In this document: positions 1 to 64,000 of the stretch, piece by piece
Layout of the letters: each line of letters begins with the position of its first letter
How positions within the stretch are numbered: the stretch's first letter is position 1
From: an uncultured Verrucomicrobia subdivision 3 bacterium
Lineage (GTDB): Bacteria; Verrucomicrobiota; Verrucomicrobiia; Limisphaerales; UBA11358
NCBI GenBank assembly: GCA_903884535.1
Contig: CAISEZ010000072.1
Span: forward strand, 1-64,000
Length of the DNA: 64,000 bases
Direction of reading: 5' to 3'
Program-made: the position numbers and the translations under genes
Notes under the pieces: generated by a model
Databases searched by the model: none
The model's input: only the letters and a program-made list of their open reading frames with translations
What the model was told of the DNA's origin: nothing

Positions 1-35
1 AAGCTGCCTTGGGATTTCAACTGCGGGTTTTAGGA

Positions 36-1094
36 TCAATCCTGTTTGTTGAACACGCGGTGCGCCACGCGGTCACTCTTGCGGCGGTGTTGCCAGCCGG
101 CTTGTTTCTCGGATTCGCGAAGGTAGCTGATCTCCAGTTGGAGTTTGACGAAGCTTTCGTGCCGTTCGCGGGGCAGCGTGCCGGCGGCGACGGCGGCGAG
201 CACGGCGCACTCTTTCTCCTGCGTGTGCGTGCAATCGCGGAAATGGCAGCCGGGCGCGAGCGCTTCGATTTCGGGAAACGTTTCCTTGGCGCCCTGCGTT
301 GCGTCCCAGATGTGAAATTCGCGCATGCCGGGCGTGTCAATGACCACGCCGCCCTTGGACAGAAAAATCATCTCGCGCCACGAGGTCGTGTGCCGGCCCT
401 TGGCGTCCTGCTCGCGCACTTCCACGGTCGGCATCAGGTCTTCGCCGTAAAGACGGTTGATGAGGCTGGATTTACCGACGCCGGAAGTGCCGATGAAGAC
501 AACGGTGTCGCCCGATTTGATGAGCGCGGCCAATTTTTTCACGCCACGGCCGGTGAGCGCGCAAACCGCAAGCACGAGCGCATCGCCGGCCACGCGAGTG
601 GCTTCGGCGAGTTTGGCGTCGAGGTCGTCGCACAAATCTATTTTGTTCAGGACAACCACCGGCAGCGCGCCGCTTTCATGTGCCATGACGAGCATGCGTT
701 CCAACCGCGCGGCGTTAAACGTCGAGTCGGCGGCGGTCACAAGAAAAACCGTTTCAATATTCGTGGCGAGAATTTGTGCGGCGGTGTCGCGGCCGCTGGT
801 CTTGCGGACAATTTTTGTCGTGCGCGGAAGAATCGCCTGGATCATGGCTTTCTCCTCGTTGGGCACGAGCTTTACCGCCACCCAATCGCCGACCTTCGGA
901 AGTTTGGAATGATCGCCGCGCGCTTCGTGAATCAGCTTGCCGATGATCTGCGCGGTAAGTTCGGCGTCCACGGTCCAGATGCGGTAAAAATGCTTGTCCT
1001 CCACCGCGACGCGCGCCGGGAGAAACCCCCTGGCGAGGTAAGGCGCGAACTGGCCGTCGCGCTCCGCGTTCCAGCCCAGCTTGGTCAGGGCCAT
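36..1094 (-). CDS. rsgA: Ribosome small-subunit-dependent GTPase RsgA (YjeQ family)
   Basis: Cytoplasmic circularly permuted GTPase acting in late maturation of the 30S subunit. The motif order is the permuted one: NKID (G4, residues 150-153) comes before the P-loop GTSGVGKSS (202-210) and DTPG (G3, 253-256). A Cys/His cluster at about 283-296 (C283, H284, C288, H290, C296) is the zinc site typical of the family. An OB-fold-like N-terminal part precedes the G domain. At 352 residues the length is normal. The ATG at 1094 has no clear ribosome-binding site, as for many genes here. It lies 27 bases downstream of the thioesterase gene on the same strand. Confidence 0.95.
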   Translation of the reverse strand: MALTKLGWNAERDGQFAPYLARGFLPARVAVEDKHFYRIWTVDAELTAQIIGKLIHEARGDHSKLPKVGDWVAVKLVPNEEKAMIQAILPRTTKIVRKTSGRDTAAQILATNIETVFLVTAADSTFNAARLERMLVMAHESGALPVVVLNKIDLCDDLDAKLAEATRVAGDALVLAVCALTGRGVKKLAALIKSGDTVVFIGTSGVGKSSLINRLYGEDLMPTVEVREQDAKGRHTTSWREMIFLSKGGVVIDTPGMREFHIWDATQGAKETFPEIEALAPGCHFRDCTHTQEKECAVLAAVAAGTLPRERHESFVKLQLEISYLRESEKQAGWQHRRKSDRVAHRVFNKQD

Positions 1095-1121
1095 AAGGAA
1101 AAAGTTGATGCGCTCATGCGT

Positions 1122-1517
1122 TCATCCCGATTTCGCCTTCACCCGGCGGCTGAAACTTTCCATGCGGACGACGGCGCGTTTGTGCAGGCCGCGCACGATG
1201 ACTTCGTGCGCATCGCGGGCTTCGATCTGGAAAGTGATTTTGCGATCTTCAACCGCGATGACTTGCGCGCGGCAATGAATCGTCTGGCCCACCGGCGTCG
1301 GGGCAAGGTGGCGAATGTCAATTTCGAGACCCACGGAACGCTCATCGGCTTCGAGATGCGACGCGAGCGCATGGCGCGCGGTGCGTTCGAGAAACTGAAG
1401 GATGTGCGGCGTGGATACGACGGCAGGCATGCCATCGCCGTGAAATTCCACGGCGTGCTTCATATCCGTGGGGATAGCGAGTTCGCCGATTTCACCGATT
1501 CTGGGACGCGATTTCAT
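1122..1517 (-). CDS. Hotdog thioesterase, FlK (fluoroacetyl-CoA thioesterase)-like
   Basis: A 131-residue single-domain hotdog thioesterase. The catalytic triad known from FlK (Thr42, Glu50, His76) has exact counterparts at Thr36, Glu44 and His70 with the same spacing of 8 and 26 residues. The ATG at 1517 is preferred over a GTG two codons upstream. It probably hydrolyses a small acyl-CoA. The true substrate is unknown, and fluoroacetyl-CoA activity should not be assumed because related proteins are widespread housekeeping thioesterases. It sits just downstream of the mdh terminator and upstream of rsgA. Confidence 0.8.
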   Translation of the reverse strand: MKSRPRIGEIGELAIPTDMKHAVEFHGDGMPAVVSTPHILQFLERTARHALASHLEADERSVGLEIDIRHLAPTPVGQTIHCRAQVIAVEDRKITFQIEARDAHEVIVRGLHKRAVVRMESFSRRVKAKSG

Positions 1518-1523
1518 TTGCAC

Positions 1524-1560
1524 AAAAAAGCGGCAACCCCGCAGCCTGCGAGATTGCCGC
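1524..1560 (-). terminator. Rho-independent terminator after mdh
   Basis: Seven-base arms GCGGCAA (1530-1536) and TTGCCGC (1554-1560) form a hairpin. On the minus strand the stem is followed directly by six T (the A run at 1524-1529). It lies 14 bases past the stop codon of mdh and just before the start of the thioesterase gene, so it separates the two transcripts. Confidence 0.75.
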
Positions 1561-1573
1561 CGTGATTCAAAAC

Positions 1574-2569
1574 TTATTTCGGGAGCAAATCAGCGACGAG
1601 CGATTTTTCCTCCTTCAATTCGTTTTCCGTCGCGGCGATTTTCGCCTTGCTGAAATCGTTGAGCGGCACGCCTTGGACGATCTCAAAATCCGTGCCGTTG
1701 CTGCGGATCGGATAGCTGAAGATCAAACCTTTTTCGATGCCATAGCTGCCGTCGGAATGCACGCCCACGCTGAACCAGTCACCGACCGGCGTCGGATGCG
1801 TGAGCTTGTAAACCGTGTTCACGGCGGCATTGGCAGCGCTGGCGGCGCTGCTCAAGCCGCGCGCCTTGATGATGGCGGCACCGCGCTGTTGCACAGTGGT
1901 GATGAAATCTTTTTCCAACCATTCCGTGTGGCTGATGACTTCGGGCACCGGACGACCATTGATCTTCGTGTTGTAGAAATCGGGAAACATCGTGGCGCTG
2001 TGGTTGCCCCAGATGGCGAGGTTGGTGACGGCGGTGACGTCCACGCTGGCTTTCTGCGCGAGCTGCGACTTGGCGCGGTTTTCGTCGAGCGCGGTCATGG
2101 CGAAGAAACGATTCTTCGGCACACCGGGCGCGTTGTTCGCGGCGATGAGCGAGTTGGTGTTGCACGGATTGCCGACGACGAGCACGCGGATGTCGCTGGC
2201 GGCGTTTTTGGCAATCGCGTTGCCCTGGCCGGTGAAAATTTTACCGTTGATGCCGAGCAAATCTTTTCGCTCCATGCCGGCCTTGCGCGGCACGGCGCCG
2301 ACGAGCAGCGCCCAATTCACGCCTTTGAAACCTTCGTCGAGGTTCGAGGTCGGCACCAAACCTTTGAGCAGCGGGAAGGCGCAGTCGTCGAGTTCCATGC
2401 AAACGCCATTCAGCGCGGCCATGGCTTTTTCATCGGGCACTTCGATGAGGTGCAGGATGACCGGCTGATCCGGACCGAAAGCGGCACCGGAAGCAATGCG
2501 GAAAAGAAGTGAATAACCGATCTGGCCGGCCGCGCCGGTAATCGCCACGCGAAGAGGAGCTTTGTTCAT
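1574..2569 (-). CDS. mdh: NAD-dependent malate dehydrogenase
   Basis: TCA-cycle enzyme interconverting malate and oxaloacetate. The 331-residue protein belongs to the cytosolic-type MDH branch. The Rossmann signature GAAGQIG is at 12-18, substrate-binding arginines are near 95 and 101, NPCNTN is at 133-138, the DENR segment with catalytic Asp/Arg is at 162-165, and catalytic His190 lies in IWGNHS. The ATG at 2569 puts the Rossmann fold eight residues in, as usual; an upstream ATG at 2590 is possible. It ends at a strong terminator, so it is probably monocistronic. It diverges from the riboswitch-led operon. Confidence 0.95.
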
Positions 2570-2719
2570 AAAAGTATTTTGGAAGGACATTATGCGAATG
2601 CTGGCGTTTTGACGCAAGTTTTCCGCGCGGACAAAAATTGTCTTGGATTAAATTTATTTTGGCGTTAAAAAGGAACTGTTCTTTGAAAGCGGCGGAAACA
2701 GTTCCGCCCAAAATCACAG

Positions 2720-2853
2720 TCAAATGTCTGGGAACCCGGTGTAAATCCGGGACGGTTGCGCCACTGTAACGGCTACAAACTCCCAATGCCACCAAGCGAA
2801 AGCATGGGAAGGCGGGAGTGAGGTTTGAAGCCTAAGTCAGGATACCGGTTTGA
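2720..2853 (+). promoter_or_regulatory. Cobalamin (B12) riboswitch aptamer
   Basis: The conserved core is visible: GGGAACCCGGTGTAAATCC at about 2730-2748, then GCGCCACTGTAACGG around 2758-2772, and a B12-box-like segment GAAGCCTAAGTCAGGATACC at 2828-2847. TCAAA (2720-2724) and TTTGA (2849-2853) can close the outer P1 helix. The loop-rich region at 2775-2820 (ACTCCCAATGCC against GGCGGGAGT) forms the peripheral arm. It lies on the plus strand about 230 bases ahead of the secreted-protein gene and in front of a terminator, so it most likely lowers expression when B12 is abundant. Confidence 0.9.
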
Positions 2854-2866
2854 TTGCGCTCGTCGC

Positions 2867-2886
2867 GGCCGAAGGAAACTTCGGCC
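2867..2886 (+). other. Perfect GAAA-tetraloop hairpin in the B12 leader
   Basis: GGCCGAAG (2867-2874), loop GAAA, CTTCGGCC (2879-2886): eight perfect base pairs, 13 bases after the P1 helix. It has no U run, so it is a structural or antiterminator-linked element rather than a terminator. Confidence 0.7.
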
Positions 2887-2951
2887 AACTTCTCCGCAAA
2901 GAGAAGGATGAGGCCAGCCCGACGATCTGTTTTCGTCAGGATTCGCTGAAT

Positions 2952-2990
2952 GCCTTCATTCCCCGTTTTGCCGGAATTGGAGGCTTTTTT
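2952..2990 (+). terminator. Riboswitch-controlled intrinsic terminator
   Basis: Arms GCCTTCATTCC (2952-2962) and GGAATTGGAGGC (2973-2984) pair over 11 positions with one bulge and one G-U pair. They are followed at once by TTTTTT (2985-2990). It stands about 100 bases after the B12 aptamer and 90 bases before the downstream start codon, the right place for a transcription-attenuation expression platform. Confidence 0.7.
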
Positions 2991-3080
2991 ATTTTAGCCT
3001 GCAAACTCCGCGCTGGTCTCTCAACCAAAAACCGTTCCGTGAATTTTTTATTCGCGGAATAAAATTGAAAGATCAGTTAA

Positions 3081-4085
3081 ATGAAAATCCGTTCGCTGGC
3101 CCTCGCCAGCCTGTTCGTCGTGTCCGCCGTGTCCGCCTCGACCGTCTCCATCACCGAAAACTTTACCCATGATCCGGCGACGGATGGGTGGCAGGCTTTT
3201 GGCGACACCAATCTTTTCCATTGGGATTCCGCGAATCAAAACCTGGCCGTCACTTGGGATTCCTCGCAGCCAAACAGCTATTTTTATCACCCGCTAGGCA
3301 CGACGTTGACGAGCACGAATAATTTCATGTTGGCGTTCGACTTTCAGATCAACGACATCACCAGCGGGTTGGAATCGGATTACCCATCCACGTTTCAGCT
3401 GGCCATCGGACTGCTGAACAATGGGGAGGCCACCGGCAATGGGTTTATCATCGGCAGCGGTTATCAGGCGGCCGACGTAGTCGAATTTGACTATTTTCCA
3501 GCGTTCAGTGGCTACAACGCGTCCGTGAGCACGCCGATCATTTCAAGTGAAAATAATTTCGCCAATATCGGCTTTGACGTGCCGCTGACGCTGTCGCCCG
3601 GGGTGCATTATCACGCAGTCATGACCTACACGGCGATCAATCAGACGTTGCACACCACGCTTTCCAGCAATGGCGTGCCGGTGGGGCCGCTGCAGGACAC
3701 CACGCTCGGTGCCGGCTTTGACGATTTCAATGTGGATACGATTTCCATCAACAGCTACAGCCAGGCGGGCCAGGACACCTCCGTTCATACGAACGCGGAT
3801 GGCAGCACGGTCATCTATGCCGGTTCGGTTCTCGCGCACGGGACAGTGGGTAAGATGTCTTTTGGCACACCGCTGCCGGTGGTCAACGTGCTGGCCGCCG
3901 CGCCGGGCAATGTCCAGATCGGCGGCACGACCAACTGGATCTTCACGCTCGAACGCACGGCGGATTTTCAATCGTGGACCGATGTGTCCGTGCCGGCGTC
4001 CGGTGTGAATGGCGCGATGACCTTGACCGATACCAATCCGCCGACGGATAAAGCTTTCTATCGAGTCCGTGCCGATCTGCCATGA
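3081..4085 (+). CDS. Secreted beta-sandwich (LamG-like) protein under B12 riboswitch control
   Basis: A 334-residue exported protein with a Sec signal peptide at about residues 1-19. The body ([16 protein letters not shown] onward) looks like a concanavalin A/LamG-type jelly roll rich in Thr, Ser, Asn and aromatic residues. The C-terminal 50 residues ([14 protein letters not shown] to FYRVRADLP) are a small module also seen at the ends of other secreted proteins in this window. No catalytic motif is recognised. Its stop overlaps the next start (ATGA, 4082-4085), so it is translationally coupled to the CWC-prepilin gene. The riboswitch suggests a role in binding or acquiring cobalamin, or in a B12-replaceable process; this is inference. 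There is no good ribosome-binding site. Confidence 0.75.
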
Positions 4086-5071
4086 CGTTGCCATTTTTCA
4101 ATCCGGCGGATTGCCCGCTGTGCGGCGGCGCGAACGCTTGCCAGCTTTGTTCGCCCGCCGCCTACAAGGGCCGTTGCTGGTGCGCCCACGAGGAAATCCC
4201 CGCCGAACTCCTCGCCCGGGTGCCGGAAAATCTGCGCCAACGCGCCTGCATCTGTCGCGGTTGCGTCGAAAAATTCCAGCTGAAAAAAAAACACTCCATT
4301 TCCTATTCGCCCCAGGCGGCGCGCCGCGCACCGGCGTTCACCTTGATTGAGCTGCTCGTGGTCATTGCCATCATCGCCATCCTGACGGCCATGTTGCTAC
4401 CGGTTCTGGGCCGGGCCAAGGCAACTGCCAAACGCGCCGATTGCGTGAACAACCTCCGCCAGTTGGGCATCGCCACGCAGATTTATTGGAGCGACTACGC
4501 CGAAACCAGTTTCAGCTATAATTTCGGCGCGACCAATTACGGGCAGATTTACTGGTTCGGCTGGCTGGGCCCGGGAGCCGAGGGACAACGAACGTTCGCC
4601 CTGTCGTATGGGGCGTTGTATCCTTATTTAAACGGCAGCGACGTGCGGCTCTGTCCGGCCTTATATGCGGGCATGCCGCAGTTCAAGTCAAAAGGCACCA
4701 ACGTCATTTTCAGCTACGGCTGCAATGCCTATGTGTTTGGCGGCCCGGGCCAGACGGCGGTGAATACCAGCAAGATTTCTCATCCCGCTGGCACCGCGCT
4801 CTTCGCCGACACCGCGCAGGTGAATAATTTTCAGGCACCCGCCTCGCACAACAATCCGTTGGTAGAAGAATGGTATTACTTTGATCTAGAATTGAACTAT
4901 GCCAGCCCGAACAATTATCCCAACGGCCATTTCCGCCACGCGCAAAAGGCGAACGTGAACTTTGCCGACGGGCATGTGGATTTGGAGAAGCCGGTGGCGG
5001 GTTCGATTGACCCGCGGCTGCCCGCGCAAAACATCGGCCAGTTGCGCCCGGAAATTTTGACAGTGCCTTAA
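4082..5071 (+). CDS. Cysteine-rich CWC domain fused to a prepilin-like protein
   Basis: A 329-residue protein of two parts. Residues 1-66 form a Cys-rich CWC-type domain (PF14375-like) with nine Cys at 11, 14, 20, 23, 32, 34, 56, 58 and 61, including the C-W-C at 32-34; it probably binds metal. Residues 86-110 are a type IV prepilin/pseudopilin N-terminus (cleavage after A85, FTLIELLVV, Glu at +5). The C-terminal part, with FADGHVDLE near the end, is typical of Verrucomicrobia and Planctomycetes pseudopilins. A leader of 85 residues is abnormally long. The two parts are joined by nine consecutive A (4283-4291), so the fusion could reflect slippage, a sequencing error, or true gene fusion. It is coupled to the gene upstream by ATGA. 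Confidence 0.75.
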
Positions 5072-5132
5072 CGAGGCTAATAGGCCAACTTCGCCGGTTT
5101 TACGGACTTGGATTGAAAACTGAAGTTGTGAA

Positions 5133-6014
5133 TTAAATCTGGGCTGGCAATTTTTCGGGTTTGCGATTTGTCAATTTCAAACCTAAAAAATAAAATAGTA
5201 ATCCCACCACAATTAAACTGATGCTTAAACGGAGAGTGGAATTGTGCAGTTCTTGGCTGTTGGAAAAATGTTGTTGCACAAAATTTTTAATCGCCGCCGC
5301 AGCGTGTTCGCCCAATTTTCCATTGTCGTCTGAATGGCCGTGATGTTTTTCCAAGGCCACGCCCAGCAAAGGAATGCCATGTAATAAAAAATACATTCCA
5401 GCCATCATAAATGACATTCCAGCAATTGGGAACGGCTTGCTTTGAATTGGTTTAGCCGGTTCCTTTAACAAGACTATTTCAAAATCTAAGCCGGCTTCAT
5501 TTCGCTTTACTTCAAAACAACTCGCCAAATCCGTTGCTTGCGAAGATTGTTCCAAGACCATCATCCAAAATGGCCGCTCTGATTGCTTTCGCTTTTTTAA
5601 GTCGCGAAGATAAATGGTCAGCTTTTGACTGTCAGGCAATTCGGGAATTGGTTCAAACTGAAATCGTGCGATATTTTTCCACGGCACAATACCATTCTTG
5701 GCCGGACTGACTACAATCCGCTTGTCTTTGATTCTCAAAATTCTTTTGGAACGGTGTCGCCAGCGAACCTGAATTTCAATAAGCGGCCACATCGCCGCTG
5801 TAAAAATAAAAAGCCCACCCATGAGATCAGCAATAAATTCCAAATTGAGCTTATCGCGAAGCCACGCCGCTGTAACTCCCATTTCAAAATAACATGCCCA
5901 GATAAAGCACCATATTGGCAGAACAATTTTAAATTGCCGCCGGCGCCATGCCCACGACAACGGGATGGACGAATCTACAAACCTGTTGAATTCCGGTTTC
6001 TGTTCAACGGTCAT
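5133..6014 (-). CDS. Hypothetical membrane protein
   Basis: A 293-residue protein of no family I recognise. It has hydrophobic segments near residues 30-50 and 60-85, and two more in the C-terminal half (about 195-220 and 260-282). A soluble, mostly charged middle region (about 90-190) resembles a PH-like or DUF-type cytosolic fold. The His-rich stretch KHHGHSDDNG follows the third segment. The region is visibly more A+T-rich than its neighbours, which hints at a different origin. It runs the same way as the PfkB kinase, with an 11-base gap, so it may be the last gene of that transcript. Confidence 0.6.
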   Translation of the reverse strand: MTVEQKPEFNRFVDSSIPLSWAWRRRQFKIVLPIWCFIWACYFEMGVTAAWLRDKLNLEFIADLMGGLFIFTAAMWPLIEIQVRWRHRSKRILRIKDKRIVVSPAKNGIVPWKNIARFQFEPIPELPDSQKLTIYLRDLKKRKQSERPFWMMVLEQSSQATDLASCFEVKRNEAGLDFEIVLLKEPAKPIQSKPFPIAGMSFMMAGMYFLLHGIPLLGVALEKHHGHSDDNGKLGEHAAAAIKNFVQQHFSNSQELHNSTLRLSISLIVVGLLFYFLGLKLTNRKPEKLPAQI

Positions 6015-6025
6015 GCCATAAAATT

Positions 6026-6925
6026 TTAAAACTTCGTCAACTTTTCCAGCTCCTTCACGCGCTTCTCGATGTCGGCGCGCTTGGTTTTCGTCGTGGTGTT
6101 CAGACCAAAACCTTCGCAGCAGAACGACGCGGTGACGCTGCCATAAACCATCGCACGACGGATGTTCGTGTCAATTGAACCTTTGGCTGTGGCGAGGTAG
6201 CCCATCATGCCGCCGACGAAGGAATCGCCCGCACCGGTCGGGTCTTCCACTGTGTGCAACGGATAAGCGGGACAGATGAAAACGCCTTTCGGGCCGGACA
6301 AAACCGAGCCATGCGAACCTTTTTTGATGATGACGTATTTCGGCCCGAGCTTGTGGATTTTTTTCAGCGCCACAAAAATGTTGTCTTCCTTGGTGAGCAA
6401 TTCCGCCTCGCTGTCGTTCAGCACGAAACCGTCCACGCGTTTGAGCAACTTGAGCAGGTCGGCGAGCGCGATGTTCAGCCACAGGTCCATCGAGTCGGCC
6501 ACGACAAACTTCGGCTTCTTCATCTGGTCGAGGACGCTGAGCTGCAGCGCCGGCGCGATGTTGCCCAGCAGAACAAAAGCCGTGTTCTGATAGGCCGTCG
6601 GCAGCTTCGGCGTGAAGGTTTCGATCACGCCCAGTTCCGTCGCCAGCGTGCGGCGGTTGTTCATGTTGACCTCGTATTCGCCGGACCAATGGAATGTTTT
6701 TCCGGGCAGAATCTGCAAGCCAGCAAGGTCAATTTTGTGCCGGCGATAAAGCTCGATGTATTTCTTCGGAAAATCCTCGCCCACGCCGCCGACCAGTTTC
6801 ACCGGCGAGAAAAAGCTCGCCGCGACCGCCGCGTGGCTGGCCGAACCGCCGAGCAGGCGCGGGTTTTTCTTGGTGGGAGTTTTGATGGAATCGAGTGCCG
6901 TGGTGCCGACGATAAGAACGCTCAT
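6026..6925 (-). CDS. PfkB-family carbohydrate/nucleoside kinase
   Basis: A cytoplasmic ribokinase-type kinase of 299 residues. The N-terminal glycine-rich signature GGSASHAAVAAS is at about 26-37. The C-terminal PfkB signature DPTGAGDSFVGG, with the catalytic Asp, is at about 230. The substrate cannot be read from sequence; candidates are ribose, adenosine or another sugar. It is followed by the small membrane-protein gene on the same strand. The ATG at 6925 gives the normal family start close to the first beta strand. Confidence 0.9.
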   Translation of the reverse strand: MSVLIVGTTALDSIKTPTKKNPRLLGGSASHAAVAASFFSPVKLVGGVGEDFPKKYIELYRRHKIDLAGLQILPGKTFHWSGEYEVNMNNRRTLATELGVIETFTPKLPTAYQNTAFVLLGNIAPALQLSVLDQMKKPKFVVADSMDLWLNIALADLLKLLKRVDGFVLNDSEAELLTKEDNIFVALKKIHKLGPKYVIIKKGSHGSVLSGPKGVFICPAYPLHTVEDPTGAGDSFVGGMMGYLATAKGSIDTNIRRAMVYGSVTASFCCEGFGLNTTTKTKRADIEKRVKELEKLTKF

Positions 6926-6974
6926 GCTGATATAATTTTTAGGTTTGGTTATTAATTTTAAGTTGAAACCGCTT

Positions 6975-7358
6975 TCACTTTTTCTGGATCAATTCGATTT
7001 CGTAGCCTTCCGGCGCGTCAATGAAGGCAAACGTCGTTCCGGCCGAACTGGTGATCGGGCCGTCGGAATATTTCAGACCATGCGCGACGAGGTGCTTTTC
7101 AAAGGCCGCGAGATCGTCCACTTCGAACGCCAAGTGCGTGAGGTCCGGCTGGACCTGCACCTGGCCAGCGGCGGGAAAGCTGCACAGCTCGATCAATTCC
7201 TCGCTGCCCGCCGTTTTTAAGAAAACGAGTTCCGAGCCACGCGGCGATTTGTGCCGCTTGATTTCGGTCAGGCCGAGCACGTCGCAATAAAATTTCACCG
7301 TGCGCTCCAGATCGTTCACGCGGTAGCGCGTGTGCAGGAGTTTGCCGACTTTATTCAT
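6975..7358 (-). CDS. Glyoxalase I / VOC-family protein
   Basis: A 127-residue VOC metalloenzyme resembling lactoylglutathione lyase (GloA), which converts the hemithioacetal of methylglyoxal and a thiol to the thioester. The beginning LLHTRYRVNDLERTVKFY and the end GYEIELI match the GloA signatures. Metal ligands expected from the family are visible: His near 9, Glu in LIELCSF, His in LTHLAFEV, and Glu in YEIELI. Length is typical. It diverges from nusB across an 80-base gap that should contain both promoters. Confidence 0.85.
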   Translation of the reverse strand: MNKVGKLLHTRYRVNDLERTVKFYCDVLGLTEIKRHKSPRGSELVFLKTAGSEELIELCSFPAAGQVQVQPDLTHLAFEVDDLAAFEKHLVAHGLKYSDGPITSSAGTTFAFIDAPEGYEIELIQKK

Positions 7359-7438
7359 GCGCGGAGAATAGCGCGGGAAATTTGGCCGCGCAATTTTTCA
7401 TTTCCTGTCCGCGGTTTTATGCGGCACTATGATTCAAT

Positions 7439-7939
7439 ATGGGTAAACGACGCGAAGCGCGCGAACGCGCGGTCCAATTTCTGTTTCAGCACGATCTGAA
7501 TCCACCGGAAAATCTTGAGCTGGAACTCTCGACGTTCTGGAATTCCCAGCGCGCCGCCGCCATCGAGGATGAAAAAGGCCACGCCAAATGGGGCGAAGTC
7601 ACCGAGCTGCCGCCGCCCACGGTCGAGGAGGCCGAAATGCGCCTGTTCGCCGAGCCGCTCATCCGCGGCGTGATCCAACACCGCGACGCGATTGACGAGA
7701 AGATCAAGGGCCATGCGAAGAACTGGGATTTTCACCGCATCGCCGCCGTGGACCGCAACATCATGCGCCTTGCCATTTACGAGATGCTGCACCGCGAGGA
7801 CATTCCGCCCGCCGTCAGCATCAATGAGGCGGTGGACATCGCCAAAAAGTTTTCCACCGAAGACAGCGGCAAATTCGTGAACGGCATCCTGGATAAAATC
7901 CGCAGTGAGATTCTCCGGCCGGCGAGAACCGTGAAATAG
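7439..7939 (+). CDS. nusB: Transcription antitermination factor NusB
   Basis: All-helical RNA-binding protein that acts with NusE(S10) in antitermination and rRNA synthesis. The 166-residue protein shows the standard start GKRREARERAVQFLFQ and the C-terminal core DRNIMRLAIYEML / PPAVSINEAVDIAKKFSTEDSGKFVNGILDKI. An insertion near residues 33-60 is somewhat longer than in E. coli. The TAG stop at 7937-7939 overlaps the first bases of a heptamer repeat array, so the array begins exactly at the gene end. Confidence 0.93.
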   Translation: MGKRREARERAVQFLFQHDLNPPENLELELSTFWNSQRAAAIEDEKGHAKWGEVTELPPPTVEEAEMRLFAEPLIRGVIQHRDAIDEKIKGHAKNWDFHRIAAVDRNIMRLAIYEMLHREDIPPAVSINEAVDIAKKFSTEDSGKFVNGILDKIRSEILRPARTVK

Positions 7940-7969
7940 TCCAAAGCCCAAAGTCTAAAGTCCAAAGTC
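7938..7969 (+). repeat. Heptamer array, left arm (AGTCCAA x4)
   Basis: Four 7-bp units (AGTCCAA, AGCCCAA, AGTCTAA, AGTCCAA) plus a partial AGTC. The array starts within the nusB stop codon and ends 10 bases before the S23 gene. Its reverse complement occurs as four perfect units on the other side of that gene (8391-8418). Confidence 0.9.
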
Positions 7970-7978
7970 ACCGAGTTC

Positions 7979-8371
7979 ATGGCCAAGATTGAGCGATTTG
8001 AAGATTTGATGAGCTGGCAAAAAGCCCGCGAGTTAAACCGGCTTGTCTATGGCATCTCGCGGCAGGCCGCTTTTGCCAAGGATTTTGGATTGCGCGATCA
8101 GATTCGCAGCGCCTCAATTTCAATCATGTCTAATATCGCGGAAGGATTTGAGCGCGGCGGCGACAAGGAGTTTTTGCAGTTTCTATCCATCACCAAAGGT
8201 TCATGCGGCGAAGTGCGTTCGCAGTTTTATGCCGCGCTGGATGAAAATTATTTAACCACCGAACAGTTTAAAGACATTTGCGATCGCTGCATCGAAGTCA
8301 GCCGCCTGATTTCCGGCTTGATGACATACCTGCGCCGCGCCGAACTGAAAGGCAGCAAATTCAAAGAATGA
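7979..8371 (+). CDS. Four-helix-bundle protein, S23 / 23S rRNA intervening-sequence family
   Basis: A 130-residue all-helical protein of the TIGR02436 type (FEDLMSWQKARELNRLVY near the start, LRDQIRSASISIMSNIAEGF in the middle, FYAALDENYLT). The family was first seen in intervening sequences of Leptospira 23S rRNA genes. Homologues (bAvd) assist diversity-generating retroelements, but most members, including this one, have no neighbour that tells the function. Here the gene stands alone between inverted heptamer arrays (7938-7969 and 8391-8418), forming a unit of about 480 bp inserted between nusB and a PHP gene. No reverse transcriptase or variable repeat is present. The unit looks like a mobile cassette; this is inference. 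Confidence 0.88.
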   Translation: MAKIERFEDLMSWQKARELNRLVYGISRQAAFAKDFGLRDQIRSASISIMSNIAEGFERGGDKEFLQFLSITKGSCGEVRSQFYAALDENYLTTEQFKDICDRCIEVSRLISGLMTYLRRAELKGSKFKE

Positions 8372-8390
8372 AACCTCGCCCGGCGACAAC

Positions 8391-8418
8391 TTTGGACTTT
8401 GGACTTTGGACTTTGGAC
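8391..8418 (+). repeat. Heptamer array, right arm (TTTGGAC x4)
   Basis: Four perfect copies of TTTGGAC, the reverse complement of the left-arm unit. The array ends six bases before the ATG of the PHP gene, so it occupies the usual ribosome-binding-site position of that gene. Confidence 0.92.
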
Positions 8419-8424
8419 TAACTT

Positions 8425-9267
8425 ATGTTCGCCGACCTTCATCTGCACACGTTTTTTTCCGACGGCACGTTCACGCCGGAAGAACTGGTGGAGCGCGCGC
8501 ACAAAATTGGTTTTAGCGTGATTGCGCTGACCGATCACGACACGCTGGAAGGCTGCGCCCGCGCGGCCGCTGCCTGTGCGGCGGTGAAGATGGAATTTAT
8601 TTCAGGTGCTGAACTCACGGCCGAACATGAAGACACGGAGGTTCATGTTCTAGCCTACCTGGTGGACACGCAAAATCAGACGTTGCTCAAGCGGATTGCC
8701 GAGTTCCAGTCCGTCCGCCAGAACCGCATCCGCGAAATGGTCGCGGCCTTGAACAAACAAGGGATTCCGCTGAAGGCTGAATCCGTGTTTGCGCTGGCCA
8801 ATTGCAAATCGCCCGGCCGGCCGCACGTCGCCCGCGCGCTGGTGAAGGAAAAACTCATTGGTAGCCTGGACGAGGCGTTTGAAAAATATCTCAAAAAAGG
8901 CCGGCCCGCGTGGGTGCCAAAAACAAAGATGTCCGCGCTCGAAGCGGTCGAGCTGATTCATCAGGCCGGTGGTCTCGCGGTCATGGCGCATCCCGGCCTG
9001 AACCGCACCGACGACATCATTCCCGCGCTGGTGGCCGCCGGCCTGGACGGCATCGAATGTTTTCATACCAAGCATTCCACCGTGATGTCCGAACGTTATT
9101 TGTTGATCGCAGAAAAACATCATCTGCTCGTCACTGGCGGCAGCGACTGCCACGGTTTCAGCAAAAAAGCCCCGCTCATCGGCACGGTGAAATTGCCCTA
9201 CGAACACGTGCAGCGGCTTTACGCGGCCAAACAAAATCGGAAATCGGAAATCGGAAATCGGAAATAA
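8425..9267 (+). CDS. PHP-domain phosphoesterase (TrpH/RNase AM type)
   Basis: A 280-residue metal-dependent phosphoesterase. The PHP motifs are complete: DLHLHTFFSDG at 4-14, TDHDT near 38, SGAELTAE near 60, GRPHVA near 133, MAHPG near 189, and GSDCHG near 238. Members include 5-nucleotidases and 5-3 exoribonucleases (RNase AM), so the exact substrate is open. The last residues (NRKSEIGNRK) are encoded by a heptamer array that runs up to the stop codon, so the C-terminus is an add-on. The start lies directly behind another heptamer array and has no visible ribosome-binding site. Confidence 0.88.
   Translation: MFADLHLHTFFSDGTFTPEELVERAHKIGFSVIALTDHDTLEGCARAAAACAAVKMEFISGAELTAEHEDTEVHVLAYLVDTQNQTLLKRIAEFQSVRQNRIREMVAALNKQGIPLKAESVFALANCKSPGRPHVARALVKEKLIGSLDEAFEKYLKKGRPAWVPKTKMSALEAVELIHQAGGLAVMAHPGLNRTDDIIPALVAAGLDGIECFHTKHSTVMSERYLLIAEKHHLLVTGGSDCHGFSKKAPLIGTVKLPYEHVQRLYAAKQNRKSEIGNRK
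9234..9261 (+). repeat. Heptamer array inside a coding end (AAATCGG x4)
   Basis: Four perfect copies of AAATCGG followed by AAATAAG, which supplies the TAA stop of the PHP gene. ftsY starts three bases after that stop. Confidence 0.92.
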
Positions 9268-9270
9268 GTC

Positions 9271-10182
9271 ATGGGTCTCTTCGCCAAATTCAAGGCCGGC
9301 CTGGCCAAGACGCACGCCAAGCTCACGCACGAACTCAAGCGCATCGTCACGCGCTCGCCCAAGCTGACCGCCGAGTCACTGGAAGAAATCGAACACGCGC
9401 TCATCGCCGCCGACCTCGGCATGGCGATGACCACGCAAATCGTGACGGCGGTGAAGAAAGCTTATGAAACGCAAGGCACGGCGGGATTGGATTATCTCGC
9501 CATTGCCCGCGCCGAGATTGAAAAAAGTTTATCCGCGAACAAGCCGGATCTCGTCAGAGCCACGCATGGAACAACAGTTGTTTCCATTGTCGGCGTGAAT
9601 GGCACCGGCAAGACCACGACCAGCGCCAAGCTCGCGCATTATTTTCAAGCGCAGAAAAAAACCGTGCTACTGGCGGCCTGCGACACGTTCCGCGCGGCGG
9701 CGATCGAGCAGATCAAGCTTTGGGGCACGCGCTTGAAAGTGGAAGTCATCGCTGGCGCTTATGGCGCGGATGCCGCGTCCGTTGCGCACGACGCCGTGAC
9801 CGCCGCGCAGGCGCGCAAGGCGGATTATCTGTTTATTGATACGGCCGGCCGCCTGCACACAAAAAGTAATTTGATGCAGGAATTGCAGAAGTTGCATCGC
9901 GTCATCGGCAAGCAGCTCGCGGGTGCGCCGCATGAAGTGTTGCTCGTGCTCGACGGCAGCACCGGCATGAATGCGCTGAACCAGGCGCGCGAATTTCACA
10001 AGGCCGTGCCGCTCACCGGTCTGATCGTGACCAAGCTCGACGGCACGAGCAAAGGCGGCATGGTGGTGGCGATCCAAAAGGAACTCGGCCTGCCGATCAA
10101 ATTCATCGGCCTCGGCGAGCAGCCGGATGACTTGCAGCCGTTCGACGCCAAACAATTTGCGCAGGCATTGTTTGAAGACTGA
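9271..10182 (+). CDS. ftsY: Signal recognition particle receptor FtsY
   Basis: SRP-receptor GTPase that docks ribosome-nascent chain complexes at the membrane. It has an N domain (about 1-95) and a G domain with P-loop [10 protein letters not shown] (about 109-118), [23 protein letters not shown], and [10 protein letters not shown]. At 303 residues it lacks the long acidic A domain of the E. coli protein; it starts directly at the lipid-binding helix and N domain, as in many bacteria. It lies three bases after the PHP gene and overlaps the start of ribD. Confidence 0.95.
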
Positions 10183-11314
10183 TTTCCAATTCATGCAGCT
10201 TGCCCTCCGGCTCGCCCGGCGCGGCTACGGCGCGACGTCGCCGAATCCGATGGTCGGTGCGGTGCTGGTGAAGGGCGGAAAAATCATCGGGCACGGCTGG
10301 CACCGGCGCGCGGGCCAGCCGCACGCGGAAATCGAGGCGCTCCGCGATGCGCAAAAGCACGGCCACTCGCCGCGCGGCGCGACGCTTTACGTCACACTCG
10401 AACCCTGCTGCACGCACGGACGCACGCCGCCTTGCACGGACGCGATTATTTCAGCAGGAATAAAAAAAGTCGTCATCGGCGCGACCGACCCGAATCCGCA
10501 GCACGCGGGCAAAGGCTTCAAGATTTTACGCCGCTCGGGAATTGAAGTCGTTCATGGGATTTTGGGCAATGCGTGCACGAAATTGAATGAGGCCTTTAAC
10601 CATTGGATTGTCCATGGCACGCCTTTCGTCACCGTAAAAGCGGCGATGACGCTGGACGGAAAAATTGCGACAGCGGGTGGCGAATCCAAATGGATCACCG
10701 GTGAAAAAGCCCGCGCGCACGGCGTGAAATTGCGGCAAGGCTCCGACGCCATTCTGGTCGGCATCAACACAATTCTGGCGGACGATCCGAGTCTGACCGC
10801 GAGAAGTCAGAAGTCAGAAGTCGGAAGTCAGAATAATAACTTGCGGCTACGCCGTATCGTTTTGGATTCAATGGCGCGGACGCCGCTGGCGGCAAGAGTG
10901 GTGAGCGATGAATTTGCGGCTTTGACAACAATTGTGGTCGGCCAGCGGGCGCCGAAAGAACGTGCGGCGGCTTTGGCGAAAAAAGTGAAGGTCATCGTTG
11001 CACCCACAGCCTATTTAAAATTTAAAATTCAAAATTCAAGACTGGATTTGCCCTGGTTGTTGAAAAAACTCGGCGCGGAAAATGTGACGAGCCTGCTGGT
11101 GGAGGGCGGCGGCGAGGTGAACGCGGCGTTTTTGGTCGGTGGTTTCGCACAGCGCTTGGCGTTTTTTTACGCGCCAAAAATTCTGGGCGGTCGCGATGCG
11201 CGCAAAGGCGTGGCCGGCGACGGCGTGAAAAACTTGAGCGACGTCATCCGGCTTCGCGACGTCAGTTGGCGCAAGCTGGGCGAGGATTTACTGTTGACGG
11301 CGCGAGTGGATTAA
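10172..11314 (+). CDS. ribD: Bifunctional riboflavin deaminase/reductase RibD
   Basis: Performs deamination and then side-chain reduction of the pyrimidine intermediate in riboflavin synthesis. The deaminase domain has HAEIEAL (zinc His and catalytic Glu) and PCCTHGRTPPC (zinc Cys); the reductase domain has VKAAMTLDGKIA and LLVEGGGEVNAAF. A TTG start at 10172 restores the conserved helix before MQLALRLARRG; an ATG at 10194 would cut into it. Two heptamer arrays lie in frame within the reductase domain (10804-10831 and 11017-11037) and add short linkers (SQKSEVGSQ and LKFKIQNS). Both seem to fall in loops, and the frame is kept. It overlaps ftsY and is followed by ribE. Confidence 0.92.
   Translation: MKTDFQFMQLALRLARRGYGATSPNPMVGAVLVKGGKIIGHGWHRRAGQPHAEIEALRDAQKHGHSPRGATLYVTLEPCCTHGRTPPCTDAIISAGIKKVVIGATDPNPQHAGKGFKILRRSGIEVVHGILGNACTKLNEAFNHWIVHGTPFVTVKAAMTLDGKIATAGGESKWITGEKARAHGVKLRQGSDAILVGINTILADDPSLTARSQKSEVGSQNNNLRLRRIVLDSMARTPLAARVVSDEFAALTTIVVGQRAPKERAAALAKKVKVIVAPTAYLKFKIQNSRLDLPWLLKKLGAENVTSLLVEGGGEVNAAFLVGGFAQRLAFFYAPKILGGRDARKGVAGDGVKNLSDVIRLRDVSWRKLGEDLLLTARVD
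10804..10831 (+). repeat. Heptamer array in ribD (AAGTCAG x4)
   Basis: Units AAGTCAG, AAGTCAG, AAGTCGG, AAGTCAG, read in frame by ribD just before the NLRLRRIVLDS strand of the reductase domain. Confidence 0.9.
11017..11037 (+). repeat. Second heptamer array in ribD (AAAATTC-type x3)
   Basis: Units AAAATTT, AAAATTC, AAAATTC, read in frame and translated as a Lys/Asn-rich linker before LDLPWLLKKL. Confidence 0.85.
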
Positions 11315-11356
11315 ACTCGGCTCGACGGAATCGCGCCCCAGCGTTAAAATCATTTC

Positions 11357-11965
11357 ATGTTCACCGGCATTGTCGAAGAAACGGGCGTCATTGAAAAAAT
11401 CCAGCCAACGGGGAAATCCATCGCGCTGACGGTGCGAGCCAACGTGTGCGGCCGCGGCCTGAAACTGGGCGCGAGCGTGGCGGTCAACGGCTGCTGCCTG
11501 ACCGCCGTGAAAATTTCCGCGCGCGGCAAAGCGAAGCTGATCCAGTTCGATCTGCTGGAGGAAAGCTGGCAGCGCACCAATTTTCAATTCGCCAAGGTCG
11601 GTTCGCTCGTGAATCTGGAGCGCTCGCTGCGCGCGAATGGCGAACTGGGCGGCCATTTCGTCAGCGGCCATGTGGACGGACTTGGCAAAATCATCCGCTG
11701 GGAACGCACGGGCAAAGATCATGTGCTGGATATCGCCGCGCCACCGGACGTGATGCGCTACGTCGTTTTCAAAGGTTCGATCACGGTGGACGGCATCAGC
11801 CTGACGGTCGCGGCCGTGCAGAAAAAAAGTTTCCGGATCTGGATCATTCCGCACACGTTTGAGGTGACGGTTTTGCGCGAGCGCAAGGTCGGGGACGTGG
11901 TAAATTTGGAGGCGGATTTGCTCGGGAAATACGTCGAACGGTTTCTGACCGGCCGAAAGCTCTGA
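11357..11965 (+). CDS. ribE: Riboflavin synthase alpha chain
   Basis: Catalyses dismutation of two 6,7-dimethyl-8-ribityllumazine molecules to riboflavin. The 202-residue protein contains the two internally repeated lumazine-binding barrels: MFTGIVEETG and VNGCCLT in the first, GHFVSGHVDG and VDGISLTV in the second. It follows ribD by 42 bases on the same strand, so these two steps are co-transcribed. ribBA and ribH are not in the window, and no FMN riboswitch is seen upstream. Confidence 0.95.
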   Translation: MFTGIVEETGVIEKIQPTGKSIALTVRANVCGRGLKLGASVAVNGCCLTAVKISARGKAKLIQFDLLEESWQRTNFQFAKVGSLVNLERSLRANGELGGHFVSGHVDGLGKIIRWERTGKDHVLDIAAPPDVMRYVVFKGSITVDGISLTVAAVQKKSFRIWIIPHTFEVTVLRERKVGDVVNLEADLLGKYVERFLTGRKL

Positions 11966-12002
11966 TATCAGGCAGTTTTCCCTGCTTGAAAAATTAACCC
12001 GG

Positions 12003-12032
12003 TTGACACATAATCGCCATATTCCCTGATTA
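12003..12032 (+). promoter_or_regulatory. Possible promoter for the olsBA-like pair
   Basis: A perfect -35 hexamer TTGACA (12003-12008) stands in the gap after ribE. The matching -10 region (about 12026-12032) is a poor match to consensus, so the call rests mainly on the -35 box and position. Confidence 0.3.
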
Positions 12033-12051
12033 AGCTTTTGGTGTGAATTTA

Positions 12052-12801
12052 ATGAAAGAATCAGTCCGGTTGGTGGTCGGTGCCACCCCCAGTTATGCGA
12101 CGCGACTCGCCCGTTCTGCGGACGACGTGCGCGCCGCACAGGCGCTGCGCTTTGAAGTGTTCAACCTCGAACTCAACGAAGGTCTGGAACAATCCTACGT
12201 GACCGGCCTGGACGCCGACCCGTTTGATGCCGTCTGCGATCACCTGATTGTGGAGCACGTTCCGACGCGGCAAATCGTGGGGACCTACCGCTTGCAAATG
12301 GGCGGGACGGCGGCGAAAAATCTGGGTTACTATTGCGCGCAGGAATTTGAACTTGCGGTGTTCGAGCCGTTGCGCGAGGAAATCGTGGAACTCGGCCGCG
12401 CCTGCGTCCATCGCCAGCATCGCAATCTGATCGTGCTCGGCCTGCTTTGGAAAGGCATCGCCGACTACGCGACGGAACGCGGCGGGCGCTATCTCATGGG
12501 TTGCAGTTCCATCACCTCGCAAGACGCCGGCGTCGGCGCGTCGGCCTATTCGCAGCTGTGCCGGAAATTTCTGGTGGATCCCGCGTTGCGGACCAAACCG
12601 CTGCCAGCCTACGAATGCGACCTGACGGCTGTGACCGAGGAGAAAACTGAAATCCCCAAACTTTTGCGCGCCTATCTGACCACCGGCGCCAAAATCTGCG
12701 GACCGCCCGCGCTGGACCGGCATTTTCAGACGATCGATTTTCTCACCTTCATTGACCTGCAAACGCTGTCGGCGTCCACCCGCGCCCGTTTTTTCAGCTG
12801 A
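12052..12801 (+). CDS. OlsB-like GNAT acyltransferase (ornithine lipid synthesis)
   Basis: A 249-residue protein of the hemolysin-like/OlsB acyltransferase group (PF13444 type). Family hallmarks are AQALRFEVFNLEL near the start, GTYRLQMGG, VELGRACVHRQHRN and the GCSSITS segment. OlsB attaches a 3-hydroxyacyl chain from ACP to the alpha-amino group of ornithine, making lyso-ornithine lipid. The next gene is a PlsC-type O-acyltransferase, which fits the OlsB-OlsA pair. A GTG three codons upstream (12043) is an alternative start. The amino-acid substrate could be another one, such as glycine or glutamine, so the gene symbol is withheld. Confidence 0.75.
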   Translation: MKESVRLVVGATPSYATRLARSADDVRAAQALRFEVFNLELNEGLEQSYVTGLDADPFDAVCDHLIVEHVPTRQIVGTYRLQMGGTAAKNLGYYCAQEFELAVFEPLREEIVELGRACVHRQHRNLIVLGLLWKGIADYATERGGRYLMGCSSITSQDAGVGASAYSQLCRKFLVDPALRTKPLPAYECDLTAVTEEKTEIPKLLRAYLTTGAKICGPPALDRHFQTIDFLTFIDLQTLSASTRARFFS

Positions 12802-12844
12802 TTTCGCGGTTGACCTCGGTGAATTTCACGATTGAAATCTGCGC

Positions 12845-13585
12845 ATGACGTTGCGCGCCGCCGGAAAACTGAGTTGGTTTGCTAGCCAGATTGCCGTCAA
12901 CGTCGTTGACTATTTCTTCCGCGTTGCCTTTGTCGGCCCAAAAACAAAGCGGGCTGCCCGCGCCGCGTGGCTGCAGCGAGCCACACGCCGGCACCTGAAA
13001 ATTTTCAATTTCAAAACAGAGATTTCCGGACCCGTTCCGACTCGCGGGCTGATTGTTTCCAATCATTTGAGTTATCTCGATATTCTCGTGTTGTCCTCGG
13101 TCACGCCGGCGGTGTTCGTGTCCAAGGCAGACGTGCGCCGCTGGCCGGTGTTCGGCTGGCTCGCGTCTCTGGGTGGCACGGTGTTCATCGAGCGCGAACG
13201 CCGCACGCACGTCGGCGCAGTGAACCGCGAGATTGAAAGCGCGCTCGGTGATGGCGTGCCGGTGGTTGTTTTTCCTGAAGGCACGAGTTCGGATGGCAAA
13301 ACCATTTTACCGTTTCGCTCGCCGCTGCTGGAACCGGTGGCCGGCGGCGCGCATGAAATTTCAACGAGCTGGATTCACTACACGCTCGGCGACGGCGATG
13401 CGGGCCAGGAAATTTGTTACTGGGGCGACCACTCCTTTTTTCCGCATCTGCTCAATTTGTTGGACAAGCAGAAAATCCGCGCCCGGGTGTGTTTCGGCAA
13501 ATTTGCGCGCATGACCGATGACCGGAAGGAACTCGCCAAACAACTTCAGTCAGCCGTGGAAAAACTGAAGGCGGAAAACCAATAG
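12845..13585 (+). CDS. PlsC-type lysophospholipid acyltransferase (OlsA-like)
   Basis: A 246-residue membrane-associated acyltransferase. The catalytic NHLSYLD (HX4D) is near residue 77, the substrate-binding FPEGTSSDG near 142, and an N-terminal amphipathic or membrane helix comes before. It would acylate the hydroxyl of the lyso-ornithine lipid made by the OlsB-like protein 43 bases upstream, or act as a general 1-acylglycerol-3-phosphate acyltransferase. The pairing favours the first. The start ATG leaves a short leader with no clear ribosome-binding site. Confidence 0.8.
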   Translation: MTLRAAGKLSWFASQIAVNVVDYFFRVAFVGPKTKRAARAAWLQRATRRHLKIFNFKTEISGPVPTRGLIVSNHLSYLDILVLSSVTPAVFVSKADVRRWPVFGWLASLGGTVFIERERRTHVGAVNREIESALGDGVPVVVFPEGTSSDGKTILPFRSPLLEPVAGGAHEISTSWIHYTLGDGDAGQEICYWGDHSFFPHLLNLLDKQKIRARVCFGKFARMTDDRKELAKQLQSAVEKLKAENQ

Positions 13586-13589
13586 CCGC

Positions 13590-14126
13590 TCACCACTTCA
13601 CCGGCGCGGTCATTTTTTTCCCGAACCGGTTGGTGTAGTGAACTTGCCGGTGCTGCTTGCCGTATTCATAAACCAGCTTGGTGATCTTCACGTCGTAGCA
13701 ACAATATTCCGCGATCTCGGCGAGCTTGCCTTCCTTGAACCAGCGGATCGCCTGCAAGCCCTCGGCCGTTTTTTCCACGCCAAACGTGGCCGTCGCGATG
13801 GAATCGAGCGAGAGCCGGTGGCCCAGTTCGTTCTGCAATTCCACCAGCATGTCCAACGTCGGGAGCTGGCTTAGATCCAGCGAGGTGTAGCCGTGCAACA
13901 CTTCGTAGTCGAAGCGCAAGTGGTTGAAACCGACGATCAAATCCGCGCGCTGCAAATCTTTGATGAGGTCGTCCACCTGTTTCTCGCCGTAAATTTTATA
14001 TTCGCCGCTGACGCTGCTGCACGTCACGCCCACGCTCATCCGCATTTTGGAAATGTTGCCCCAGCCGCCGACTTCATCGGCAGACATCTGCGTTTCCAGA
14101 TCGAAATAAAGAATGTTCTTGGCCAC
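13590..14126 (-). CDS. RNase H-like 3-5 exonuclease domain protein
   Basis: A 178-residue DEDD-type exonuclease-like protein. ILYFDLETQ carries the first Asp and Glu, VGFNHLRFDYEVL the middle Asp, and YCCYDVKITKLVY the last Asp with the spacing of the DEDDy (YprB/RNase_H_2) group. A GTG start at 14126 places the first motif at residue 5. Reading from an ATG at 14252 would add 42 residues that are encoded partly by a heptamer array and look non-homologous. It ends 4 bases beyond the plus-strand OlsA-like gene. The substrate is unknown. Confidence 0.7.
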   Translation of the reverse strand: MAKNILYFDLETQMSADEVGGWGNISKMRMSVGVTCSSVSGEYKIYGEKQVDDLIKDLQRADLIVGFNHLRFDYEVLHGYTSLDLSQLPTLDMLVELQNELGHRLSLDSIATATFGVEKTAEGLQAIRWFKEGKLAEIAEYCCYDVKITKLVYEYGKQHRQVHYTNRFGKKMTAPVKW

Positions 14127-14213
14127 AGGTTTTGAACTTACGGACAGGATTAACAAATTTTTCTGAATTGAAAAAATAAATCTGCATATTTCGCATTTTT
14201 CCGGCACGCTATT

Positions 14214-14241
14214 TTGCCCTTTGAACTTTGAGATTTTGGGC
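14214..14241 (-). repeat. Degenerate heptamer array (AAAGTTC-type)
   Basis: On the plus strand TTTGCCC, TTTGAAC, TTTGAGA and TTTTGGG follow one another. The minus strand gives AAA-start heptamers like those elsewhere in the window. It lies in the divergent gap between the exonuclease-like and thioredoxin-like genes. Confidence 0.65.
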
Positions 14242-14254
14242 TTAATAATCAATC

Positions 14255-14830
14255 ATGGCACTCACACCTTCCACCATGCTGCCGCTCGGCACGACCGCAC
14301 CCGATTTCAAGCTGCCGGACACCAACGGAAAAACCGTCGCGCTCGCCGACTTCAAGGACAAGGCGGCGTTGGTCGTGATTTTCATGTGCAACCATTGTCC
14401 GTATGTCGTCCACATCCGCAGCGGACTGGCCCAACTGTCGTGCGATTATGCGGCGCGGAACGCCGCCATCGTCGGCATCAATGCCAATGACGTGAAAAAT
14501 TATCCCGCCGACAGCCCGGCCAAGATGAAGGACGAAGCGACCGCCGCCGGCTACACGTTTCCCTATCTCTACGACGAAACGCAGGCCGTGGCCAAGGCCT
14601 ATCGCGCCGCCTGCACGCCGGACATTTTTCTGTTCGACCGCGGTCGCCGGCTGGTTTACCGCGGGCAATTTGACGCCAGCCGTCCCGGCAACGGCATTTC
14701 GGTGACAGGCAAAGACCTGCGCGCCGCGCTCGACGCGGTGCTTGCGGGCAAACCCACTTCCGAATTTCAAGTCGCCAGCATCGGCTGCAACATCAAATGG
14801 AAAGCGGGGAACGAGCCGGATTATTTCTAA
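14255..14830 (+). CDS. Thioredoxin-like / AhpC-TSA family protein
   Basis: A 191-residue thioredoxin-fold protein. The start GTTAPDFKLPDTNGK is the peroxiredoxin/TlpA-like strand, and MCNHCPYV carries a CxxC redox pair. The later segment KAYRAACTPDIFLFDRGRRLVYRGQFD holds the cis-Pro (TPD). No signal peptide is seen, so it is probably cytoplasmic, unlike TlpA/ResA. The end, IGCNIKWKAGNEPDYF, is typical of this subgroup, which is often annotated only as thioredoxin family protein. The partner is unknown. Confidence 0.85.
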   Translation: MALTPSTMLPLGTTAPDFKLPDTNGKTVALADFKDKAALVVIFMCNHCPYVVHIRSGLAQLSCDYAARNAAIVGINANDVKNYPADSPAKMKDEATAAGYTFPYLYDETQAVAKAYRAACTPDIFLFDRGRRLVYRGQFDASRPGNGISVTGKDLRAALDAVLAGKPTSEFQVASIGCNIKWKAGNEPDYF

Positions 14831-14915
14831 ATGAAGAAGTCAGAATGAAGAATGAAGAAAAATGTGAGGTGCGGCGAAAATTCTTTATTCAGAATTCTTC
14901 CTTCTAACTTTTCTC
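14830..14915 (+). repeat. Inverted pair of degenerate heptamer arrays
   Basis: The left arm has AATGAAG, AAGTCAG, AATGAAG, AATGAAG (14830-14857). The right arm, read on the minus strand, has AAGTTAG, AAGGAAG, AATTCTG, AATAAAG, all fitting AANNNNG. About 20 bases separate them. The unit fills the gap after the thioredoxin-like gene and has no coding capacity. Confidence 0.65.
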
Positions 14916-15045
14916 CCCCATGACCGCTTTCGCCTTTCCCAACCTCGAAGGCGGCAGTGCAACTCCGATTTCTTCCCCTCTTGGCGAAAAAGTAATTCAA
15001 AGGATTTCGCGGCCACGCTTGTCACATTTAGTAAAAGAAAGCCGC

Positions 15046-15597
15046 ATGGCCGACGCCGACCAAGATTTGGTGACGCGAAGTCAGACGGGCGACCTGACGG
15101 CTTTTGAAGCGCTTGTGCGCAACCATCAACGCATGATTCACTCGCTGACATTTCGGATGACCGGCTCGCTCGCCGACGCGGAAGACCTCGCGCAGGAGAC
15201 GTTCATTCGTGCTTATGAGCAGATTGGCACGTTTCGCGGCACCTCGAAATTTTCCACCTGGCTTTACCGCATCGCCGTGAACACTTGCCTGAACTGGCGG
15301 CAAAGCGAGGCCCGGCGTTTTAACCTGAACAAAAATTGTGCCGAGGAATTTTCCGCCCGCGAACTGAACGGTGAAAATTCTGCGGCCGGCACGCAGTCAA
15401 ACCAGCCGATTCAGGAGGCGTTGCTGAGACTGCCTGCCAAACAGCGCGCCGCCATTGTGCTGACGATTTATGACGGGCTTAACCACGCCGAGGCCGCGCA
15501 AGTTTTGGGCTGTTCGGAAACCACGGTTTCGTGGCGCGCGTTCGCCGCGCGCCGGAAATTGAAACGCTGGCTCACCGCCGCCGGAGGTGCGCGATGA
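15046..15597 (+). CDS. ECF RNA polymerase sigma factor
   Basis: A 183-residue sigma-70 family ECF factor. Region 2 (DAEDLAQETFIRAYEQIGTFRG, then FSTWLYRIAVNTCLNWRQ) and region 4 (LPAKQRAAIVLTIYDGLNHAEAA with helix-turn-helix GCSETTVSWRAFAARRKLKR) are complete. The ATG at 15046 is chosen because the extra 42 residues from an upstream ATG (14920) lack similarity to the fold. Its stop overlaps the start of a membrane protein (ATGA, 15594-15597), the usual sigma/anti-sigma arrangement. It leads the secretion-type operon. Confidence 0.9.
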   Translation: MADADQDLVTRSQTGDLTAFEALVRNHQRMIHSLTFRMTGSLADAEDLAQETFIRAYEQIGTFRGTSKFSTWLYRIAVNTCLNWRQSEARRFNLNKNCAEEFSARELNGENSAAGTQSNQPIQEALLRLPAKQRAAIVLTIYDGLNHAEAAQVLGCSETTVSWRAFAARRKLKRWLTAAGGAR

Positions 15598-15944
15598 ATG
15601 ACTTTGATCTCGAGGCCAAGCTGAAAAGCGTTCCACTGCCGGATCGGGCGGAAGAATATTGGGAAAATTTCCCGACCCAGGTGCGCTGGCAATTGCACCG
15701 CGCCGCGCCAAAGTCAGCGGTTCAGGAAAACGGGTGGCTGCCGTTCGCCTGGAAAATGAGCGCGGGATTCGCCTGCCTGATTTTCGGTCTGCTCGTGTTT
15801 AGCCAGCCCTTGAAAGCGACCGCCGGCGCCCTTTTCAAAAATGAAAAGCTGATGCGGCAACAACTGGCCGAACTGCCCAGCCACCTCCGTATTTTCATGG
15901 CCGACGAACATGGGTTGCATTATCTCGTCGCGGAAAAAGAGTAA
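15594..15944 (+). CDS. Putative membrane anti-sigma factor
   Basis: A 116-residue protein with one transmembrane segment at about 54-73 (SAGFACLIFGLLVFSQ). The N-terminal cytoplasmic part (about 50 residues) and a short periplasmic C-terminal part fit an anti-sigma factor, though no HxxxCxxC zinc motif is present. The call rests on the ATGA coupling to the sigma gene and the topology. A good ribosome-binding site (GGAGG) precedes the start. Confidence 0.6.
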   Translation: MNDFDLEAKLKSVPLPDRAEEYWENFPTQVRWQLHRAAPKSAVQENGWLPFAWKMSAGFACLIFGLLVFSQPLKATAGALFKNEKLMRQQLAELPSHLRIFMADEHGLHYLVAEKE

Positions 15945-15962
15945 ACTGGCGCCTAAATTTTT

Positions 15963-17066
15963 ATGCCGACTGAAAAAAAACAGGCCAGCGAGAGCGGGAA
16001 AATTTCCGAAGCTTCCGCGCCCGAAGTTTTGGAAAATCTCGTCCGGCTTGCCGAGCGCGCGGGTGCAAGCGACATCCATTTGCAGATGCGCGGCAAACTG
16101 GCCGAAGTCGGTTTCCGCCTCGACGGCATTATCACGCCCGGTCGCGAGCTGCCCGCCGAAATCGCCGAGCGCGTTTTTGGCCGCATCAAATTTCTCGCCC
16201 GGTTGAAAACCTATCAGGAAACACTGCCGCAGGACGGCCGGATTCCGCGCGACGAACTTAAATGCAAGAACGACATCCGCGTCGCCACTTACCCGACCGT
16301 CACCGGCGAAAAAATTGTGCTCCGGCTGTTCAATTCCACTTCCGTCAAAGCTCTGGACGAAATTGAATTTCCGGAAAACGCCCGCGCAGAGTTGGAAACT
16401 TTTCTCCGACAAACCAGCGGCTTGCTCCTGCTCACCGGCCCGGCGGGCAGCGGGAAAACCACGACGATTTACGCCTGTCTTCGCCATCTTGCCGAACTCG
16501 GCGGCCGCCACATCATCACCGTGGAAGACCCGGTCGAGCAGATTGTGCCCGGCACGATGCAAACCGAAATCAACGAAGCCATCGGCTTGGATTTCGCTCG
16601 CGCCGCACGGCATTTGCTGCGGCAGGATCCGCAGGTTTTGATTCTCGGCGAAATTCGCGACGAGGCCACCGCGCAGCTCGCCGTCCGCGCCGGACTCACC
16701 GGGCATCTCGTCATTTCCACGCTGCACGCCGGTTCGTGCAAAGGTGTGTTTGAACGGCTGCTCGCGATGTGCGCCGATCATTCCGCCGTGGCCAGCGCGG
16801 TGGAATTGGTTTTGAACCAGCGGCTCATTCGCAAGCTTTGCGCCACGTGCGACGGCGGCGTTTGCGAAACCTGTTTGCACACCGGCTACCAAGGTCGCGC
16901 GCCGCTGGTGGAATGGCTGCGCGTGGATGAAAAAATGCGCGAACAAATCCGCCGGCGCGAGCTGTCCGCCATCGGGCCGAAACAAACGCTCGAAGCCTCG
17001 GCGCGTTCGCTGGTGAACCAGGGCGTGACGAACGAAGCGGAATTCAAACGGGTTTTTGGATTATGA
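15963..17066 (+). CDS. Type II secretion / type IV pilus assembly ATPase (GspE/PilB-like)
   Basis: Hexameric traffic ATPase that drives pseudopilus assembly. Visible are GASDIHLQ (start of the N2 domain), Walker A GPAGSGKTTT near 158-167, the Asp box ITVEDPVEQ, Walker B LILGEIRDEATA, the His box GHLVISTLHAG, and a tetra-Cys zinc site (CATCDGGVCETC) followed by GYQGR. At 367 residues it lacks the N1 domain, so its docking to a GspL-type partner may differ. Its stop overlaps the GspF gene (ATGA, 17063-17066). Confidence 0.88.
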   Translation: MPTEKKQASESGKISEASAPEVLENLVRLAERAGASDIHLQMRGKLAEVGFRLDGIITPGRELPAEIAERVFGRIKFLARLKTYQETLPQDGRIPRDELKCKNDIRVATYPTVTGEKIVLRLFNSTSVKALDEIEFPENARAELETFLRQTSGLLLLTGPAGSGKTTTIYACLRHLAELGGRHIITVEDPVEQIVPGTMQTEINEAIGLDFARAARHLLRQDPQVLILGEIRDEATAQLAVRAGLTGHLVISTLHAGSCKGVFERLLAMCADHSAVASAVELVLNQRLIRKLCATCDGGVCETCLHTGYQGRAPLVEWLRVDEKMREQIRRRELSAIGPKQTLEASARSLVNQGVTNEAEFKRVFGL

Positions 17067-18079
17067 AAAACGACGAATTTGCCTTCTTCAACCAGCAGCT
17101 TGCGGCGATGCTGCGCGACGGCATCCCGCTCGAAGGCGCGCTGCGCCGGCTTTGCCAAGAAATGCGGCGCGGCCTTTTGCGCGACGAGTTGTCGGCGCTC
17201 GAAGCCGACCTCGCCAAAGGCACGCCGATGGCCGACGCGCTTGCGGCGCGCCAGTTGCCGGAACTTTACAAGCGCATGATTTTGGTCGGCGTGAAAAGCG
17301 GCGACTTGCCAGGCGCGCTGACGATGCTCGCGGACTATTTCCAGCGACAAAATAATGTCTGGACGCGGCTGAAAAGCATGATGACCTATCCGCTCATCGT
17401 GATGTTCGTCGCATTTTTAATTTCGCTTGCGCTCGCGTTTCTTTGGACCCACGTCATCGGGCCCAGCATGTTTGGCGTATTTGGCGGCATGGGCGTTCGT
17501 ATACCAGCCGCCACGCTGTTCGCCTTCTCGACCCTGCAGGCCATCTGGGTTTTTCCGGTGGTGCTCGGAATTCTGTTTGTGGTGCTGGCGTCCGTCGTTT
17601 TTTTGCCGGGGTTGCGCGGGAAATATTTGTGGCGGCTGCCCGCGTTCAAGGAAGCCACGGTTTCGCGCATCGCGGCGTCCTTGACGCTGCTGTTGAAAAA
17701 CGGCGTCAACCTGCCGGACGCCATCGGCCTGGTGGAACAACTGGAAACCAGCACCGCCGCGACCGCCGATTTGCAGGCGTGGCGGAAAAAACTCGCCGCC
17801 GGTGCTGCGAAATTTTCCGAGGTTGCCGCTAGCAACCGGCTGATTCCGCCGCTGTTCGTTTGGGTGGTGGCCAGCGCTGGCGAGGACCTGGTCGCCGGGT
17901 TCAACCGCGCGGCGGAAATTTACCACTCGCGCGCCATTTACCGCACCGAGGTCGCGCTGTATTCCGTGCTGCCCATCGCCTCGCTGTTTCTCGGCGCGGT
18001 CGTTTTATCGCAGGCATTTCTGGTCATCAGCATGTTTTTGCCGCTGGTGGCCATGCTGAATAACTTGAGCGGTAACTGA
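17063..18079 (+). CDS. GspF/PilC-like inner-membrane platform protein, copy 1
   Basis: A 338-residue polytopic platform protein. Two cytoplasmic GspF repeats (about 5-110 and 200-285) each precede transmembrane parts; hydrophobic segments are near 110-135, 155-180 and 300-330. The family features MLRDGIPLEGALRRL, GVKSGDLPGALTMLADYF and LLLKNGVNLPDAIGLVEQL are seen. It is coupled to the ATPase upstream. A second, divergent GspF follows 10 bases downstream, which is unusual. Confidence 0.85.
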   Translation: MKNDEFAFFNQQLAAMLRDGIPLEGALRRLCQEMRRGLLRDELSALEADLAKGTPMADALAARQLPELYKRMILVGVKSGDLPGALTMLADYFQRQNNVWTRLKSMMTYPLIVMFVAFLISLALAFLWTHVIGPSMFGVFGGMGVRIPAATLFAFSTLQAIWVFPVVLGILFVVLASVVFLPGLRGKYLWRLPAFKEATVSRIAASLTLLLKNGVNLPDAIGLVEQLETSTAATADLQAWRKKLAAGAAKFSEVAASNRLIPPLFVWVVASAGEDLVAGFNRAAEIYHSRAIYRTEVALYSVLPIASLFLGAVVLSQAFLVISMFLPLVAMLNNLSGN

Positions 18080-18089
18080 AAATTTCGCC

Positions 18090-19250
18090 ATGGAAAATTT
18101 TGCCATGTTTTTAGCCGGCCTGTTTTGGTATGCCGTTTTGATCCTGGTGCCGGGCGGCGCGTTTTCGGTGCTGATGCATTTCCTGCTTTCGCTGCCGATG
18201 CGCCGGCGTGACCGCGCGCTGTTTTTCCTGGACCTCGTGGAAACGGTGTTGCAACGCGGCCAGCCGCTGGAACCGGCGATCCTGGCCGCCGGTGAAAATC
18301 ACGACCGCGCCATCGGCGTGCGGTTTTACATGGTGGCCGCGCACATCGAAGGCGGCGCGCGGCTCGGCGAGGCGCTTGATAAAGAGCCACGCTTTCTGCC
18401 GCCACAAATCAACGCCATCCTCCGCGCCGGCGAAAAACTTGGCGACCTGAAAAAGGTATTGCCCGCTTGCCGCGAAGTGCTGCGCATCGCGCCGGACACC
18501 GTCCGCAGCACGACGCATTACATGGTGGCCATCCTGTTGATCTTTGCGCCGGTCGCTTGTTTGCTTATCAGCTCGCTGTCGGTGTTCGTTGTTCCGAAAT
18601 TCAAGGACGTGTTTGCCGGCATGGGAATCAAGCTGTCGCCGCTCGTCTTGTTCGTTTTTGAGTTGAATAGACGCAATGTATTGGTTGGCTTGGAAATCCT
18701 GCTGTTTTTCATGCTGCTGACGCTGGCGGCGATTTACATCGGGGGGCCGGGCTTCGTCCGCTGGTTTCAATTCCGCCGCATTCCGATCGTGGACTGGCTG
18801 GCCTGGCGCATTCCATGGAAACAAAAAAAATTGCAGCGCACTTTTTCCGCCATGCTCGCCGTGCTGCTGGACGGCGGCGTGCCGGAAAAAACAGCCGTTT
18901 GGTTGGCAGGTGATTGCACCGCAAATGAAATTTGTTGGCGGCGGGCGAAGCGCGTCATTGCCGCGCTTGAAAATGGCGCGAAGCTGGATGAAGCCGTCCG
19001 CGCGTTTGACGACACCGGCGAATTTCACTGGCGGCTCTCGAACGCCGTGCACGCGCACGGCGGCTTTTTGGATGCGCTGCGCGGCTGGCACGAAGCGCTC
19101 GATGCCAAAGCGTTTCAACAGGAGGAAACCGCCACGCATATTTTTACCAGCGGACTCGTCATCCTGAACGGCATCGTGGTTGCTCTCATTGCCATCAGCA
19201 TGTTTGGCATGCTGGTCATGATATTAAGAGGAATGGCCAACGCGTCATGA
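18090..19250 (+). CDS. GspF/PilC-like platform protein, copy 2 (divergent)
   Basis: A 386-residue second GspF-type protein. It opens with an extra transmembrane segment (LFWYAVLILVPGGAFSVL) absent from copy 1. Repeats are QRGQPLEPAILAAGENH...INAILRAGEKLGDLKKVL in the first half and LLDGGVPEKTAVWLAGD in the second. Hydrophobic segments lie at about 150-175, 205-225 and 350-380. Sequence identity to copy 1 looks low, so the two may form a heteromeric platform. Its stop overlaps the next start (ATGA, 19247-19250). Confidence 0.8.
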   Translation: MENFAMFLAGLFWYAVLILVPGGAFSVLMHFLLSLPMRRRDRALFFLDLVETVLQRGQPLEPAILAAGENHDRAIGVRFYMVAAHIEGGARLGEALDKEPRFLPPQINAILRAGEKLGDLKKVLPACREVLRIAPDTVRSTTHYMVAILLIFAPVACLLISSLSVFVVPKFKDVFAGMGIKLSPLVLFVFELNRRNVLVGLEILLFFMLLTLAAIYIGGPGFVRWFQFRRIPIVDWLAWRIPWKQKKLQRTFSAMLAVLLDGGVPEKTAVWLAGDCTANEICWRRAKRVIAALENGAKLDEAVRAFDDTGEFHWRLSNAVHAHGGFLDALRGWHEALDAKAFQQEETATHIFTSGLVILNGIVVALIAISMFGMLVMILRGMANAS

Positions 19251-19675
19251 ACATAAAAATCAAAAGCGGAAAGCGGAAAGCGGAAAGCGGAAACCAAATG
19301 GAGTCGCCGCAAGTTGCCGCGGGCAGAACGCGCGGCTTTCTGGAAGTGGATTTGATCGTCGGCCTCGCCATCTTAACGCTCGCCATCGTGCCGCTGGGCT
19401 ACGCGTTTGCGCGCGAACGGCACGTGCTCAAAATTGAATACGCGCGCAGCGTGGCGAACGAAATCGTGGACGGTGAAATGGAAATTCTTGTCGCCGGCGA
19501 CTGGAAAAACTTCCCCGACGGCGCGCAAAATTATGCCGTTCATGCCAACGCCGCCGCCAGTTTGCCGCCCGGTCATTTTCAACTCACCAAAACCGCCAAT
19601 CATCTGCGCCTCGAATGGAATACCGACGAGAAACGCGGCATCGGCGCCGTTGTCCGCGAAACCACCGTCAAATGA
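19247..19675 (+). CDS. Minor pseudopilin, GspI/GspH-like
   Basis: A 142-residue pseudopilin with prepilin cleavage site RG/FLEVDLIVG, followed by a hydrophobic helix. The invariant Glu at +5 is replaced by Asp, which is rare. The first 17 residues are encoded partly by a heptamer array; an ATG at 19298 would give a normal 13-residue leader instead. Its stop overlaps the next gene (ATGA, 19672-19675). Likely role: tip complex of the pseudopilus. Confidence 0.7.
   Translation: MNIKIKSGKRKAESGNQMESPQVAAGRTRGFLEVDLIVGLAILTLAIVPLGYAFARERHVLKIEYARSVANEIVDGEMEILVAGDWKNFPDGAQNYAVHANAAASLPPGHFQLTKTANHLRLEWNTDEKRGIGAVVRETTVK
19263..19290 (+). repeat. Heptamer array in a pseudopilin leader (AAAGCGG x4)
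   Basis: Four perfect copies of AAAGCGG, read in frame as the Lys/Ser/Gly-rich leader of the pseudopilin gene when translation starts at 19247. Confidence 0.92.
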
Positions 19676-20175
19676 AACTGACCCGAACCATTTCACGCGG
19701 CCGGCGACGGGCCGGCATGTTGCTGACGGAATGTTTGGTTTATATTGCCGTGTTCAGCATCCTGCTCGGCATCGGCACGGCGGCGTTTTATTTTTGCTGG
19801 GACCACACGCGCGCGGTGATTTTTGACGCGAACGACATCGAAGCCGCCCTGCGCGCCGGCGAACACTGGCGGGCGGATGTGCGCGACGCGACGGGGAAAG
19901 TTTCCGTTGAATCGACGGCCGCCGGCGAAGTGGTGCGGATGCCGGAAGCCGGAAAGGAAATTATTTATCGCTTCGAATCGGGTGAACTGCGACGCGAAAT
20001 TCCGGCTCTGAACAATTCCCAATTGCTGCTGCCGAAAGTAAAATCGTCGGAAATGAAACCGGAAGCGCGCGGTTCCGTGACCGCGTGGCGATGGGAACTG
20101 GAGTTGACGCCGCGCCGGAGAGAAACCCAAATGCCGCTGCGGTTCACGTTTGAAGCGGCACAAGCGAAGCCATGA
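19672..20175 (+). CDS. Minor pseudopilin, GspJ-like
   Basis: A 167-residue pseudopilin. The leader RRRAG is followed by the cleavage site before MLLTECLVYIAVFSILLGIG, with Glu at +5. The body is a soluble beta-rich domain of about 135 residues. It lies in frame overlap with its neighbours on both sides (ATGA). Assignment to GspJ is by size and gene order. Confidence 0.65.
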   Translation: MKLTRTISRGRRRAGMLLTECLVYIAVFSILLGIGTAAFYFCWDHTRAVIFDANDIEAALRAGEHWRADVRDATGKVSVESTAAGEVVRMPEAGKEIIYRFESGELRREIPALNNSQLLLPKVKSSEMKPEARGSVTAWRWELELTPRRRETQMPLRFTFEAAQAKP

Positions 20176-20393
20176 AAATCCCAAGACAAAATTCCCGCCA
20201 AAAAAACGAGCGCGGCATGGCGACCATTGTTTTCATCGCGCTGCTGGCGATCATGATGATTCTGGTTACGGCGGAAAGCCGCGCGTTGATTCAGCTTCAC
20301 CGCGAAGTAAGATTTCTGGAGCAGCAGCAGATCAAACGATTGAACGCGCCGACGACGAATTCAATTTCAACCGCCCCTTCCGAAATCAAATGA
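20172..20393 (+). CDS. Small GspK/PilX-like pseudopilin
   Basis: A 73-residue protein with a prepilin-type leader ERG/MATIVFIALLAIMMILV. It lacks Glu at +5, which is the trait that marks GspK, but is far shorter than a full GspK (about 300 residues): only the N-terminal helix and a short tail remain. It could be a truncated GspK or a small assembly factor. It is coupled on both sides by ATGA overlaps. Confidence 0.6.
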   Translation: MKIPRQNSRQKNERGMATIVFIALLAIMMILVTAESRALIQLHREVRFLEQQQIKRLNAPTTNSISTAPSEIK

Positions 20394-20665
20394 ACGACGT
20401 TCCCGCCGCCAAAATCAAGATGATGAAAGGCTCCATCCGCTGCCTCATCTTCGGCTTGCTTGCGCTGGTGCCGGCTATCGGCCTGCCGTTCGGGCTGGCG
20501 GCGCTGTGGATTTCCGGCCGGGTGCGTCTGACGGAAAAACTTTATTGGAACCCAGCCAAGCCTTACCGGATTTGCGGCGTGGTGTGCGGGGCCATCGGAA
20601 CTATTTTATGGGCCAGCATTCTGGTTTTCATAGTGGGCAACGCCGTGATCTACGCCTGGTTTTGA
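20390..20665 (+). CDS. Small two-helix membrane protein
   Basis: A 91-residue protein with two hydrophobic segments (about 19-40 and 62-85) and Pro-rich links between. It overlaps the GspK-like gene (ATGA, 20390-20393) and closes the secretion-type operon. I do not recognise the family; a role in anchoring the system is only inferred from position. Confidence 0.5.
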   Translation: MNDVPAAKIKMMKGSIRCLIFGLLALVPAIGLPFGLAALWISGRVRLTEKLYWNPAKPYRICGVVCGAIGTILWASILVFIVGNAVIYAWF

Positions 20666-20674
20666 TCCGGCGGA

Positions 20675-21241
20675 TCAGACTTTCGGTAATTTTTCTTCCA
20701 CCATGTCGCAAAGGGCGTGATACAAAACTTTCTGTCCTTCCTGAATCCGCGCCGTCACGGTGCCGGGCACAATCAAATCAACCGTCGCCACGCCTTTCGT
20801 AAAACCGCCGTCGCGGCCGAGGATAGCGATGCTTTCGACGCCCTTCCGTGTCGCTTCTTCCAGCGCACGCAGAATGTTTTTGGACTTACCGCTCGTGGTA
20901 ATGCCGATGAGCACGTCGCCTTTTTCCGCGAGGCCCCAGACTTGCCGCGCGAAAATTTCATCGGCGTGATAATCGTTGCATACGGCGGTCATGAACTCGC
21001 CGTTGGCCGTAAGAGAAATGGCGGGATACGGCCGGCGGTCTTCGCGAAAACGGCAGAGAAATTCCGTGGCCAGATGCGTGGCGTCGGATGCGCTGCCGCC
21101 GTTGCCGCAGACGAGCAGCTTGTGCCCGCTGGTGAGTGAGCGCAAAACGAGTTGCGCCGCGCGGCCAAGCGGCTCCTCCAACGCGGTCAGCCCGCGCAAC
21201 GTTGTGATGGAAGCTTCAATCGCCGATTGCAAATGAGTCAT
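20675..21241 (-). CDS. gmhA: SIS-domain phosphoheptose isomerase (GmhA-like)
   Basis: Isomerises sedoheptulose 7-phosphate to D-glycero-D-manno-heptose 7-phosphate in the pathway to lipopolysaccharide heptose. The 188-residue SIS protein has CGNGGSASDATHLATEF near 45-60, LTTSGKSKN-type phosphate loop (GITTSGKSKNIL) and a C-terminal helix (QEGQKVLYHALCDMVE) as in GmhA. It is convergent with the secretion operon, 9 bases away. Other heptose genes are not in the window. Confidence 0.85.
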   Translation of the reverse strand: MTHLQSAIEASITTLRGLTALEEPLGRAAQLVLRSLTSGHKLLVCGNGGSASDATHLATEFLCRFREDRRPYPAISLTANGEFMTAVCNDYHADEIFARQVWGLAEKGDVLIGITTSGKSKNILRALEEATRKGVESIAILGRDGGFTKGVATVDLIVPGTVTARIQEGQKVLYHALCDMVEEKLPKV

Positions 21242-21318
21242 GCGCGCAGCTTAATTGCTGGCCGGTGAAAGAAAAGTCGAAAGCTTGTGAAAACTCTACG
21301 AGGAACCGGCAAGTTCGC

Positions 21319-22689
21319 TCACATTTTCCCGTCAGAATCATTCCGGCGCTGTTCCAGTTCCGCATGAATCTGCGGCTCCAGAAGCTCGAATTTTTTGTAG
21401 AACAACACTGGCATGATTGCCAGCGCGAAGCCGAGGACCGGTAGCCAGATGAATCCCAATTCAATCCCGAACAGCGCCTGCGACGTTTGCTCGACGGGAA
21501 CTTGATTGACGGGCGGTGCGTAATGATACCAACCGAGAATCCACGCGGGCACAGCGCTGCCCAGTCCGGCTCCGGCCTTCAGACAGAACGCCGCGCCGAT
21601 CGCCGTCAAAAAGCCCGCCGCGCGAATGCCGGTCTTCCATTCGCCGTAATCCACGCTGTCGGACAAAACCGAGAACGGCATCGCCATCGCCATGCCACTG
21701 GCGAGGAAACCAAAAGTCCAGCCGACCATGATCCACGCCACCGACAAATTATTTTGCATCCCGAGATAAACAATCAACTGGCCCAACACCATGCCGAGCA
21801 GCCCGAAAATCCAAACGTTGCGCTTGGAAGTCCAACGGCAGAAAAACGGCATCAGAAACGCCGTGACCAATGAAATGAAATCCAACGCGAAGGCTGTCGG
21901 AATCAAATCTTTTCGATGCAGCGTGTATTCAAAGAAATACGGGGCGACACTGACGCGGGCGATGAAGGCAATCCAAAAAAAGAGGCTGCTCACAAAAATG
22001 ATGATCCACGGCCAGTTGCCTTTGATGGCGCGCAGACTGTCCGCGATCGGCAACGATTGTTTTTTCTGGTGGACGACTTCCTCCAGATTTCGGAACGCGA
22101 ACAGAAATAATAAAACCGTTCCCGTGGCGTAGATGGGCATGACGATCATGAAACCTCTCCGGTCATCGCCCTGGCCGAAATATTGCACCAGCTTCAGCGC
22201 CGTCAGGTTCACCAGCAGCACGCCGAGCTTGGAGCCGAACATCCGGAAAGACGTCAGCGTAACGCGTTCGCGTGGGTCGGGAGTCAAAGCCGACAAAATG
22301 GAGGTGACCGGCGTGTTGATGCCCGTGTAGAGCACGCTGCACACGATGTAAGTCAACGCGGCATAAATGACTTTGCCCGTGTGACCCAGATTTGGCGTCA
22401 AAAACGTCAGCACTCCAAACACCGCGAACGGCAGGCACAACCACAGAAACCAAGGACGGCTTTTGCCCCATTTGCTGTGCGTTTTGTCAAAGATGACGCC
22501 CCAGATCGGCGCATCGATCGCATCCGTAAAACGGGCGAGCAGCATGATGTTTCCAGCAATCGCCACCGGCAGGCCATAGACGTCCGTGTAAAAATAGAGC
22601 AGATAATTCGAGATGACACAGAACACAAGCTGCCCCGCCGTGTCGCTCGCCGCGTAGCTGAAGCGCTTGGTGTAGGAGGTTTTATTCAT
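21319..22689 (-). CDS. GPH-family sugar:cation symporter
   Basis: A 456-residue twelve-helix major-facilitator transporter of the glycoside-pentoside-hexuronide group. The start SYAASDTAGQLVFCVISNYLL and the motif DAIDAPIWGVIFDKT, which contains the conserved acidic residue, are typical. It sits downstream of a GH31 enzyme across a 78-base gap that includes a palindromic element, so it probably imports the oligosaccharide (for example a xyloside or glucoside) that GH31 hydrolyses in the cytoplasm. Confidence 0.88.
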   Translation of the reverse strand: MNKTSYTKRFSYAASDTAGQLVFCVISNYLLYFYTDVYGLPVAIAGNIMLLARFTDAIDAPIWGVIFDKTHSKWGKSRPWFLWLCLPFAVFGVLTFLTPNLGHTGKVIYAALTYIVCSVLYTGINTPVTSILSALTPDPRERVTLTSFRMFGSKLGVLLVNLTALKLVQYFGQGDDRRGFMIVMPIYATGTVLLFLFAFRNLEEVVHQKKQSLPIADSLRAIKGNWPWIIIFVSSLFFWIAFIARVSVAPYFFEYTLHRKDLIPTAFALDFISLVTAFLMPFFCRWTSKRNVWIFGLLGMVLGQLIVYLGMQNNLSVAWIMVGWTFGFLASGMAMAMPFSVLSDSVDYGEWKTGIRAAGFLTAIGAAFCLKAGAGLGSAVPAWILGWYHYAPPVNQVPVEQTSQALFGIELGFIWLPVLGFALAIMPVLFYKKFELLEPQIHAELEQRRNDSDGKM

Positions 22690-22695
22690 CGCTTT

Positions 22696-22771
22696 GTAGC
22701 GGCGTCTCGGCAGAGCGCCGCAATTTTGGTTTTCATTTTCAGATGGCGGCGGTCTGCCGACTCGCCGCTAC
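22696..22771. repeat. REP-like palindrome over the GH31 stop codon
   Basis: A 26-bp imperfect inverted repeat: GTAGCGGCG plus 17 bases at 22696-22721 and its counterpart at 22746-22771 (TCGGCAGA shared, few mismatches). The spacer of 24 bases holds a T-rich stretch. The stop codon of GH31 (22768-22770) is within the right arm. It may act as a terminator or be a dispersed REP-like element. Confidence 0.7.
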
Positions 22772-24771
22772 GCGTAAACCGGCAGTTTTCGTCCGTTTTT
22801 CAAATACAACGGAATTTTTTCCAGCGGCGCGGCGGCGGTGATGGTTTGTCCGCCTTTGAATTTCTTTCCCGTCCATGCGTCGGCCCATGTCGCGCCGGCC
22901 GGCAAATAAACTTTTCGCTTCGTCACGCCGGAATTCAAAATGGGAGCGACGATCAAATCCGGGCCGAACAAAAATTGGTCGTCCACGTTTTGCGCGGTTT
23001 CGTCGTCAGGAAAATCGAAGAACAGCGGGCGCATCGGCGGCGTCCCTTTGGTGCTGGCGAGTTTCATTTGTGCCATGATGTAGGGACGCAACCGTTCGCG
23101 GAGGAAAAGCAATTCACGGATGATGCCGTAAGCCCTGTCACCGAAACTCCAGATTTCATTCGGCCCGCCACGCGTCGGGTCGCTGGTTTCGGGATGCGCC
23201 AGCGAGCTGTTGCGCCAGCCGTGCAACCGGAACAGCGGACAGAATACACCGTATTGAAACCAGCGCACGATGAGCTCCTGAAAATACGGCGTATCCACTT
23301 CGCCGCCAAAAAATCCACCGATGTCGGTCGTCCACCACGGAATGCCGCTCAAGCCGATGTTCAAGCCGGCACGAACTTGCTGCTGCAAATCTTCCCAAGT
23401 CGAATGAATGTCGCCCGACCAAATCGCCGCGCCAAAACGCTGGCTGCCGGCAAAGCCGGCGCGGCCAAGCGTGATGATCTCTTTTTCGCCCGCCGACTTC
23501 ATGCCTTCGTAAAACGCCCGCTGCTGCTGCATAGGATAAAGGCAGCCGACTTCAAGACCGTTGCCCGCGTGGTAACGGACATTGTCGTGATCGTAGTTCA
23601 CCATCTCCGGCTCAATGGCATCGAGCCAAAAAACTTTGATGCCATGCTTGAAATAATTTTCGCGCACCTTGCTCCACAAAAACTTCTGCGCGTCGGGATG
23701 CGTCGTGTCGAGCAGGCCGGAGATCACAGTCTGATTCGCGTTCGAGTCGGTGAACTTGATGAAGCTGTTCAAGCCGCGCTCGGTGCGGACAAGAAGATTT
23801 TTGCGCTCAAGCTCGGCAAAGTTTTCGCTGTCGGGATTCACCGTCGGCCAGACCGAGACCATGACTTTGATGCCGAGCGATTTCAATTCTTCAACCATCG
23901 CCTTCGGATTCGGCCAGCAGGTCGGATCAAACTTCCAGTCGCCCATCTTCGTCCAGTTGAAATAATCAATCACGATGACGGACATCGGCAGGCCGCGCCG
24001 CTTGTGTTCGCGCGCGACGGCGAGAAGTTCGTCCTGCATTTTGTAGCGCAGCTTGCATTGCCAGAAACCGGCGGCGAATTCCGGCAACACCGGCGCGTGG
24101 CCGGTCAAATCGGCGTAACGCTCCATGATGCCCGCATAGCCGTCGCCGGTGGTAACAACGTAATCAATCAGCCGCGACGAGTCGGCGACCCAACGCGTCT
24201 GCGTGCGACCTAGTTCAACGCGACCCATTCCGGGATTGTGCCAGAGCAGTCCGTAGCCGCGGCTGGACACCAGAAAAGGTATTGAAATCTGCGAGTTGCG
24301 ATGCGTGAGTTCAAAGATGCAACCCTTTTGATCCAGCAAGCCATGCCGCCGCTGGCCAAGTCCGTAGATGCGTTCATCGTCAAACGCCGTAAAACTCGCC
24401 TCGCAACGTGACAAATCGCCGCCAACGGATTTGAATGTGCGCGACGGCGGATAATTGGTGCGCGCGAAAATTTCTTCGCACAATGGTTCGGCGCTGCCGG
24501 TTTTGAAAAAGCGAACGCGGCCGGATTTGCCATCCACGGTCGCGGAGAGTTTGCCATTCGTGAGCGTGGCGAAGTCGGCGGCGATTTTTATTTTCGCCGC
24601 AGCTTTCTTTGGCGGCAGCAGACTCCAATCGCGCAAAGGCATTTCGGCGAGCGTGGTGGCACGGACGCGAATGGAATCTTTGCCCCACGGTTCGACCCAG
24701 AGAATCTGTTCCTTGAAACGCCAGACAAGGCGGATGCCAGCGACCTCAAACATGGGATGATTATTGTTCAC
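22768..24771 (-). CDS. GH31 alpha-glucosidase/alpha-xylosidase-like glycoside hydrolase
   Basis: A 667-residue GH31 enzyme without signal peptide, so probably cytoplasmic. The nucleophile lies in KVFWLDAIEPEM and the acid/base Asp in AIWSGDIHSTW; RAGLNIGLSGIPWWTTDIGGF is the family core after it. The last region (PLFFDFPDDE, then FLFGPDLIVAPIL) is the standard C-terminal part of the barrel. The start is a GTG overlapping the stop of the oxidoreductase gene (GTGA, 24768-24771); an ATG at 24753 is the alternative. Substrate (xylose, glucose or galactose side chain) is not decided. Confidence 0.9.
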   Translation of the reverse strand: MNNNHPMFEVAGIRLVWRFKEQILWVEPWGKDSIRVRATTLAEMPLRDWSLLPPKKAAAKIKIAADFATLTNGKLSATVDGKSGRVRFFKTGSAEPLCEEIFARTNYPPSRTFKSVGGDLSRCEASFTAFDDERIYGLGQRRHGLLDQKGCIFELTHRNSQISIPFLVSSRGYGLLWHNPGMGRVELGRTQTRWVADSSRLIDYVVTTGDGYAGIMERYADLTGHAPVLPEFAAGFWQCKLRYKMQDELLAVAREHKRRGLPMSVIVIDYFNWTKMGDWKFDPTCWPNPKAMVEELKSLGIKVMVSVWPTVNPDSENFAELERKNLLVRTERGLNSFIKFTDSNANQTVISGLLDTTHPDAQKFLWSKVRENYFKHGIKVFWLDAIEPEMVNYDHDNVRYHAGNGLEVGCLYPMQQQRAFYEGMKSAGEKEIITLGRAGFAGSQRFGAAIWSGDIHSTWEDLQQQVRAGLNIGLSGIPWWTTDIGGFFGGEVDTPYFQELIVRWFQYGVFCPLFRLHGWRNSSLAHPETSDPTRGGPNEIWSFGDRAYGIIRELLFLRERLRPYIMAQMKLASTKGTPPMRPLFFDFPDDETAQNVDDQFLFGPDLIVAPILNSGVTKRKVYLPAGATWADAWTGKKFKGGQTITAAAPLEKIPLYLKNGRKLPVYA

Positions 24772-25871
24772 GGATGACCGGCATTGAATAACTCATCGAG
24801 CCCATACTTTGCGAGAACTTCTTTAAGTTTTACCGGCAGTCCTTTTGCGCACGATTCCTCCATCGCTTCGAGCAAGGCGATGGTGACGATGCCTTCGCGC
24901 ACGTCGGGTCGCGGCGTTTGGCCGGTGCCAATGCAGTGGGCAAAATATTCGATGTAATTCTGATATTCGCCGGCATGATGCGAATGGCCGCCAAAGCGGA
25001 AATAATGATCCTCCTCGCCCTCGAAACGCTCGATGACGGACTGCTTGCCCAGCTTCCACGAATAACGCAACTCGTGGTAGTCCGCCTGGCTCGCGCCGTT
25101 CGCGCAGCGGAGAATACACGTCATGCCGCTGTCGCGTTGCGCCGGAACGGTCGGACAGGAATAGCAACCGCTGACACGCGCGATTTTTCCGGAGACGGAT
25201 TTGAGAATGAAATGGAACGTGTCGTCGTTTTTCAGCCCGCCGGCACGGCCATTCTCACTCAATGACGAGTAGCCCATGACTTCGGCGATGTCGGGCAGAT
25301 ACCATCGCGCCAGATCCGCCGGATGACTCAAGCCACCATAAAGCCATTTGAATGCAGCCTGTTTCGCCCACGGCTTTTCCAGAAACCAACGATGATCGGC
25401 ATGATACGCGGCCTCGATCGTGTTCAGTTCGCCAAACACGCCGGTTTGAAAATGTTCACGCTGACGGTTGAACGGCGCGAAAAACCGCGTGCTCTGGCCA
25501 ACAAACACCTGCCGACCGCTTTTCTGTTGCGCCACGAGAACATCTTTGGCCCGCGACAAATCATTTAAAAATGGCTTGGTGCAGATAACATGCTTGCCGG
25601 CGTGAAGCGATTTGATGATGTGCTCGGCATGGAGATGATCGGGCGTGTAGATACCGACGGCATCCACCGCTGGATTTGCTAGCAGTTCGTCGAGCGAAGT
25701 CGTGAAGCGATCCGGTGAAACCGCAAATTCGCGGCAGCGCTCGGCGCCCAGCGCGGCATTGATATCACACAACTGCACGACCTCCCACAATTCACTTTGC
25801 ACGCCGGCGGAAATGATGCTGCGGCCCTCGCCCAAGCCAAGCACGCCCAGTCCAAGTTTTTTGGTATTCAT
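24768..25871 (-). CDS. Gfo/Idh/MocA-family oxidoreductase
   Basis: A 367-residue NAD(P)-dependent oxidoreductase of sugar or sugar-derived substrates. The Rossmann start LGLGVLGLGEGR and the loop CTKPFLND (family EKP replaced by TKP) are seen; the C-terminal alpha/beta domain follows from about 130. No signal peptide. The ATG at 25871 is used because the upstream in-frame candidate is only a TTG. The loss of the usual Glu in the EKP motif suggests altered chemistry, but the Lys is kept. Confidence 0.85.
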   Translation of the reverse strand: MNTKKLGLGVLGLGEGRSIISAGVQSELWEVVQLCDINAALGAERCREFAVSPDRFTTSLDELLANPAVDAVGIYTPDHLHAEHIIKSLHAGKHVICTKPFLNDLSRAKDVLVAQQKSGRQVFVGQSTRFFAPFNRQREHFQTGVFGELNTIEAAYHADHRWFLEKPWAKQAAFKWLYGGLSHPADLARWYLPDIAEVMGYSSLSENGRAGGLKNDDTFHFILKSVSGKIARVSGCYSCPTVPAQRDSGMTCILRCANGASQADYHELRYSWKLGKQSVIERFEGEEDHYFRFGGHSHHAGEYQNYIEYFAHCIGTGQTPRPDVREGIVTIALLEAMEESCAKGLPVKLKEVLAKYGLDELFNAGHP

Positions 25872-25904
25872 CGGCGCGCTGTGGATCAAACGAAAAATAT
25901 TTAC

Positions 25905-26717
25905 TTACTTTTTATCGGCAGGGAACGGGCCGAATTTTTCGGCCGTGTCGCCCGCGTGATCGTAAATATTTTTCCCGCCCTGCAAAAACGGCGTGGCCAT
26001 CGCCCACGGTTTACCGTCAGGCCGATGAATCGGCGCGCCGCTGTATTGCGGGAGATAAATCCGGCGCATGCGGTCCGTCCTGTTCGGTCCGCTGCGGTGA
26101 AACATATAGCTGTCAAACGCCACGATGCTGCCAGCCGGCACGATGAGCGGATCGCCGGGATCAGGCCCAGTGTAGCCGATCAGGTCGTTCGTGCCCTCTT
26201 CCTTGTGATGATCAATAATCTTGTCCTTCGTGCCGGCGCGCGAGTGCGGCAAGATATAAACCGTGCCATTCTCCTCGTTCACCGCGTCGAGCGTGCACCA
26301 GCAGGTGACGTAAGGTTTATGATTGGTTGCCGGGTCATACCATTTCACGTAGCCGCTGTCCTGATGCCACGAAAATTTCATGCCCTGCTCCGCGCCTTTC
26401 ACGACCCATTGCTCGTGAAACAACTGCGCGTCCGGCCCAACGGTGGCTTCGGCGACTATTGCCATGAGGTCGCTGAAAATAAATTGCCACAGACGATTGC
26501 TCAACCGGTAGCGGTTATTGATGAAATAGCGTTTGCCGCGATGACTGATGCCTTCGGTCTGCACGCCCTTGGCGTCCATAATGGAATCGTAGTAGCCGAG
26601 GTAGTAGGAACATTCCTCGCGCAACATTTCGAGCATGGCGGGCGGAATAACGGCGGGCAAAATCATATAGCCCTCATTTTTGTAAAGGTTGCGTTGAGCT
26701 TGCGTAATGGTGATCAT
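25905..26717 (-). CDS. Phytanoyl-CoA dioxygenase (PhyH)-family protein
   Basis: A 270-residue Fe(II)/2-oxoglutarate-dependent oxygenase-like protein. The iron site HxD is visible in FSWHQDSGYVKWYD, and the distal His lies in DSYMFHRSGPNRTDRMRR, whose Arg binds oxoglutarate. The substrate is unknown. Planctomycetes and Verrucomicrobia carry many such paralogues in sugar-related loci. It diverges from the AraC-type regulator with a 73-base shared promoter region and leads the oxidoreductase-GH31 unit. Confidence 0.85.
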   Translation of the reverse strand: MITITQAQRNLYKNEGYMILPAVIPPAMLEMLREECSYYLGYYDSIMDAKGVQTEGISHRGKRYFINNRYRLSNRLWQFIFSDLMAIVAEATVGPDAQLFHEQWVVKGAEQGMKFSWHQDSGYVKWYDPATNHKPYVTCWCTLDAVNEENGTVYILPHSRAGTKDKIIDHHKEEGTNDLIGYTGPDPGDPLIVPAGSIVAFDSYMFHRSGPNRTDRMRRIYLPQYSGAPIHRPDGKPWAMATPFLQGGKNIYDHAGDTAEKFGPFPADKK

Positions 26718-26790
26718 GGAGAAAGCTTCGCAAAAAAAGTCCAATCCATCTTCTCATTATGCCGTCGACTTGTTATCATTTTTTGTCGCC

Positions 26791-27609
26791 ATGCGCCAGC
26801 ACCTCAAACTACCCGCCGCCTTGGACGGTAATCTCTGGCATTACCAGCACCACGAGCGCGCCAACGCGATGCATCATCACGCGGAACTGGAGTTCAACCT
26901 CGTCACCCAAGGACGCGGCCTTTACCTGCTCGCCAACCGCAAATATCGAATCCGGCGCGGCGATCTGCTCTGGCTCTTTCCCGCTCAGGAACACGTCCTC
27001 ATCGAACAGTCGGCCGATTTTGAAATGTGGATCGGCGTCGCCAAACCGGCGACGGTGCGGCGGACCGCCACGGACGCCGGCGCAACCGTATTGTGGGCGG
27101 CAAATCCTCCGGGAGAATATTGCCGCCGGCTTTCTCAACCTGCGCTCGCCCAACTTGAATCATTGCTCACCGCCGTCGCCGCCGCGCGCGAACAGCCCGG
27201 CTTTTTCAACGCCGGACTCGGCTACGCGCTGCTGGCCGCGTGGCATCATTTTGAACATGCCGCCGATGTCCCGGTTGACGATGTCCATCCGGCGGTCGAA
27301 AAAGCCGCGCGGCTCATCCGCAACGAAAGCAGCCCGTTAGGATTGGACGAACTCGCCACACGTTCCGGCTTGAGCGCGCCGCGCCTGAGCCGCTTGTTCA
27401 AGCAGCAGACGGGCATTGCGATGGTCGATTTCCGCAACCGCCAGCGCGTGGAAAAGTTTCTCGCGCTCTATCGCACCGGCCAGCGGATGACGATGCTGGA
27501 CGCCGCGCTCGCCGCCGGTTTCGGCAGCTACCCGCAGTTCCATCGCGTGTTCAAGCGGGTCACGGGCAACTCGCCGCGAAGCTATCGAATGAAAAGTTCT
27601 GAAGCTTAA
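26791..27609 (+). CDS. AraC-family transcriptional regulator
   Basis: A 272-residue regulator. The N-terminal cupin sensor (HHHAELEFNLVTQGRGLYLL, residues about 24-110) probably binds a sugar. The C-terminal AraC domain has two helix-turn-helix units (LDELATRSGLSAPRLSRLFKQ and MTMLDAALAAGFGSYPQFHRVFKRVTG). The ATG at 26791 starts right before the cupin; an ATG at 26707 would overlap the divergent PhyH gene and add a non-conserved leader. Its position between the two halves of the locus makes it the likely local regulator. Confidence 0.88.
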   Translation: MRQHLKLPAALDGNLWHYQHHERANAMHHHAELEFNLVTQGRGLYLLANRKYRIRRGDLLWLFPAQEHVLIEQSADFEMWIGVAKPATVRRTATDAGATVLWAANPPGEYCRRLSQPALAQLESLLTAVAAAREQPGFFNAGLGYALLAAWHHFEHAADVPVDDVHPAVEKAARLIRNESSPLGLDELATRSGLSAPRLSRLFKQQTGIAMVDFRNRQRVEKFLALYRTGQRMTMLDAALAAGFGSYPQFHRVFKRVTGNSPRSYRMKSSEA

Positions 27610-27611
27610 TC

Positions 27612-27672
27612 AACCACGAAATGCACGAAGTAAAGACCGGCAATCCGCAAAAAATTTGTGTGTTTCGTGGTT
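27612..27672. repeat. Heptamer-like palindrome between araC-type and isomerase genes
   Basis: AACCACGAAATGCACGAAG at 27612-27630 is matched in reverse by TTTGTGTGTTTCGTGGTT at 27655-27672, with a 10-base perfect outer part (AACCACGAAA). It lies between convergent genes and may serve as a two-way terminator; its 7-base spacing resembles the other heptamer elements. Confidence 0.6.
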
Positions 27673-27689
27673 CAATTCTACCAGCGCGG

Positions 27690-28526
27690 TTAGGCCACCA
27701 GCTTCTTCCACAACTTTTCAATTTCGCCGCGCAGGATTTTTTTGTCCTCCCAGCTATCGGGAAACGTCGAGAGACAATAGCCGCCCATGACCGGACCCAG
27801 TTCGGGACAGATAAAAATTTCGCGTTCGGTATGGCGATTGCCATCAAGCCAGCATTGCAGCAAGGCTTCTGCAAACGGCAGCCACTCGTGAAATTCCCGG
27901 GTGAGATGGCCGCGCCCGTCGGTGATCGGAATTTGGACGTGATGGCCATTGAACGGACGGAAGTGAAATTGCTGCGCGTGCTGGATCAAGTCAGGCCGGA
28001 CGAGCAGTCGGTTGGCGAAATTTTCCGGCACGAGATGTTTGACCACGGCAAAATGTGAGAAGTCCACCGAGAGCGTCAGCAATTCGCCGGTTGCTTTTTG
28101 ATACGCATCGCAGAGTGCATAATGCTTCTCCGGCGTCTCGGTGCAGGTGCCGCGATGCGTCTCAATGCCGGGAATGACCCCAATCCGTTTGCCCTCACCA
28201 TTCAAGGCCAGCGCCAGCTCAAGCGCGGCGGGCGTCAGCACGTTGTCGGCAGCCAGCTGAACATTGACGTGGACGGCACCGCAATCTTTTTGCTCCTGCA
28301 ACAACCGCGGAAAATCCGCCGCGTTGCCCGAGGCCATGCCGCCGATAAAAATCAACCCATGTTTCTCGCAACTGGCCAGCAACTCCGGGCTACCGCCCCA
28401 GCAAACACCGTCAAATCCGGCGTCCTTGAACGCGCGCAATTTTTCGTCGAGCGACCACGGATGCTCCAGGAGCGTCCACAGATTGGCGATGTGACGCAGA
28501 ATCGGTTTGCCACCGGATTTCTTCAT
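27690..28526 (-). CDS. Xylose isomerase-like TIM-barrel sugar isomerase/epimerase
   Basis: A 278-residue AP_endonuc_2-type TIM barrel. It includes LRAFKDAGFDGVCWGG near 40, GIETHRGTCTETPE (metal-ligand Glu/His), LSVDFSHFAV and a C-terminal ICPELGPVMGGYCL. No signal peptide. It follows the SDR gene by two bases. Likely isomerises or epimerises a keto sugar in the uronate/rhamnose branch; the specific reaction is not known. Confidence 0.75.
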   Translation of the reverse strand: MKKSGGKPILRHIANLWTLLEHPWSLDEKLRAFKDAGFDGVCWGGSPELLASCEKHGLIFIGGMASGNAADFPRLLQEQKDCGAVHVNVQLAADNVLTPAALELALALNGEGKRIGVIPGIETHRGTCTETPEKHYALCDAYQKATGELLTLSVDFSHFAVVKHLVPENFANRLLVRPDLIQHAQQFHFRPFNGHHVQIPITDGRGHLTREFHEWLPFAEALLQCWLDGNRHTEREIFICPELGPVMGGYCLSTFPDSWEDKKILRGEIEKLWKKLVA

Positions 28527-28528
28527 GG

Positions 28529-29302
28529 TCAAAAACCAATCGCCGCGCCGCCGTCCACCGGCAACACCACGCCGGTGACGAATTTTGCCGCTGGGCTGCA
28601 CAGATAAACCGCCGCCCAACCAATGTCGTCCGGTTCGCCAAATTTATTCAGCGGTGTGCGGCTAAGGATTTTCGCTTTCCGGGCCGCGTCGCCGCTCAAT
28701 GCTTTGTCCAGCATGGCCGACGCGATCCAGCCCGGCGCGATGGCGTTGACGCGCACACCGTGCTGTCCCCATTCCGTCGCCAGCGAGCGCACCATGCCGA
28801 CGTAAGCGGACTTCGCCGCCGAATATGCGACCACCAGCGGAATGCCCATCAAGGATGCCATCGAAGCCGTAAAAAGAATGCTGCCCGATTTACGTTCGAT
28901 CATTCGCCGACCAGCTTCGCGTGTGAGCGCAAACGCGCCAAAGACGTGCGTCTGAATGACGGCGGCAAATTCAACGTCGGTGGTTTCGGTCGTCGGCTTT
29001 TTGAGATGCACGCCGGCGTTGTTGATTAAAATTGAAATCGGCCCGGCAAGCTTCTCGGCCTGGTCCACCAACGCGGGTGCGGTTTCAAGTTTGGTCACGT
29101 CGCCACCCAGAGCAAACGCACCTTTGCCCAACGCCGCGCAGGCGTTTTTCAGTTCGTCCTTTCGCCGGCCGACCAAAACTACTTTTGCGCCCGACGCAAC
29201 GAGGCAGCGCGCCATGCCAAGGCCGAGGCCAGTTCCGCCGCCGGTGATGAGCGCGGTCTGGCCGGTGAGATCGAAGGCGGAATTTACTTTTGGTTTGTTC
29301 AT
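28529..29302 (-). CDS. SDR-family sugar (acid) dehydrogenase
   Basis: A 257-residue classical short-chain dehydrogenase. Cofactor motif [10 protein letters not shown] near 20, NNAG near 98, and catalytic Ser with YSAAK near 160. Closest by look to gluconate 5-dehydrogenase, KduD-like or L-rhamnose/L-fucose dehydrogenases. It overlaps the UxaA C-terminal gene (ATGA, 29299-29302). In this context it probably oxidises a sugar or reduces a diketo-uronate; both are plausible. Confidence 0.85.
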
Positions 29303-30516
29303 GCTCGGCAGCCGGCGGCAAGCGAAGGCGTTTCCTGATGTTTATACATAATAAAATATTCGCGATGGCCGAGCGCTTCGGGCTTGCTCGGTTCACCACC
29401 CGCAACTCGGAGAATCAAGTCCGCCAGTTCGCGGCCGGCCTGCGGCAAGGTTAATTTACCGTTAAGCACGCGGCCCGCGTCAAAATCCATGTCTTCCTCC
29501 ATCGCGCGGAACGTCGCGCTGTTGCCGGTGATTTTGATCAACGGAGCGACCGGGCTGCCGATGACGCTGCCGCGGCCGGTGACGAACAACACGATTTGCG
29601 AACCAGCGCTGATCAAATCCATCAGTCCTTCGGTGTCGTTCGGGTTCGTGTAACCAAACTGCATGAAATGTTCGTCCGGCACGCTGTCGAGAATCCACAG
29701 GCCCGGCCCGCGCGGCTGCTCGGCCACTCGAATCACCCCTTGAATCGGGCGCGTGCCAGATTTTGCAAATGCTCCCAGACTTTTTTCCTCGATGGTCGTT
29801 AAGCCGCCTGCAAAGTTTCCCGGCGACACGGACCATTGCCGGACGGAACGGCAGTAGCGCTCCGCCTTGTCGTAGGCGGCGGCGAGCTGTTGTTTCGCGT
29901 CTAGGCTTGCCGCACGCGCCAGCATGTGTTCGCGCAAACCAATCATCTCCACGGTCTCCTCAAAAATTGCGCGACCGCCCGCGTCCACCAGCAAATCAAA
30001 AAACGCGCCGACTGCCGGATTGCCAGCCAGACCGGAAGTTCCATCCGATCCGCCGCACTCGCAGCCGACGGTCAGGTCGGCCAGCTTCATCGGCACGCGC
30101 GGCGTTTCGTTGCGAACTTGTTCGCGAAGCCGGGCGACAATTTCTTTTCCCTTGGCAACGGAAGTGCGCGTGCCGCCGGCTTGCTGGATGAAAAACCATT
30201 CGGCGGGCCGGCCCGAAGCGCGCACCGCATCAGCGATTTTTCCCGGCTGAGTGTATTCGCAGCCGAGACCGACCGACAATACTGCGCCGACATTCGGGTG
30301 CCGCGCGAGCGCGAGCATCAGCCGGATGGCGTAGGCGTTGTCGTAGCAGCCGGGAAAACCGATGACGTGCGTGTCTTCCTCGCCATTGGCGATGGCGTAG
30401 GAAACGTGCTGCGCACACTCGACGGTGTAAATGACGAGCACAAGATTGCGGATTCCTTTGCGACCGTCGGGCCGCAAAAATCCTGACCACGAATTTGAGA
30501 AAAGCGCGTCAGACAT
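29299..30516 (-). CDS. UxaA-family dehydratase, large (C-terminal) subunit
   Basis: A 405-residue protein matching the C-terminal catalytic part of altronate/galactarate dehydratase (UxaA/GarD). [10 protein letters not shown] near the start, [12 protein letters not shown] and [19 protein letters not shown] (Fe-binding Cys) are family segments; [12 protein letters not shown] is near the end. It lacks the small SAF-type N-terminal domain, which is encoded by the next gene upstream (8-base overlap). The split form is known in other UxaA-like enzymes. It would dehydrate an aldonate/uronate-derived acid. Confidence 0.85.
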
Positions 30517-30841
30517 AAGCCGAAGCGGTGTCAGTCGGGGCACCGGAATGAAGGTCGAGCGTGCCGGAACGGTCGTCCAAATCGCTGGCGAGATTGTGCA
30601 AGTGAACCCACGCGCCGCGAGTGATGGGCTTCGTCGCGTACCCGATGCGGACACCGAATTTCACCACCGCTTCATTCGCCGCAATGTCGCCTAGCGCAAC
30701 TTTGTGGCCACGCGCGATTTTTTCCGTCGCGATTATTACTCCACGGTTCGCGCCGATGAGTTCAATCGTGCCGTCCGGCGAATCGTCAATCAGTGTGGCG
30801 ACGTTGTCTTGCGGCTGGATTTGAAATGCGCGCGGCTTCAT
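30509..30841 (-). CDS. UxaA-family dehydratase, small SAF-domain subunit
   Basis: A 110-residue SAF-type domain equivalent to the N-terminus of UxaA ([25 protein letters not shown], then [18 protein letters not shown]). The N-terminal Met at 30841 overlaps the stop of the enolase-superfamily gene (ATGA). It presumably pairs with the large subunit encoded next and helps bind the substrate. Confidence 0.8.
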
Positions 30842-31959
30842 TTTACTTTCGTGATTTTGTGTTCGACGCACGTATTGTCAATTGCGTTCCAATCCAGTTC
30901 CACGCCAATGCCCGGCTTTTTCGGGACATGCGCGATGCCATTTTTATCAATCGGATATTTTTCCTTCATCGGAAAACGGAACGGTTCTTCTGGGATGAGT
31001 AACTCGAAGTATTCGCAATTCTTGATGGCGCAACTGACGTGCAAATTCGCCATGTCCATGAAGCCCATCGTCGTGCAGTGGATTTCGCAGCGCATCCCAT
31101 GCGCCTCGGCGAGATGCGCGATCTTCAGCGTGCCGGTGACGCCCGCCTTCCACGAGACGTCAGCGCGCACAATGTCCACGGCGTTGAACGCAATGGCTTG
31201 CGCCACGCCCCATGGCCCGCCGCGCGAGGTTTCCGTGCCGGCGATGGGAATGTCCAGCGCGGCACAAAGCTTGGCGTATTTCGCGAGCTCGAAATCACGG
31301 AACGGTTCTTCAAACCAATGGTAATTTAATTTTTCCAAATCACGCCCGACGCGGATAGCTTCTTCGAGCGAATAGTCCGCGACCGGATCAGTCATCAACA
31401 CATAGTCAGGTCCGGCAGCTTTGCGCAGCGCTCGGTGAATTTCCATGTCCTTGCGCCAGGGGCCGGGCGGATGCGCTTTGTAGGCAGTAAATCCGCGCTT
31501 TTTGTAGCCGCGCAGTTGCTTCACATAATCTTCGGTCTTCGTCAGAAAGAGACTGCTGGCATACGTCGGCAGGCTCGTGCGGCACGCGCCGATGAATTGA
31601 TACAGCGGCAAACCGGCGGCTTGCGCGGCGATGTCCCACAGCGCGACGTCCACCGGACCGGGCAAGTAAACAGGAAAGAAAGTTAAATGCCGGTCAATTG
31701 TCCACAGTTCGTGCCAGATGGCTTCGCGTTCCGTCGGCGAACGCCCCATGACGACCGGCGCGATGGTCTCGTGCAGGTAAGCCTGTGTGACCAGACTGGA
31801 ACGCGCCGCGAGCGCGGTGGCGTGACCGGTGAGTCCGGTGTCCGTGGTCAATCGCAGCACGACCACGTCCCAATTCATCGGGCTGCGACCGGTGCGTGAG
31901 GAATCGAACAAAGATTCTTGCCGCTGACAACGCCAGGTTTCGAACGTGGTAATTTTCAT
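30838..31959 (-). CDS. Enolase-superfamily sugar-acid dehydratase 1
   Basis: A 373-residue mandelate racemase/muconate lactonizing-type protein. Metal ligands in MTDPVAD, WFEEPF and GTETSRGG, and the catalytic region TAYKAHPPG, where the usual KxK motif is replaced by KxH. A late His-rich segment (IHCTTMGFMDM) supplies the second base. The altered KxH suggests a subgroup with its own substrate, such as L-rhamnonate, L-fuconate or galactonate. Eight bases separate it from the next, paralogous gene. Confidence 0.82.
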   Translation of the reverse strand: MKITTFETWRCQRQESLFDSSRTGRSPMNWDVVVLRLTTDTGLTGHATALAARSSLVTQAYLHETIAPVVMGRSPTEREAIWHELWTIDRHLTFFPVYLPGPVDVALWDIAAQAAGLPLYQFIGACRTSLPTYASSLFLTKTEDYVKQLRGYKKRGFTAYKAHPPGPWRKDMEIHRALRKAAGPDYVLMTDPVADYSLEEAIRVGRDLEKLNYHWFEEPFRDFELAKYAKLCAALDIPIAGTETSRGGPWGVAQAIAFNAVDIVRADVSWKAGVTGTLKIAHLAEAHGMRCEIHCTTMGFMDMANLHVSCAIKNCEYFELLIPEEPFRFPMKEKYPIDKNGIAHVPKKPGIGVELDWNAIDNTCVEHKITKVK

Positions 31960-31966
31960 GCGTAAA

Positions 31967-33055
31967 TTATTTTTTGAACGTCGCGAGTTCCTTCAAGCCA
32001 TCGTCCTTGAAACTAAAACCCCAGCCTGCGCCGTCGTTTGGATACGCGAAGCCATCTTCCATGCGAATCGGATGGGTGATGAGGTCGTCCACCCAATCGA
32101 ACGATTCCGCGCCATAGGCATTTGGCACGGTCATCAGAAGCGGCACATCGTATTCCTTGTAGTAGTGCGGCAAGACAGGAATGTGGTTCGCCTGCGCCAT
32201 CGCCGCCGAAGCGCGCCACGCCTCGACACTGCCAAGCCGCAGCAAATCCGGCTGCCACAAATCAATCGCGTCGCGGCGTGTCAGTTCACGCAGCGTGACG
32301 GTGTCAAACTCGCGTTCGCCGGTGGCGATGGACATGCCGGCTTGCCGGCGGAGTTGCGCGTAACCGTCGTAGTCGGTGCGGTTCAGCGGTTCTTCAAACC
32401 AGGTGATTTGTAGCGGCTGCGCGGCGCGGGCCAGTTCGAGCGCGGCGGGCAGAATCATGCCCTGATTCGCGTCCATCATCACGCGGACATGCGGGCCGAC
32501 GGCTTCGCGGACTTTGGTGAGGCGTTCGACGTCGCGCTGAATTTCCGGCGAGCCGACTTTGACTTTCACCGAGCGAAAACCGCGTTTGACGTAGCGCGTG
32601 ACCTCGTCGAGTAACTCAGCATTTGAATATGATAGCCAGCCACCGCTGCCGTAGAGCGGCACGCGGTGGTGATAGGTTCCAAACATTTTCCAGACCGGCA
32701 CACCAAGGGTTTTAGCCAAGGCATCCCACATGGCGATGTTCACCGAGCCAGCGGCCCAGCGATGCAGGCCGACGTTGCCAAAATATTCGCTCTCCTTTTC
32801 GTGATGCGCGAGCAGTTCGCCGGTGGCGCTGACCTCGCGACCCAGCGCCATCGGCGCGATGTCCTTGAGCGCGCCAAGAATCGCTTCGGGCGAATAATGA
32901 AACGCCAGCAAATGGCCATCGCCCGTCACACCGCTATCGAGTTCGATGCGCGTGACGAGGAAGGCAATCTCCGGAATCTGGTGCGTGCTGTCCGCGATGG
33001 GCTGCGACAGTTTGGAAACCGCCTTGAAGAACGAAATGGTTTTAATCTTCGGCAT
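31967..33055 (-). CDS. Enolase-superfamily sugar-acid dehydratase 2
   Basis: A 362-residue second enolase-superfamily member with the canonical KVKVG (KxK base) near 160, metal ligands in MMDANQG, WFEEPL and TGERE, and His in LPHYYKEYD. It shows low similarity to dehydratase 1, so the two probably act on different sugar acids. It follows the RraA-like gene by five bases. Confidence 0.85.
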   Translation of the reverse strand: MPKIKTISFFKAVSKLSQPIADSTHQIPEIAFLVTRIELDSGVTGDGHLLAFHYSPEAILGALKDIAPMALGREVSATGELLAHHEKESEYFGNVGLHRWAAGSVNIAMWDALAKTLGVPVWKMFGTYHHRVPLYGSGGWLSYSNAELLDEVTRYVKRGFRSVKVKVGSPEIQRDVERLTKVREAVGPHVRVMMDANQGMILPAALELARAAQPLQITWFEEPLNRTDYDGYAQLRRQAGMSIATGEREFDTVTLRELTRRDAIDLWQPDLLRLGSVEAWRASAAMAQANHIPVLPHYYKEYDVPLLMTVPNAYGAESFDWVDDLITHPIRMEDGFAYPNDGAGWGFSFKDDGLKELATFKK

Positions 33056-33060
33056 GGACC

Positions 33061-33726
33061 TCAGAGAATTCCGTATTTCTTGAATGCGGCCGTGCTGCTC
33101 ATGCCGGCTTCGATTTCTTTCCGAACCAATTTTTCGCCGCGCGCCTTGGCCAAAGCACGTTCAACAACTTCGGCTTCGACTTTCTTCGGCACGATGACCA
33201 CGCCGTCCAAATCGCCAAAGACTAAATCGCCCGGTTGCACCGTGACCTGGCCGATCTCAATCTGGCAGCGGAAGTCCACGACCTGCGTGCGCACGCCGGA
33301 ATCTTGCGCAAAACGTCCGCGCGAAAACACTGGCCAGTTTTGTTCGAGAACCTTCGGCGTGTCGCGATGAAAACCGTTGATAACCGCGCCGACCGCGCCG
33401 CGTTTTTTCGCCGTGGCCGTGAGAATCTCGCCCCAATAAGCGCAGCGCATGTCGCCACCGCTCGCGAGATAAATTTCGCCGGGCTGAAGTTGATCGAGCG
33501 CTTCGGTGAGCAAGCCGAACGGTTTTTTCTGTTTGCCGAAAACATCAATCATCACCACCGGCATCGCGCGCCCGGCCAGGGTCATTTCCTCCCGCAGCGG
33601 TTGGATGGGCTGCGGCAGGAATTGATGCGTGAAGCCGAGGTCGTCCAGGATGTCGCCGACGACGGGCGTGTAAAGTTCGCGGCGCACGAGCGCGAACAGT
33701 TCGGTATCAGATTTCCATTCAGGCAT
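33061..33726 (-). CDS. RraA-like / HMG-CHA aldolase family protein
   Basis: A 221-residue protein of the RraA / 4-hydroxy-4-methyl-2-oxoglutarate aldolase fold. [10 protein letters not shown] at about 22, [13 protein letters not shown] near 90 and the family motif [10 protein letters not shown] near 110-119 (Arg and Asp bind metal and oxaloacetate-like substrate) are present. In this setting it could cleave a keto-deoxy sugar acid. It is not known to be a real RNase E regulator here. Confidence 0.8.
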
Positions 33727-33768
33727 AAGTCAATTTTAAATGTTTAAGCCGGTTAAACAATTCGTAAT

Positions 33769-35040
33769 TCAGCTCAATTGCTTTACCGGCTGCAATCCCG
33801 GCGACAGCCAATGGATGATCGCCAAGGCGATCAAATAGACCGACGAAGCAATCGCAAATAGCGTCCAATAGCTGCCGGTCGTTTCCAAAATGAATCCGGT
33901 GGATTCTGAAAATGCCATCGCCGTCAGCGCGCCGGCCATGCCGCCCAAACCCACGACGGACGCCACGGCGTTTTTCGGAAAAAGATCGGAAGCGAGCGCG
34001 AACAAATTCGCGGCCCAGCCTTGATGCGCACTGGCGGCCAGTCCGATTAGAAATGTCGCCAGCCACAAATTCGCGGCGTGCGGCGCGAACACGACCGGCA
34101 CCACGCACACGGCGCAGACCAGCATCGCCGTTTTCCGACTCGCGTTGAGCGACCAGCCGCGGCGCATCAACGCCGATGACAGCCAGCCGCCGCCGATGCT
34201 GCCAAAGCACGTCATCGAATAAATCACCACCAGCGGCAGGCCGAGATTCGTCAGGTCGAGGCCGTATTGCTTGTTCAAAAATTTTGTCAGCCAGTAAAGA
34301 TAGAACCACCAAACCGGCGCGGTAAATCCGTAGCCGACGATGAACGCCCATGTCTGGCGATATGCCAGCAATTTGCCCCATGGAATTTTTTGCGAGGCCG
34401 TTTCCGGAGCATTGCCGCGAATGTAAGCCAGTTCTTCCGGCGAAACGCGCGGAGATTTTTCCGGCGACTCATAAAAAATCCGCCAGAAAACCAGCCACAC
34501 AAATCCCAAGGCGCCGAGCGCAATGAATGGTGCCGGCCAGCCCCACCGGATCGCCATCCAGGGCACCAGCAGCGGCGCGATCACCGCGCCGACGTTGCAG
34601 CCGGAATTGAAAATACCGTTCGCCAGCGCGCGCTCCCGCGGCGGAAACCACTCGGCAACCGCCTTGACCGCCGACGGAAAATTTCCCGCCTCGCCAAGGC
34701 CCAGCGCAAAACGAGCGACACCGAAACCGAAGACCGAGCGCACCAGCGCGTGCGCCGCAGCCGCCACACTCCAAAAAATTACGGCGACGGAATAGCCGTT
34801 CCGCGTGCCGATCCAATCCACCCAACGCCCAAACATGACCAACCCGATGGCGTAGGCCGCTTGAAACGCGATTATAATGTGCGCGTATTGGATTTCATTC
34901 CAGCCGATGTCGCGCTGCAAGGTCGGTGCCAGCAGTCCGAGAACCTGCCGGTCCATGTAATTGATGGTGGTCGCAAAGAAAAGCAGCGCACAAATTTTCC
35001 ACCGCCAATTTCCCAACGAGGATGTCCGCACGGCCATCAT
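33769..35040 (-). CDS. MFS anion:cation symporter, hexuronate (ExuT)-like
   Basis: A 423-residue twelve-helix MFS transporter of the ACS type. TTINYMDRQVLGLLAPTLQ in helix 1, FGRWVDWIGTRNG (motif A) and ALGLGEAGNFPSAVKAVAEWF are typical of ExuT/galactonate transporters. It would carry galacturonate or another uronate released by the secreted lyases and hydrolases. The start (ATG at 35040, next to another ATG) overlaps the stop of the DUF3826 gene (ATGA). Confidence 0.88.
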   Translation of the reverse strand: MMAVRTSSLGNWRWKICALLFFATTINYMDRQVLGLLAPTLQRDIGWNEIQYAHIIIAFQAAYAIGLVMFGRWVDWIGTRNGYSVAVIFWSVAAAAHALVRSVFGFGVARFALGLGEAGNFPSAVKAVAEWFPPRERALANGIFNSGCNVGAVIAPLLVPWMAIRWGWPAPFIALGALGFVWLVFWRIFYESPEKSPRVSPEELAYIRGNAPETASQKIPWGKLLAYRQTWAFIVGYGFTAPVWWFYLYWLTKFLNKQYGLDLTNLGLPLVVIYSMTCFGSIGGGWLSSALMRRGWSLNASRKTAMLVCAVCVVPVVFAPHAANLWLATFLIGLAASAHQGWAANLFALASDLFPKNAVASVVGLGGMAGALTAMAFSESTGFILETTGSYWTLFAIASSVYLIALAIIHWLSPGLQPVKQLS

Positions 35041-35669
35041 GGCAATGGCACGGAATTCGTTGCGGGCGCGGTGGCCTTTGCTTTTTCCGGATGAATGCCC
35101 TGCTTGGATAGAAAATTGTTGATCTTGCCTTTGCACTTTGTGAACACTGCCGTCTTTTCCGCCGCGCTGCCGCCGTCCATCGCCTCCTCACGCGCCTGCT
35201 TGAGCAGTTCCAGGATTTTCTGCCGGTTTGCCGCCGACAAACCCGGATACTGCGACGCATAGCCGGCGAAGGTGAACTGCACTTTGCCATAGGTCATCTT
35301 GTCTTTGACCTGCTCAATTTGTTCCGGCGACAAATTTTCCGCCAGCCTGGCCAAGAAACTTGCGTGCAGCGTTTTTAGCGAGCCACGGATTTGCGCGACC
35401 GCATTCGTGTCCGCTTTCGCTGTTTTGAGTTTGGCGTCGTTCTCTTCATGCCACGCCTTCAACGAGCGATACTGCGCGATGATGGTGTCACGGACTTTGG
35501 CGGCCTTGTCCGCATCGGTAAGCGCGAGAATTTTCAGGATGTCCGCCGTGCGGCCATTGATGGCAGCGGTGTATTTCGCCTCGGCATCAGCGGCGGGCGA
35601 ATTGGTTTCCGCTGCAAAGGTGGAAATTGCCAGCAACATGGCAGCCAGCAGAATTAGTGTTTTTTTCAT
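35037..35669 (-). CDS. Secreted DUF3826-type protein
   Basis: A 210-residue exported protein, signal peptide about 1-19 (MLLAISTFAAE). It is helical and Lys/Ala-rich. Segments ANRQKILELLKQAREEAMDGG and KCKGKINNFLSKQG resemble DUF3826 proteins, which in Bacteroidetes occur within rhamnogalacturonan and pectin loci. No function is known. It is coupled to GH43 upstream and the MFS gene downstream. Confidence 0.65.
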   Translation of the reverse strand: MKKTLILLAAMLLAISTFAAETNSPAADAEAKYTAAINGRTADILKILALTDADKAAKVRDTIIAQYRSLKAWHEENDAKLKTAKADTNAVAQIRGSLKTLHASFLARLAENLSPEQIEQVKDKMTYGKVQFTFAGYASQYPGLSAANRQKILELLKQAREEAMDGGSAAEKTAVFTKCKGKINNFLSKQGIHPEKAKATAPATNSVPLP

Positions 35670-36604
35670 TTTTTATCCGCAGTTAATAGTCCGTCCAGAA
35701 TTTCGCGAGGCACCTTTATAGGCGTGCCATGTTTGTGACCTGCGGGAAAAGAAACCTCGGACGTCACGTCGGTAAAAGTTTTGAAATCGCGTGTCTTCAT
35801 CGCGCCATAAATTTTCTGCCGGTAAGCGTCAAAGTAAACCAGCCAGTCGTCGCCGACTTTCAAGGCCGCCGGCCCTTCGGTGAATTTTTGCGTGAACGGT
35901 TCGGCCACATTTTTCCACGGGCCAAGCGGAGTAGTTCCGAACGCGACGCGCAGATTTAAATTTGTCCGTGAATTGTCTTTGCAGACCAAAACATAGCGTC
36001 CGCCGTCCTTCAAAACAAACGGGTCAATCACACTGAAGCCCGGATCCAAAAATAATTTGGCCGGCGTGAAACTTTTAAAATCACGCGTGGTGGTAAAATA
36101 CAGCCGGTGATTATTGTCGTGCTTTTCCAGCTTATCCGGGAAACGTCCGGGAATTGTCGAGGCCCAAACGATGATGAATTGTCCGTCCTCGTAAAAAATT
36201 TCGGGTGCCCAGACATTCACCGTCGTCGGCTCGTTGGTCATCACCGGAACGAACTGTTGGGGCGACCAGTGAATCAGATCGGGCGAACTCGCGCAGCCAA
36301 AACCCTGTTCCCCATGCCAGCCCGCTGTCCAGACCAGATGGAAAGTTCCGTCTGGTCCGCGCACGAGGCTGGGATCACGAAATTGTTTGCTCGCGCCAAT
36401 GTTAGCTGCAAGAAATGTCCCCGGCACATTTGTCCAATGATAACCGTCGTAGCTGTAAAGAAACCGGAGGGATTTCTGGTCGGCATCGCGGAAGGACGTG
36501 AACAGATAGGCGGATCCGTCTAATCCCGTCGACTTGTTTGAGACGCAGCCGCCGACGCACAGACAGATGAACACGAGTCCGGAAATAAGATTGGTTCGGG
36601 TCAT
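35666..36604 (-). CDS. GH43-like glycosidase, lipoprotein
   Basis: A 312-residue five-bladed beta-propeller hydrolase with a lipobox (LCVGGC, Cys about 20), so anchored to a membrane. Putative catalytic residues: Asp in FRDPSLVRG, Asp in VIDPFVL, Glu in FTEGPAALK. This is an arabinofuranosidase/arabinanase/galactosidase-type fold suited to side chains of pectin. Its start is 54 bases after the large lyase. Confidence 0.8.
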   Translation of the reverse strand: MTRTNLISGLVFICLCVGGCVSNKSTGLDGSAYLFTSFRDADQKSLRFLYSYDGYHWTNVPGTFLAANIGASKQFRDPSLVRGPDGTFHLVWTAGWHGEQGFGCASSPDLIHWSPQQFVPVMTNEPTTVNVWAPEIFYEDGQFIIVWASTIPGRFPDKLEKHDNNHRLYFTTTRDFKSFTPAKLFLDPGFSVIDPFVLKDGGRYVLVCKDNSRTNLNLRVAFGTTPLGPWKNVAEPFTQKFTEGPAALKVGDDWLVYFDAYRQKIYGAMKTRDFKTFTDVTSEVSFPAGHKHGTPIKVPREILDGLLTADKK

Positions 36605-36657
36605 AATTTATTGAAAGTAGATTCGCGACTTGAACAAATCCATTTGGAATTTCTCGT

Positions 36658-39600
36658 TCACGGCAGCGGCGGGCCGGATTTGATTCGGTAAAACAGCAGC
36701 GGACTGGCCCCCGCATTGGTGTCGGCCCAGCTGAATGGCATCGCCGGTGAATTAGTAATGAACAGCGTGCTCCAGTCCAGCAGATTACTCGAAGCCTGCA
36801 CTGCGTAGTCTGGTCCAACCTGACCGCTGATGGAGAAACCCACCTGTCCGCCGGTGAATATTGGCACTGCGACAGTCGGTGCTGTCAGCGGATTAACCGT
36901 GACATTAAAACTTTGGGTTGCACTCAGGCTGGGCGAGCCGTTGTCTCTCACCACCACCATCACTGGATTCGTGCTGCGGGCCTGGGTGACGAGTGGTCGC
37001 CAGGTAAAGATGCCACTGCTCGCGCCCAGCGTTGCGTTCGTCGGGCCGGTCGGCAGACTGTAGGTCAAGGTCTGCGCCGGCGTGTCGGAATCCGCGGCAA
37101 GGTTGGTAATACTTAAGTTCACCCCGGCATTAATGGTGTAGTTGGATATGGGAGACAAGACCGGAGCCGTATTTACCATCGCATTTGTCGTGAGGATATG
37201 AACATTGACAGTGTTGGTGTAGGAAAATCCGATGTTGTCAGTCACCTTGAACAGGAAGCCGCCCAGCGCATTTGTCGTAACGGTTGGAGTAAACTGTGCA
37301 GTTTGACTGCTTAAGCTGACCGTGCCGTTGGTGGCGCCAAACACCACATACGCCGGGCTTAAATTCGTGAACCCGCGTGAGTATTGCGTCAGGTCCACAT
37401 TTAGCGTCGTGCCGTTCGTGCAATCATAGTGCGGCAAGGCCAGCCAGTTCAGGTAACGGTCCAATTCCATGTAGCCGTCGCCCAACAAGTCGGTATTGGC
37501 ATCTGAATAATCACCGGCCGCTGAATTAATGTTCAAGCCTCTCAAGTGTTCCCACCAGTCCGGCAGACCATCGTGGTCGGTGTCCAGCGGGACATTATAC
37601 GTCTTGTAAGGCGGCCACGGGAAATTCGCGGAATAATTAGCTTTGGTGACGTCGTTGGTATAATCATGCACGTCCGTCTGCGAATCAATCATGCCGGGAG
37701 TATCCGCCCCGCGCGCATCCTGCAATACGCCGTTAATAGTGTAGGTCGGACCGTTCGTGCCTTCGTAGTGAACCGTGCCGTCGAGCACTTCGCCAATGAC
37801 GCGCCTATCAATCAAATCCTGCGCGGGCAGATTGCAACCCACGTCGGATAACACCACTTTGTAGGCATTGGTGGCCGTCTGGGTCGTGACGTAGGACGGA
37901 AAAATTTCCGCGCTATTGGTGACCAATCCGGTCAATGGCAGACCATTGTAAAACGCACTGGCCGACCAGTTGTTGGCATAATAGTTTTGGCCCTGCATGA
38001 CATTGCCCGACATGTAAACATATTCCGTGCCCCAATTGGTGTTGATACTGTCGAGTTTCAACAGCCAGGTCACGTAACTATTGCCTGTATAAGGCTTGTA
38101 ATAATTGTTCACATAATTGAGCCGATCCACGCCGCCATCGGTCGAACGCGCCGTCCAGTTGTAAACCACGTTGTTGCGGAGATCAAGCGAACCGGCGTAA
38201 TGCACACTTTGGTCAAGACCGCCAGCCAGCGACCAGTTGCGGTCCGTCGAGTGCGCGATGAGGTTGTGATGGTAACTGCCGATCTCACCGCTGATGGAAG
38301 CCGCAAAGGCGTGCGGCTGGTAGCAATTCGTGCAGCCCGTCGCCGCACGTTCAGCATCATTGTAATGATAGGAATACCGCAACGGCTCTGAAATGATGTT
38401 ATGCTGGTAACTAGTCATCGCCGCCGAACTGCCGACACTGCCGCTTTGCAATGAATTGCACGCCACGTCCAGTGACCAGCTCGAAGTGCAATGGTCAATG
38501 ATCGTCTGCGTCGCGCTGCCTGGACTCATCGCATCCATCGACTGTTGTGCACCGTCGCCAACCCGGAAGTGCATGAAGCGCATGATGACGTCGTTCGGAC
38601 CGCTCATCCCCGCGCGATAATTCGCGAGGCAGATGCCGTCGCCCGGCGCCGTCTGGCCGGCGATGGTCAGATAGCCGTTGCCGATGATGCATTGCGATTG
38701 CAACTGAATCAGACCCGAAACTTTGAACACCACCGTGCGCGGCCCGCTGGCGGCAATCGCCGCGCGATAACTGCCCGGCCCGCTGTCGTTCAAATTGGTC
38801 ACTTCCATAACCACACCGCCGCGGCCACCGCGCGACCAACGACCATAGCCTTCCGCCGTTGGAAACGCGAGATGCCGTGTGCGAAATCTCCACACATACC
38901 CGGTCACCAGATTCGTCGCGCCGTTCGCCGTGTCGAGCTGGTCCACGCGCCAGTAGTAAGTCAGGGCGCTGTTGAGGTTTGTCACGTTGAATGAGTTCGT
39001 GGTCGCAATGACGGCGGCGGAGGCTTGCTTAAATTCAGGTGAGGCCGGCGTGGCATTCAACACCGCGCTGCTATTGGTGCCAAAGTAAAGGTAATTGGAA
39101 ATGGCGAACCCGGCCGGCATCCATTGCAACGTCAGATAGCCGGCATTGGCGGTGCCCGGCAACGGCACGTCGTTATTCGCAAACACATGTTCATCGCCCT
39201 GCGCCGGAAAGATGGTGGTAGCGGTCGTGCCCGGGGCGCTCGGCCGGTCTATTTCAAATCCGTTCAGGATGGTGAAATCCAATTGACTGCTGTGGTCGGG
39301 GTCAAAATTCAATACGACCGGCTGGCCGTCGTAGCTGTTGGTTACATAAAAAAAGGCAAATCCACACTTGCCATCATTGGTGGAAACAATGGTCGGGGTA
39401 TTGGTGAACACCGGCACGCCGTTGGCGCTGACGATGCACCGGCTGATGTTGGTCACTCCCGTGTGCCAGGTCGCGCCCGCCGGTCCCCACGGATCGTTGT
39501 GGTAAGTTGTGAGGCTGTGGACCCCGGCGGACAAATTCGAAATGGTCAGGCTGATCGCCCCGCCATTCGTGTAAGGCTGGTCTTGCGTGAGCGCGTCGTT

Positions 39601-40008
39601 TTTTAAATAGGCCATGGCCCCATCAATGGACAAGCGCCAGCCGGCATTCGGATCCGAACTGCTGGAATAGCCGGTTTTATTTGCATTCTTGGCGTTGAGA
39701 TAAATTATCGAACTGGCTGCTGGGGGATAGGTCATCGTCACCGTGCAAGGAACAATCAGGCTGATGTTGGTGGCCGTGGGCAGACCGGTATTCGGATCAA
39801 AAGTATAGGTGTAATTCGTGAAATACTGGGTAGCCGAAGAAATGTTGGCTCCCACTTGCGGCGCCATATTCCAGGCTGAAAAACCCGGTGCGGTGTTTTG
39901 CGTCCCGGCGGCCCCGTTGATGTCCACGCTGAGCAATTGGGCATGGGAAACTGGTGCGGCCAACCACACCAGCAATGACCAAATGAAACTGGCAAATGAG
40001 GGTTTCAT
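36658..40008 (-). CDS. Large secreted pectate lyase-like protein with Ig-type domains
   Basis: A 1116-residue protein, signal peptide about 1-24. N-terminal domain (LLSVDINGAAGTQNTAPGF to about 230) and an Fn3-like linker (YYWRVDQ, VWRFRTRHLAFPTAEGYG). A PL1/beta-helix lyase domain occupies about 390-760 (GRGGVVMEVTNLNDSGPGS, IAGQTAPGDGICLAN, HCTSSWSLDVAC). The DTDHDGLPDWWE calcium-type motif follows at about 790. Ig/cadherin-like repeats and a C-terminal module ending FYRIKSGPPLP complete it. It shares architecture with the protein at 54965 but is longer. The ATG at 40008 is chosen over a TTG upstream. Confidence 0.85.
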   Translation of the reverse strand: MKPSFASFIWSLLVWLAAPVSHAQLLSVDINGAAGTQNTAPGFSAWNMAPQVGANISSATQYFTNYTYTFDPNTGLPTATNISLIVPCTVTMTYPPAASSIIYLNAKNANKTGYSSSSDPNAGWRLSIDGAMAYLKNDALTQDQPYTNGGAISLTISNLSAGVHSLTTYHNDPWGPAGATWHTGVTNISRCIVSANGVPVFTNTPTIVSTNDGKCGFAFFYVTNSYDGQPVVLNFDPDHSSQLDFTILNGFEIDRPSAPGTTATTIFPAQGDEHVFANNDVPLPGTANAGYLTLQWMPAGFAISNYLYFGTNSSAVLNATPASPEFKQASAAVIATTNSFNVTNLNSALTYYWRVDQLDTANGATNLVTGYVWRFRTRHLAFPTAEGYGRWSRGGRGGVVMEVTNLNDSGPGSYRAAIAASGPRTVVFKVSGLIQLQSQCIIGNGYLTIAGQTAPGDGICLANYRAGMSGPNDVIMRFMHFRVGDGAQQSMDAMSPGSATQTIIDHCTSSWSLDVACNSLQSGSVGSSAAMTSYQHNIISEPLRYSYHYNDAERAATGCTNCYQPHAFAASISGEIGSYHHNLIAHSTDRNWSLAGGLDQSVHYAGSLDLRNNVVYNWTARSTDGGVDRLNYVNNYYKPYTGNSYVTWLLKLDSINTNWGTEYVYMSGNVMQGQNYYANNWSASAFYNGLPLTGLVTNSAEIFPSYVTTQTATNAYKVVLSDVGCNLPAQDLIDRRVIGEVLDGTVHYEGTNGPTYTINGVLQDARGADTPGMIDSQTDVHDYTNDVTKANYSANFPWPPYKTYNVPLDTDHDGLPDWWEHLRGLNINSAAGDYSDANTDLLGDGYMELDRYLNWLALPHYDCTNGTTLNVDLTQYSRGFTNLSPAYVVFGATNGTVSLSSQTAQFTPTVTTNALGGFLFKVTDNIGFSYTNTVNVHILTTNAMVNTAPVLSPISNYTINAGVNLSITNLAADSDTPAQTLTYSLPTGPTNATLGASSGIFTWRPLVTQARSTNPVMVVVRDNGSPSLSATQSFNVTVNPLTAPTVAVPIFTGGQVGFSISGQVGPDYAVQASSNLLDWSTLFITNSPAMPFSWADTNAGASPLLFYRIKSGPPLP

Positions 40009-40091
40009 GAATCTCAACAGCTTACCATTTTTCGCTCATTTTGGGTGACGTGAAAAATGCCAAATAGCTTGAGAATAATGCGACGCGCGAA

Positions 40092-42197
40092 TTATTGACT
40101 AGCCAGCGGCAGCCAGACCGACATCTCCGACGGCCCGCGATTTTGCCAGACCGAATACGGAATGAACTTCACGCTGACCGGCTTGAATTCGGCAGGTTGA
40201 AAATCACGGTATAATTTCCCGGTCCATTTTTCCTCCGGTCGCGAGACAGCCTTGCCTTCCAGCACCACGATCCCGTCAAGCAAGCGCCGGTCAAACCGCG
40301 GCGTCAGCTTGAGGTCCGGCGGAATCCGCACGTCGGAAATTTTTACGCCGGCCGGCAGGTCTGGCGATTCGAGACAATACACCACCGGCCCGCGCTGAAC
40401 GGCGACTTGGTTCAAATCTTCCTCGATAAGGGGATTGGCTTCCATCAAACGCGCGGGCATCGGCAAATCCAAATCCACAAAATCGCCCGGCGACCACAAG
40501 CGCCGGATTTCAAAATATTTCGGAGCGCCGGTCTCCGCCCCGGCCAGTTTCGGCTGGTTGTTCAACCGCACACTGGCCCCGTTCACCCAGGCTGGAATCC
40601 GCAGCTTCAGCGCAAATTCCTTTTTCCCGCAGGCCTCGATTTTTATCCGCACGCGGCCGTGCCATGGATAATCTGTTTCTTGCGACAATTTTATTTTTTC
40701 GCCGGACAATTCCGTGGCCAGCGAACTGCCGCCGTAAAGATTCACCCAAATCGTCCCGGCAGATTTTCCGTAGGCATAATCGGCCGATTCGGCGATGGTG
40801 CGGACCAGATTCGGCGGACAGCAAAACGAACTCACAAACGGCATGCGCGTCCGCGACCAGCGCAGGTCCAGCGGCATCGGATCGGTCACACGCAGCGGAT
40901 TCGTGTAGAAAAAATTGGTGCCGTCGAGCGCGACGCCGGACAGCACGCTGTTGTAAAGTTCCAGCTCCACCACGTCCATGAACTTCGCGTCGTCCGTCGC
41001 CAGAAACATCCGCCAGTTCCACAGCGCATTGCCAATGTTCGCGCAGGTTTCGTTGTGCGCCGTGGTATTCGGCAGTTGAAAATTCCGGCCATAGGATTGA
41101 TGAACTTTGGTGATGCCCGACTGATAGCTCGCGCCATCCGGCGACGCGCCGTCATAGAGCGCGCCACAGCCGCCGGTGATATACATTTTTTTTGAGACGA
41201 CATTCGTCCAAATTTCGGCAAGCGGCCGCCACAAATTCGTGTCGCCGGTTTCCAGAAACAAATCCGCCGCGCCGGCATAAAGATAATTGGCGCGCACCGC
41301 GTGCCCTTCTGCCTCGTCTTGTTTGGCAAAAGGAATACGATCCTGATTGTCGCTGCCGCCGTCCTTCACCAGGTCGCGCATCGCAAAAATTCTTTTCGCC
41401 AGCGCGAGATAACGCGGCTCGCCCGTGGCGCGATACAGTTCGACGATGCCCATGTAATGCGACGGGCAGACATTTTGCAGCGCCAGTTCTGCCGTCGGTA
41501 TTTTGAAAACTTCATCCAGGCAGTCCGCCGCCTTGCGCGCGATTTGGAGGAAATTCGTTTTGCCCGTCACGCGATAATGCACAGTCGCCGCCGTCAGCAA
41601 CTGGCCCAGATTGTAAACTTCCCACCGGCTCCGGTCGCGGAACGGCACGATGTTGGAATTCGTCTCGCGCTGATGCAACTGCACCCAGGTATCAAGATAG
41701 CCATTCGTCTGCTGTCCCTGCCCGATGACGCCGATGACCTCATCCAATTTTTCATTGAGGCGCGCATCATTGGTCACTGCCAAAGTGGCTGTCGCACCTT
41801 CCAGAAATTTGTAGAAATCGCCGTCGTTGAACGAGGCGCCGTGCGGCTTGCCTTCCACATGTCCGGCGAGGATTTCAAAATTGTAATAAAACTGGCTGTA
41901 ATTCGTGCCCTCCATGAGCCGCGCCATGCCCGGCACCATCTGCGTGCGGCACAATTCGAAGCGGTCCGCCCAAAAACCGCGTGTCCACCGGACTTCATCC
42001 AAGCCGACCGTCTGCACTTTTGCGAATGGACTGCCAGTCGTGTCCACCACGCCGGGCGCGGCGGCAACGGGCAGATTGAACAGAAAACCAATCAGGAAAA
42101 CCTTCAACCGCCAACATTCAATACGGAACATCCAATGAAACCCCAATTCGCCGCGCCGGGGGCGTTGGACGTTGAATGTTGGCGGTTGAAGGTTCAT
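40092..42197 (-). CDS. GH127-like beta-L-arabinofuranosidase (DUF1680)
   Basis: A 701-residue (alpha/alpha)6-barrel enzyme. The zinc and nucleophile set is visible: NETCANIGN (the E-x-C pair) and SFCCPPNLVRT (the CC pair with the catalytic Cys). It carries a hydrophobic signal segment after a heptamer-coded N-terminus. The ATG at 42197 overlaps the preceding stop (ATGA) but reads through a 23-bp heptamer palindrome; an ATG at 42131 would give a normal signal peptide. It should act on arabinose side chains of pectin. Confidence 0.85.
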   Translation of the reverse strand: MNLQPPTFNVQRPRRGELGFHWMFRIECWRLKVFLIGFLFNLPVAAAPGVVDTTGSPFAKVQTVGLDEVRWTRGFWADRFELCRTQMVPGMARLMEGTNYSQFYYNFEILAGHVEGKPHGASFNDGDFYKFLEGATATLAVTNDARLNEKLDEVIGVIGQGQQTNGYLDTWVQLHQRETNSNIVPFRDRSRWEVYNLGQLLTAATVHYRVTGKTNFLQIARKAADCLDEVFKIPTAELALQNVCPSHYMGIVELYRATGEPRYLALAKRIFAMRDLVKDGGSDNQDRIPFAKQDEAEGHAVRANYLYAGAADLFLETGDTNLWRPLAEIWTNVVSKKMYITGGCGALYDGASPDGASYQSGITKVHQSYGRNFQLPNTTAHNETCANIGNALWNWRMFLATDDAKFMDVVELELYNSVLSGVALDGTNFFYTNPLRVTDPMPLDLRWSRTRMPFVSSFCCPPNLVRTIAESADYAYGKSAGTIWVNLYGGSSLATELSGEKIKLSQETDYPWHGRVRIKIEACGKKEFALKLRIPAWVNGASVRLNNQPKLAGAETGAPKYFEIRRLWSPGDFVDLDLPMPARLMEANPLIEEDLNQVAVQRGPVVYCLESPDLPAGVKISDVRIPPDLKLTPRFDRRLLDGIVVLEGKAVSRPEEKWTGKLYRDFQPAEFKPVSVKFIPYSVWQNRGPSEMSVWLPLASQ
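42099..42194. repeat. Perfect 23-bp inverted repeat built of heptamers
   Basis: Arms at 42099-42121 and 42172-42194 are exact reverse complements; units of the left arm are AACCTTC, AACCGCC, AACATTC. The 50-base spacer holds further degenerate units and a GC-rich core. It spans the start region of the GH127-like gene and ends at the stop of the gene before it. Confidence 0.92.
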
Positions 42198-44878
42198 TTT
42201 AGTAATTTCACCGACTGCGGCACGATGCCGAGAATCACAAAGCTGCCTTTGCCGATAAGTTCCAGTTTTTGTTTGCCAGCATCAAATCGGAATGCGTGCA
42301 GATTTACATTCGGACAACTTGAAATCGTCGCGGCGTTTTCAATCACCGCATCCACGCCGCCGCGCTCGTCCGCCTGCGCCGCGAATTCCAGCTTCGGCAC
42401 TTGCAGCCAAGCCTTTTGATGGCTGTCAAAATAGCCGACCAGCACTTGCCCCGGCTCGGCGACTTCAAATTCAATGGGCGTCAAACCTTGCTTGGCCGCT
42501 TCGTGCGAGAACCGGATGCCGGTCAGCCCGTTTAATTGCGGTGCGAGATTTTGGATCGCAAAATTCCGGTCGGTGAAAACCTTTGCGCCGACTTCGATTT
42601 TGTAAGTTTCCGCGTTCGTCGAAATCAATTTGAACGGCGCCGCCGGCCACGGCTTGATGCTGGATTCGTCAACCGCAACAATGGCATTGGTGGCTTGCTT
42701 CAATTGCGCGACCTTCGCCTGAAAATCCGCGAGCTCCTTTTGGTAAAGCGGCACGAGCTGCGACCAGAGAAAATTGGTGCCGTGGCCTTTGAAACCTCCG
42801 CTGACCGGAATTTTCCGCTGCGAGGTTTGCATGGAGTTGGCGTAGTGATAAGTCTTCTCGGTCAACGCCACGAGTTGCTGATAATCCGCAAGCGACTGTT
42901 CCAATAATGTCTCCGCCCGCTGCAAGTCACCGATGTCGTGGCTGTAATTGAAACGCAAAATCAGTTCCGCCGCCTTCACCTTGGCCGAATAATTTTCGGC
43001 CATCGCCTGGATGCAAAGCGTGTCGTTGCGCAGCCGGTTAAACTCGCCGCGATTTTTTGTCACCGACGGCTCGGCGAAATTTGCCGCAGCGACAGCGTTG
43101 GAAGATTCGGTCAAAACCTCCGCGATGATCGACTCCGGCGTTTCGCCAACGTGCGGTTCGTGATTCCATTCCCGCTTCACAAATTCATCGAGCCGTTCAC
43201 CCGGCGGTGCCTGCGACAGCCACAAATCCTCAATCGCGCCGTATTTATTCGGATTCACCAATTGATCCAGCGTCATTCCGAGCGAAAGCGTTTGTCGGTT
43301 GCCTTCCGTGATGCCGAAGCGCCGGATCAAGCGCGGCGCGACTTCGCCAGAATATTTGTAGGCATCAAGAATTTTCTCCGCCGCATTGGTATTGCCGTAA
43401 AAATCGGCGAGCCGTGAAATCCAGTAGGCGCGGTCTTCATTCGTGTTCACGTCAGGATTCCACGCGTAGCGCGCCCACGCCTCAAACCAAATCCAGTCGC
43501 GCTGCCATTGTAACAGTGGCGGATCGGCAATGTCCGGCGAGTAAGGCCAGTTCCAATACGACAGCGGATACAAATGCACGCCGGTCGCACCCAGCCGGTC
43601 GCGCGAAGCCTGCACACACTTTTTAATGAACTCCGTGTCGCCGTAGCGGAACGGTTCGAGGTTGGAGAGAATGTGGATGTTGACGAGATGCGCGCCGAGC
43701 TTCGCCATTGCCAGATGCGTGGCCTGATCTTTGCCGCGCGGTTCCCACGTCGTCAACGATTCGCCATTGTATTTTGTCTCCGTGAAAAGATTGGAATAGA
43801 CCTGATAACACGCGGGCATGATGGCCTCAGCGTCCATCGCGTGCGTGCGAATGACGACGGGCGGCTGCTCCTTCAAATTCGCCGCCTTCATACCGTCCAG
43901 CACGCCGGGCAAAATCACGTTGGTGCACCACTCCAGTTGGTTCGGCGTGTCGCGCAACGCCTCGCCAAGACAAACCATCAGGCCGACGTTCGGATATTGC
44001 TTCACAAATTCCGCGATGGATTTGCGCGTGTAATCTTCCGTCAGTGGCGTCGGCGCGGAAAGCTGGGTGGCAATGCCGTTCGTCTCGGCAAACGGTTTCG
44101 AGACGATGATGTTGTAAAACATCTGCACCAGCCAGATGCCGCGCTTGTCGCACTCCTGCGCGAGCCAGCGGAATTGCTCCTGATTTTTTTGGAACACGGC
44201 GTCCGGCACCTCGACCGCGTAAGGATAATCCTTCAGCCGCACGAGCGAGGCAAACGGATGGCCGCTCCAGAGATACAGCGTGTTCATGCGGTTCGCCGCG
44301 AGAAAATCCAGATACTCCGTCCACAGTTTCTGGTCGTAGAACCACGGGAACAGCTCCGGCGTGTAGGGATATTCGTAAACGTGCCGGCCCGGCAGGATGA
44401 AGGTCTTTTGCATTCCGATGCACGCGCCGCGCAGTTTCATCGCCGGCGCATCGTGAAAACTCAAATCCTCCGGCAATTTCCCGGCGGCGCGAATTCGCTG
44501 CGCCAGTTCCAGACAGCCATACAGCACCCCTGAATCGTCATTGCCTGTGACCACGGCATTGTTCCCCACCTTCATCGGCGACAAAATGAAAGATTCGCGC
44601 GCCCATCCGCCCGGCATCCGGGCGACGAAAATTTTCCGACCGCCGGCTTGTTCCGGAATTGCGCCGGTCAGCACGGCGGAAAGTTTTCCCGCATCAGCAC
44701 GCACGATAACCGCCTCCAGCTTCACGGCCTTGAGCGCCTCCGCCAGTTTCTCCGCGCCAAACTCCACGCGCGGCGCGGTGTTCGAGGCGAGGACGATGGA
44801 TATTGTTTCCGCCTTTAACCCGCCGCCGCAGGCAGCCAGAAAAATCGTATAAACAATTTTTTTAAAGAGAAATTTCAT
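42194..44878 (-). CDS. Secreted GH67N/GH20-like glycoside hydrolase
   Basis: An 894-residue exported protein (signal peptide about 1-23, FLAACGGGLKAE). Residues about 24-150 resemble the N-terminal alpha/beta domain of alpha-glucuronidase GH67 / GH20b (SGVLYGCLELAQRIR). A TIM-barrel with LYLWSGHPFASL, GLMVCLGEALRDT and RTHAMDAEAIM follows, then a long helical region. It fits enzymes for uronic-acid or pectin linkages, such as GH138-like or GH115-like. The exact family needs a search. Its start is one base beyond the upstream stop. Confidence 0.65.
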   Translation of the reverse strand: MKFLFKKIVYTIFLAACGGGLKAETISIVLASNTAPRVEFGAEKLAEALKAVKLEAVIVRADAGKLSAVLTGAIPEQAGGRKIFVARMPGGWARESFILSPMKVGNNAVVTGNDDSGVLYGCLELAQRIRAAGKLPEDLSFHDAPAMKLRGACIGMQKTFILPGRHVYEYPYTPELFPWFYDQKLWTEYLDFLAANRMNTLYLWSGHPFASLVRLKDYPYAVEVPDAVFQKNQEQFRWLAQECDKRGIWLVQMFYNIIVSKPFAETNGIATQLSAPTPLTEDYTRKSIAEFVKQYPNVGLMVCLGEALRDTPNQLEWCTNVILPGVLDGMKAANLKEQPPVVIRTHAMDAEAIMPACYQVYSNLFTETKYNGESLTTWEPRGKDQATHLAMAKLGAHLVNIHILSNLEPFRYGDTEFIKKCVQASRDRLGATGVHLYPLSYWNWPYSPDIADPPLLQWQRDWIWFEAWARYAWNPDVNTNEDRAYWISRLADFYGNTNAAEKILDAYKYSGEVAPRLIRRFGITEGNRQTLSLGMTLDQLVNPNKYGAIEDLWLSQAPPGERLDEFVKREWNHEPHVGETPESIIAEVLTESSNAVAAANFAEPSVTKNRGEFNRLRNDTLCIQAMAENYSAKVKAAELILRFNYSHDIGDLQRAETLLEQSLADYQQLVALTEKTYHYANSMQTSQRKIPVSGGFKGHGTNFLWSQLVPLYQKELADFQAKVAQLKQATNAIVAVDESSIKPWPAAPFKLISTNAETYKIEVGAKVFTDRNFAIQNLAPQLNGLTGIRFSHEAAKQGLTPIEFEVAEPGQVLVGYFDSHQKAWLQVPKLEFAAQADERGGVDAVIENAATISSCPNVNLHAFRFDAGKQKLELIGKGSFVILGIVPQSVKLLK

Positions 44879-44879
44879 T

Positions 44880-46460
44880 TCATTCTTTCGCCCGCTTGAT
44901 GCGAATGGCCATGTAGGGTTTGCCGGGCAGCGGGACGTTTTGGCCATTCATGTCGGTATAAGCATATCCGTCCTTTTTCTTGAGCGTGAACTCGCCAGGC
45001 ACGGGCGTCACCGTCATATTCCACGTGTCGAGAACTTCGACGGTAAATTTCATGCCGTCGGCAGACTGGAGTTTGCCCAGCGGCGGTTTGGGAATTTGAA
45101 AATCCCAGTTCGTCGGGGTCTGCTTGCCGAGATAAATCAAATAATATTTCCCCGGCTGGCCGCCGATTTCCGGCCGCTGCCAACGGTCAATCGGCTCGAT
45201 GCCTTCCGCCGGTGAATCATCCAGAACTTTTTTCAGAAACGCGAGCCGCGCGGGACTTTGGCCTTTGAGCACGCCACCCTTGGACCACCATAGAATTTGA
45301 TCATCACTCTTGTAAGTTTCGCCGTGACCGCAATAAGTGCCGGCCACGGTGGCATTCCAAAACCGGAAGACCAATTCTTCCGCAGAAAGCTGCCCCCAGC
45401 GGTTCGCGATGTCGCCTTCGTATTTCACCTCATCATAAACCACCGGCTTGCGATACACGTCGCGATACATTTCCGCACGACCAACCTCCTCGACCGCCGC
45501 GCCGTTCTGGATGCTCGCGTGGGTGATCCACGGCAAAGTGTGATTGAAAATTTTCTGGCCATTGTGAATCGAAAGCAGGTGATGATACGGATCGTCGTGC
45601 GCAACGATTTCGCCGAAGCGCACGAAATCCGATTCCTTTTTCTCCTTCATGAAATCCCATTCGTTCGCGAGCGACCACCAGACATTGCGATACGCGGCGA
45701 GCCGCGCGACGACGTAATGCAAATAACGGTCGTCCACGTCCGCCGGCATCCGGTCAAAACCCCAATGCCCCTCGTCATACGGATGAAATAAAATGATGTC
45801 CGCCTCAATCCCGAGCTTTTGCAAATCGGCGACGCGTTGTTCGAGGTGCTGAAAGTATTTCACGTTGAATTGTGTGAAGTCCCAATTCGTCGTCGCCGGA
45901 TTGCCGGCAAACGGATACATAATTGGTTCGTTCGTATTCCAGGTGTAACGCTTCGGAAAAACACAGAAACGAATTTTGTTGAATGGCGAGGACGCCAGTG
46001 TTTTCAGCGTCTGTTCCTGCAACGCCTCGGGCTGCAACTGCCAGACGTAGCACGTCGTGCCGAGTTCCTTGTAAGGCGTGCCATCGGCGTAGGTGAAGTG
46101 ATACGTGTCGGCGACACGCACCAGCCCGTGATTTTGGCGCGACGGATTTACGACGGCGAACCTGCCAGATTTGCCATTTAATTCCGCGCTGGAACTTGCG
46201 GTGACGTAGCGCCATTCGCCTTGTTTTTCGGGCATAAACCGCACGCGATAGCTGCCGTCGCCATCGTAAAATCCATTGGCTTCAACCGCCTTGGTTCCCT
46301 GCGTGAACCGCGCGGAAAACTTCACATCCAGAAAGGGATTCCCATTCGTCGGACCGCGCAGCGCGATTTCATAAACGCCCCACTGCTCGACCGTATCCGC
46401 CGCCAGCAATGATGATGCGGTAAAAACCAACAGCCATGGGATAAGGCTAATCCGTTTCAT
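44880..46460 (-). CDS. Secreted DUF5060/DUF4038 (GH140-like) glycoside hydrolase
   Basis: A 526-residue exported protein with signal peptide about 1-21. An N-terminal beta domain (DUF5060, VEQWGVYEIALRGP) precedes a DUF4038 TIM barrel; catalytic-type segments are SLANEWDFM (acid/base Glu) and KPVVYDEVKYEG (nucleophile Glu). A C-terminal DUF5605-type beta domain ends it. GH140 apiosidases of rhamnogalacturonan II share this fold. The ATG at 46460 is preferred over a GTG at 46472 that overlaps the upstream gene. Confidence 0.78.
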   Translation of the reverse strand: MKRISLIPWLLVFTASSLLAADTVEQWGVYEIALRGPTNGNPFLDVKFSARFTQGTKAVEANGFYDGDGSYRVRFMPEKQGEWRYVTASSSAELNGKSGRFAVVNPSRQNHGLVRVADTYHFTYADGTPYKELGTTCYVWQLQPEALQEQTLKTLASSPFNKIRFCVFPKRYTWNTNEPIMYPFAGNPATTNWDFTQFNVKYFQHLEQRVADLQKLGIEADIILFHPYDEGHWGFDRMPADVDDRYLHYVVARLAAYRNVWWSLANEWDFMKEKKESDFVRFGEIVAHDDPYHHLLSIHNGQKIFNHTLPWITHASIQNGAAVEEVGRAEMYRDVYRKPVVYDEVKYEGDIANRWGQLSAEELVFRFWNATVAGTYCGHGETYKSDDQILWWSKGGVLKGQSPARLAFLKKVLDDSPAEGIEPIDRWQRPEIGGQPGKYYLIYLGKQTPTNWDFQIPKPPLGKLQSADGMKFTVEVLDTWNMTVTPVPGEFTLKKKDGYAYTDMNGQNVPLPGKPYMAIRIKRAKE

Positions 46461-46464
46461 AAAT

Positions 46465-49400
46465 TTATTCACGCGTCAGCCAGACAACGCCATTCGGCAG
46501 CGTAACTTTATTTCCGGCCGGAATGGTTTTGGCAGACATTTCAACCTGACCAGTTTTTTCGTCCACAACCTGAATCCGAAACTTGCCGGACTCGGCGGAC
46601 AAATCCATTTCCGCCGGCGCGCCTTCACGAGAGCAGACCAAAATCTGCTTTCCCGGTTCGCGCAGCGCCCAGCGATTTTCCCCGGAAATTTCCGGCCACG
46701 GCTGCAGGTGCGGAATGGCGGCGAGCAATTTCGTATTTGTGGTCGCCGGGAGATTCGGCATCGAGCCGCCGGCGCAGACAAACGCCCAGGCAGCACGGCT
46801 CATGTCCTCGTCCTCACCGGAAGCGATGACCGCCTTATCGGAAAACTTCCGCCGGTATTCCGCCGCCATCGCCGCGAGATTTTCGTCGTTGGGCGTGCCG
46901 CCTTTCCAGCGGCGCTCAAATTGGCGGGGCGAAAGATTTTGTCCGCCTTGCGGCGCAAACAAACCTTTGTCCGTCTGCCACCAATAGCGAAAGCAAATCA
47001 CGTCCACGACCGCGCGACGCTTTTCATCCGCCAGCACCGCGTCCTGCACATCCTTTGTCGCCGCGAGCGCCACCAGCGGATGGTTTTTGGTTTCAACTTC
47101 CCAATCCGCAATCGTATCCAGCCAGAACTGCTCGAACGCCAGCGGCCCGGTGAATTCGCCGCTGGTGAACTGGATGACGTTCGCCTCGTTCGTGAAATTA
47201 TTCAGATTCTGGCGGATGAAATTTTCATGCAGCTGGCGCCGGGCCGGATTCGTAACGTCGTAAAATTGTTCGGCCATGAAGATGCGCTTGCCACCCGCGA
47301 ACACCGGCGGTTCAGGAAAACCGGTGCCGTTGATATTGTTCGCGGAACGCCACGGACAATCCACCCAATGCGCCGCATCTTCGATAACGTTGTGCTGAAA
47401 ATAATTTTCGTTGAACAAAACGAGGCCGCGCTTGTCGCAAATATTCACGAACTGTTGCAGCCGCGACCAATACCACAAATTAAACCGCGTGAGATCGTAT
47501 TGGCTCAAGCCGTCCCACGCCGTGCCCTGTCCGCTGCGCGCGAATGGTTGTTCGTAAAATGGTGGCCACACGTCGCCGTCCATCCGCCGTCCGCGCTCGT
47601 GATCCTCCCGGCGCCGATCATACCAAAGGCCATAATGATGATTGAGCGCGGCGACTTGATTCGACTGCATCGAGTCCGCCAGCACGGCCAGATCGTCGGT
47701 GTAGCCAGGGCCAGTTCGCCCCGGCGCAAAGCGCGACAAGGTCGGACCGAATTTCGCCGCCTCGCTCGGACGAATGTTGCCGGTCCACCATTGCACCTGC
47801 CGGCTGGTGCCGATGAGCAGTTTCCCGTCGCAAACCAGCCAGCCGTTCGTCACGGAAATTTTGAGTTTTGAGTTTTGAGTTTTGAATTGCGGGACGGGAA
47901 TCTCATCAACGTTTTTTGCGCCGCCGGGCTTAGCGGAGATTGGCGCGCGCGATGAGGCGGCGACGATGAAATCGGAAAGCAGCGGCGCAGGCTGCCGCGA
48001 CACCGCGATCAGTTTCGCCGCCTGTTCGGCCGTCGGATTGGTGTATTCTTCCTGCGAACGCTGCATCAATTTGATTTTTGCCGCCGCTTCAGCACCGAGC
48101 CGATCGGCGACTTGCGCAACAAAAAGGCTCTGCGGCTTGACCGACGCATTGGCGTTGTGCCAGACGCCGTTGCCTTCAAATTCACCCCAGCAGCCGAACG
48201 CCCAGTTCTGCGCCGTCGGTGGATTTTCGCAGGAAATTTTTGACGCCTCGCACTGCCATAACACAGAATTCGCTGCGGACCAGCCGGCGCCTTCGCCAGC
48301 CGCACCGCGGTTCATCAAGCTCAAGCCGCCGCCGTCAATCCGGACGTTGTCGAAGAGTGTGCCGCTCGCCCAGCTTTCAATCGCGCCGCTGTCCGCAGTT
48401 GGCAATTCTGCCTCGCACTGCACAAACGCATTCGGCCCGGCGGCGCAGTGGCCGACGGAAAAATCGTGGCGGCCGTGCTCAGCAAAACAGCGCAGAAACA
48501 AAGTCTGCTGCCCCATGGTGAAAAATGTATGACGGCGATAGCCGGCATCCTCCGAAACCGGCGCGAGCGACAAGCAATCTTCCACGGTGACGCGCTTGCA
48601 ACTTTCAAAAATGGCCACCGCTGACCCGGCGAAATGCTGGAACGTAACTTGGCGAACCCACACGTCAGCGGCATTTTCCATTGTGATGGCCATCCACGAA
48701 TGATTTTCATCCTTCGGATTTTGCACGTCGCAAGCGGATTCGAGCCGCAGATTTTCAATGCCGACATTTTTAATTCTTCCCGGCCAAGAATACGTTTTCA
48801 CATAACCGCCGCCGTAATTGTTTTCCATCGCCGTGGTGATTGGCGAATCAACGGTGACCAGATTGCCGTCAATCGTTTTGATCACGCGATCCCAAGCCAG
48901 ATCGCGGCTGCCCGGCTTCCACGTCAGCCGCCAGTCGCCGAGGCCGCCGCCGAATTCCGTCATGCCGAGCGCGTCAATCCATTCCTTGGTGCTGGGACGA
49001 ACCACATTAATTGCATCGCCAATTTTCAGACCGGCAGCGTCTTTCAAATGAAAACTCGTCGCACCAACCGGCACATAATCGTCCGCGATCTGCCAATTTG
49101 CATTTGAGTTGGAAGCAAAATCATTTTTCCCGGCGATGCGGATCAGCGTGCCGCGATCTAAGCCCGCCGCAACAAGAACGGTTCCGCTCTCGTCCGCGCC
49201 TTGACCGCGCAAAACCACGCCGAAGTTGGTGATCTGCAAGCCACCAAAAATTTCATGCCGGCCTCTCAGCAACAAAACCGCGCCGCGAACGCCGTTCGAA
49301 TCCGGCGGCAAGGCGGCGACATAATTTATCGCATTTTGAATGCGCGCCGTTTCGTCGCCCTGAACCAGTGCAACCATCACGCGGACTGGCGCGTCTGGAA

Positions 49401-49581
49401 TTTGCCGGTCGCCGCCCGCATAACCGCACGTGGAAAAATCGGGAACGCGGTTACCGTGCGCATCCGCGTCATAAACCAAGCGTCCGTCCTCGTCGGCAGA
49501 AATGATGGGCGACAGTTTTTTGGGCGCAGCCTCCAGCACCAGCGCAGTTCCCAGAAAAAGGAGGGCGAGAATGGTTTTCAT
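46465..49581 (-). CDS. Large secreted pectate-lyase-superfamily protein (DUF6298-type)
   Basis: A 1038-residue exported protein, signal about 1-18. Residues about 70-480 form a beta-helix (pectate-lyase superfamily: GAVLLLRGRHEIFGGLQI, HTFFTMGQQTLFLRCF). After a linker with a heptamer array (47859-47886) comes a TIM-barrel-like part resembling DUF6298 (NGWLVCDGKLLIG, RGLVLFNENYFQHNVIE, QFTSGEFTGPLAFEQFW). Reading continues through the array in frame. It overlaps the genes on both sides (ATGA at 49578). A bimodular depolymerase of pectin is probable; the reaction is not known. Confidence 0.75.
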   Translation of the reverse strand: MKTILALLFLGTALVLEAAPKKLSPIISADEDGRLVYDADAHGNRVPDFSTCGYAGGDRQIPDAPVRVMVALVQGDETARIQNAINYVAALPPDSNGVRGAVLLLRGRHEIFGGLQITNFGVVLRGQGADESGTVLVAAGLDRGTLIRIAGKNDFASNSNANWQIADDYVPVGATSFHLKDAAGLKIGDAINVVRPSTKEWIDALGMTEFGGGLGDWRLTWKPGSRDLAWDRVIKTIDGNLVTVDSPITTAMENNYGGGYVKTYSWPGRIKNVGIENLRLESACDVQNPKDENHSWMAITMENAADVWVRQVTFQHFAGSAVAIFESCKRVTVEDCLSLAPVSEDAGYRRHTFFTMGQQTLFLRCFAEHGRHDFSVGHCAAGPNAFVQCEAELPTADSGAIESWASGTLFDNVRIDGGGLSLMNRGAAGEGAGWSAANSVLWQCEASKISCENPPTAQNWAFGCWGEFEGNGVWHNANASVKPQSLFVAQVADRLGAEAAAKIKLMQRSQEEYTNPTAEQAAKLIAVSRQPAPLLSDFIVAASSRAPISAKPGGAKNVDEIPVPQFKTQNSKLKISVTNGWLVCDGKLLIGTSRQVQWWTGNIRPSEAAKFGPTLSRFAPGRTGPGYTDDLAVLADSMQSNQVAALNHHYGLWYDRRREDHERGRRMDGDVWPPFYEQPFARSGQGTAWDGLSQYDLTRFNLWYWSRLQQFVNICDKRGLVLFNENYFQHNVIEDAAHWVDCPWRSANNINGTGFPEPPVFAGGKRIFMAEQFYDVTNPARRQLHENFIRQNLNNFTNEANVIQFTSGEFTGPLAFEQFWLDTIADWEVETKNHPLVALAATKDVQDAVLADEKRRAVVDVICFRYWWQTDKGLFAPQGGQNLSPRQFERRWKGGTPNDENLAAMAAEYRRKFSDKAVIASGEDEDMSRAAWAFVCAGGSMPNLPATTNTKLLAAIPHLQPWPEISGENRWALREPGKQILVCSREGAPAEMDLSAESGKFRIQVVDEKTGQVEMSAKTIPAGNKVTLPNGVVWLTRE
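47859..47886 (-). repeat. Heptamer array in the DUF6298-type gene (TTTTGAG x4)
   Basis: Plus strand TTTTGAG three times then TTTTGAA. On the coding strand it reads as an AAAACTC array, translated in frame as a Lys/Asn/Ser-rich linker (FKTQNSKLKIS) between two domains. Confidence 0.92.
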
Positions 49582-51095
49582 GGCAGCTTCCCGGTCAGCT
49601 TCGCGAGTTTTTCGCCGTGCGCAATTTCTTTTCCGTCAGCCAGCACGATCAAGCCGTTACCGCGATGATAGCGCGTTCCGTCCTGGTCCCAAATAATGGT
49701 TAAGTTATGGCCGTGATATCTGACGGCATCGAGACAAAACCAGTTCCAAGTTTCACCCGGCAACAGTGGGTAAATTTCAATCTTGTCGTCGGCGCGCGGA
49801 ACCAGACCGACGACGCCGGTGATGACCAAATCGGCAAAGGTCGAGTGATTGTAGAAACGGCTGCGATCCGCCTTGCCGTCAAACCATTGGCCGGTGGTCT
49901 CGTCGAGGTATTCGCCGATGTAAGGTCTGCCGTCGGCATGCTGGCTGTGAACATAGGTCAGGAAAGTGTCGAAATAATCCGCCTTGGTGACCACGGTGGT
50001 GCGGTAATCGCGCAGAACATTGGCGAGCGCATCAAGTGTTTGCGACGTGGCGAAAGGCCAGACGGCTCCGTCCCATTCGCAATGGCCGTAACCGTGTGTG
50101 CGGAATTGCGGATGCCGCCTTTCAGCGGTCGTGATGCCGAAGGCGGCACGAAAACCTTGCGGGTCGGCAAGCTGCGACCAGGCCGCGTCAAAACCCTGGT
50201 CGTCATCGGGCAACTCAAATAGCCACAGGATGAAGCCGATCTCTTCGCGTGCGTTGGAAAATTTTCCGTCGGCGCGGCGCACTTCAAAAAAGTCCGCGTC
50301 TTTGTTCCACAGAGTTTCCAGCACCAGTTTTTTCAACTGCGCAGCCTTGCCGTCAAATTCCGCCGCGAGCTTTTTGTTTCCGGCCAGCCGCGCGATTTTG
50401 GCAATGGCCAGCGCGTTGCCAAACATGTAGCTGTTGATCGTCGGGCGCAGATTTTTGTTGGTGCGCGAGCCGCTGATGGATTCTTCCATCGCGTCGCGGA
50501 CATCGTATTGCCAAAACAAGCCGTTGGTGGTCAGATGCTCCGCTTCCCATTGGAGATAATCCCGCGTCAAATCGTCGAGCATCGCGACCAGAAATTTTTT
50601 ATCACCCGTGACGAGGTAACGCTGATAAAGTGCAAAGTCCAGCCAACTGCTGTATTTATGAAGTTGCTGGCGAGTGGTCTGGTCGCGAAACCAGTAGCGG
50701 ACGTAGTCATCAAAATAGTTTTGGTCGTGCAACCAGCGGCCTTCGGCAAGCTGATGGCCGAGCGCGCTGCTGACCGGCAACGGACGCGTCAGAAATTCGG
50801 AGAAAACAAAACCGTTGGTGGTCTGTTCGAGATGTTTGCGGAACGACCACCAGCGGAAATAATACATCTCCTCGACTTCGCGGTCCGGGCACTCAAACAA
50901 TGGAATTTCCTTTTTCAGCCAGTCCAACGACTGCGCATTGGAAATCCAATTAGTCACGTTCTCGGCTTCCATCCCGTTGAAATGCGCGGTGTCACTTGCC
51001 AACGCTGCCGTGTCCAGCACTTGAAAAGTTCCGGCGGCTTTCGCGATGGAAAAAACCAGAGCAAACGCCAATTGGATTGGCAGGAGGAATTTCAT
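49578..51095 (-). CDS. Secreted (alpha/alpha)6-barrel glycoside hydrolase (MGH1/trehalase-like)
   Basis: A 505-residue exported enzyme, signal about 1-20. The toroid of helices shows EMYYFRWWSFRKHLE, YDVRDAMEESISGSR, NSYMFGNALAIAKIA, HCEWDGAVWPFATSQTL and GEYLDETTGQWFDGKADRSRFYNHSTFADL. The last has acidic residues fitting a general base. This is the group of PF22422-type hydrolases; specificity is open. It is linked by ATGA overlaps to both neighbours. Confidence 0.75.
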   Translation of the reverse strand: MKFLLPIQLAFALVFSIAKAAGTFQVLDTAALASDTAHFNGMEAENVTNWISNAQSLDWLKKEIPLFECPDREVEEMYYFRWWSFRKHLEQTTNGFVFSEFLTRPLPVSSALGHQLAEGRWLHDQNYFDDYVRYWFRDQTTRQQLHKYSSWLDFALYQRYLVTGDKKFLVAMLDDLTRDYLQWEAEHLTTNGLFWQYDVRDAMEESISGSRTNKNLRPTINSYMFGNALAIAKIARLAGNKKLAAEFDGKAAQLKKLVLETLWNKDADFFEVRRADGKFSNAREEIGFILWLFELPDDDQGFDAAWSQLADPQGFRAAFGITTAERRHPQFRTHGYGHCEWDGAVWPFATSQTLDALANVLRDYRTTVVTKADYFDTFLTYVHSQHADGRPYIGEYLDETTGQWFDGKADRSRFYNHSTFADLVITGVVGLVPRADDKIEIYPLLPGETWNWFCLDAVRYHGHNLTIIWDQDGTRYHRGNGLIVLADGKEIAHGEKLAKLTGKLP

Positions 51096-52018
51096 TCCAG
51101 ATTTAGCTTGGACATTTCGGCAGCAATTTCTTTCAAGCGCGTTTGCACCAGATTTCGTTCTTCGGCGCGAAAGCGATGGAACGGTTCAGCCATGAAATCA
51201 TCACAAATGCCCTGGCAGGCGAGCGCACATTTGATGCCTTTGATGATCGAAGAGGAATATTTTCCGATGCGGTAAAACGAATCGCTTACGCGCTGGATTT
51301 GTTTTTGCAGGTCCTGCGCGCGGGCGAGATTGCCGGCGCGGTGCGCGGCGACCACTTGGACATAAAGTTTCGGAAATAAATTTGCGCCGCCGCTCACGCC
51401 GCCAAAGCCGCCCAGTTGCAGCGACTCGAATAATTTTTCTTCCGGGCCGATGAGCAGCGTCCAGTCGGGCCGCTGTTTGATGAGCTGCGCCGCGTTTTTA
51501 AAATAGTTCAAATCGCCGGAACTGTCCTTGAGGCCGATGATGCGCGGCTCGTCGAGCGCGCGGCGAACGGTATCCAATTCGAAGTGAACTTTCGTCAGCG
51601 CGGGCATGTTGTAAATGAACAACGGTAGCGGCAGTTCGGCGACCAGGTGGTCGAGATATTCCTGAAGCTCCGGCTGCGCTTCGGGCAGATAATACGGTGG
51701 CGCGACCACGAGAGCACTCGCGCCCACTTCAGCCGAATGGCGCGCAAGGCTTACGGATTCGACAAACGCGGTGTCCGTGATCCCGACCAAAACCGGCACG
51801 CGGTTTTGGACTTGTTTGCAAACACGTTCGACCAGCTCACGCCGCAGGCGGTAACTCAAGCTGGGTCCTTCGCCGGTCGTGCCGAGGATGAATAATCCGT
51901 TTACACCACCGGCCAATATGTGTTCGATCAATTTTTCGAGGCCGGCCACGTCGAGTTCGTCACGGTTGCGCAAAGGCGTGACCATCGGCGGAATAATTCC
52001 TGTCAGGGGTAATTTCAT
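51092..52018 (-). CDS. DapA-family aldolase/dehydratase
   Basis: A 308-residue dihydrodipicolinate synthase/N-acetylneuraminate lyase-type TIM barrel without signal peptide. LFILGTTGEGPSLSYRLR (carboxylate-binding), LFIYNMPALTKVHF (Tyr) and IGLKDSSGDLNYF (Schiff-base Lys) are complete. In a pectin locus it could be a KDG-type or related keto-deoxy acid aldolase. It is located among secreted enzymes and next to an MFS gene rather than with the other catabolic genes. Confidence 0.82.
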   Translation of the reverse strand: MKLPLTGIIPPMVTPLRNRDELDVAGLEKLIEHILAGGVNGLFILGTTGEGPSLSYRLRRELVERVCKQVQNRVPVLVGITDTAFVESVSLARHSAEVGASALVVAPPYYLPEAQPELQEYLDHLVAELPLPLFIYNMPALTKVHFELDTVRRALDEPRIIGLKDSSGDLNYFKNAAQLIKQRPDWTLLIGPEEKLFESLQLGGFGGVSGGANLFPKLYVQVVAAHRAGNLARAQDLQKQIQRVSDSFYRIGKYSSSIIKGIKCALACQGICDDFMAEPFHRFRAEERNLVQTRLKEIAAEMSKLNLE

Positions 52019-53256
52019 TTAGAGTTTTCTTCAGCGTTCGCGACGCGCGGCTTGACCGTCAAAATCAACATCGCGGCGCACAAGGCCACCACCGCAAGCA
52101 CGGTAAAGGCGGCGGAAAAATTGACGTGACGATCGCGCATGCCACCAAGCACGACGGTCGTGATGCCGCCGATGCTGCTGGCGGCGAGGTTCATGAAGCC
52201 GTAGCCGGTGGCGCGGTATTCGGGGCGCGCGATCTGGCAGAGAATTGGCATGCTGTTGCAGTCAAAAAATCCCCAGCCGAGGCCGAACAAAATCATTGCG
52301 CCGATGGCAAAACCGATGTCCGGCGCGTAACCGAGCCCAAGCAGCGCGGGCACGATGAGCAGCACGCCGGTGGCACTGGTGAAAATGCGGCCACGATTCG
52401 TCCGGCGCATCCATCGGTCCGCGATGATGCCGCCCAGAACGACGCCGATGAGCGAGGCGAATTGCACATAGACCGTCGCGGACAAACCAGCCGGGCCTTG
52501 TTTCATTTTGAAGTTGTCGGCGAGAAAAGTTGGCAGCCAGTTTTTGATCGCCCAGCCGGCGATGGCCGGCAACGTAAAATAGGCGACGAGAATCCAGAAC
52601 TGCGGTTGTGACCAGAGCGCCAAAAAAGTTTCGCGCACGGAAATGGTGTTTTTTTTGCCGTTAGAATTTTGCACCGGCGCATCCCGCAACAGGAACATTA
52701 AAAATATTGCGTAGCCCACCCCCGCCGCGCCGAACCAGGTAAAACAGTTCCGCCACGAACTGTGGTCGGCGATGTAGCCACCAATACCGCCGAGCGCGAG
52801 GCCGGTGTAAAGTCCGGTCTGGTGTAAGCCGACCGCCTTGGCGCGCGTGCCGCCGGTATGAAAATCCGCGATGAGCGCGAGCGCGGCCGGATAATAAAAC
52901 GCCTCGCTGATACCCATGAGCGCGCGCAGCGTGAGCATTTGCGAATAAGTTTGGGCGTGACCGGTCGCCCACGTCACCGCTGACCAGACGAACAGACTGC
53001 CGATGACCGTCCAGCGGCGATTGAACCGGTCCGCGATGTAGCCGCCGACCGGGCTCAAAAACGCATAGACCCACATGAAGACGGCCATGAGCGTGCCGAA
53101 CTGCTGGTCGCTGGCGATGCTGGGAATGTCCGCGCGGATCGACGCACGGATGGTGGAGACCATCTGCCGATCGAGATAATTCAGCAACACCACCGGCCAG
53201 AGCAAGGCCACCACCGCCCAGGCATAACCGGAGAATTTTTTGGCCGCGCCGTTCAC
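52015..53256 (-). CDS. MFS transporter, sugar-acid type
   Basis: A 413-residue twelve-helix MFS protein (LLNYLDRQMVSTIRASIRAD in helix 1, GGYIADRFNRRW motif A, GISEAFYYPAALALIADFHT). Similar in type to the ExuT-like transporter at 33769 but clearly a different gene. It starts with GTG overlapping the stop of the lyase upstream (GTGA). It likely imports unsaturated uronides or monosaccharides that the coupled aldolase processes. Confidence 0.85.
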   Translation of the reverse strand: MNGAAKKFSGYAWAVVALLWPVVLLNYLDRQMVSTIRASIRADIPSIASDQQFGTLMAVFMWVYAFLSPVGGYIADRFNRRWTVIGSLFVWSAVTWATGHAQTYSQMLTLRALMGISEAFYYPAALALIADFHTGGTRAKAVGLHQTGLYTGLALGGIGGYIADHSSWRNCFTWFGAAGVGYAIFLMFLLRDAPVQNSNGKKNTISVRETFLALWSQPQFWILVAYFTLPAIAGWAIKNWLPTFLADNFKMKQGPAGLSATVYVQFASLIGVVLGGIIADRWMRRTNRGRIFTSATGVLLIVPALLGLGYAPDIGFAIGAMILFGLGWGFFDCNSMPILCQIARPEYRATGYGFMNLAASSIGGITTVVLGGMRDRHVNFSAAFTVLAVVALCAAMLILTVKPRVANAEENSK

Positions 53257-54938
53257 CGGAGAATATTCACGTTGCTCCGCGGATTGCTCCAGTCAATTTT
53301 CTTCGTCGGGTCGAGGCTGGCGAGGTATTTGTCCATCACCGTATAACCGTCGCCCTGCAAATCTTTTTGCGCGAGTGTAGCGTCGTTGGCATCCAAACCG
53401 AATTTCCTTTTCCACGACAACGGGATTCCGTCCGCGCCCAAATCTTTGACAGGCTCGCCTTTGTAATCAGGATAGCCGCCGACCTGCGAGATGTCCGTGA
53501 TGATGCCGTTGCCCGCTTTGCCAACGTTGTTCTTCGCCAAACCCTTCATCGGCGGCGGCGTGATTTCCTTGCCCGGTCTCCAGACTTGGCCGGTGCGGAC
53601 GCTCGTCACCACGCGCTCGTCCACGGAATCGCGGCGCGGCAAATTGGCACCGGCATTTTTCAAAACATCGTCGAAGGCCTGTTGCGCCGAGGTCATCGTG
53701 ATTTGCGGCATCGGGAACGGTTGGTCCACCCGCACTTGGGCCACGATCTTCTGCATGGACTCGTTGGTGTTGATGGTCGGGTCGTCTTTAGAACCGCCAT
53801 CGGAGAATTGCACGCCGCCCGCCCAATTGTCGGCGGTCACTTTTTCATTGCCTTCCACGATGTTACCCGCGACGTAGGCTTTGCCGAAATATGGAATCAA
53901 ATCCGGTTTCTTCTGCGTGGCCGAAGGCTGCAAAATGCGATACGCCACCGGGCCGGAATTCGCCGCCGGGCCGGGCTTGAAATAATTATTGATGATATTA
54001 TATCGGCTGTCCTTGTCGCCGCCGTCAATGGTGCGGTGCCGCCAGTTGAACAGCACGTTATTGACGAAATTAAAATCATACGTCATCGCCACGCTCGGAT
54101 TGCGACCGGTGTTGCACGCAAAAAGATTGTGGTGAAAACCAGAGTTGCGCCCGCCCCAATCGCCGCCGAACGCATGGTTGTAAGTGTTCAGCGCCTCGCT
54201 CGTGATCGTCCACTGGATCGTCACATTGACGGCGGGCAACTTGAGCGCCGGACCACCGTTAGTCGGCTGATACATGTGCCGGTAGGTGTCAATATTTTGA
54301 TCCTGACCCCAGCTCGCAGAAATGTGATCAAGGATGATGTTGCCGATGGGACTGCCGTAATGCACGCCGTGCCGGTTGAAAATATCCAGATTGCCGCGGC
54401 GCAAACGCAGGTAGCGGATCACCACGTCGTGCGCGTTGTCATCAATGCCGTTGTCCGCGATGCAAATGCCGTCGCCGGGTGCCGTGTGTCCGTCGATCGT
54501 GATATAGGGTGCCTCAATGTAAATCGGCTTTTCGAGATGGATGATGCCGGCGACGTTGAAGACGACGATGCGCGGCCCGGCAGATTCGCACGCCTCGCGC
54601 AATGATCCCGGCCCGCTGTCGGCGAGGCTGGTCACGACAAAAACTTTGCCACCGCGGCCGCCGAAGGAAAATTTTCCACCGCCCTCCGCACCGGGAAACG
54701 CGGGGACTTTGGCCTGCGGCAAATCCGAAGGCTGCGCCGCCCACGGAATGAACGGCTTGCCTTTTTTCTCCCACTCGGCCATTTGCGGCGCGAGTTTGGC
54801 GATGAGATCTTGCTCATATTGATTCCAGGCGGCTTCGCGCGCCTTGATGGTTTCGTCCGGCACCGGCCAGTTCTCGCGGGAATAACCGAGTTGAACGGCG
54901 AACGACAAAATCGCTGCGCAAAGAATTTTATTTTTCAT
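53253..54938 (-). CDS. Secreted PL1-like pectate lyase
   Basis: A 561-residue exported enzyme, signal about 1-20. The beta-helix runs from about 80 (VPAFPGAEGGGKFSFGGRGG, SLADSGPGSLREACESAGPR, HTAPGDGICIADNGID) with LDHISASWGQDQN as part of the metal site and later NNVLFNWRHRTIDGG. A C-terminal region has IPLSWKRKFGLDAND and DLQGDGYTVMDKYLASL, a Ca-type motif also found in the related lyases. It heads an eight-gene overlapping run reaching 40092. Confidence 0.88.
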   Translation of the reverse strand: MKNKILCAAILSFAVQLGYSRENWPVPDETIKAREAAWNQYEQDLIAKLAPQMAEWEKKGKPFIPWAAQPSDLPQAKVPAFPGAEGGGKFSFGGRGGKVFVVTSLADSGPGSLREACESAGPRIVVFNVAGIIHLEKPIYIEAPYITIDGHTAPGDGICIADNGIDDNAHDVVIRYLRLRRGNLDIFNRHGVHYGSPIGNIILDHISASWGQDQNIDTYRHMYQPTNGGPALKLPAVNVTIQWTITSEALNTYNHAFGGDWGGRNSGFHHNLFACNTGRNPSVAMTYDFNFVNNVLFNWRHRTIDGGDKDSRYNIINNYFKPGPAANSGPVAYRILQPSATQKKPDLIPYFGKAYVAGNIVEGNEKVTADNWAGGVQFSDGGSKDDPTINTNESMQKIVAQVRVDQPFPMPQITMTSAQQAFDDVLKNAGANLPRRDSVDERVVTSVRTGQVWRPGKEITPPPMKGLAKNNVGKAGNGIITDISQVGGYPDYKGEPVKDLGADGIPLSWKRKFGLDANDATLAQKDLQGDGYTVMDKYLASLDPTKKIDWSNPRSNVNILR

Positions 54939-54964
54939 TTTTTGTTTATCAGATTTTTGATCGT

Positions 54965-57271
54965 TTAAGGGGAATACTCGCCGACGAGCGAGTTGAGATA
55001 TTTTTCCAGGTTGGTGTAACCGTCGCCGTTCAGATCTTTGTTCGCGTCGGACGGATCGCTGGGATTCAAACCGTGCGCTTTTTCCCAGTCATCGGGAATG
55101 CCGTCATGGTCGCTGTCCACCGGCACGTTGTAAGTCTGGTAGTCCGGCCATGGAAAATTCGGCGAGTCGACCGCGGATTTGTCGTCCGTCGGCTCGTCAA
55201 TGATGCCGGCAAAATTTGGACTCGGCCGGTCGCCATAAGTCGGACCTTTGGTGCCGGTGAATTCCGCGGTGCCGTCACGGGCGTCTTTGATGATGTGCAG
55301 GTCAATCACGTCCGGCTTGGGAAAATTGGCGCCGACATTGGCGAGCACATTGGTGAAGGCTTCGCGCGCCGTGTGGGTTTTCACATACGCCGGAAAATTT
55401 TCCTGGCTCACCCGGACTTCGGCTTCGGCGACCGGATCTTTCGCCTTTGGCCAACTGTTTTCAAAGGCGCTCCAGTTGTTCGTCTCATCCACAAAACCTT
55501 CCAGCACGTTGCCGGTCATGTAATAACTTTCGGTGCCCCACGCAGGATTTAATTTATCCAGCTTGAGCAGCCATTTCACAAACGGATTTTTTGGATACGG
55601 CTTGTAGTAATTGTTCACGTAGTTCAGCGCCTTCACCCCGCCGTCCATCGTGCGGGCCGTCCAGTTATAAACGACGTTGTTGCGGATATCCAAGTAGCCG
55701 GCATATTTGCCGCCTTGGGTCAGGCCGCCGGCCAGACTCCAGTTCCGGTCCGTGCAATCGGCGAGCAGATTGTGGTGGTAGCTGCCGATGTTGCCGCTGA
55801 TGGAACCCGCGAACGCGTGCGCCTCCAATTTAGTCCGGTCACTGGCGCGATAATGCGGACCGTGATGCAATGCCTCCGCGACGATATTGCGCTGGGAAGT
55901 AATGTTCTTAGCGCCGCGCGAACTCGTGCCCTCATCCGAACTCCAGCTGATCGAACAATGGTCCATGATGCAGTTGTCACAGTAACCCATGCCCGCACCG
56001 TCCATCGCCCGCTGAGCCGCGTTGCCGACGCGAAAACGCAGGTAACGAATGATCACATCGTGCGTGCCGTAAGCGCCCGCGCCGTAATCTGCCAGACAAA
56101 TGCCGTCGCCGGGTGCCGTTTGACCGGCAATGGTGCAATACGGATTATGCACCGCACAGGGCAGCTTGAGGTGAATGATGCCGGACACGCGGAAAATAAT
56201 CGTGCGCGGTCCGTCCGCTTCCACCGCCGCGCGAAAGCTACCCGGAATGACCGCCTCACCTTTGCCCGGATTATAGTCCGCGAGATTCGTCACTTCGAGG
56301 ATGCGACCGCCGCGACCGCCGCGCGCGAAACGGCCATAGCCCTCCGCCGTCGGAAATGCCAAGGCCCGCGTGCGGAACCGCCAGACTTCGCCTTTGACCG
56401 GCGCGGCATTGGTGCCATTGATTTCATCCACGCGCCAGTAATAAGTTTGCATCTGATCCAGCAGCGGTAGCGGATAACTCGCCGAAGATAAACTGCCCTT
56501 AAATTCCGGCGATGAGGGCGTCGCCGACATGATGGCGCTGGCGTCTGCTCCGAAATAGAGTTGATGCGCGGTTGCGGTCGCCGGTGCCGTCCAAGTCAAA
56601 GCCGATTCGTTCGGCCAATGTTCGTCTTCATTTACCGGCGACGGCTTGACGGCTTTGTGGTGCGGATTAACCGTGTCTATTTCAAAACCATTGATGATGA
56701 GACTGCGGTTGGCGCTGGCGGCGGCAGGCCGGAACTGGATGACGACATCCTTGCCGGCGACCGCTTCGACTTCCAGAAAGGTGCTGGCGACATCGTAGTC
56801 ATTGGTGGCGCGGTGGGAGGCCACCAAGCCATTGACGATTTGGTTATCGCCGACAAACACATCCAAAACTGCTGGCGACACATGGTCGCGCACTTCATTG
56901 TGATAAGTGACGACGGTATGTTTGCCAGGCGTCAGACCGCTGATCACCAGTTCTATTCCACTGACATTAGTGGAATCCTTGAAAGTAATACCGTCGGCAG
57001 ACATGGTTGCGCCATAATCAAGCGATCCCTTAAACAGGACCGGTGCAAGGGTGCCGCTCGCCACGGCTCGAAAAGTAACCGTGACCACGCCAAACATCCG
57101 CGTGCCGGATTTGCCTTCATGCCAGGCCCAATTTTCCCAGTGCGGCGTGAGGATATCCTTCCGCGTGTCCGCCGGATTTAAATCCACTTTCAATTCCGTC
57201 GCGCTGGCACCGGTCGCCAGCAACACTGATACGACTACTATCTTCAATAAAATGAGGTTTCTGGAGTTCAT
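54965..57271 (-). CDS. Secreted PL1-like pectate lyase with N-terminal accessory domain
   Basis: A 768-residue exported protein, signal about 1-24. N-terminal domain (about 25-210; ELKVDLNPADTRKDIL) and an Fn3-like linker (YYWRVDEINGTNAAP, VWRFRTRALAFPTAEGYGRF), then a PL1 beta-helix (about 310-640; IAGQTAPGDGICLADYG, DHCSISWSSDEGTSS). The Ca-type motif DSDHDGIPDDWE and EKYLNSL close it. It aligns along most of its length with the lyase at 36658. It lies 27 bases upstream of the next lyase gene and downstream of a terminator, so a promoter should lie in 57272-57340. Confidence 0.86.
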   Translation of the reverse strand: MNSRNLILLKIVVVSVLLATGASATELKVDLNPADTRKDILTPHWENWAWHEGKSGTRMFGVVTVTFRAVASGTLAPVLFKGSLDYGATMSADGITFKDSTNVSGIELVISGLTPGKHTVVTYHNEVRDHVSPAVLDVFVGDNQIVNGLVASHRATNDYDVASTFLEVEAVAGKDVVIQFRPAAASANRSLIINGFEIDTVNPHHKAVKPSPVNEDEHWPNESALTWTAPATATAHQLYFGADASAIMSATPSSPEFKGSLSSASYPLPLLDQMQTYYWRVDEINGTNAAPVKGEVWRFRTRALAFPTAEGYGRFARGGRGGRILEVTNLADYNPGKGEAVIPGSFRAAVEADGPRTIIFRVSGIIHLKLPCAVHNPYCTIAGQTAPGDGICLADYGAGAYGTHDVIIRYLRFRVGNAAQRAMDGAGMGYCDNCIMDHCSISWSSDEGTSSRGAKNITSQRNIVAEALHHGPHYRASDRTKLEAHAFAGSISGNIGSYHHNLLADCTDRNWSLAGGLTQGGKYAGYLDIRNNVVYNWTARTMDGGVKALNYVNNYYKPYPKNPFVKWLLKLDKLNPAWGTESYYMTGNVLEGFVDETNNWSAFENSWPKAKDPVAEAEVRVSQENFPAYVKTHTAREAFTNVLANVGANFPKPDVIDLHIIKDARDGTAEFTGTKGPTYGDRPSPNFAGIIDEPTDDKSAVDSPNFPWPDYQTYNVPVDSDHDGIPDDWEKAHGLNPSDPSDANKDLNGDGYTNLEKYLNSLVGEYSP

Positions 57272-57340
57272 GCTCAATCTGACAGACGTGCGGCGGTAAA
57301 AATAGTTATAGTGATTATCGGAATAATTATTTGAAGCGGC

Positions 57341-57382
57341 AAAAAAAGAGCCGGGGCCAAGTTTTAACTCAACCCCGGCTCT
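57341..57382 (-). terminator. Strong rho-independent terminator after the large surface protein
   Basis: Ten-base perfect arms AGAGCCGGGG (57347-57356) and CCCCGGCTCT (57373-57382); on the minus strand the stem is followed by seven T. It lies 20 bases past the stop of the 57402 gene and separates it from the lyase run. Confidence 0.85.
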
Positions 57383-57401
57383 AGTGATTCAGACTTTTAG
57401 A

Positions 57402-60400
57402 TTATGGGAATACAAGCCGGTAAAACACGCAGTTCGTGCCGATGACATTGGTGATGGTCATGGTCAAGTTCGTCCAGGAACCACCGCTAACGCTAGTCCA
57501 GGTATAATTGGTGTTATCAGCCAATCCAACTGTGTTTGGCGTTACCAATGTTACGAGGCGATAACCAAGGTAGGCTGGATCCCAAGAGAACGTGCCCACG
57601 ATATTGGTCCCTGTTCCGTCACCGGCAAAGCCGTTGGTCAATATTACACTGCTTGACGAACTGACGACGCCAATGACGCCGCTGACGCCCGAGCCATTCG
57701 GAACCCAAAGGTGTGTCAGGTCCCACGCCAGCCCTGGTCCCGGTGACGCTGGACTGATGACGGGATACGTGTTGGTGGATGATCCGGTCGGGATAGGATT
57801 GCCGCCGCCAGAATATTGGAACAGGGTGAACGACTGTCCGGCCGCAAATGAGCCGGTCACATTGTTGATGACAATGGTGCAGCCGTTTTGTGTCCGGGCT
57901 TGGGCACTGCCGCCGTAATCTTGGAAGCCGGAAAGCAATTTTGTATTAACCGCCCCGGTGATATCCACCTTGAAAATATTGGTGGAACCTTGCGACAGCA
58001 ACACGCGGCCCGGGAATCCCGTGCCGGTTCCGGCTTGAATGGTGGTGGTGCCAATGCCATCGCCACCCGGAATGATGGTGGCACCGGAATTGGCGGTGAA
58101 GGTTCCGGACAGTGTGGTCGAACCTTCGCCCGTATCTTCAAATGTGCCGCCGATGGTTAGATTAACTCCGGCAATCGTCCCCCGGTTGATTAAGATACCA
58201 CCGAGAGAAACACCTGAAGAGGTGCCGATGCTGGCCAAACTGCTACTCGGATTATTAACAAACAAACTATTCGTGCTCACTGAAAACGTTCCATTCATGG
58301 TGCCCGCGTTCGTCACCACGCCGCCATTGAGGACGAGCAACGCGCCATTGAGCGTGCCAGGGCTGGTGAGGGTCGCCACACCGGCGCTGTTCAGGTTGCC
58401 CGCAATCGTGCCGCTGAAGTTCATCGCGGTGCCCGGGTTAACGGTCACCGTAGCAACCGCGCCGGAGCCGGTCAAGGTGCCCGCGTTTAGGTTAATGGAA
58501 ATCGAGGTGGAACCGTCCACTTCGAGATTGTTGGCGCCATACTTGTTTAGCGTGGCGCTGCCAATAATGCTGCCGCCGCCGCTATTGTTGAACACATAGG
58601 CATTGGCGATATTGGTCATCGTAATGGACCCCGGCAGAATCACCGCGCCGGAAGCCAGATTGACGCTGAACTGTGTGGCCGTGTCATCAAAGATCACGTT
58701 GTCGCCGGCTGAGAAATTCGTGAGCGTCCCGTTGGCGACGTTCAACCAATTGGTCGGGCTGCTGTTGTCCCAGTCGGACGAAGTCGGACTGCCTTTCCAC
58801 AGCAGGGTTTTTGGTGTGCTCAAGATGACTTGAAAATCCTGCTGATTCGGATCACCAGCGGGTCTCAATGCGGCGTCGTAGTCGACGACGATCTGACCAT
58901 TGACACCACTCTGGTTGATGACAGTGAAATTCGGTGCCCCACCGGCTGACCGTTTGAGCAGCGGAATTAGCAACCCGTTCGCCAGACTGCTGGGATTGCG
59001 TATGGTCGCAATCACCAGACTGTTACTGCCGGTCATGTTGAAATTCGTCGTATAAACCGACGCCAGCGTGTTGGTCGCGCTTAAGTTCACTATCAACGAC
59101 GAATTATTGGCAAAGTCAATATGGTCGAGCAACTGATTCGGCCCGCCAATTTGATTGGAAATATTCAGGCTCGAGCTGTTGCTCACAATGATGAAGTTGT
59201 TTTTGGAGTTGCCATACGCCGGCCCGCCGACATAAATCATATTGGCATACACCGCGCTGTTGCTGAGAACGGTGACTTGGCCGTATTCGGTGTTGCCAGC
59301 CGAGCCAAGGCCTTGAATATTCGACTCGGTCGTATATCCCAGCGTCAAAGAATTGTTAATCCGAACCACACCCGTATTGCTCACACTGAGCGTGCCTTCG
59401 CAATAGCCGTTGTATCCGGTCCAACTGTTGGTTGCTGCGCCGGGATGTTCACGGAATCCAAGAATCATGGTGTTCGCATCCAAGGTGCCTTTGCCCATGA
59501 AAAAGTTTCCTTGATAATTGGGCGTGCTGTTGAATTGGATTTGCACCCGGTCCCGGCCGATGTAAAAGCGATCCACCTTCATGTCCAAAGTTCCCCCCTG
59601 GAAGTTGATGGTGGATTTGACGTTGCTGTTGGCTGTGTTGGTGCCGCCGCCATCCGCCTGGCTATACAGCGACATCCGGCTGGCACCGTTGGTGCCGCGG
59701 AAAATGGCGATTGGATTGGTCGCTGTGAAAGCGGGGTTAAACTGCACCGTCCCGCGCGAATTGCCGTTGATAAAATCAACACTATCCACGTTAAACACGT
59801 TCGAGATGCCCAGATTGAAGGTTGGAGCGGTGCTGGAACCGGTCAACTCGCTGTTCATGAAGTTCAAGCTGAAATGGCGACTATCGGAATTGGTATAATT
59901 GTTCGGGTCGGCGTAAACCGCCTTGATAATATTGGTCCGCGCCAGGTTGAAAGTGGTCAGCGATTGACGGGGTTGGCCGCCGTAAGCATTTTGATCATTA
60001 TAGTTCCGATAGAATGGAACCAACACGCTGTCACCCAACAATACCTGGTTGACGTCGGCGGTGAAAGATCCCAGCGACGACATGTCCAGGGTTGAAGCTT
60101 GGCCATTGTCCACAAAGCTGCTGAAATTTGCAGTCTCATTACTGACTAACAAAGCTCCACCACCGGTAAAGGTTACAGTCATGCCACCAAGGCCGGTATA
60201 GACATTCCAAACGTCCTTCAACATACTGAACCCATTGGCTCCCGTCACAGACAATTGAGCCGCAGGAGTGACTTGAACCGTGAAAAATTTAAACGTCGAG
60301 TTCGTCGGCGCAAACCGCAGCGAGGCGATAGTCGTGCTGCTCGAGATCACGACGTTTGTAATGGTGGCGGCATTCGTTGCCCCAGCCTGACCAAATACCA

Positions 60401-60980
60401 CATCATCTGTTGCCCCAGGAGCAGAGCTGCCGACCCAGTTTCCACCATCGGCCCAGTTGGTGTTCGCTCCAGAGAGGTAATCAGCCCCGCTCCAAACGGC
60501 ACCCACTTGCAAATAGAACGACCAGTTATTGATCGCCCCGCCGCTGGCATTCAGATTCAAAGGATATAATCCTTCAGCCACTGCGCCGTTCAAGTTGATG
60601 GTGATCAGCAAATTGGTGGTGATGGTCGTTGACGGCAGAGCATTGTCCACGGGCAAGGCAGGACCCGTGGCCGCAGTAATACTGGCCGTCGCGCCCGCAG
60701 GCAGACCAGAGATGCTCAGATCCACCGGGTTCACCAGTCCGGAAACCGAACACAAATTGGTGAAGGTCAGCGCGCCATTATAGCTCAGCGGAGCGGTCAC
60801 ACGGCTGTTTGGCGAGCGGAAGCGGGCCGTCTGCGCCTGAGTGGACGTGGCCATTACGGCCGCCAGCGCGGCCGCAACGATGACAAATCGCAGCGATCGC
60901 CGGAAGGTTTCATGAATGTTGATTTTGATTCTCCGCATCAGATGAAGGGAAGACGATGGTGTGTGGATGGTCTGTATCAT
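57402..60980 (-). CDS. Very large secreted beta-rich (autotransporter passenger-like) protein
   Basis: A 1192-residue exported protein; the hydrophobic signal segment is at about 31-49 (FVIVAAALAAVMATSTQAQ), so an ATG at 60938 gives a more usual N-terminus. The body is Ser/Thr/Asn-rich with two passenger-associated units of the type TNWADGGNWVGSSAPGATDD, near 175 and again near 770 (SDWDNSSPTNWLNV), and many short beta-helix turns. Very few Lys, Cys or charged residues. It ends with VFYRLVFP, similar to other secreted proteins here. No membrane beta-barrel is seen, so surface attachment is by another route. It follows a prepilin gene by 45 bases. Confidence 0.75.
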   Translation of the reverse strand: MIQTIHTPSSSLHLMRRIKINIHETFRRSLRFVIVAAALAAVMATSTQAQTARFRSPNSRVTAPLSYNGALTFTNLCSVSGLVNPVDLSISGLPAGATASITAATGPALPVDNALPSTTITTNLLITINLNGAVAEGLYPLNLNASGGAINNWSFYLQVGAVWSGADYLSGANTNWADGGNWVGSSAPGATDDVVFGQAGATNAATITNVVISSSTTIASLRFAPTNSTFKFFTVQVTPAAQLSVTGANGFSMLKDVWNVYTGLGGMTVTFTGGGALLVSNETANFSSFVDNGQASTLDMSSLGSFTADVNQVLLGDSVLVPFYRNYNDQNAYGGQPRQSLTTFNLARTNIIKAVYADPNNYTNSDSRHFSLNFMNSELTGSSTAPTFNLGISNVFNVDSVDFINGNSRGTVQFNPAFTATNPIAIFRGTNGASRMSLYSQADGGGTNTANSNVKSTINFQGGTLDMKVDRFYIGRDRVQIQFNSTPNYQGNFFMGKGTLDANTMILGFREHPGAATNSWTGYNGYCEGTLSVSNTGVVRINNSLTLGYTTESNIQGLGSAGNTEYGQVTVLSNSAVYANMIYVGGPAYGNSKNNFIIVSNSSSLNISNQIGGPNQLLDHIDFANNSSLIVNLSATNTLASVYTTNFNMTGSNSLVIATIRNPSSLANGLLIPLLKRSAGGAPNFTVINQSGVNGQIVVDYDAALRPAGDPNQQDFQVILSTPKTLLWKGSPTSSDWDNSSPTNWLNVANGTLTNFSAGDNVIFDDTATQFSVNLASGAVILPGSITMTNIANAYVFNNSGGGSIIGSATLNKYGANNLEVDGSTSISINLNAGTLTGSGAVATVTVNPGTAMNFSGTIAGNLNSAGVATLTSPGTLNGALLVLNGGVVTNAGTMNGTFSVSTNSLFVNNPSSSLASIGTSSGVSLGGILINRGTIAGVNLTIGGTFEDTGEGSTTLSGTFTANSGATIIPGGDGIGTTTIQAGTGTGFPGRVLLSQGSTNIFKVDITGAVNTKLLSGFQDYGGSAQARTQNGCTIVINNVTGSFAAGQSFTLFQYSGGGNPIPTGSSTNTYPVISPASPGPGLAWDLTHLWVPNGSGVSGVIGVVSSSSSVILTNGFAGDGTGTNIVGTFSWDPAYLGYRLVTLVTPNTVGLADNTNYTWTSVSGGSWTNLTMTITNVIGTNCVFYRLVFP

Positions 60981-61025
60981 AGGAGGTTTTTGGGTTGGTT
61001 ACTTCGACGGGAAATGCTGTGAAAT

Positions 61026-61841
61026 TTATTTATAGGGAGAGTGATCCATCAACCATTCATAATCCCTGCTCGTGATCAAAATCATGCCGTTCCACGGGGC
61101 GTTGCCCGCCACTCCCGTAACCGGATATTGATAGGTGCGGGGATCCAGCCATTTGTGTATTTCCGAATGGCCGTCGGCAAAGGAGAAGCTGGTGCAACGA
61201 TTATGATAGCTGGCCGGCAGATCCTGCCACTGTTCCTGCCCGACCGCCTCGCCATATTTACACGCAAAGGTTGCATCGTTGATCCCGTCACCATGCTCGT
61301 CCAAAATAACGGCGATTTCCGACGGGCCAGGGTGGGACAAATCCGACGTTTTTTTGGCAGAAAAATAAGTCCGGCCAGTGCCATTGATGAACTGACCAGA
61401 ACCGCCGCCCGCACCCACCGACTGCAACATGGAAACACTCCGGACGCGCGTGCCATTCGCTGCGGGCTTCAGGTCGCCGGGACACCTGTAAACTCCCGGC
61501 GACTTGATGTAAGGACTCATCAGCGAATTAGTGCCAACCAACGCCGCAGCGTTTGTGTTGGAGGTGCGATACTGGAAATCCAGTTGGTCGCCCACATCCA
61601 CCCAACTGGCGCAGGGCATTAATTTTTCCTCGCTGTCGCCCTGATACATTATCCAACCCAGCGTCAATTGTTTCGTATTGCTCAGGCAAGCGATGCCCTG
61701 CGCCTTGCGCTTGGCTCCCGCCAGCGCCGGCAGCAGCATGGCTGCCAAAATGGCGATGATCGCAATAACCACCAGCAGTTCAATCAAGGTGAAGCCGCGC
61801 CGACAAACCGGCCGCGCCGACAAATTAGGTTTGGAACACAT
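61026..61841 (-). CDS. Prepilin-like protein (DGH C-terminus)
   Basis: A 271-residue type II secretion/prepilin-like protein. Leader of 16 residues, cleavage at [19 protein letters not shown] with Glu +5, then a soluble domain ([21 protein letters not shown]) and [13 protein letters not shown] near the end. This layout is abundant in Verrucomicrobia, Lentisphaerae and Planctomycetes. It precedes the 57402 gene with a 45-base gap, so the two probably form an operon. Function in surface display or uptake is unknown. Confidence 0.85.
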
Positions 61842-61993
61842 TCTTTTCAAATTGGGTGATGGTGTAATCTAGCACATCGGTTGCGTTTTGCGTAATACAA
61901 AAACAGATAATTGATTTACGATTATTGCCAGCGCTCACACCGGCATTTACAACGGACGCCAACCCGTCAAAATGGCGGTGAACCAGTGCTGTG

Positions 61994-63895
61994 ATGTCAA
62001 ACTCGCACAACCGCCGCCGCCTTGCCAGTATTTTCCTCGCCGGGCTGGGGCTTGTCGCGCCCGCGCGCGCCGTGGACTTCTGGGTGGCCCCGGCCGGGGC
62101 CGCGCACGCTGAGGGTTCGCGCGAAAAACCATTCGCCACGCCCGCCGCCGCGCTGCAAAAAATCCGCGACCTGCGGCGACTGGGAAAAATCGCCACGAAC
62201 GAGCCGGTGCAGCTGATTCTGCGCGACGGAATTTATGCGCTGCCCCGGCCGGTGGTTTTTCAACCCGGCGATGCCGGCGCGGAAAACGCGCCGCTTGTCA
62301 TTGCCGCCGCACCCGGCGCGCATCCGGTCTGGAGTGGCGGCGTGGAAATCGGCGGCTGGAAAAAATTGACGAAGAAAATTCCCGGCCTGCCGGCAGCCGC
62401 GCGCGGCGAAATCTGGGTGGCGGACGCGCCGAAAATTGACGGCCACCTTTTGGAATTCCGCCAGCTTTGGGTGAACGACGCCAAAGCCATTCGCGCCCGC
62501 GAGCCGAACGGCGAAAATCTCGTGCGGCTGGTGGCGTGGGACAAATCCAACCAGGTCGCCACCATTCCGGCGGCGGCGCTGGCCGGCATCCAACAACCAG
62601 CACGGCAGGAAATGGTCGTGGACCAAGTCTGGGAAATCGCCGTGCTGCGCGTGAAATCCTTCCGCATCGAAAACACCAACGCGCTGGTCACGTTCCAGTC
62701 GCCGGAAAGCCGGATCGAATTTCAGCATCCGTGGCCGCCGGTGATCGTGACCACCAATTATCACGCGCCATTCTTTCTGGCCAACGCGATGGAATTTCTC
62801 GATTCGCCCGGTGAATGGTTTGAAGATGTGCACGTCGGAAAAATTTATTACTGGCCGCGCGCTGGCGAAGACATGACACGCGCCAAAGTTTTTGCACCGG
62901 TTTTGGAAACGCTGGTGCAAATCGAAGGCTCGCCGGATCTGCCGGCGGGCAACCTTCAATTCAAAGGCATCACCTTCGCGCACACGACCTGGCTGCGACC
63001 GTCCGAGCAAGGCCATGTTCCGTTGCAGGCCGGGATGTTCATGCTCGACGCCAGAAAACTTTCGCCCAAGGGCACCAGCTATCATCCGAAGCTGGACAAC
63101 GTGGCGTGGATCGGCCGCCCGCCCGCCGCCGTCGCGGTGAAAAACGCCGGCCACGTTTCGTTTGAAAATTGCACGTTTGAACATCTCGCGTCCGCCGGGC
63201 TGGATTTTGAAATTGGCACGCACGACGATTTGATTCAGGGCTGCGTGTTCCGTGACCTTGGCGGCAATGGCATTCAACTTGGAAAATTCTCCGACACGAA
63301 TATCGAAACCCATTTCCCATACAATCCGTCTGACGAAAGTGAAATCTGCGCGCACGAAAAAATTGCTGACAACCTCGTCACCGATTGCGGCAATGAAGAC
63401 TGGGGTTGCGTCGGCATCGGCGTCGGCTATGCGCGTAATATTTCCATCGGACACAATGAAGTTTTCAACCTGCCTTACACCGGCATCAGCGTCGGCTGGG
63501 GCTGGACGAAAATGACCAACGCGCTGCGCAATAATTTCATTTTGGCAAATCACGTCCACCACGTCGGTCGGCGGCTCGGCGATCTCGGCGGCATTTATCT
63601 TTTATCGGCACAACCCGGCACGGTCGTCGCGGAAAATTCCATTTCGAATATTCCGCCAAGCCCTTTCGTTCCCGATCCGAAACACTGGTTTTATCTTTAT
63701 CTCGACGAAGGTTCGTCCGGCATCACGGTGCGCGACAACTGGTGTCCGGCGGAGAAATTTTTGAAAAATGCCAACGGACCGGGCAACACATGGTCGAACA
63801 ATGGCCCGCAAGTTTCGGAGAAAATCAAAAACGCCGCCGGATTGGAACCGGCGTTTCAGGCTTTGCTCAAACCTTACGAATCGAAATCACCATGA
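61994..63895 (+). CDS. Secreted right-handed beta-helix glycosidase, GH141-like
   Basis: A 633-residue exported protein with a signal peptide of about 26 residues. The start DFWVAPAGAAHAEGSREKPFATPAAALQKI and later HVSFENCTFEHLASAGLDFE, GGNGIQLGKFSDTN and GVGYARNISIGHNEVFNLPYTGISVGWGW are typical of GH141-type beta-helix enzymes (L-fucosidase/xylanase family linked to rhamnogalacturonan II). The ATG at 61994 follows directly after a GTG. It is coupled to the next gene (ATGA, 63892-63895). Confidence 0.75.
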   Translation: MSNSHNRRRLASIFLAGLGLVAPARAVDFWVAPAGAAHAEGSREKPFATPAAALQKIRDLRRLGKIATNEPVQLILRDGIYALPRPVVFQPGDAGAENAPLVIAAAPGAHPVWSGGVEIGGWKKLTKKIPGLPAAARGEIWVADAPKIDGHLLEFRQLWVNDAKAIRAREPNGENLVRLVAWDKSNQVATIPAAALAGIQQPARQEMVVDQVWEIAVLRVKSFRIENTNALVTFQSPESRIEFQHPWPPVIVTTNYHAPFFLANAMEFLDSPGEWFEDVHVGKIYYWPRAGEDMTRAKVFAPVLETLVQIEGSPDLPAGNLQFKGITFAHTTWLRPSEQGHVPLQAGMFMLDARKLSPKGTSYHPKLDNVAWIGRPPAAVAVKNAGHVSFENCTFEHLASAGLDFEIGTHDDLIQGCVFRDLGGNGIQLGKFSDTNIETHFPYNPSDESEICAHEKIADNLVTDCGNEDWGCVGIGVGYARNISIGHNEVFNLPYTGISVGWGWTKMTNALRNNFILANHVHHVGRRLGDLGGIYLLSAQPGTVVAENSISNIPPSPFVPDPKHWFYLYLDEGSSGITVRDNWCPAEKFLKNANGPGNTWSNNGPQVSEKIKNAAGLEPAFQALLKPYESKSP

Positions 63896-64000
63896 AAAAA
63901 AACACGATCGGAATTTTGCTGGCCGCCATCGGCCTGGCGCTGTCGGCCAATGCGAAGTTGACGCCGGTGGATTTGCGCTGCGATTACGCCGTGAATCCGC
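63892..64000 (+). CDS. Start of a secreted alpha-L-rhamnosidase (GH78-like), cut by the window end
   Basis: Only 36 codons are visible. A signal peptide (MKKNTIGILLAAIGLALSA) precedes LTPVDLRCDYAVNP, the conserved start of GH78 alpha-L-rhamnosidases. The ATG overlaps the stop of the GH141-like gene, so both are co-expressed. The rest lies beyond 64000. Confidence 0.7.
   Translation, partial: MKKNTIGILLAAIGLALSANAKLTPVDLRCDYAVNP

Follow-up and report, generated by a model that had tools for sequence, protein, structure and literature searches.

Inverted heptamer arrays around S23 genes: a putative mobile cassette resembling the intervening sequences of 23S rRNA

The intervening sequences (IVS) of 23S rRNA have long been suspected of mobility. 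They comprise about 430–480 nt with one S23 open reading frame (ORF) and terminal inverted repeats of about 30 bp, e.g., in Coxiella burnetii (PMC4990558), and share these features with the cassette described here. Similarly, RAYT/REP systems consist of a gene that is flanked by short inverted repeats, which are also dispersed through the genome without a gene, while MITEs and insertion sequences combine terminal inverted repeats with empty and filled sites and gene-less short forms. An excess of heptamers is known from many bacteria, as described in the available parts of two studies (PMC4692102; PMC4679880): the published arrays, GGGAATC in Xanthomonas and GGGGA(C/T)T in Nostoc (PMC4692102), and TAACTGA in Beggiatoaceae (PMC4679880), have the period of 7, the preference for four units and the intergenic position in common with the arrays considered below. 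X. campestris contains about 186 GGGAATC arrays, most of which comprise four units. About 70 close pairs of these arrays are convergent, another feature shared with the repeats described here, and the accessible part of the report leaves their explanation unsettled (Rehm et al., PMC4692102). In these parts of the two sources, no associated gene is named for the heptamer arrays (PMC4692102; PMC4679880), whereas arms of the GGGA(A/T/C)TC type flank S23 genes in the Xanthomonas family.

The S23 gene analyzed here is contained in a 484-bp unit that is probably a mobile, IVS-like cassette, whose protein would recognize its own heptamers by the logic of RAYT/REP systems, but without a RAYT. In contrast to IVS, S23 cassettes occupy junctions within mRNA operons, both their copies and their sites are numerous, and their arms are period-7 repeats with a unit that differs between copies. 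REPs are characterized by one conserved palindrome, whereas S23 arms are defined by their 7-nt period. Unlike MITEs and insertion sequences, the S23 unit has neither a transposase nor a clearly visible target duplication, and the sequence of its arms is not fixed. The gene-plus-heptamer unit looks like an unrecognized mobile element at unrelated sites across many phyla, which may also explain the 7-letter repeats scattered through bacterial genomes.

Arms, gene and insertion site of the cassette

In the stretch of 64,000 nt that was analyzed (the window), the gene for an S23/four-helix-bundle protein of 130 aa (7979–8371, forward strand; PF05635, TIGR02436) is located between two host genes of the same strand, nusB upstream (7439–7939) and a PHP-domain gene downstream (8425–9267). 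It is preceded by an imperfect array of AGTCCAA (7938–7969; 4.6 copies) and followed by an array of ACTTTGG (8389–8419; 4.4 copies, all perfect). Read as an inverted repeat, these arrays constitute two terminal arms of 32 nt each (7937–7968 and 8389–8420, forward-strand coordinates), of which the right is the reverse complement of the left with 94% complementarity and a spacing of 420 nt; this pair ranks top among the inverted repeats of the 64-kb window. As in an IVS, an S23 ORF thus lies inside terminal inverted repeats, but the unit is found between nusB and the PHP gene and not in a 23S rRNA helix. The preliminary description of this DNA had placed the S23 gene between an AGTCCAA-type array and its reverse complement, and both were located by coordinates. 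It had also put the nusB stop and the PHP start just outside the arrays: this is true of the PHP start (8425), which follows 4 nt after the end of the right arm, but the nusB stop codon (TAG, 7937–7939) forms the opening 3 nt of the left arm.

In most of the 30 congeners, nusB and the PHP gene overlap (AAATGA), which represents the empty site. Three genomes carry the cassette at this junction, i.e., the window's genome, G001 and G005, and in G021 (L042) an 83-nt heptamer hairpin without S23 is found where the others hold the cassette. At a second junction, two of the 30 loci read are filled, and the others are free of S23. Comparison of filled and empty nusB|PHP sites, where junction bases have drifted, leaves room for a target-site duplication of 0–1 bp at most. 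Where two or three genomes share an insertion site, their copies are 66–90% identical and hence old. The median distance from the upstream stop to the left arm is 2 nt, and from the right arm to the downstream start 6 nt.

Inverted arms at S23 genes and at a second gene family

The window's genome encodes six true S23 genes and one sub-threshold relative (L007). Inverted arms, mostly of period 7, flank all six true genes, with a different unit each time (GAGTTGA, GGTTCAG, GGTTGCA, AGTCCAA, GGAGGAC and a degenerate AGAGTGG); the GAGTTGA arms are 33 nt long and 100% complementary. At L007, arms were not found. A search of 352 kb of this genome detected 24 inverted pairs, whereas block-shuffled sequence gave 2; among the pairs whose loop has the size of a gene, S23 cassettes occupy the first two ranks. 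S23 is present in 35 of 40 relatives, with up to 14 copies. The loci of these relatives were combined with 80 from a scan of named genomes (Verrucomicrobiota, Planctomycetota, Bacteroidota, Proteobacteria, Chloroflexota, Gemmatimonadota, Acidobacteriota, Clostridia, and others), for which the search pattern was biased toward canonical S23 proteins. Among the resulting 175 distinct testable loci, 129 have arms scoring at least 14, and about a quarter fall below this threshold; for mispaired controls, in which the left flank of one S23 locus is paired with the right flank of another, the value is 1.3%. A Xanthomonadaceae-centered set of 45 loci, mostly from the family of L093 (Pseudoxanthomonas), contains 41 with inverted arms (control 9.6%), many of which are of the GGGA(A/T/C)TC or GGGACCC type. 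The best arm period is 7 in 69 of 83 loci and 8 in another 9, the heptamer unit varies from locus to locus, and of 82 5′ arms read in the coding direction, 75 are G-rich (p 2e-15). Median arm and unit lengths are 31 nt and 468 bp, respectively. Some S23 loci of planctomycetes and Verrucomicrobia have arms of 128–213 nt, also of period 7 (L145, L027), and 31 nt is therefore not a universal arm length.

The cassette with terminal inverted arrays that the preliminary description had seen at this locus is strongly supported, since the architecture recurs at other S23 loci, and empty as well as filled sites were found. The survey of S23 genes that it had suggested revealed flanking arrays at the S23 genes of relatives, and the comparison of empty and filled sites, carried out among congeners, uncovered both kinds at the nusB|PHP and at the second junction. 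It had named arrays equally frequent next to unrelated genes as an argument against its view. Indeed, solo arrays adjoin such genes, but inverted arms of gene-sized spacing are present at only 6 of 127 (4.7%) other genes of the same loci.

Related S23 proteins share related arms. For proteins with an identity of 60% or more whose sites lack flank homology, the sharing of arm 5-mers amounts to 0.38–0.42, compared to about 0.05 for pairs less than 45% identical and 0.01–0.05 in the opposite-strand control, and the observed correlation of protein identity with arm 5-mer sharing is reached in none of 2000 permutations. This extends across phyla: L085 from a Bacteroidota MAG and L092 from a betaproteobacterial MAG are 66% identical and have AGGATTC/AGGATTG arms. 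As in RAYT/REP systems, the repeat type follows the gene lineage. Since related S23 genes keep related heptamers at unrelated sites, sequence comparison suggests that gene and arms move together as one unit. Landing of S23 inside one pre-existing array would leave direct flanks, whereas the observed flanks are inverted.

An instructive exception to the rarity of inverted gene-sized pairs at other genes is provided by the GxxExxY genes. In the window's genome, a GxxExxY gene (PF13366, TIGR04256; PDDEXK_3) lies between inverted arrays of period 8/9 (L220:434-858, G000:C30), and inverted arms are present at 28 of 29 GxxExxY loci of relatives (L267-L296; control 4%), mostly with a period of 8–10. 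With 7 at S23 and 8–10 at GxxExxY, the period goes with the gene carried and not with the host. GxxExxY cassettes are a parallel and apparently undescribed family; in the literature, nothing was found that ties S23 to inverted arrays, nor was such a link found for Avd pentamers or GxxExxY. A tentative, broader hypothesis is that S23 and GxxExxY are two members of an unrecognized class of mobile elements, whose ends would be short tandem arrays with a period set by the protein instead of a fixed sequence, which would seed and maintain the dispersed repeats of many bacterial genomes, including the heptamers of Xanthomonas, and in which the S23 pentamer would read five repeats at a spacing of 7 nt. 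The PD-(D/E)XK family name of GxxExxY hints at a nuclease. If the parallel holds, short-repeat ends may generally mark the termini of tiny elements without a conserved sequence. Gene-less hairpins of the type CCACGGATxxACAC or CCACAGATxx, with a period of about 10, occur in operon junctions (PHP|ftsY in L037-L066; L411, L412, L414) and are similar to GxxExxY arms.

Where both neighbors agree in strand, S23 is in sense orientation in 112 cases and antisense in 6. For this bias, the best explanation is that selection favors expression by read-through of the host operon. RNA-level insertion was considered as a cause and rejected: S23-less hairpins, although few, are unbiased (3 sense, 3 antisense), and their lack of orientation bias makes selection for expression the simpler reading.

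Heptamer arrays and hairpins outside the cassettes

Period 7 accounts for 18 of the 27 tandem arrays (periods 3–15) in 352 kb of the window's genome, so that, again as in RAYT/REP systems, repeats of the flanking kind are dispersed elsewhere. Solo arrays of period 7 on the forward strand of the window are AAATCGG (9234–9265; 32 nt) at the 3′ end of the PHP gene, AGAAGTC (10802–10829) and ATTTAAA/ATTCAAA (11013–11039) within the coding sequence of ribD, AAAGCGG (19263–19293; 31 nt), whose unit also builds the arms of an S23 lineage among the congeners, and TTTTGAG (47859–47885). A heptamer hairpin without S23 on the reverse strand (42099–42194), with arms of 23 nt (42099–42121 and 42172–42194) that are 100% complementary and enclose a loop of 50 nt, is a candidate non-autonomous derivative of the cassette.

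Several further repeats were observed in passing. The PHP protein owes its C-terminus to the AAATCGG array, which only G014 shares among the 30 congeners read; varied hairpins accumulate at the PHP|ftsY junction of these genomes. Both ribD arrays are translated, and the reading frame stays open. Elsewhere in the window's genome, L213:1150-1217 and 3063-3274 (G000:C148) contain GTCCAAA, GGTTGCA and AACCTTC arrays and a heptamer hairpin, apparently within coding sequence; two similar segments of L213 bear different heptamer arrays. An imperfect, GC-rich inverted repeat of 29 nt with an 18-nt loop in the window (22696–22771) is non-heptameric.

Arrays and S23 co-occur in sampled stretches of related genomes: five S23-bearing genomes contain 47 period-7 arrays and hairpins in 1,092 kb, and four S23-free genomes contain 2 arrays and no hairpin of this period in 667 kb. 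Each S23-bearing genome exceeds each S23-free one (rank chance 1 in 126). Because the genomes compared are related, co-occurrence of S23 and arrays, here and in the following counts, is not phylogenetically independent. From the published Xanthomonas arrays, co-occurrence of GGGAATC arms and arrays with S23 had been predicted beforehand, and it was seen in the family of L093 (Pseudoxanthomonas), through which the result relates to Xanthomonas itself: GGGAATC arrays are present in 37 of 64 S23-bearing and in 10 of 85 S23-free genomes (Fisher p 3e-9). Likewise, in the window's genus, five genomes with an S23 of the AAAGCGG arm type contain more AAAGCGG arrays than the others (p 7e-4); for the many AAAGCGG arrays of the window's genome, a cognate S23 was not found in its 93.6% complete assembly.

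These observations bear on the possibility that the S23 protein is passive, i.e., that the cassette moves as a unit by unrelated host or phage machinery, that S23 acts on the RNA stem only, and that solo arrays arise by unrelated slippage. The Coxiella IVS, in which an S23 ORF is combined with a terminal stem of 28 bp that RNase III cleaves (PMC4990558), is consistent with this, as are the in silico folding of the window's cassette transcript, in which the arms form the closing stem (z −4.15), and the sense bias of 112:6. However, a passive protein is unlikely, as it accounts neither for the co-occurrence of S23 with arrays and short hairpins outside cassettes, nor for a period that tracks the gene family.

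Alternatively, the replication machinery might favor heptamers by polymerase slippage, as hypothesized in the available parts of two studies (PMC4692102; PMC4679880), and S23 might land in or tolerate such regions. This would agree with the documented excess of heptamers in many bacteria and with the occurrence of solo arrays, some of them within genes. However, slippage cannot yield two inverted arrays of one arbitrary unit around one gene family, and it predicts a smooth decay of array length, whereas solo arrays peak at 31 nt, or 4.4 units (22 of 88 are exactly 31 nt long); part of this sample was fetched by a pattern that may overrepresent long arrays, though this would not create a peak at 31. 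Moreover, S23-free relatives are nearly devoid of arrays. Slippage is already disfavored as an explanation and appears quite improbable. G-quadruplex formation, given as a reason for four units in the accessible part of the Xanthomonas report (PMC4692102), does not fit AAAGTCC and AAAGCGG arrays, which are without runs of at least 3 G.

The S23 protein and its possible mode of action

The sole gene of the cassette matches PF05635 alone (E 4e-34; 117.4 bits, cut-off 33.8), and a Y1 (HUH) transposase was not found in the cassette. The protein also scores 108.8 against the TIGR02436 profile (cut-off 24), and by these curated cut-offs it belongs to the S23/23S_rRNA_IVP family. To our knowledge, S23 contains no recognized nuclease motif and no known recombinase motif. 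A monomeric AF2 model (pLDDT 94) has the four-helix bundle fold of 2gsc and 2rld (Foldseek E 8.5e-6, TM 0.80–0.89), and the next matches are Avd (4dwl) and Avd in a DGR RNP (8ub7), each with probability 1.00. 2gsc, a solved S23 structure, originates from Xanthomonas campestris. Each of the deposited relatives 2gsc, 2rld and 4dwl contains five chains; judging from the model, the window's S23 shares its fold with pentameric relatives, Avd among them.

The fold that S23 shares with Avd, together with its sense orientation bias, raises the possibility of a DGR-like element, in which S23 would work as an Avd relative with a reverse transcriptase on cassette RNA. However, in contrast to DGRs, RVT_1 is absent from the window's genome (G000, 7 S23 hits) and from G001 (14 hits, 97% complete), as well as from 24 of 40 relatives, and the short hairpins are without orientation bias (3 sense, 3 antisense), which makes a DGR-like element highly improbable. 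Because RVT_1 is absent from S23-rich genomes, a resident partner of the DGR type is largely refuted, which leaves a reverse transcriptase of a phage or plasmid acting in trans.

In the favored reading, i.e., a mobile cassette whose protein recognizes its own heptamers, a pentameric S23 ring would bind the heptamer arms of its cassette, either as DNA or as the terminal stem of the transcript, with successive subunits reading repeats spaced 7 nt apart. A length of 31 nt can be divided into five cores of 3 nt and four spacers of 4 nt and could thereby be matched to five subunits; with one binding site on each subunit of the ring, the period and the 31-nt length would have a common explanation. 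By this recognition, S23 would cause the cassette to move or to be copied; the cutting and joining of DNA may be borrowed from host functions, and a reverse transcriptase in the same genome would not be needed. S23 might also act in trans on short derivatives that consist of arms only, as RAYTs do on REPs. In the preliminary description, S23 had been suggested as the factor that serves the heptamers in the manner of RAYTs. Two independent correlations, the joint inheritance of gene and heptamer and the co-occurrence of arrays with S23, speak for such a role, from which we infer binding and movement, but the analogy with RAYTs does not extend to homology.

If true, three puzzles would become one: the role of orphan S23 genes, the excess of 7-nt repeats in many bacteria, and the nature of the 23S rRNA IVS. 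The intergenic S23 copies make the old idea of IVS mobility testable, and the simple prediction that the subunits of a protein recognize regularly spaced repeats can draw on solved structures, such as that of XCC0516.

Purifying selection acts on S23, with dN/dS values of 0.03–0.20 in general and of 0.09–0.17 between the window's gene and its two orthologous insertions. Several S23 copies of G028 contain in-frame stops, which suggests decay of the family in that lineage.
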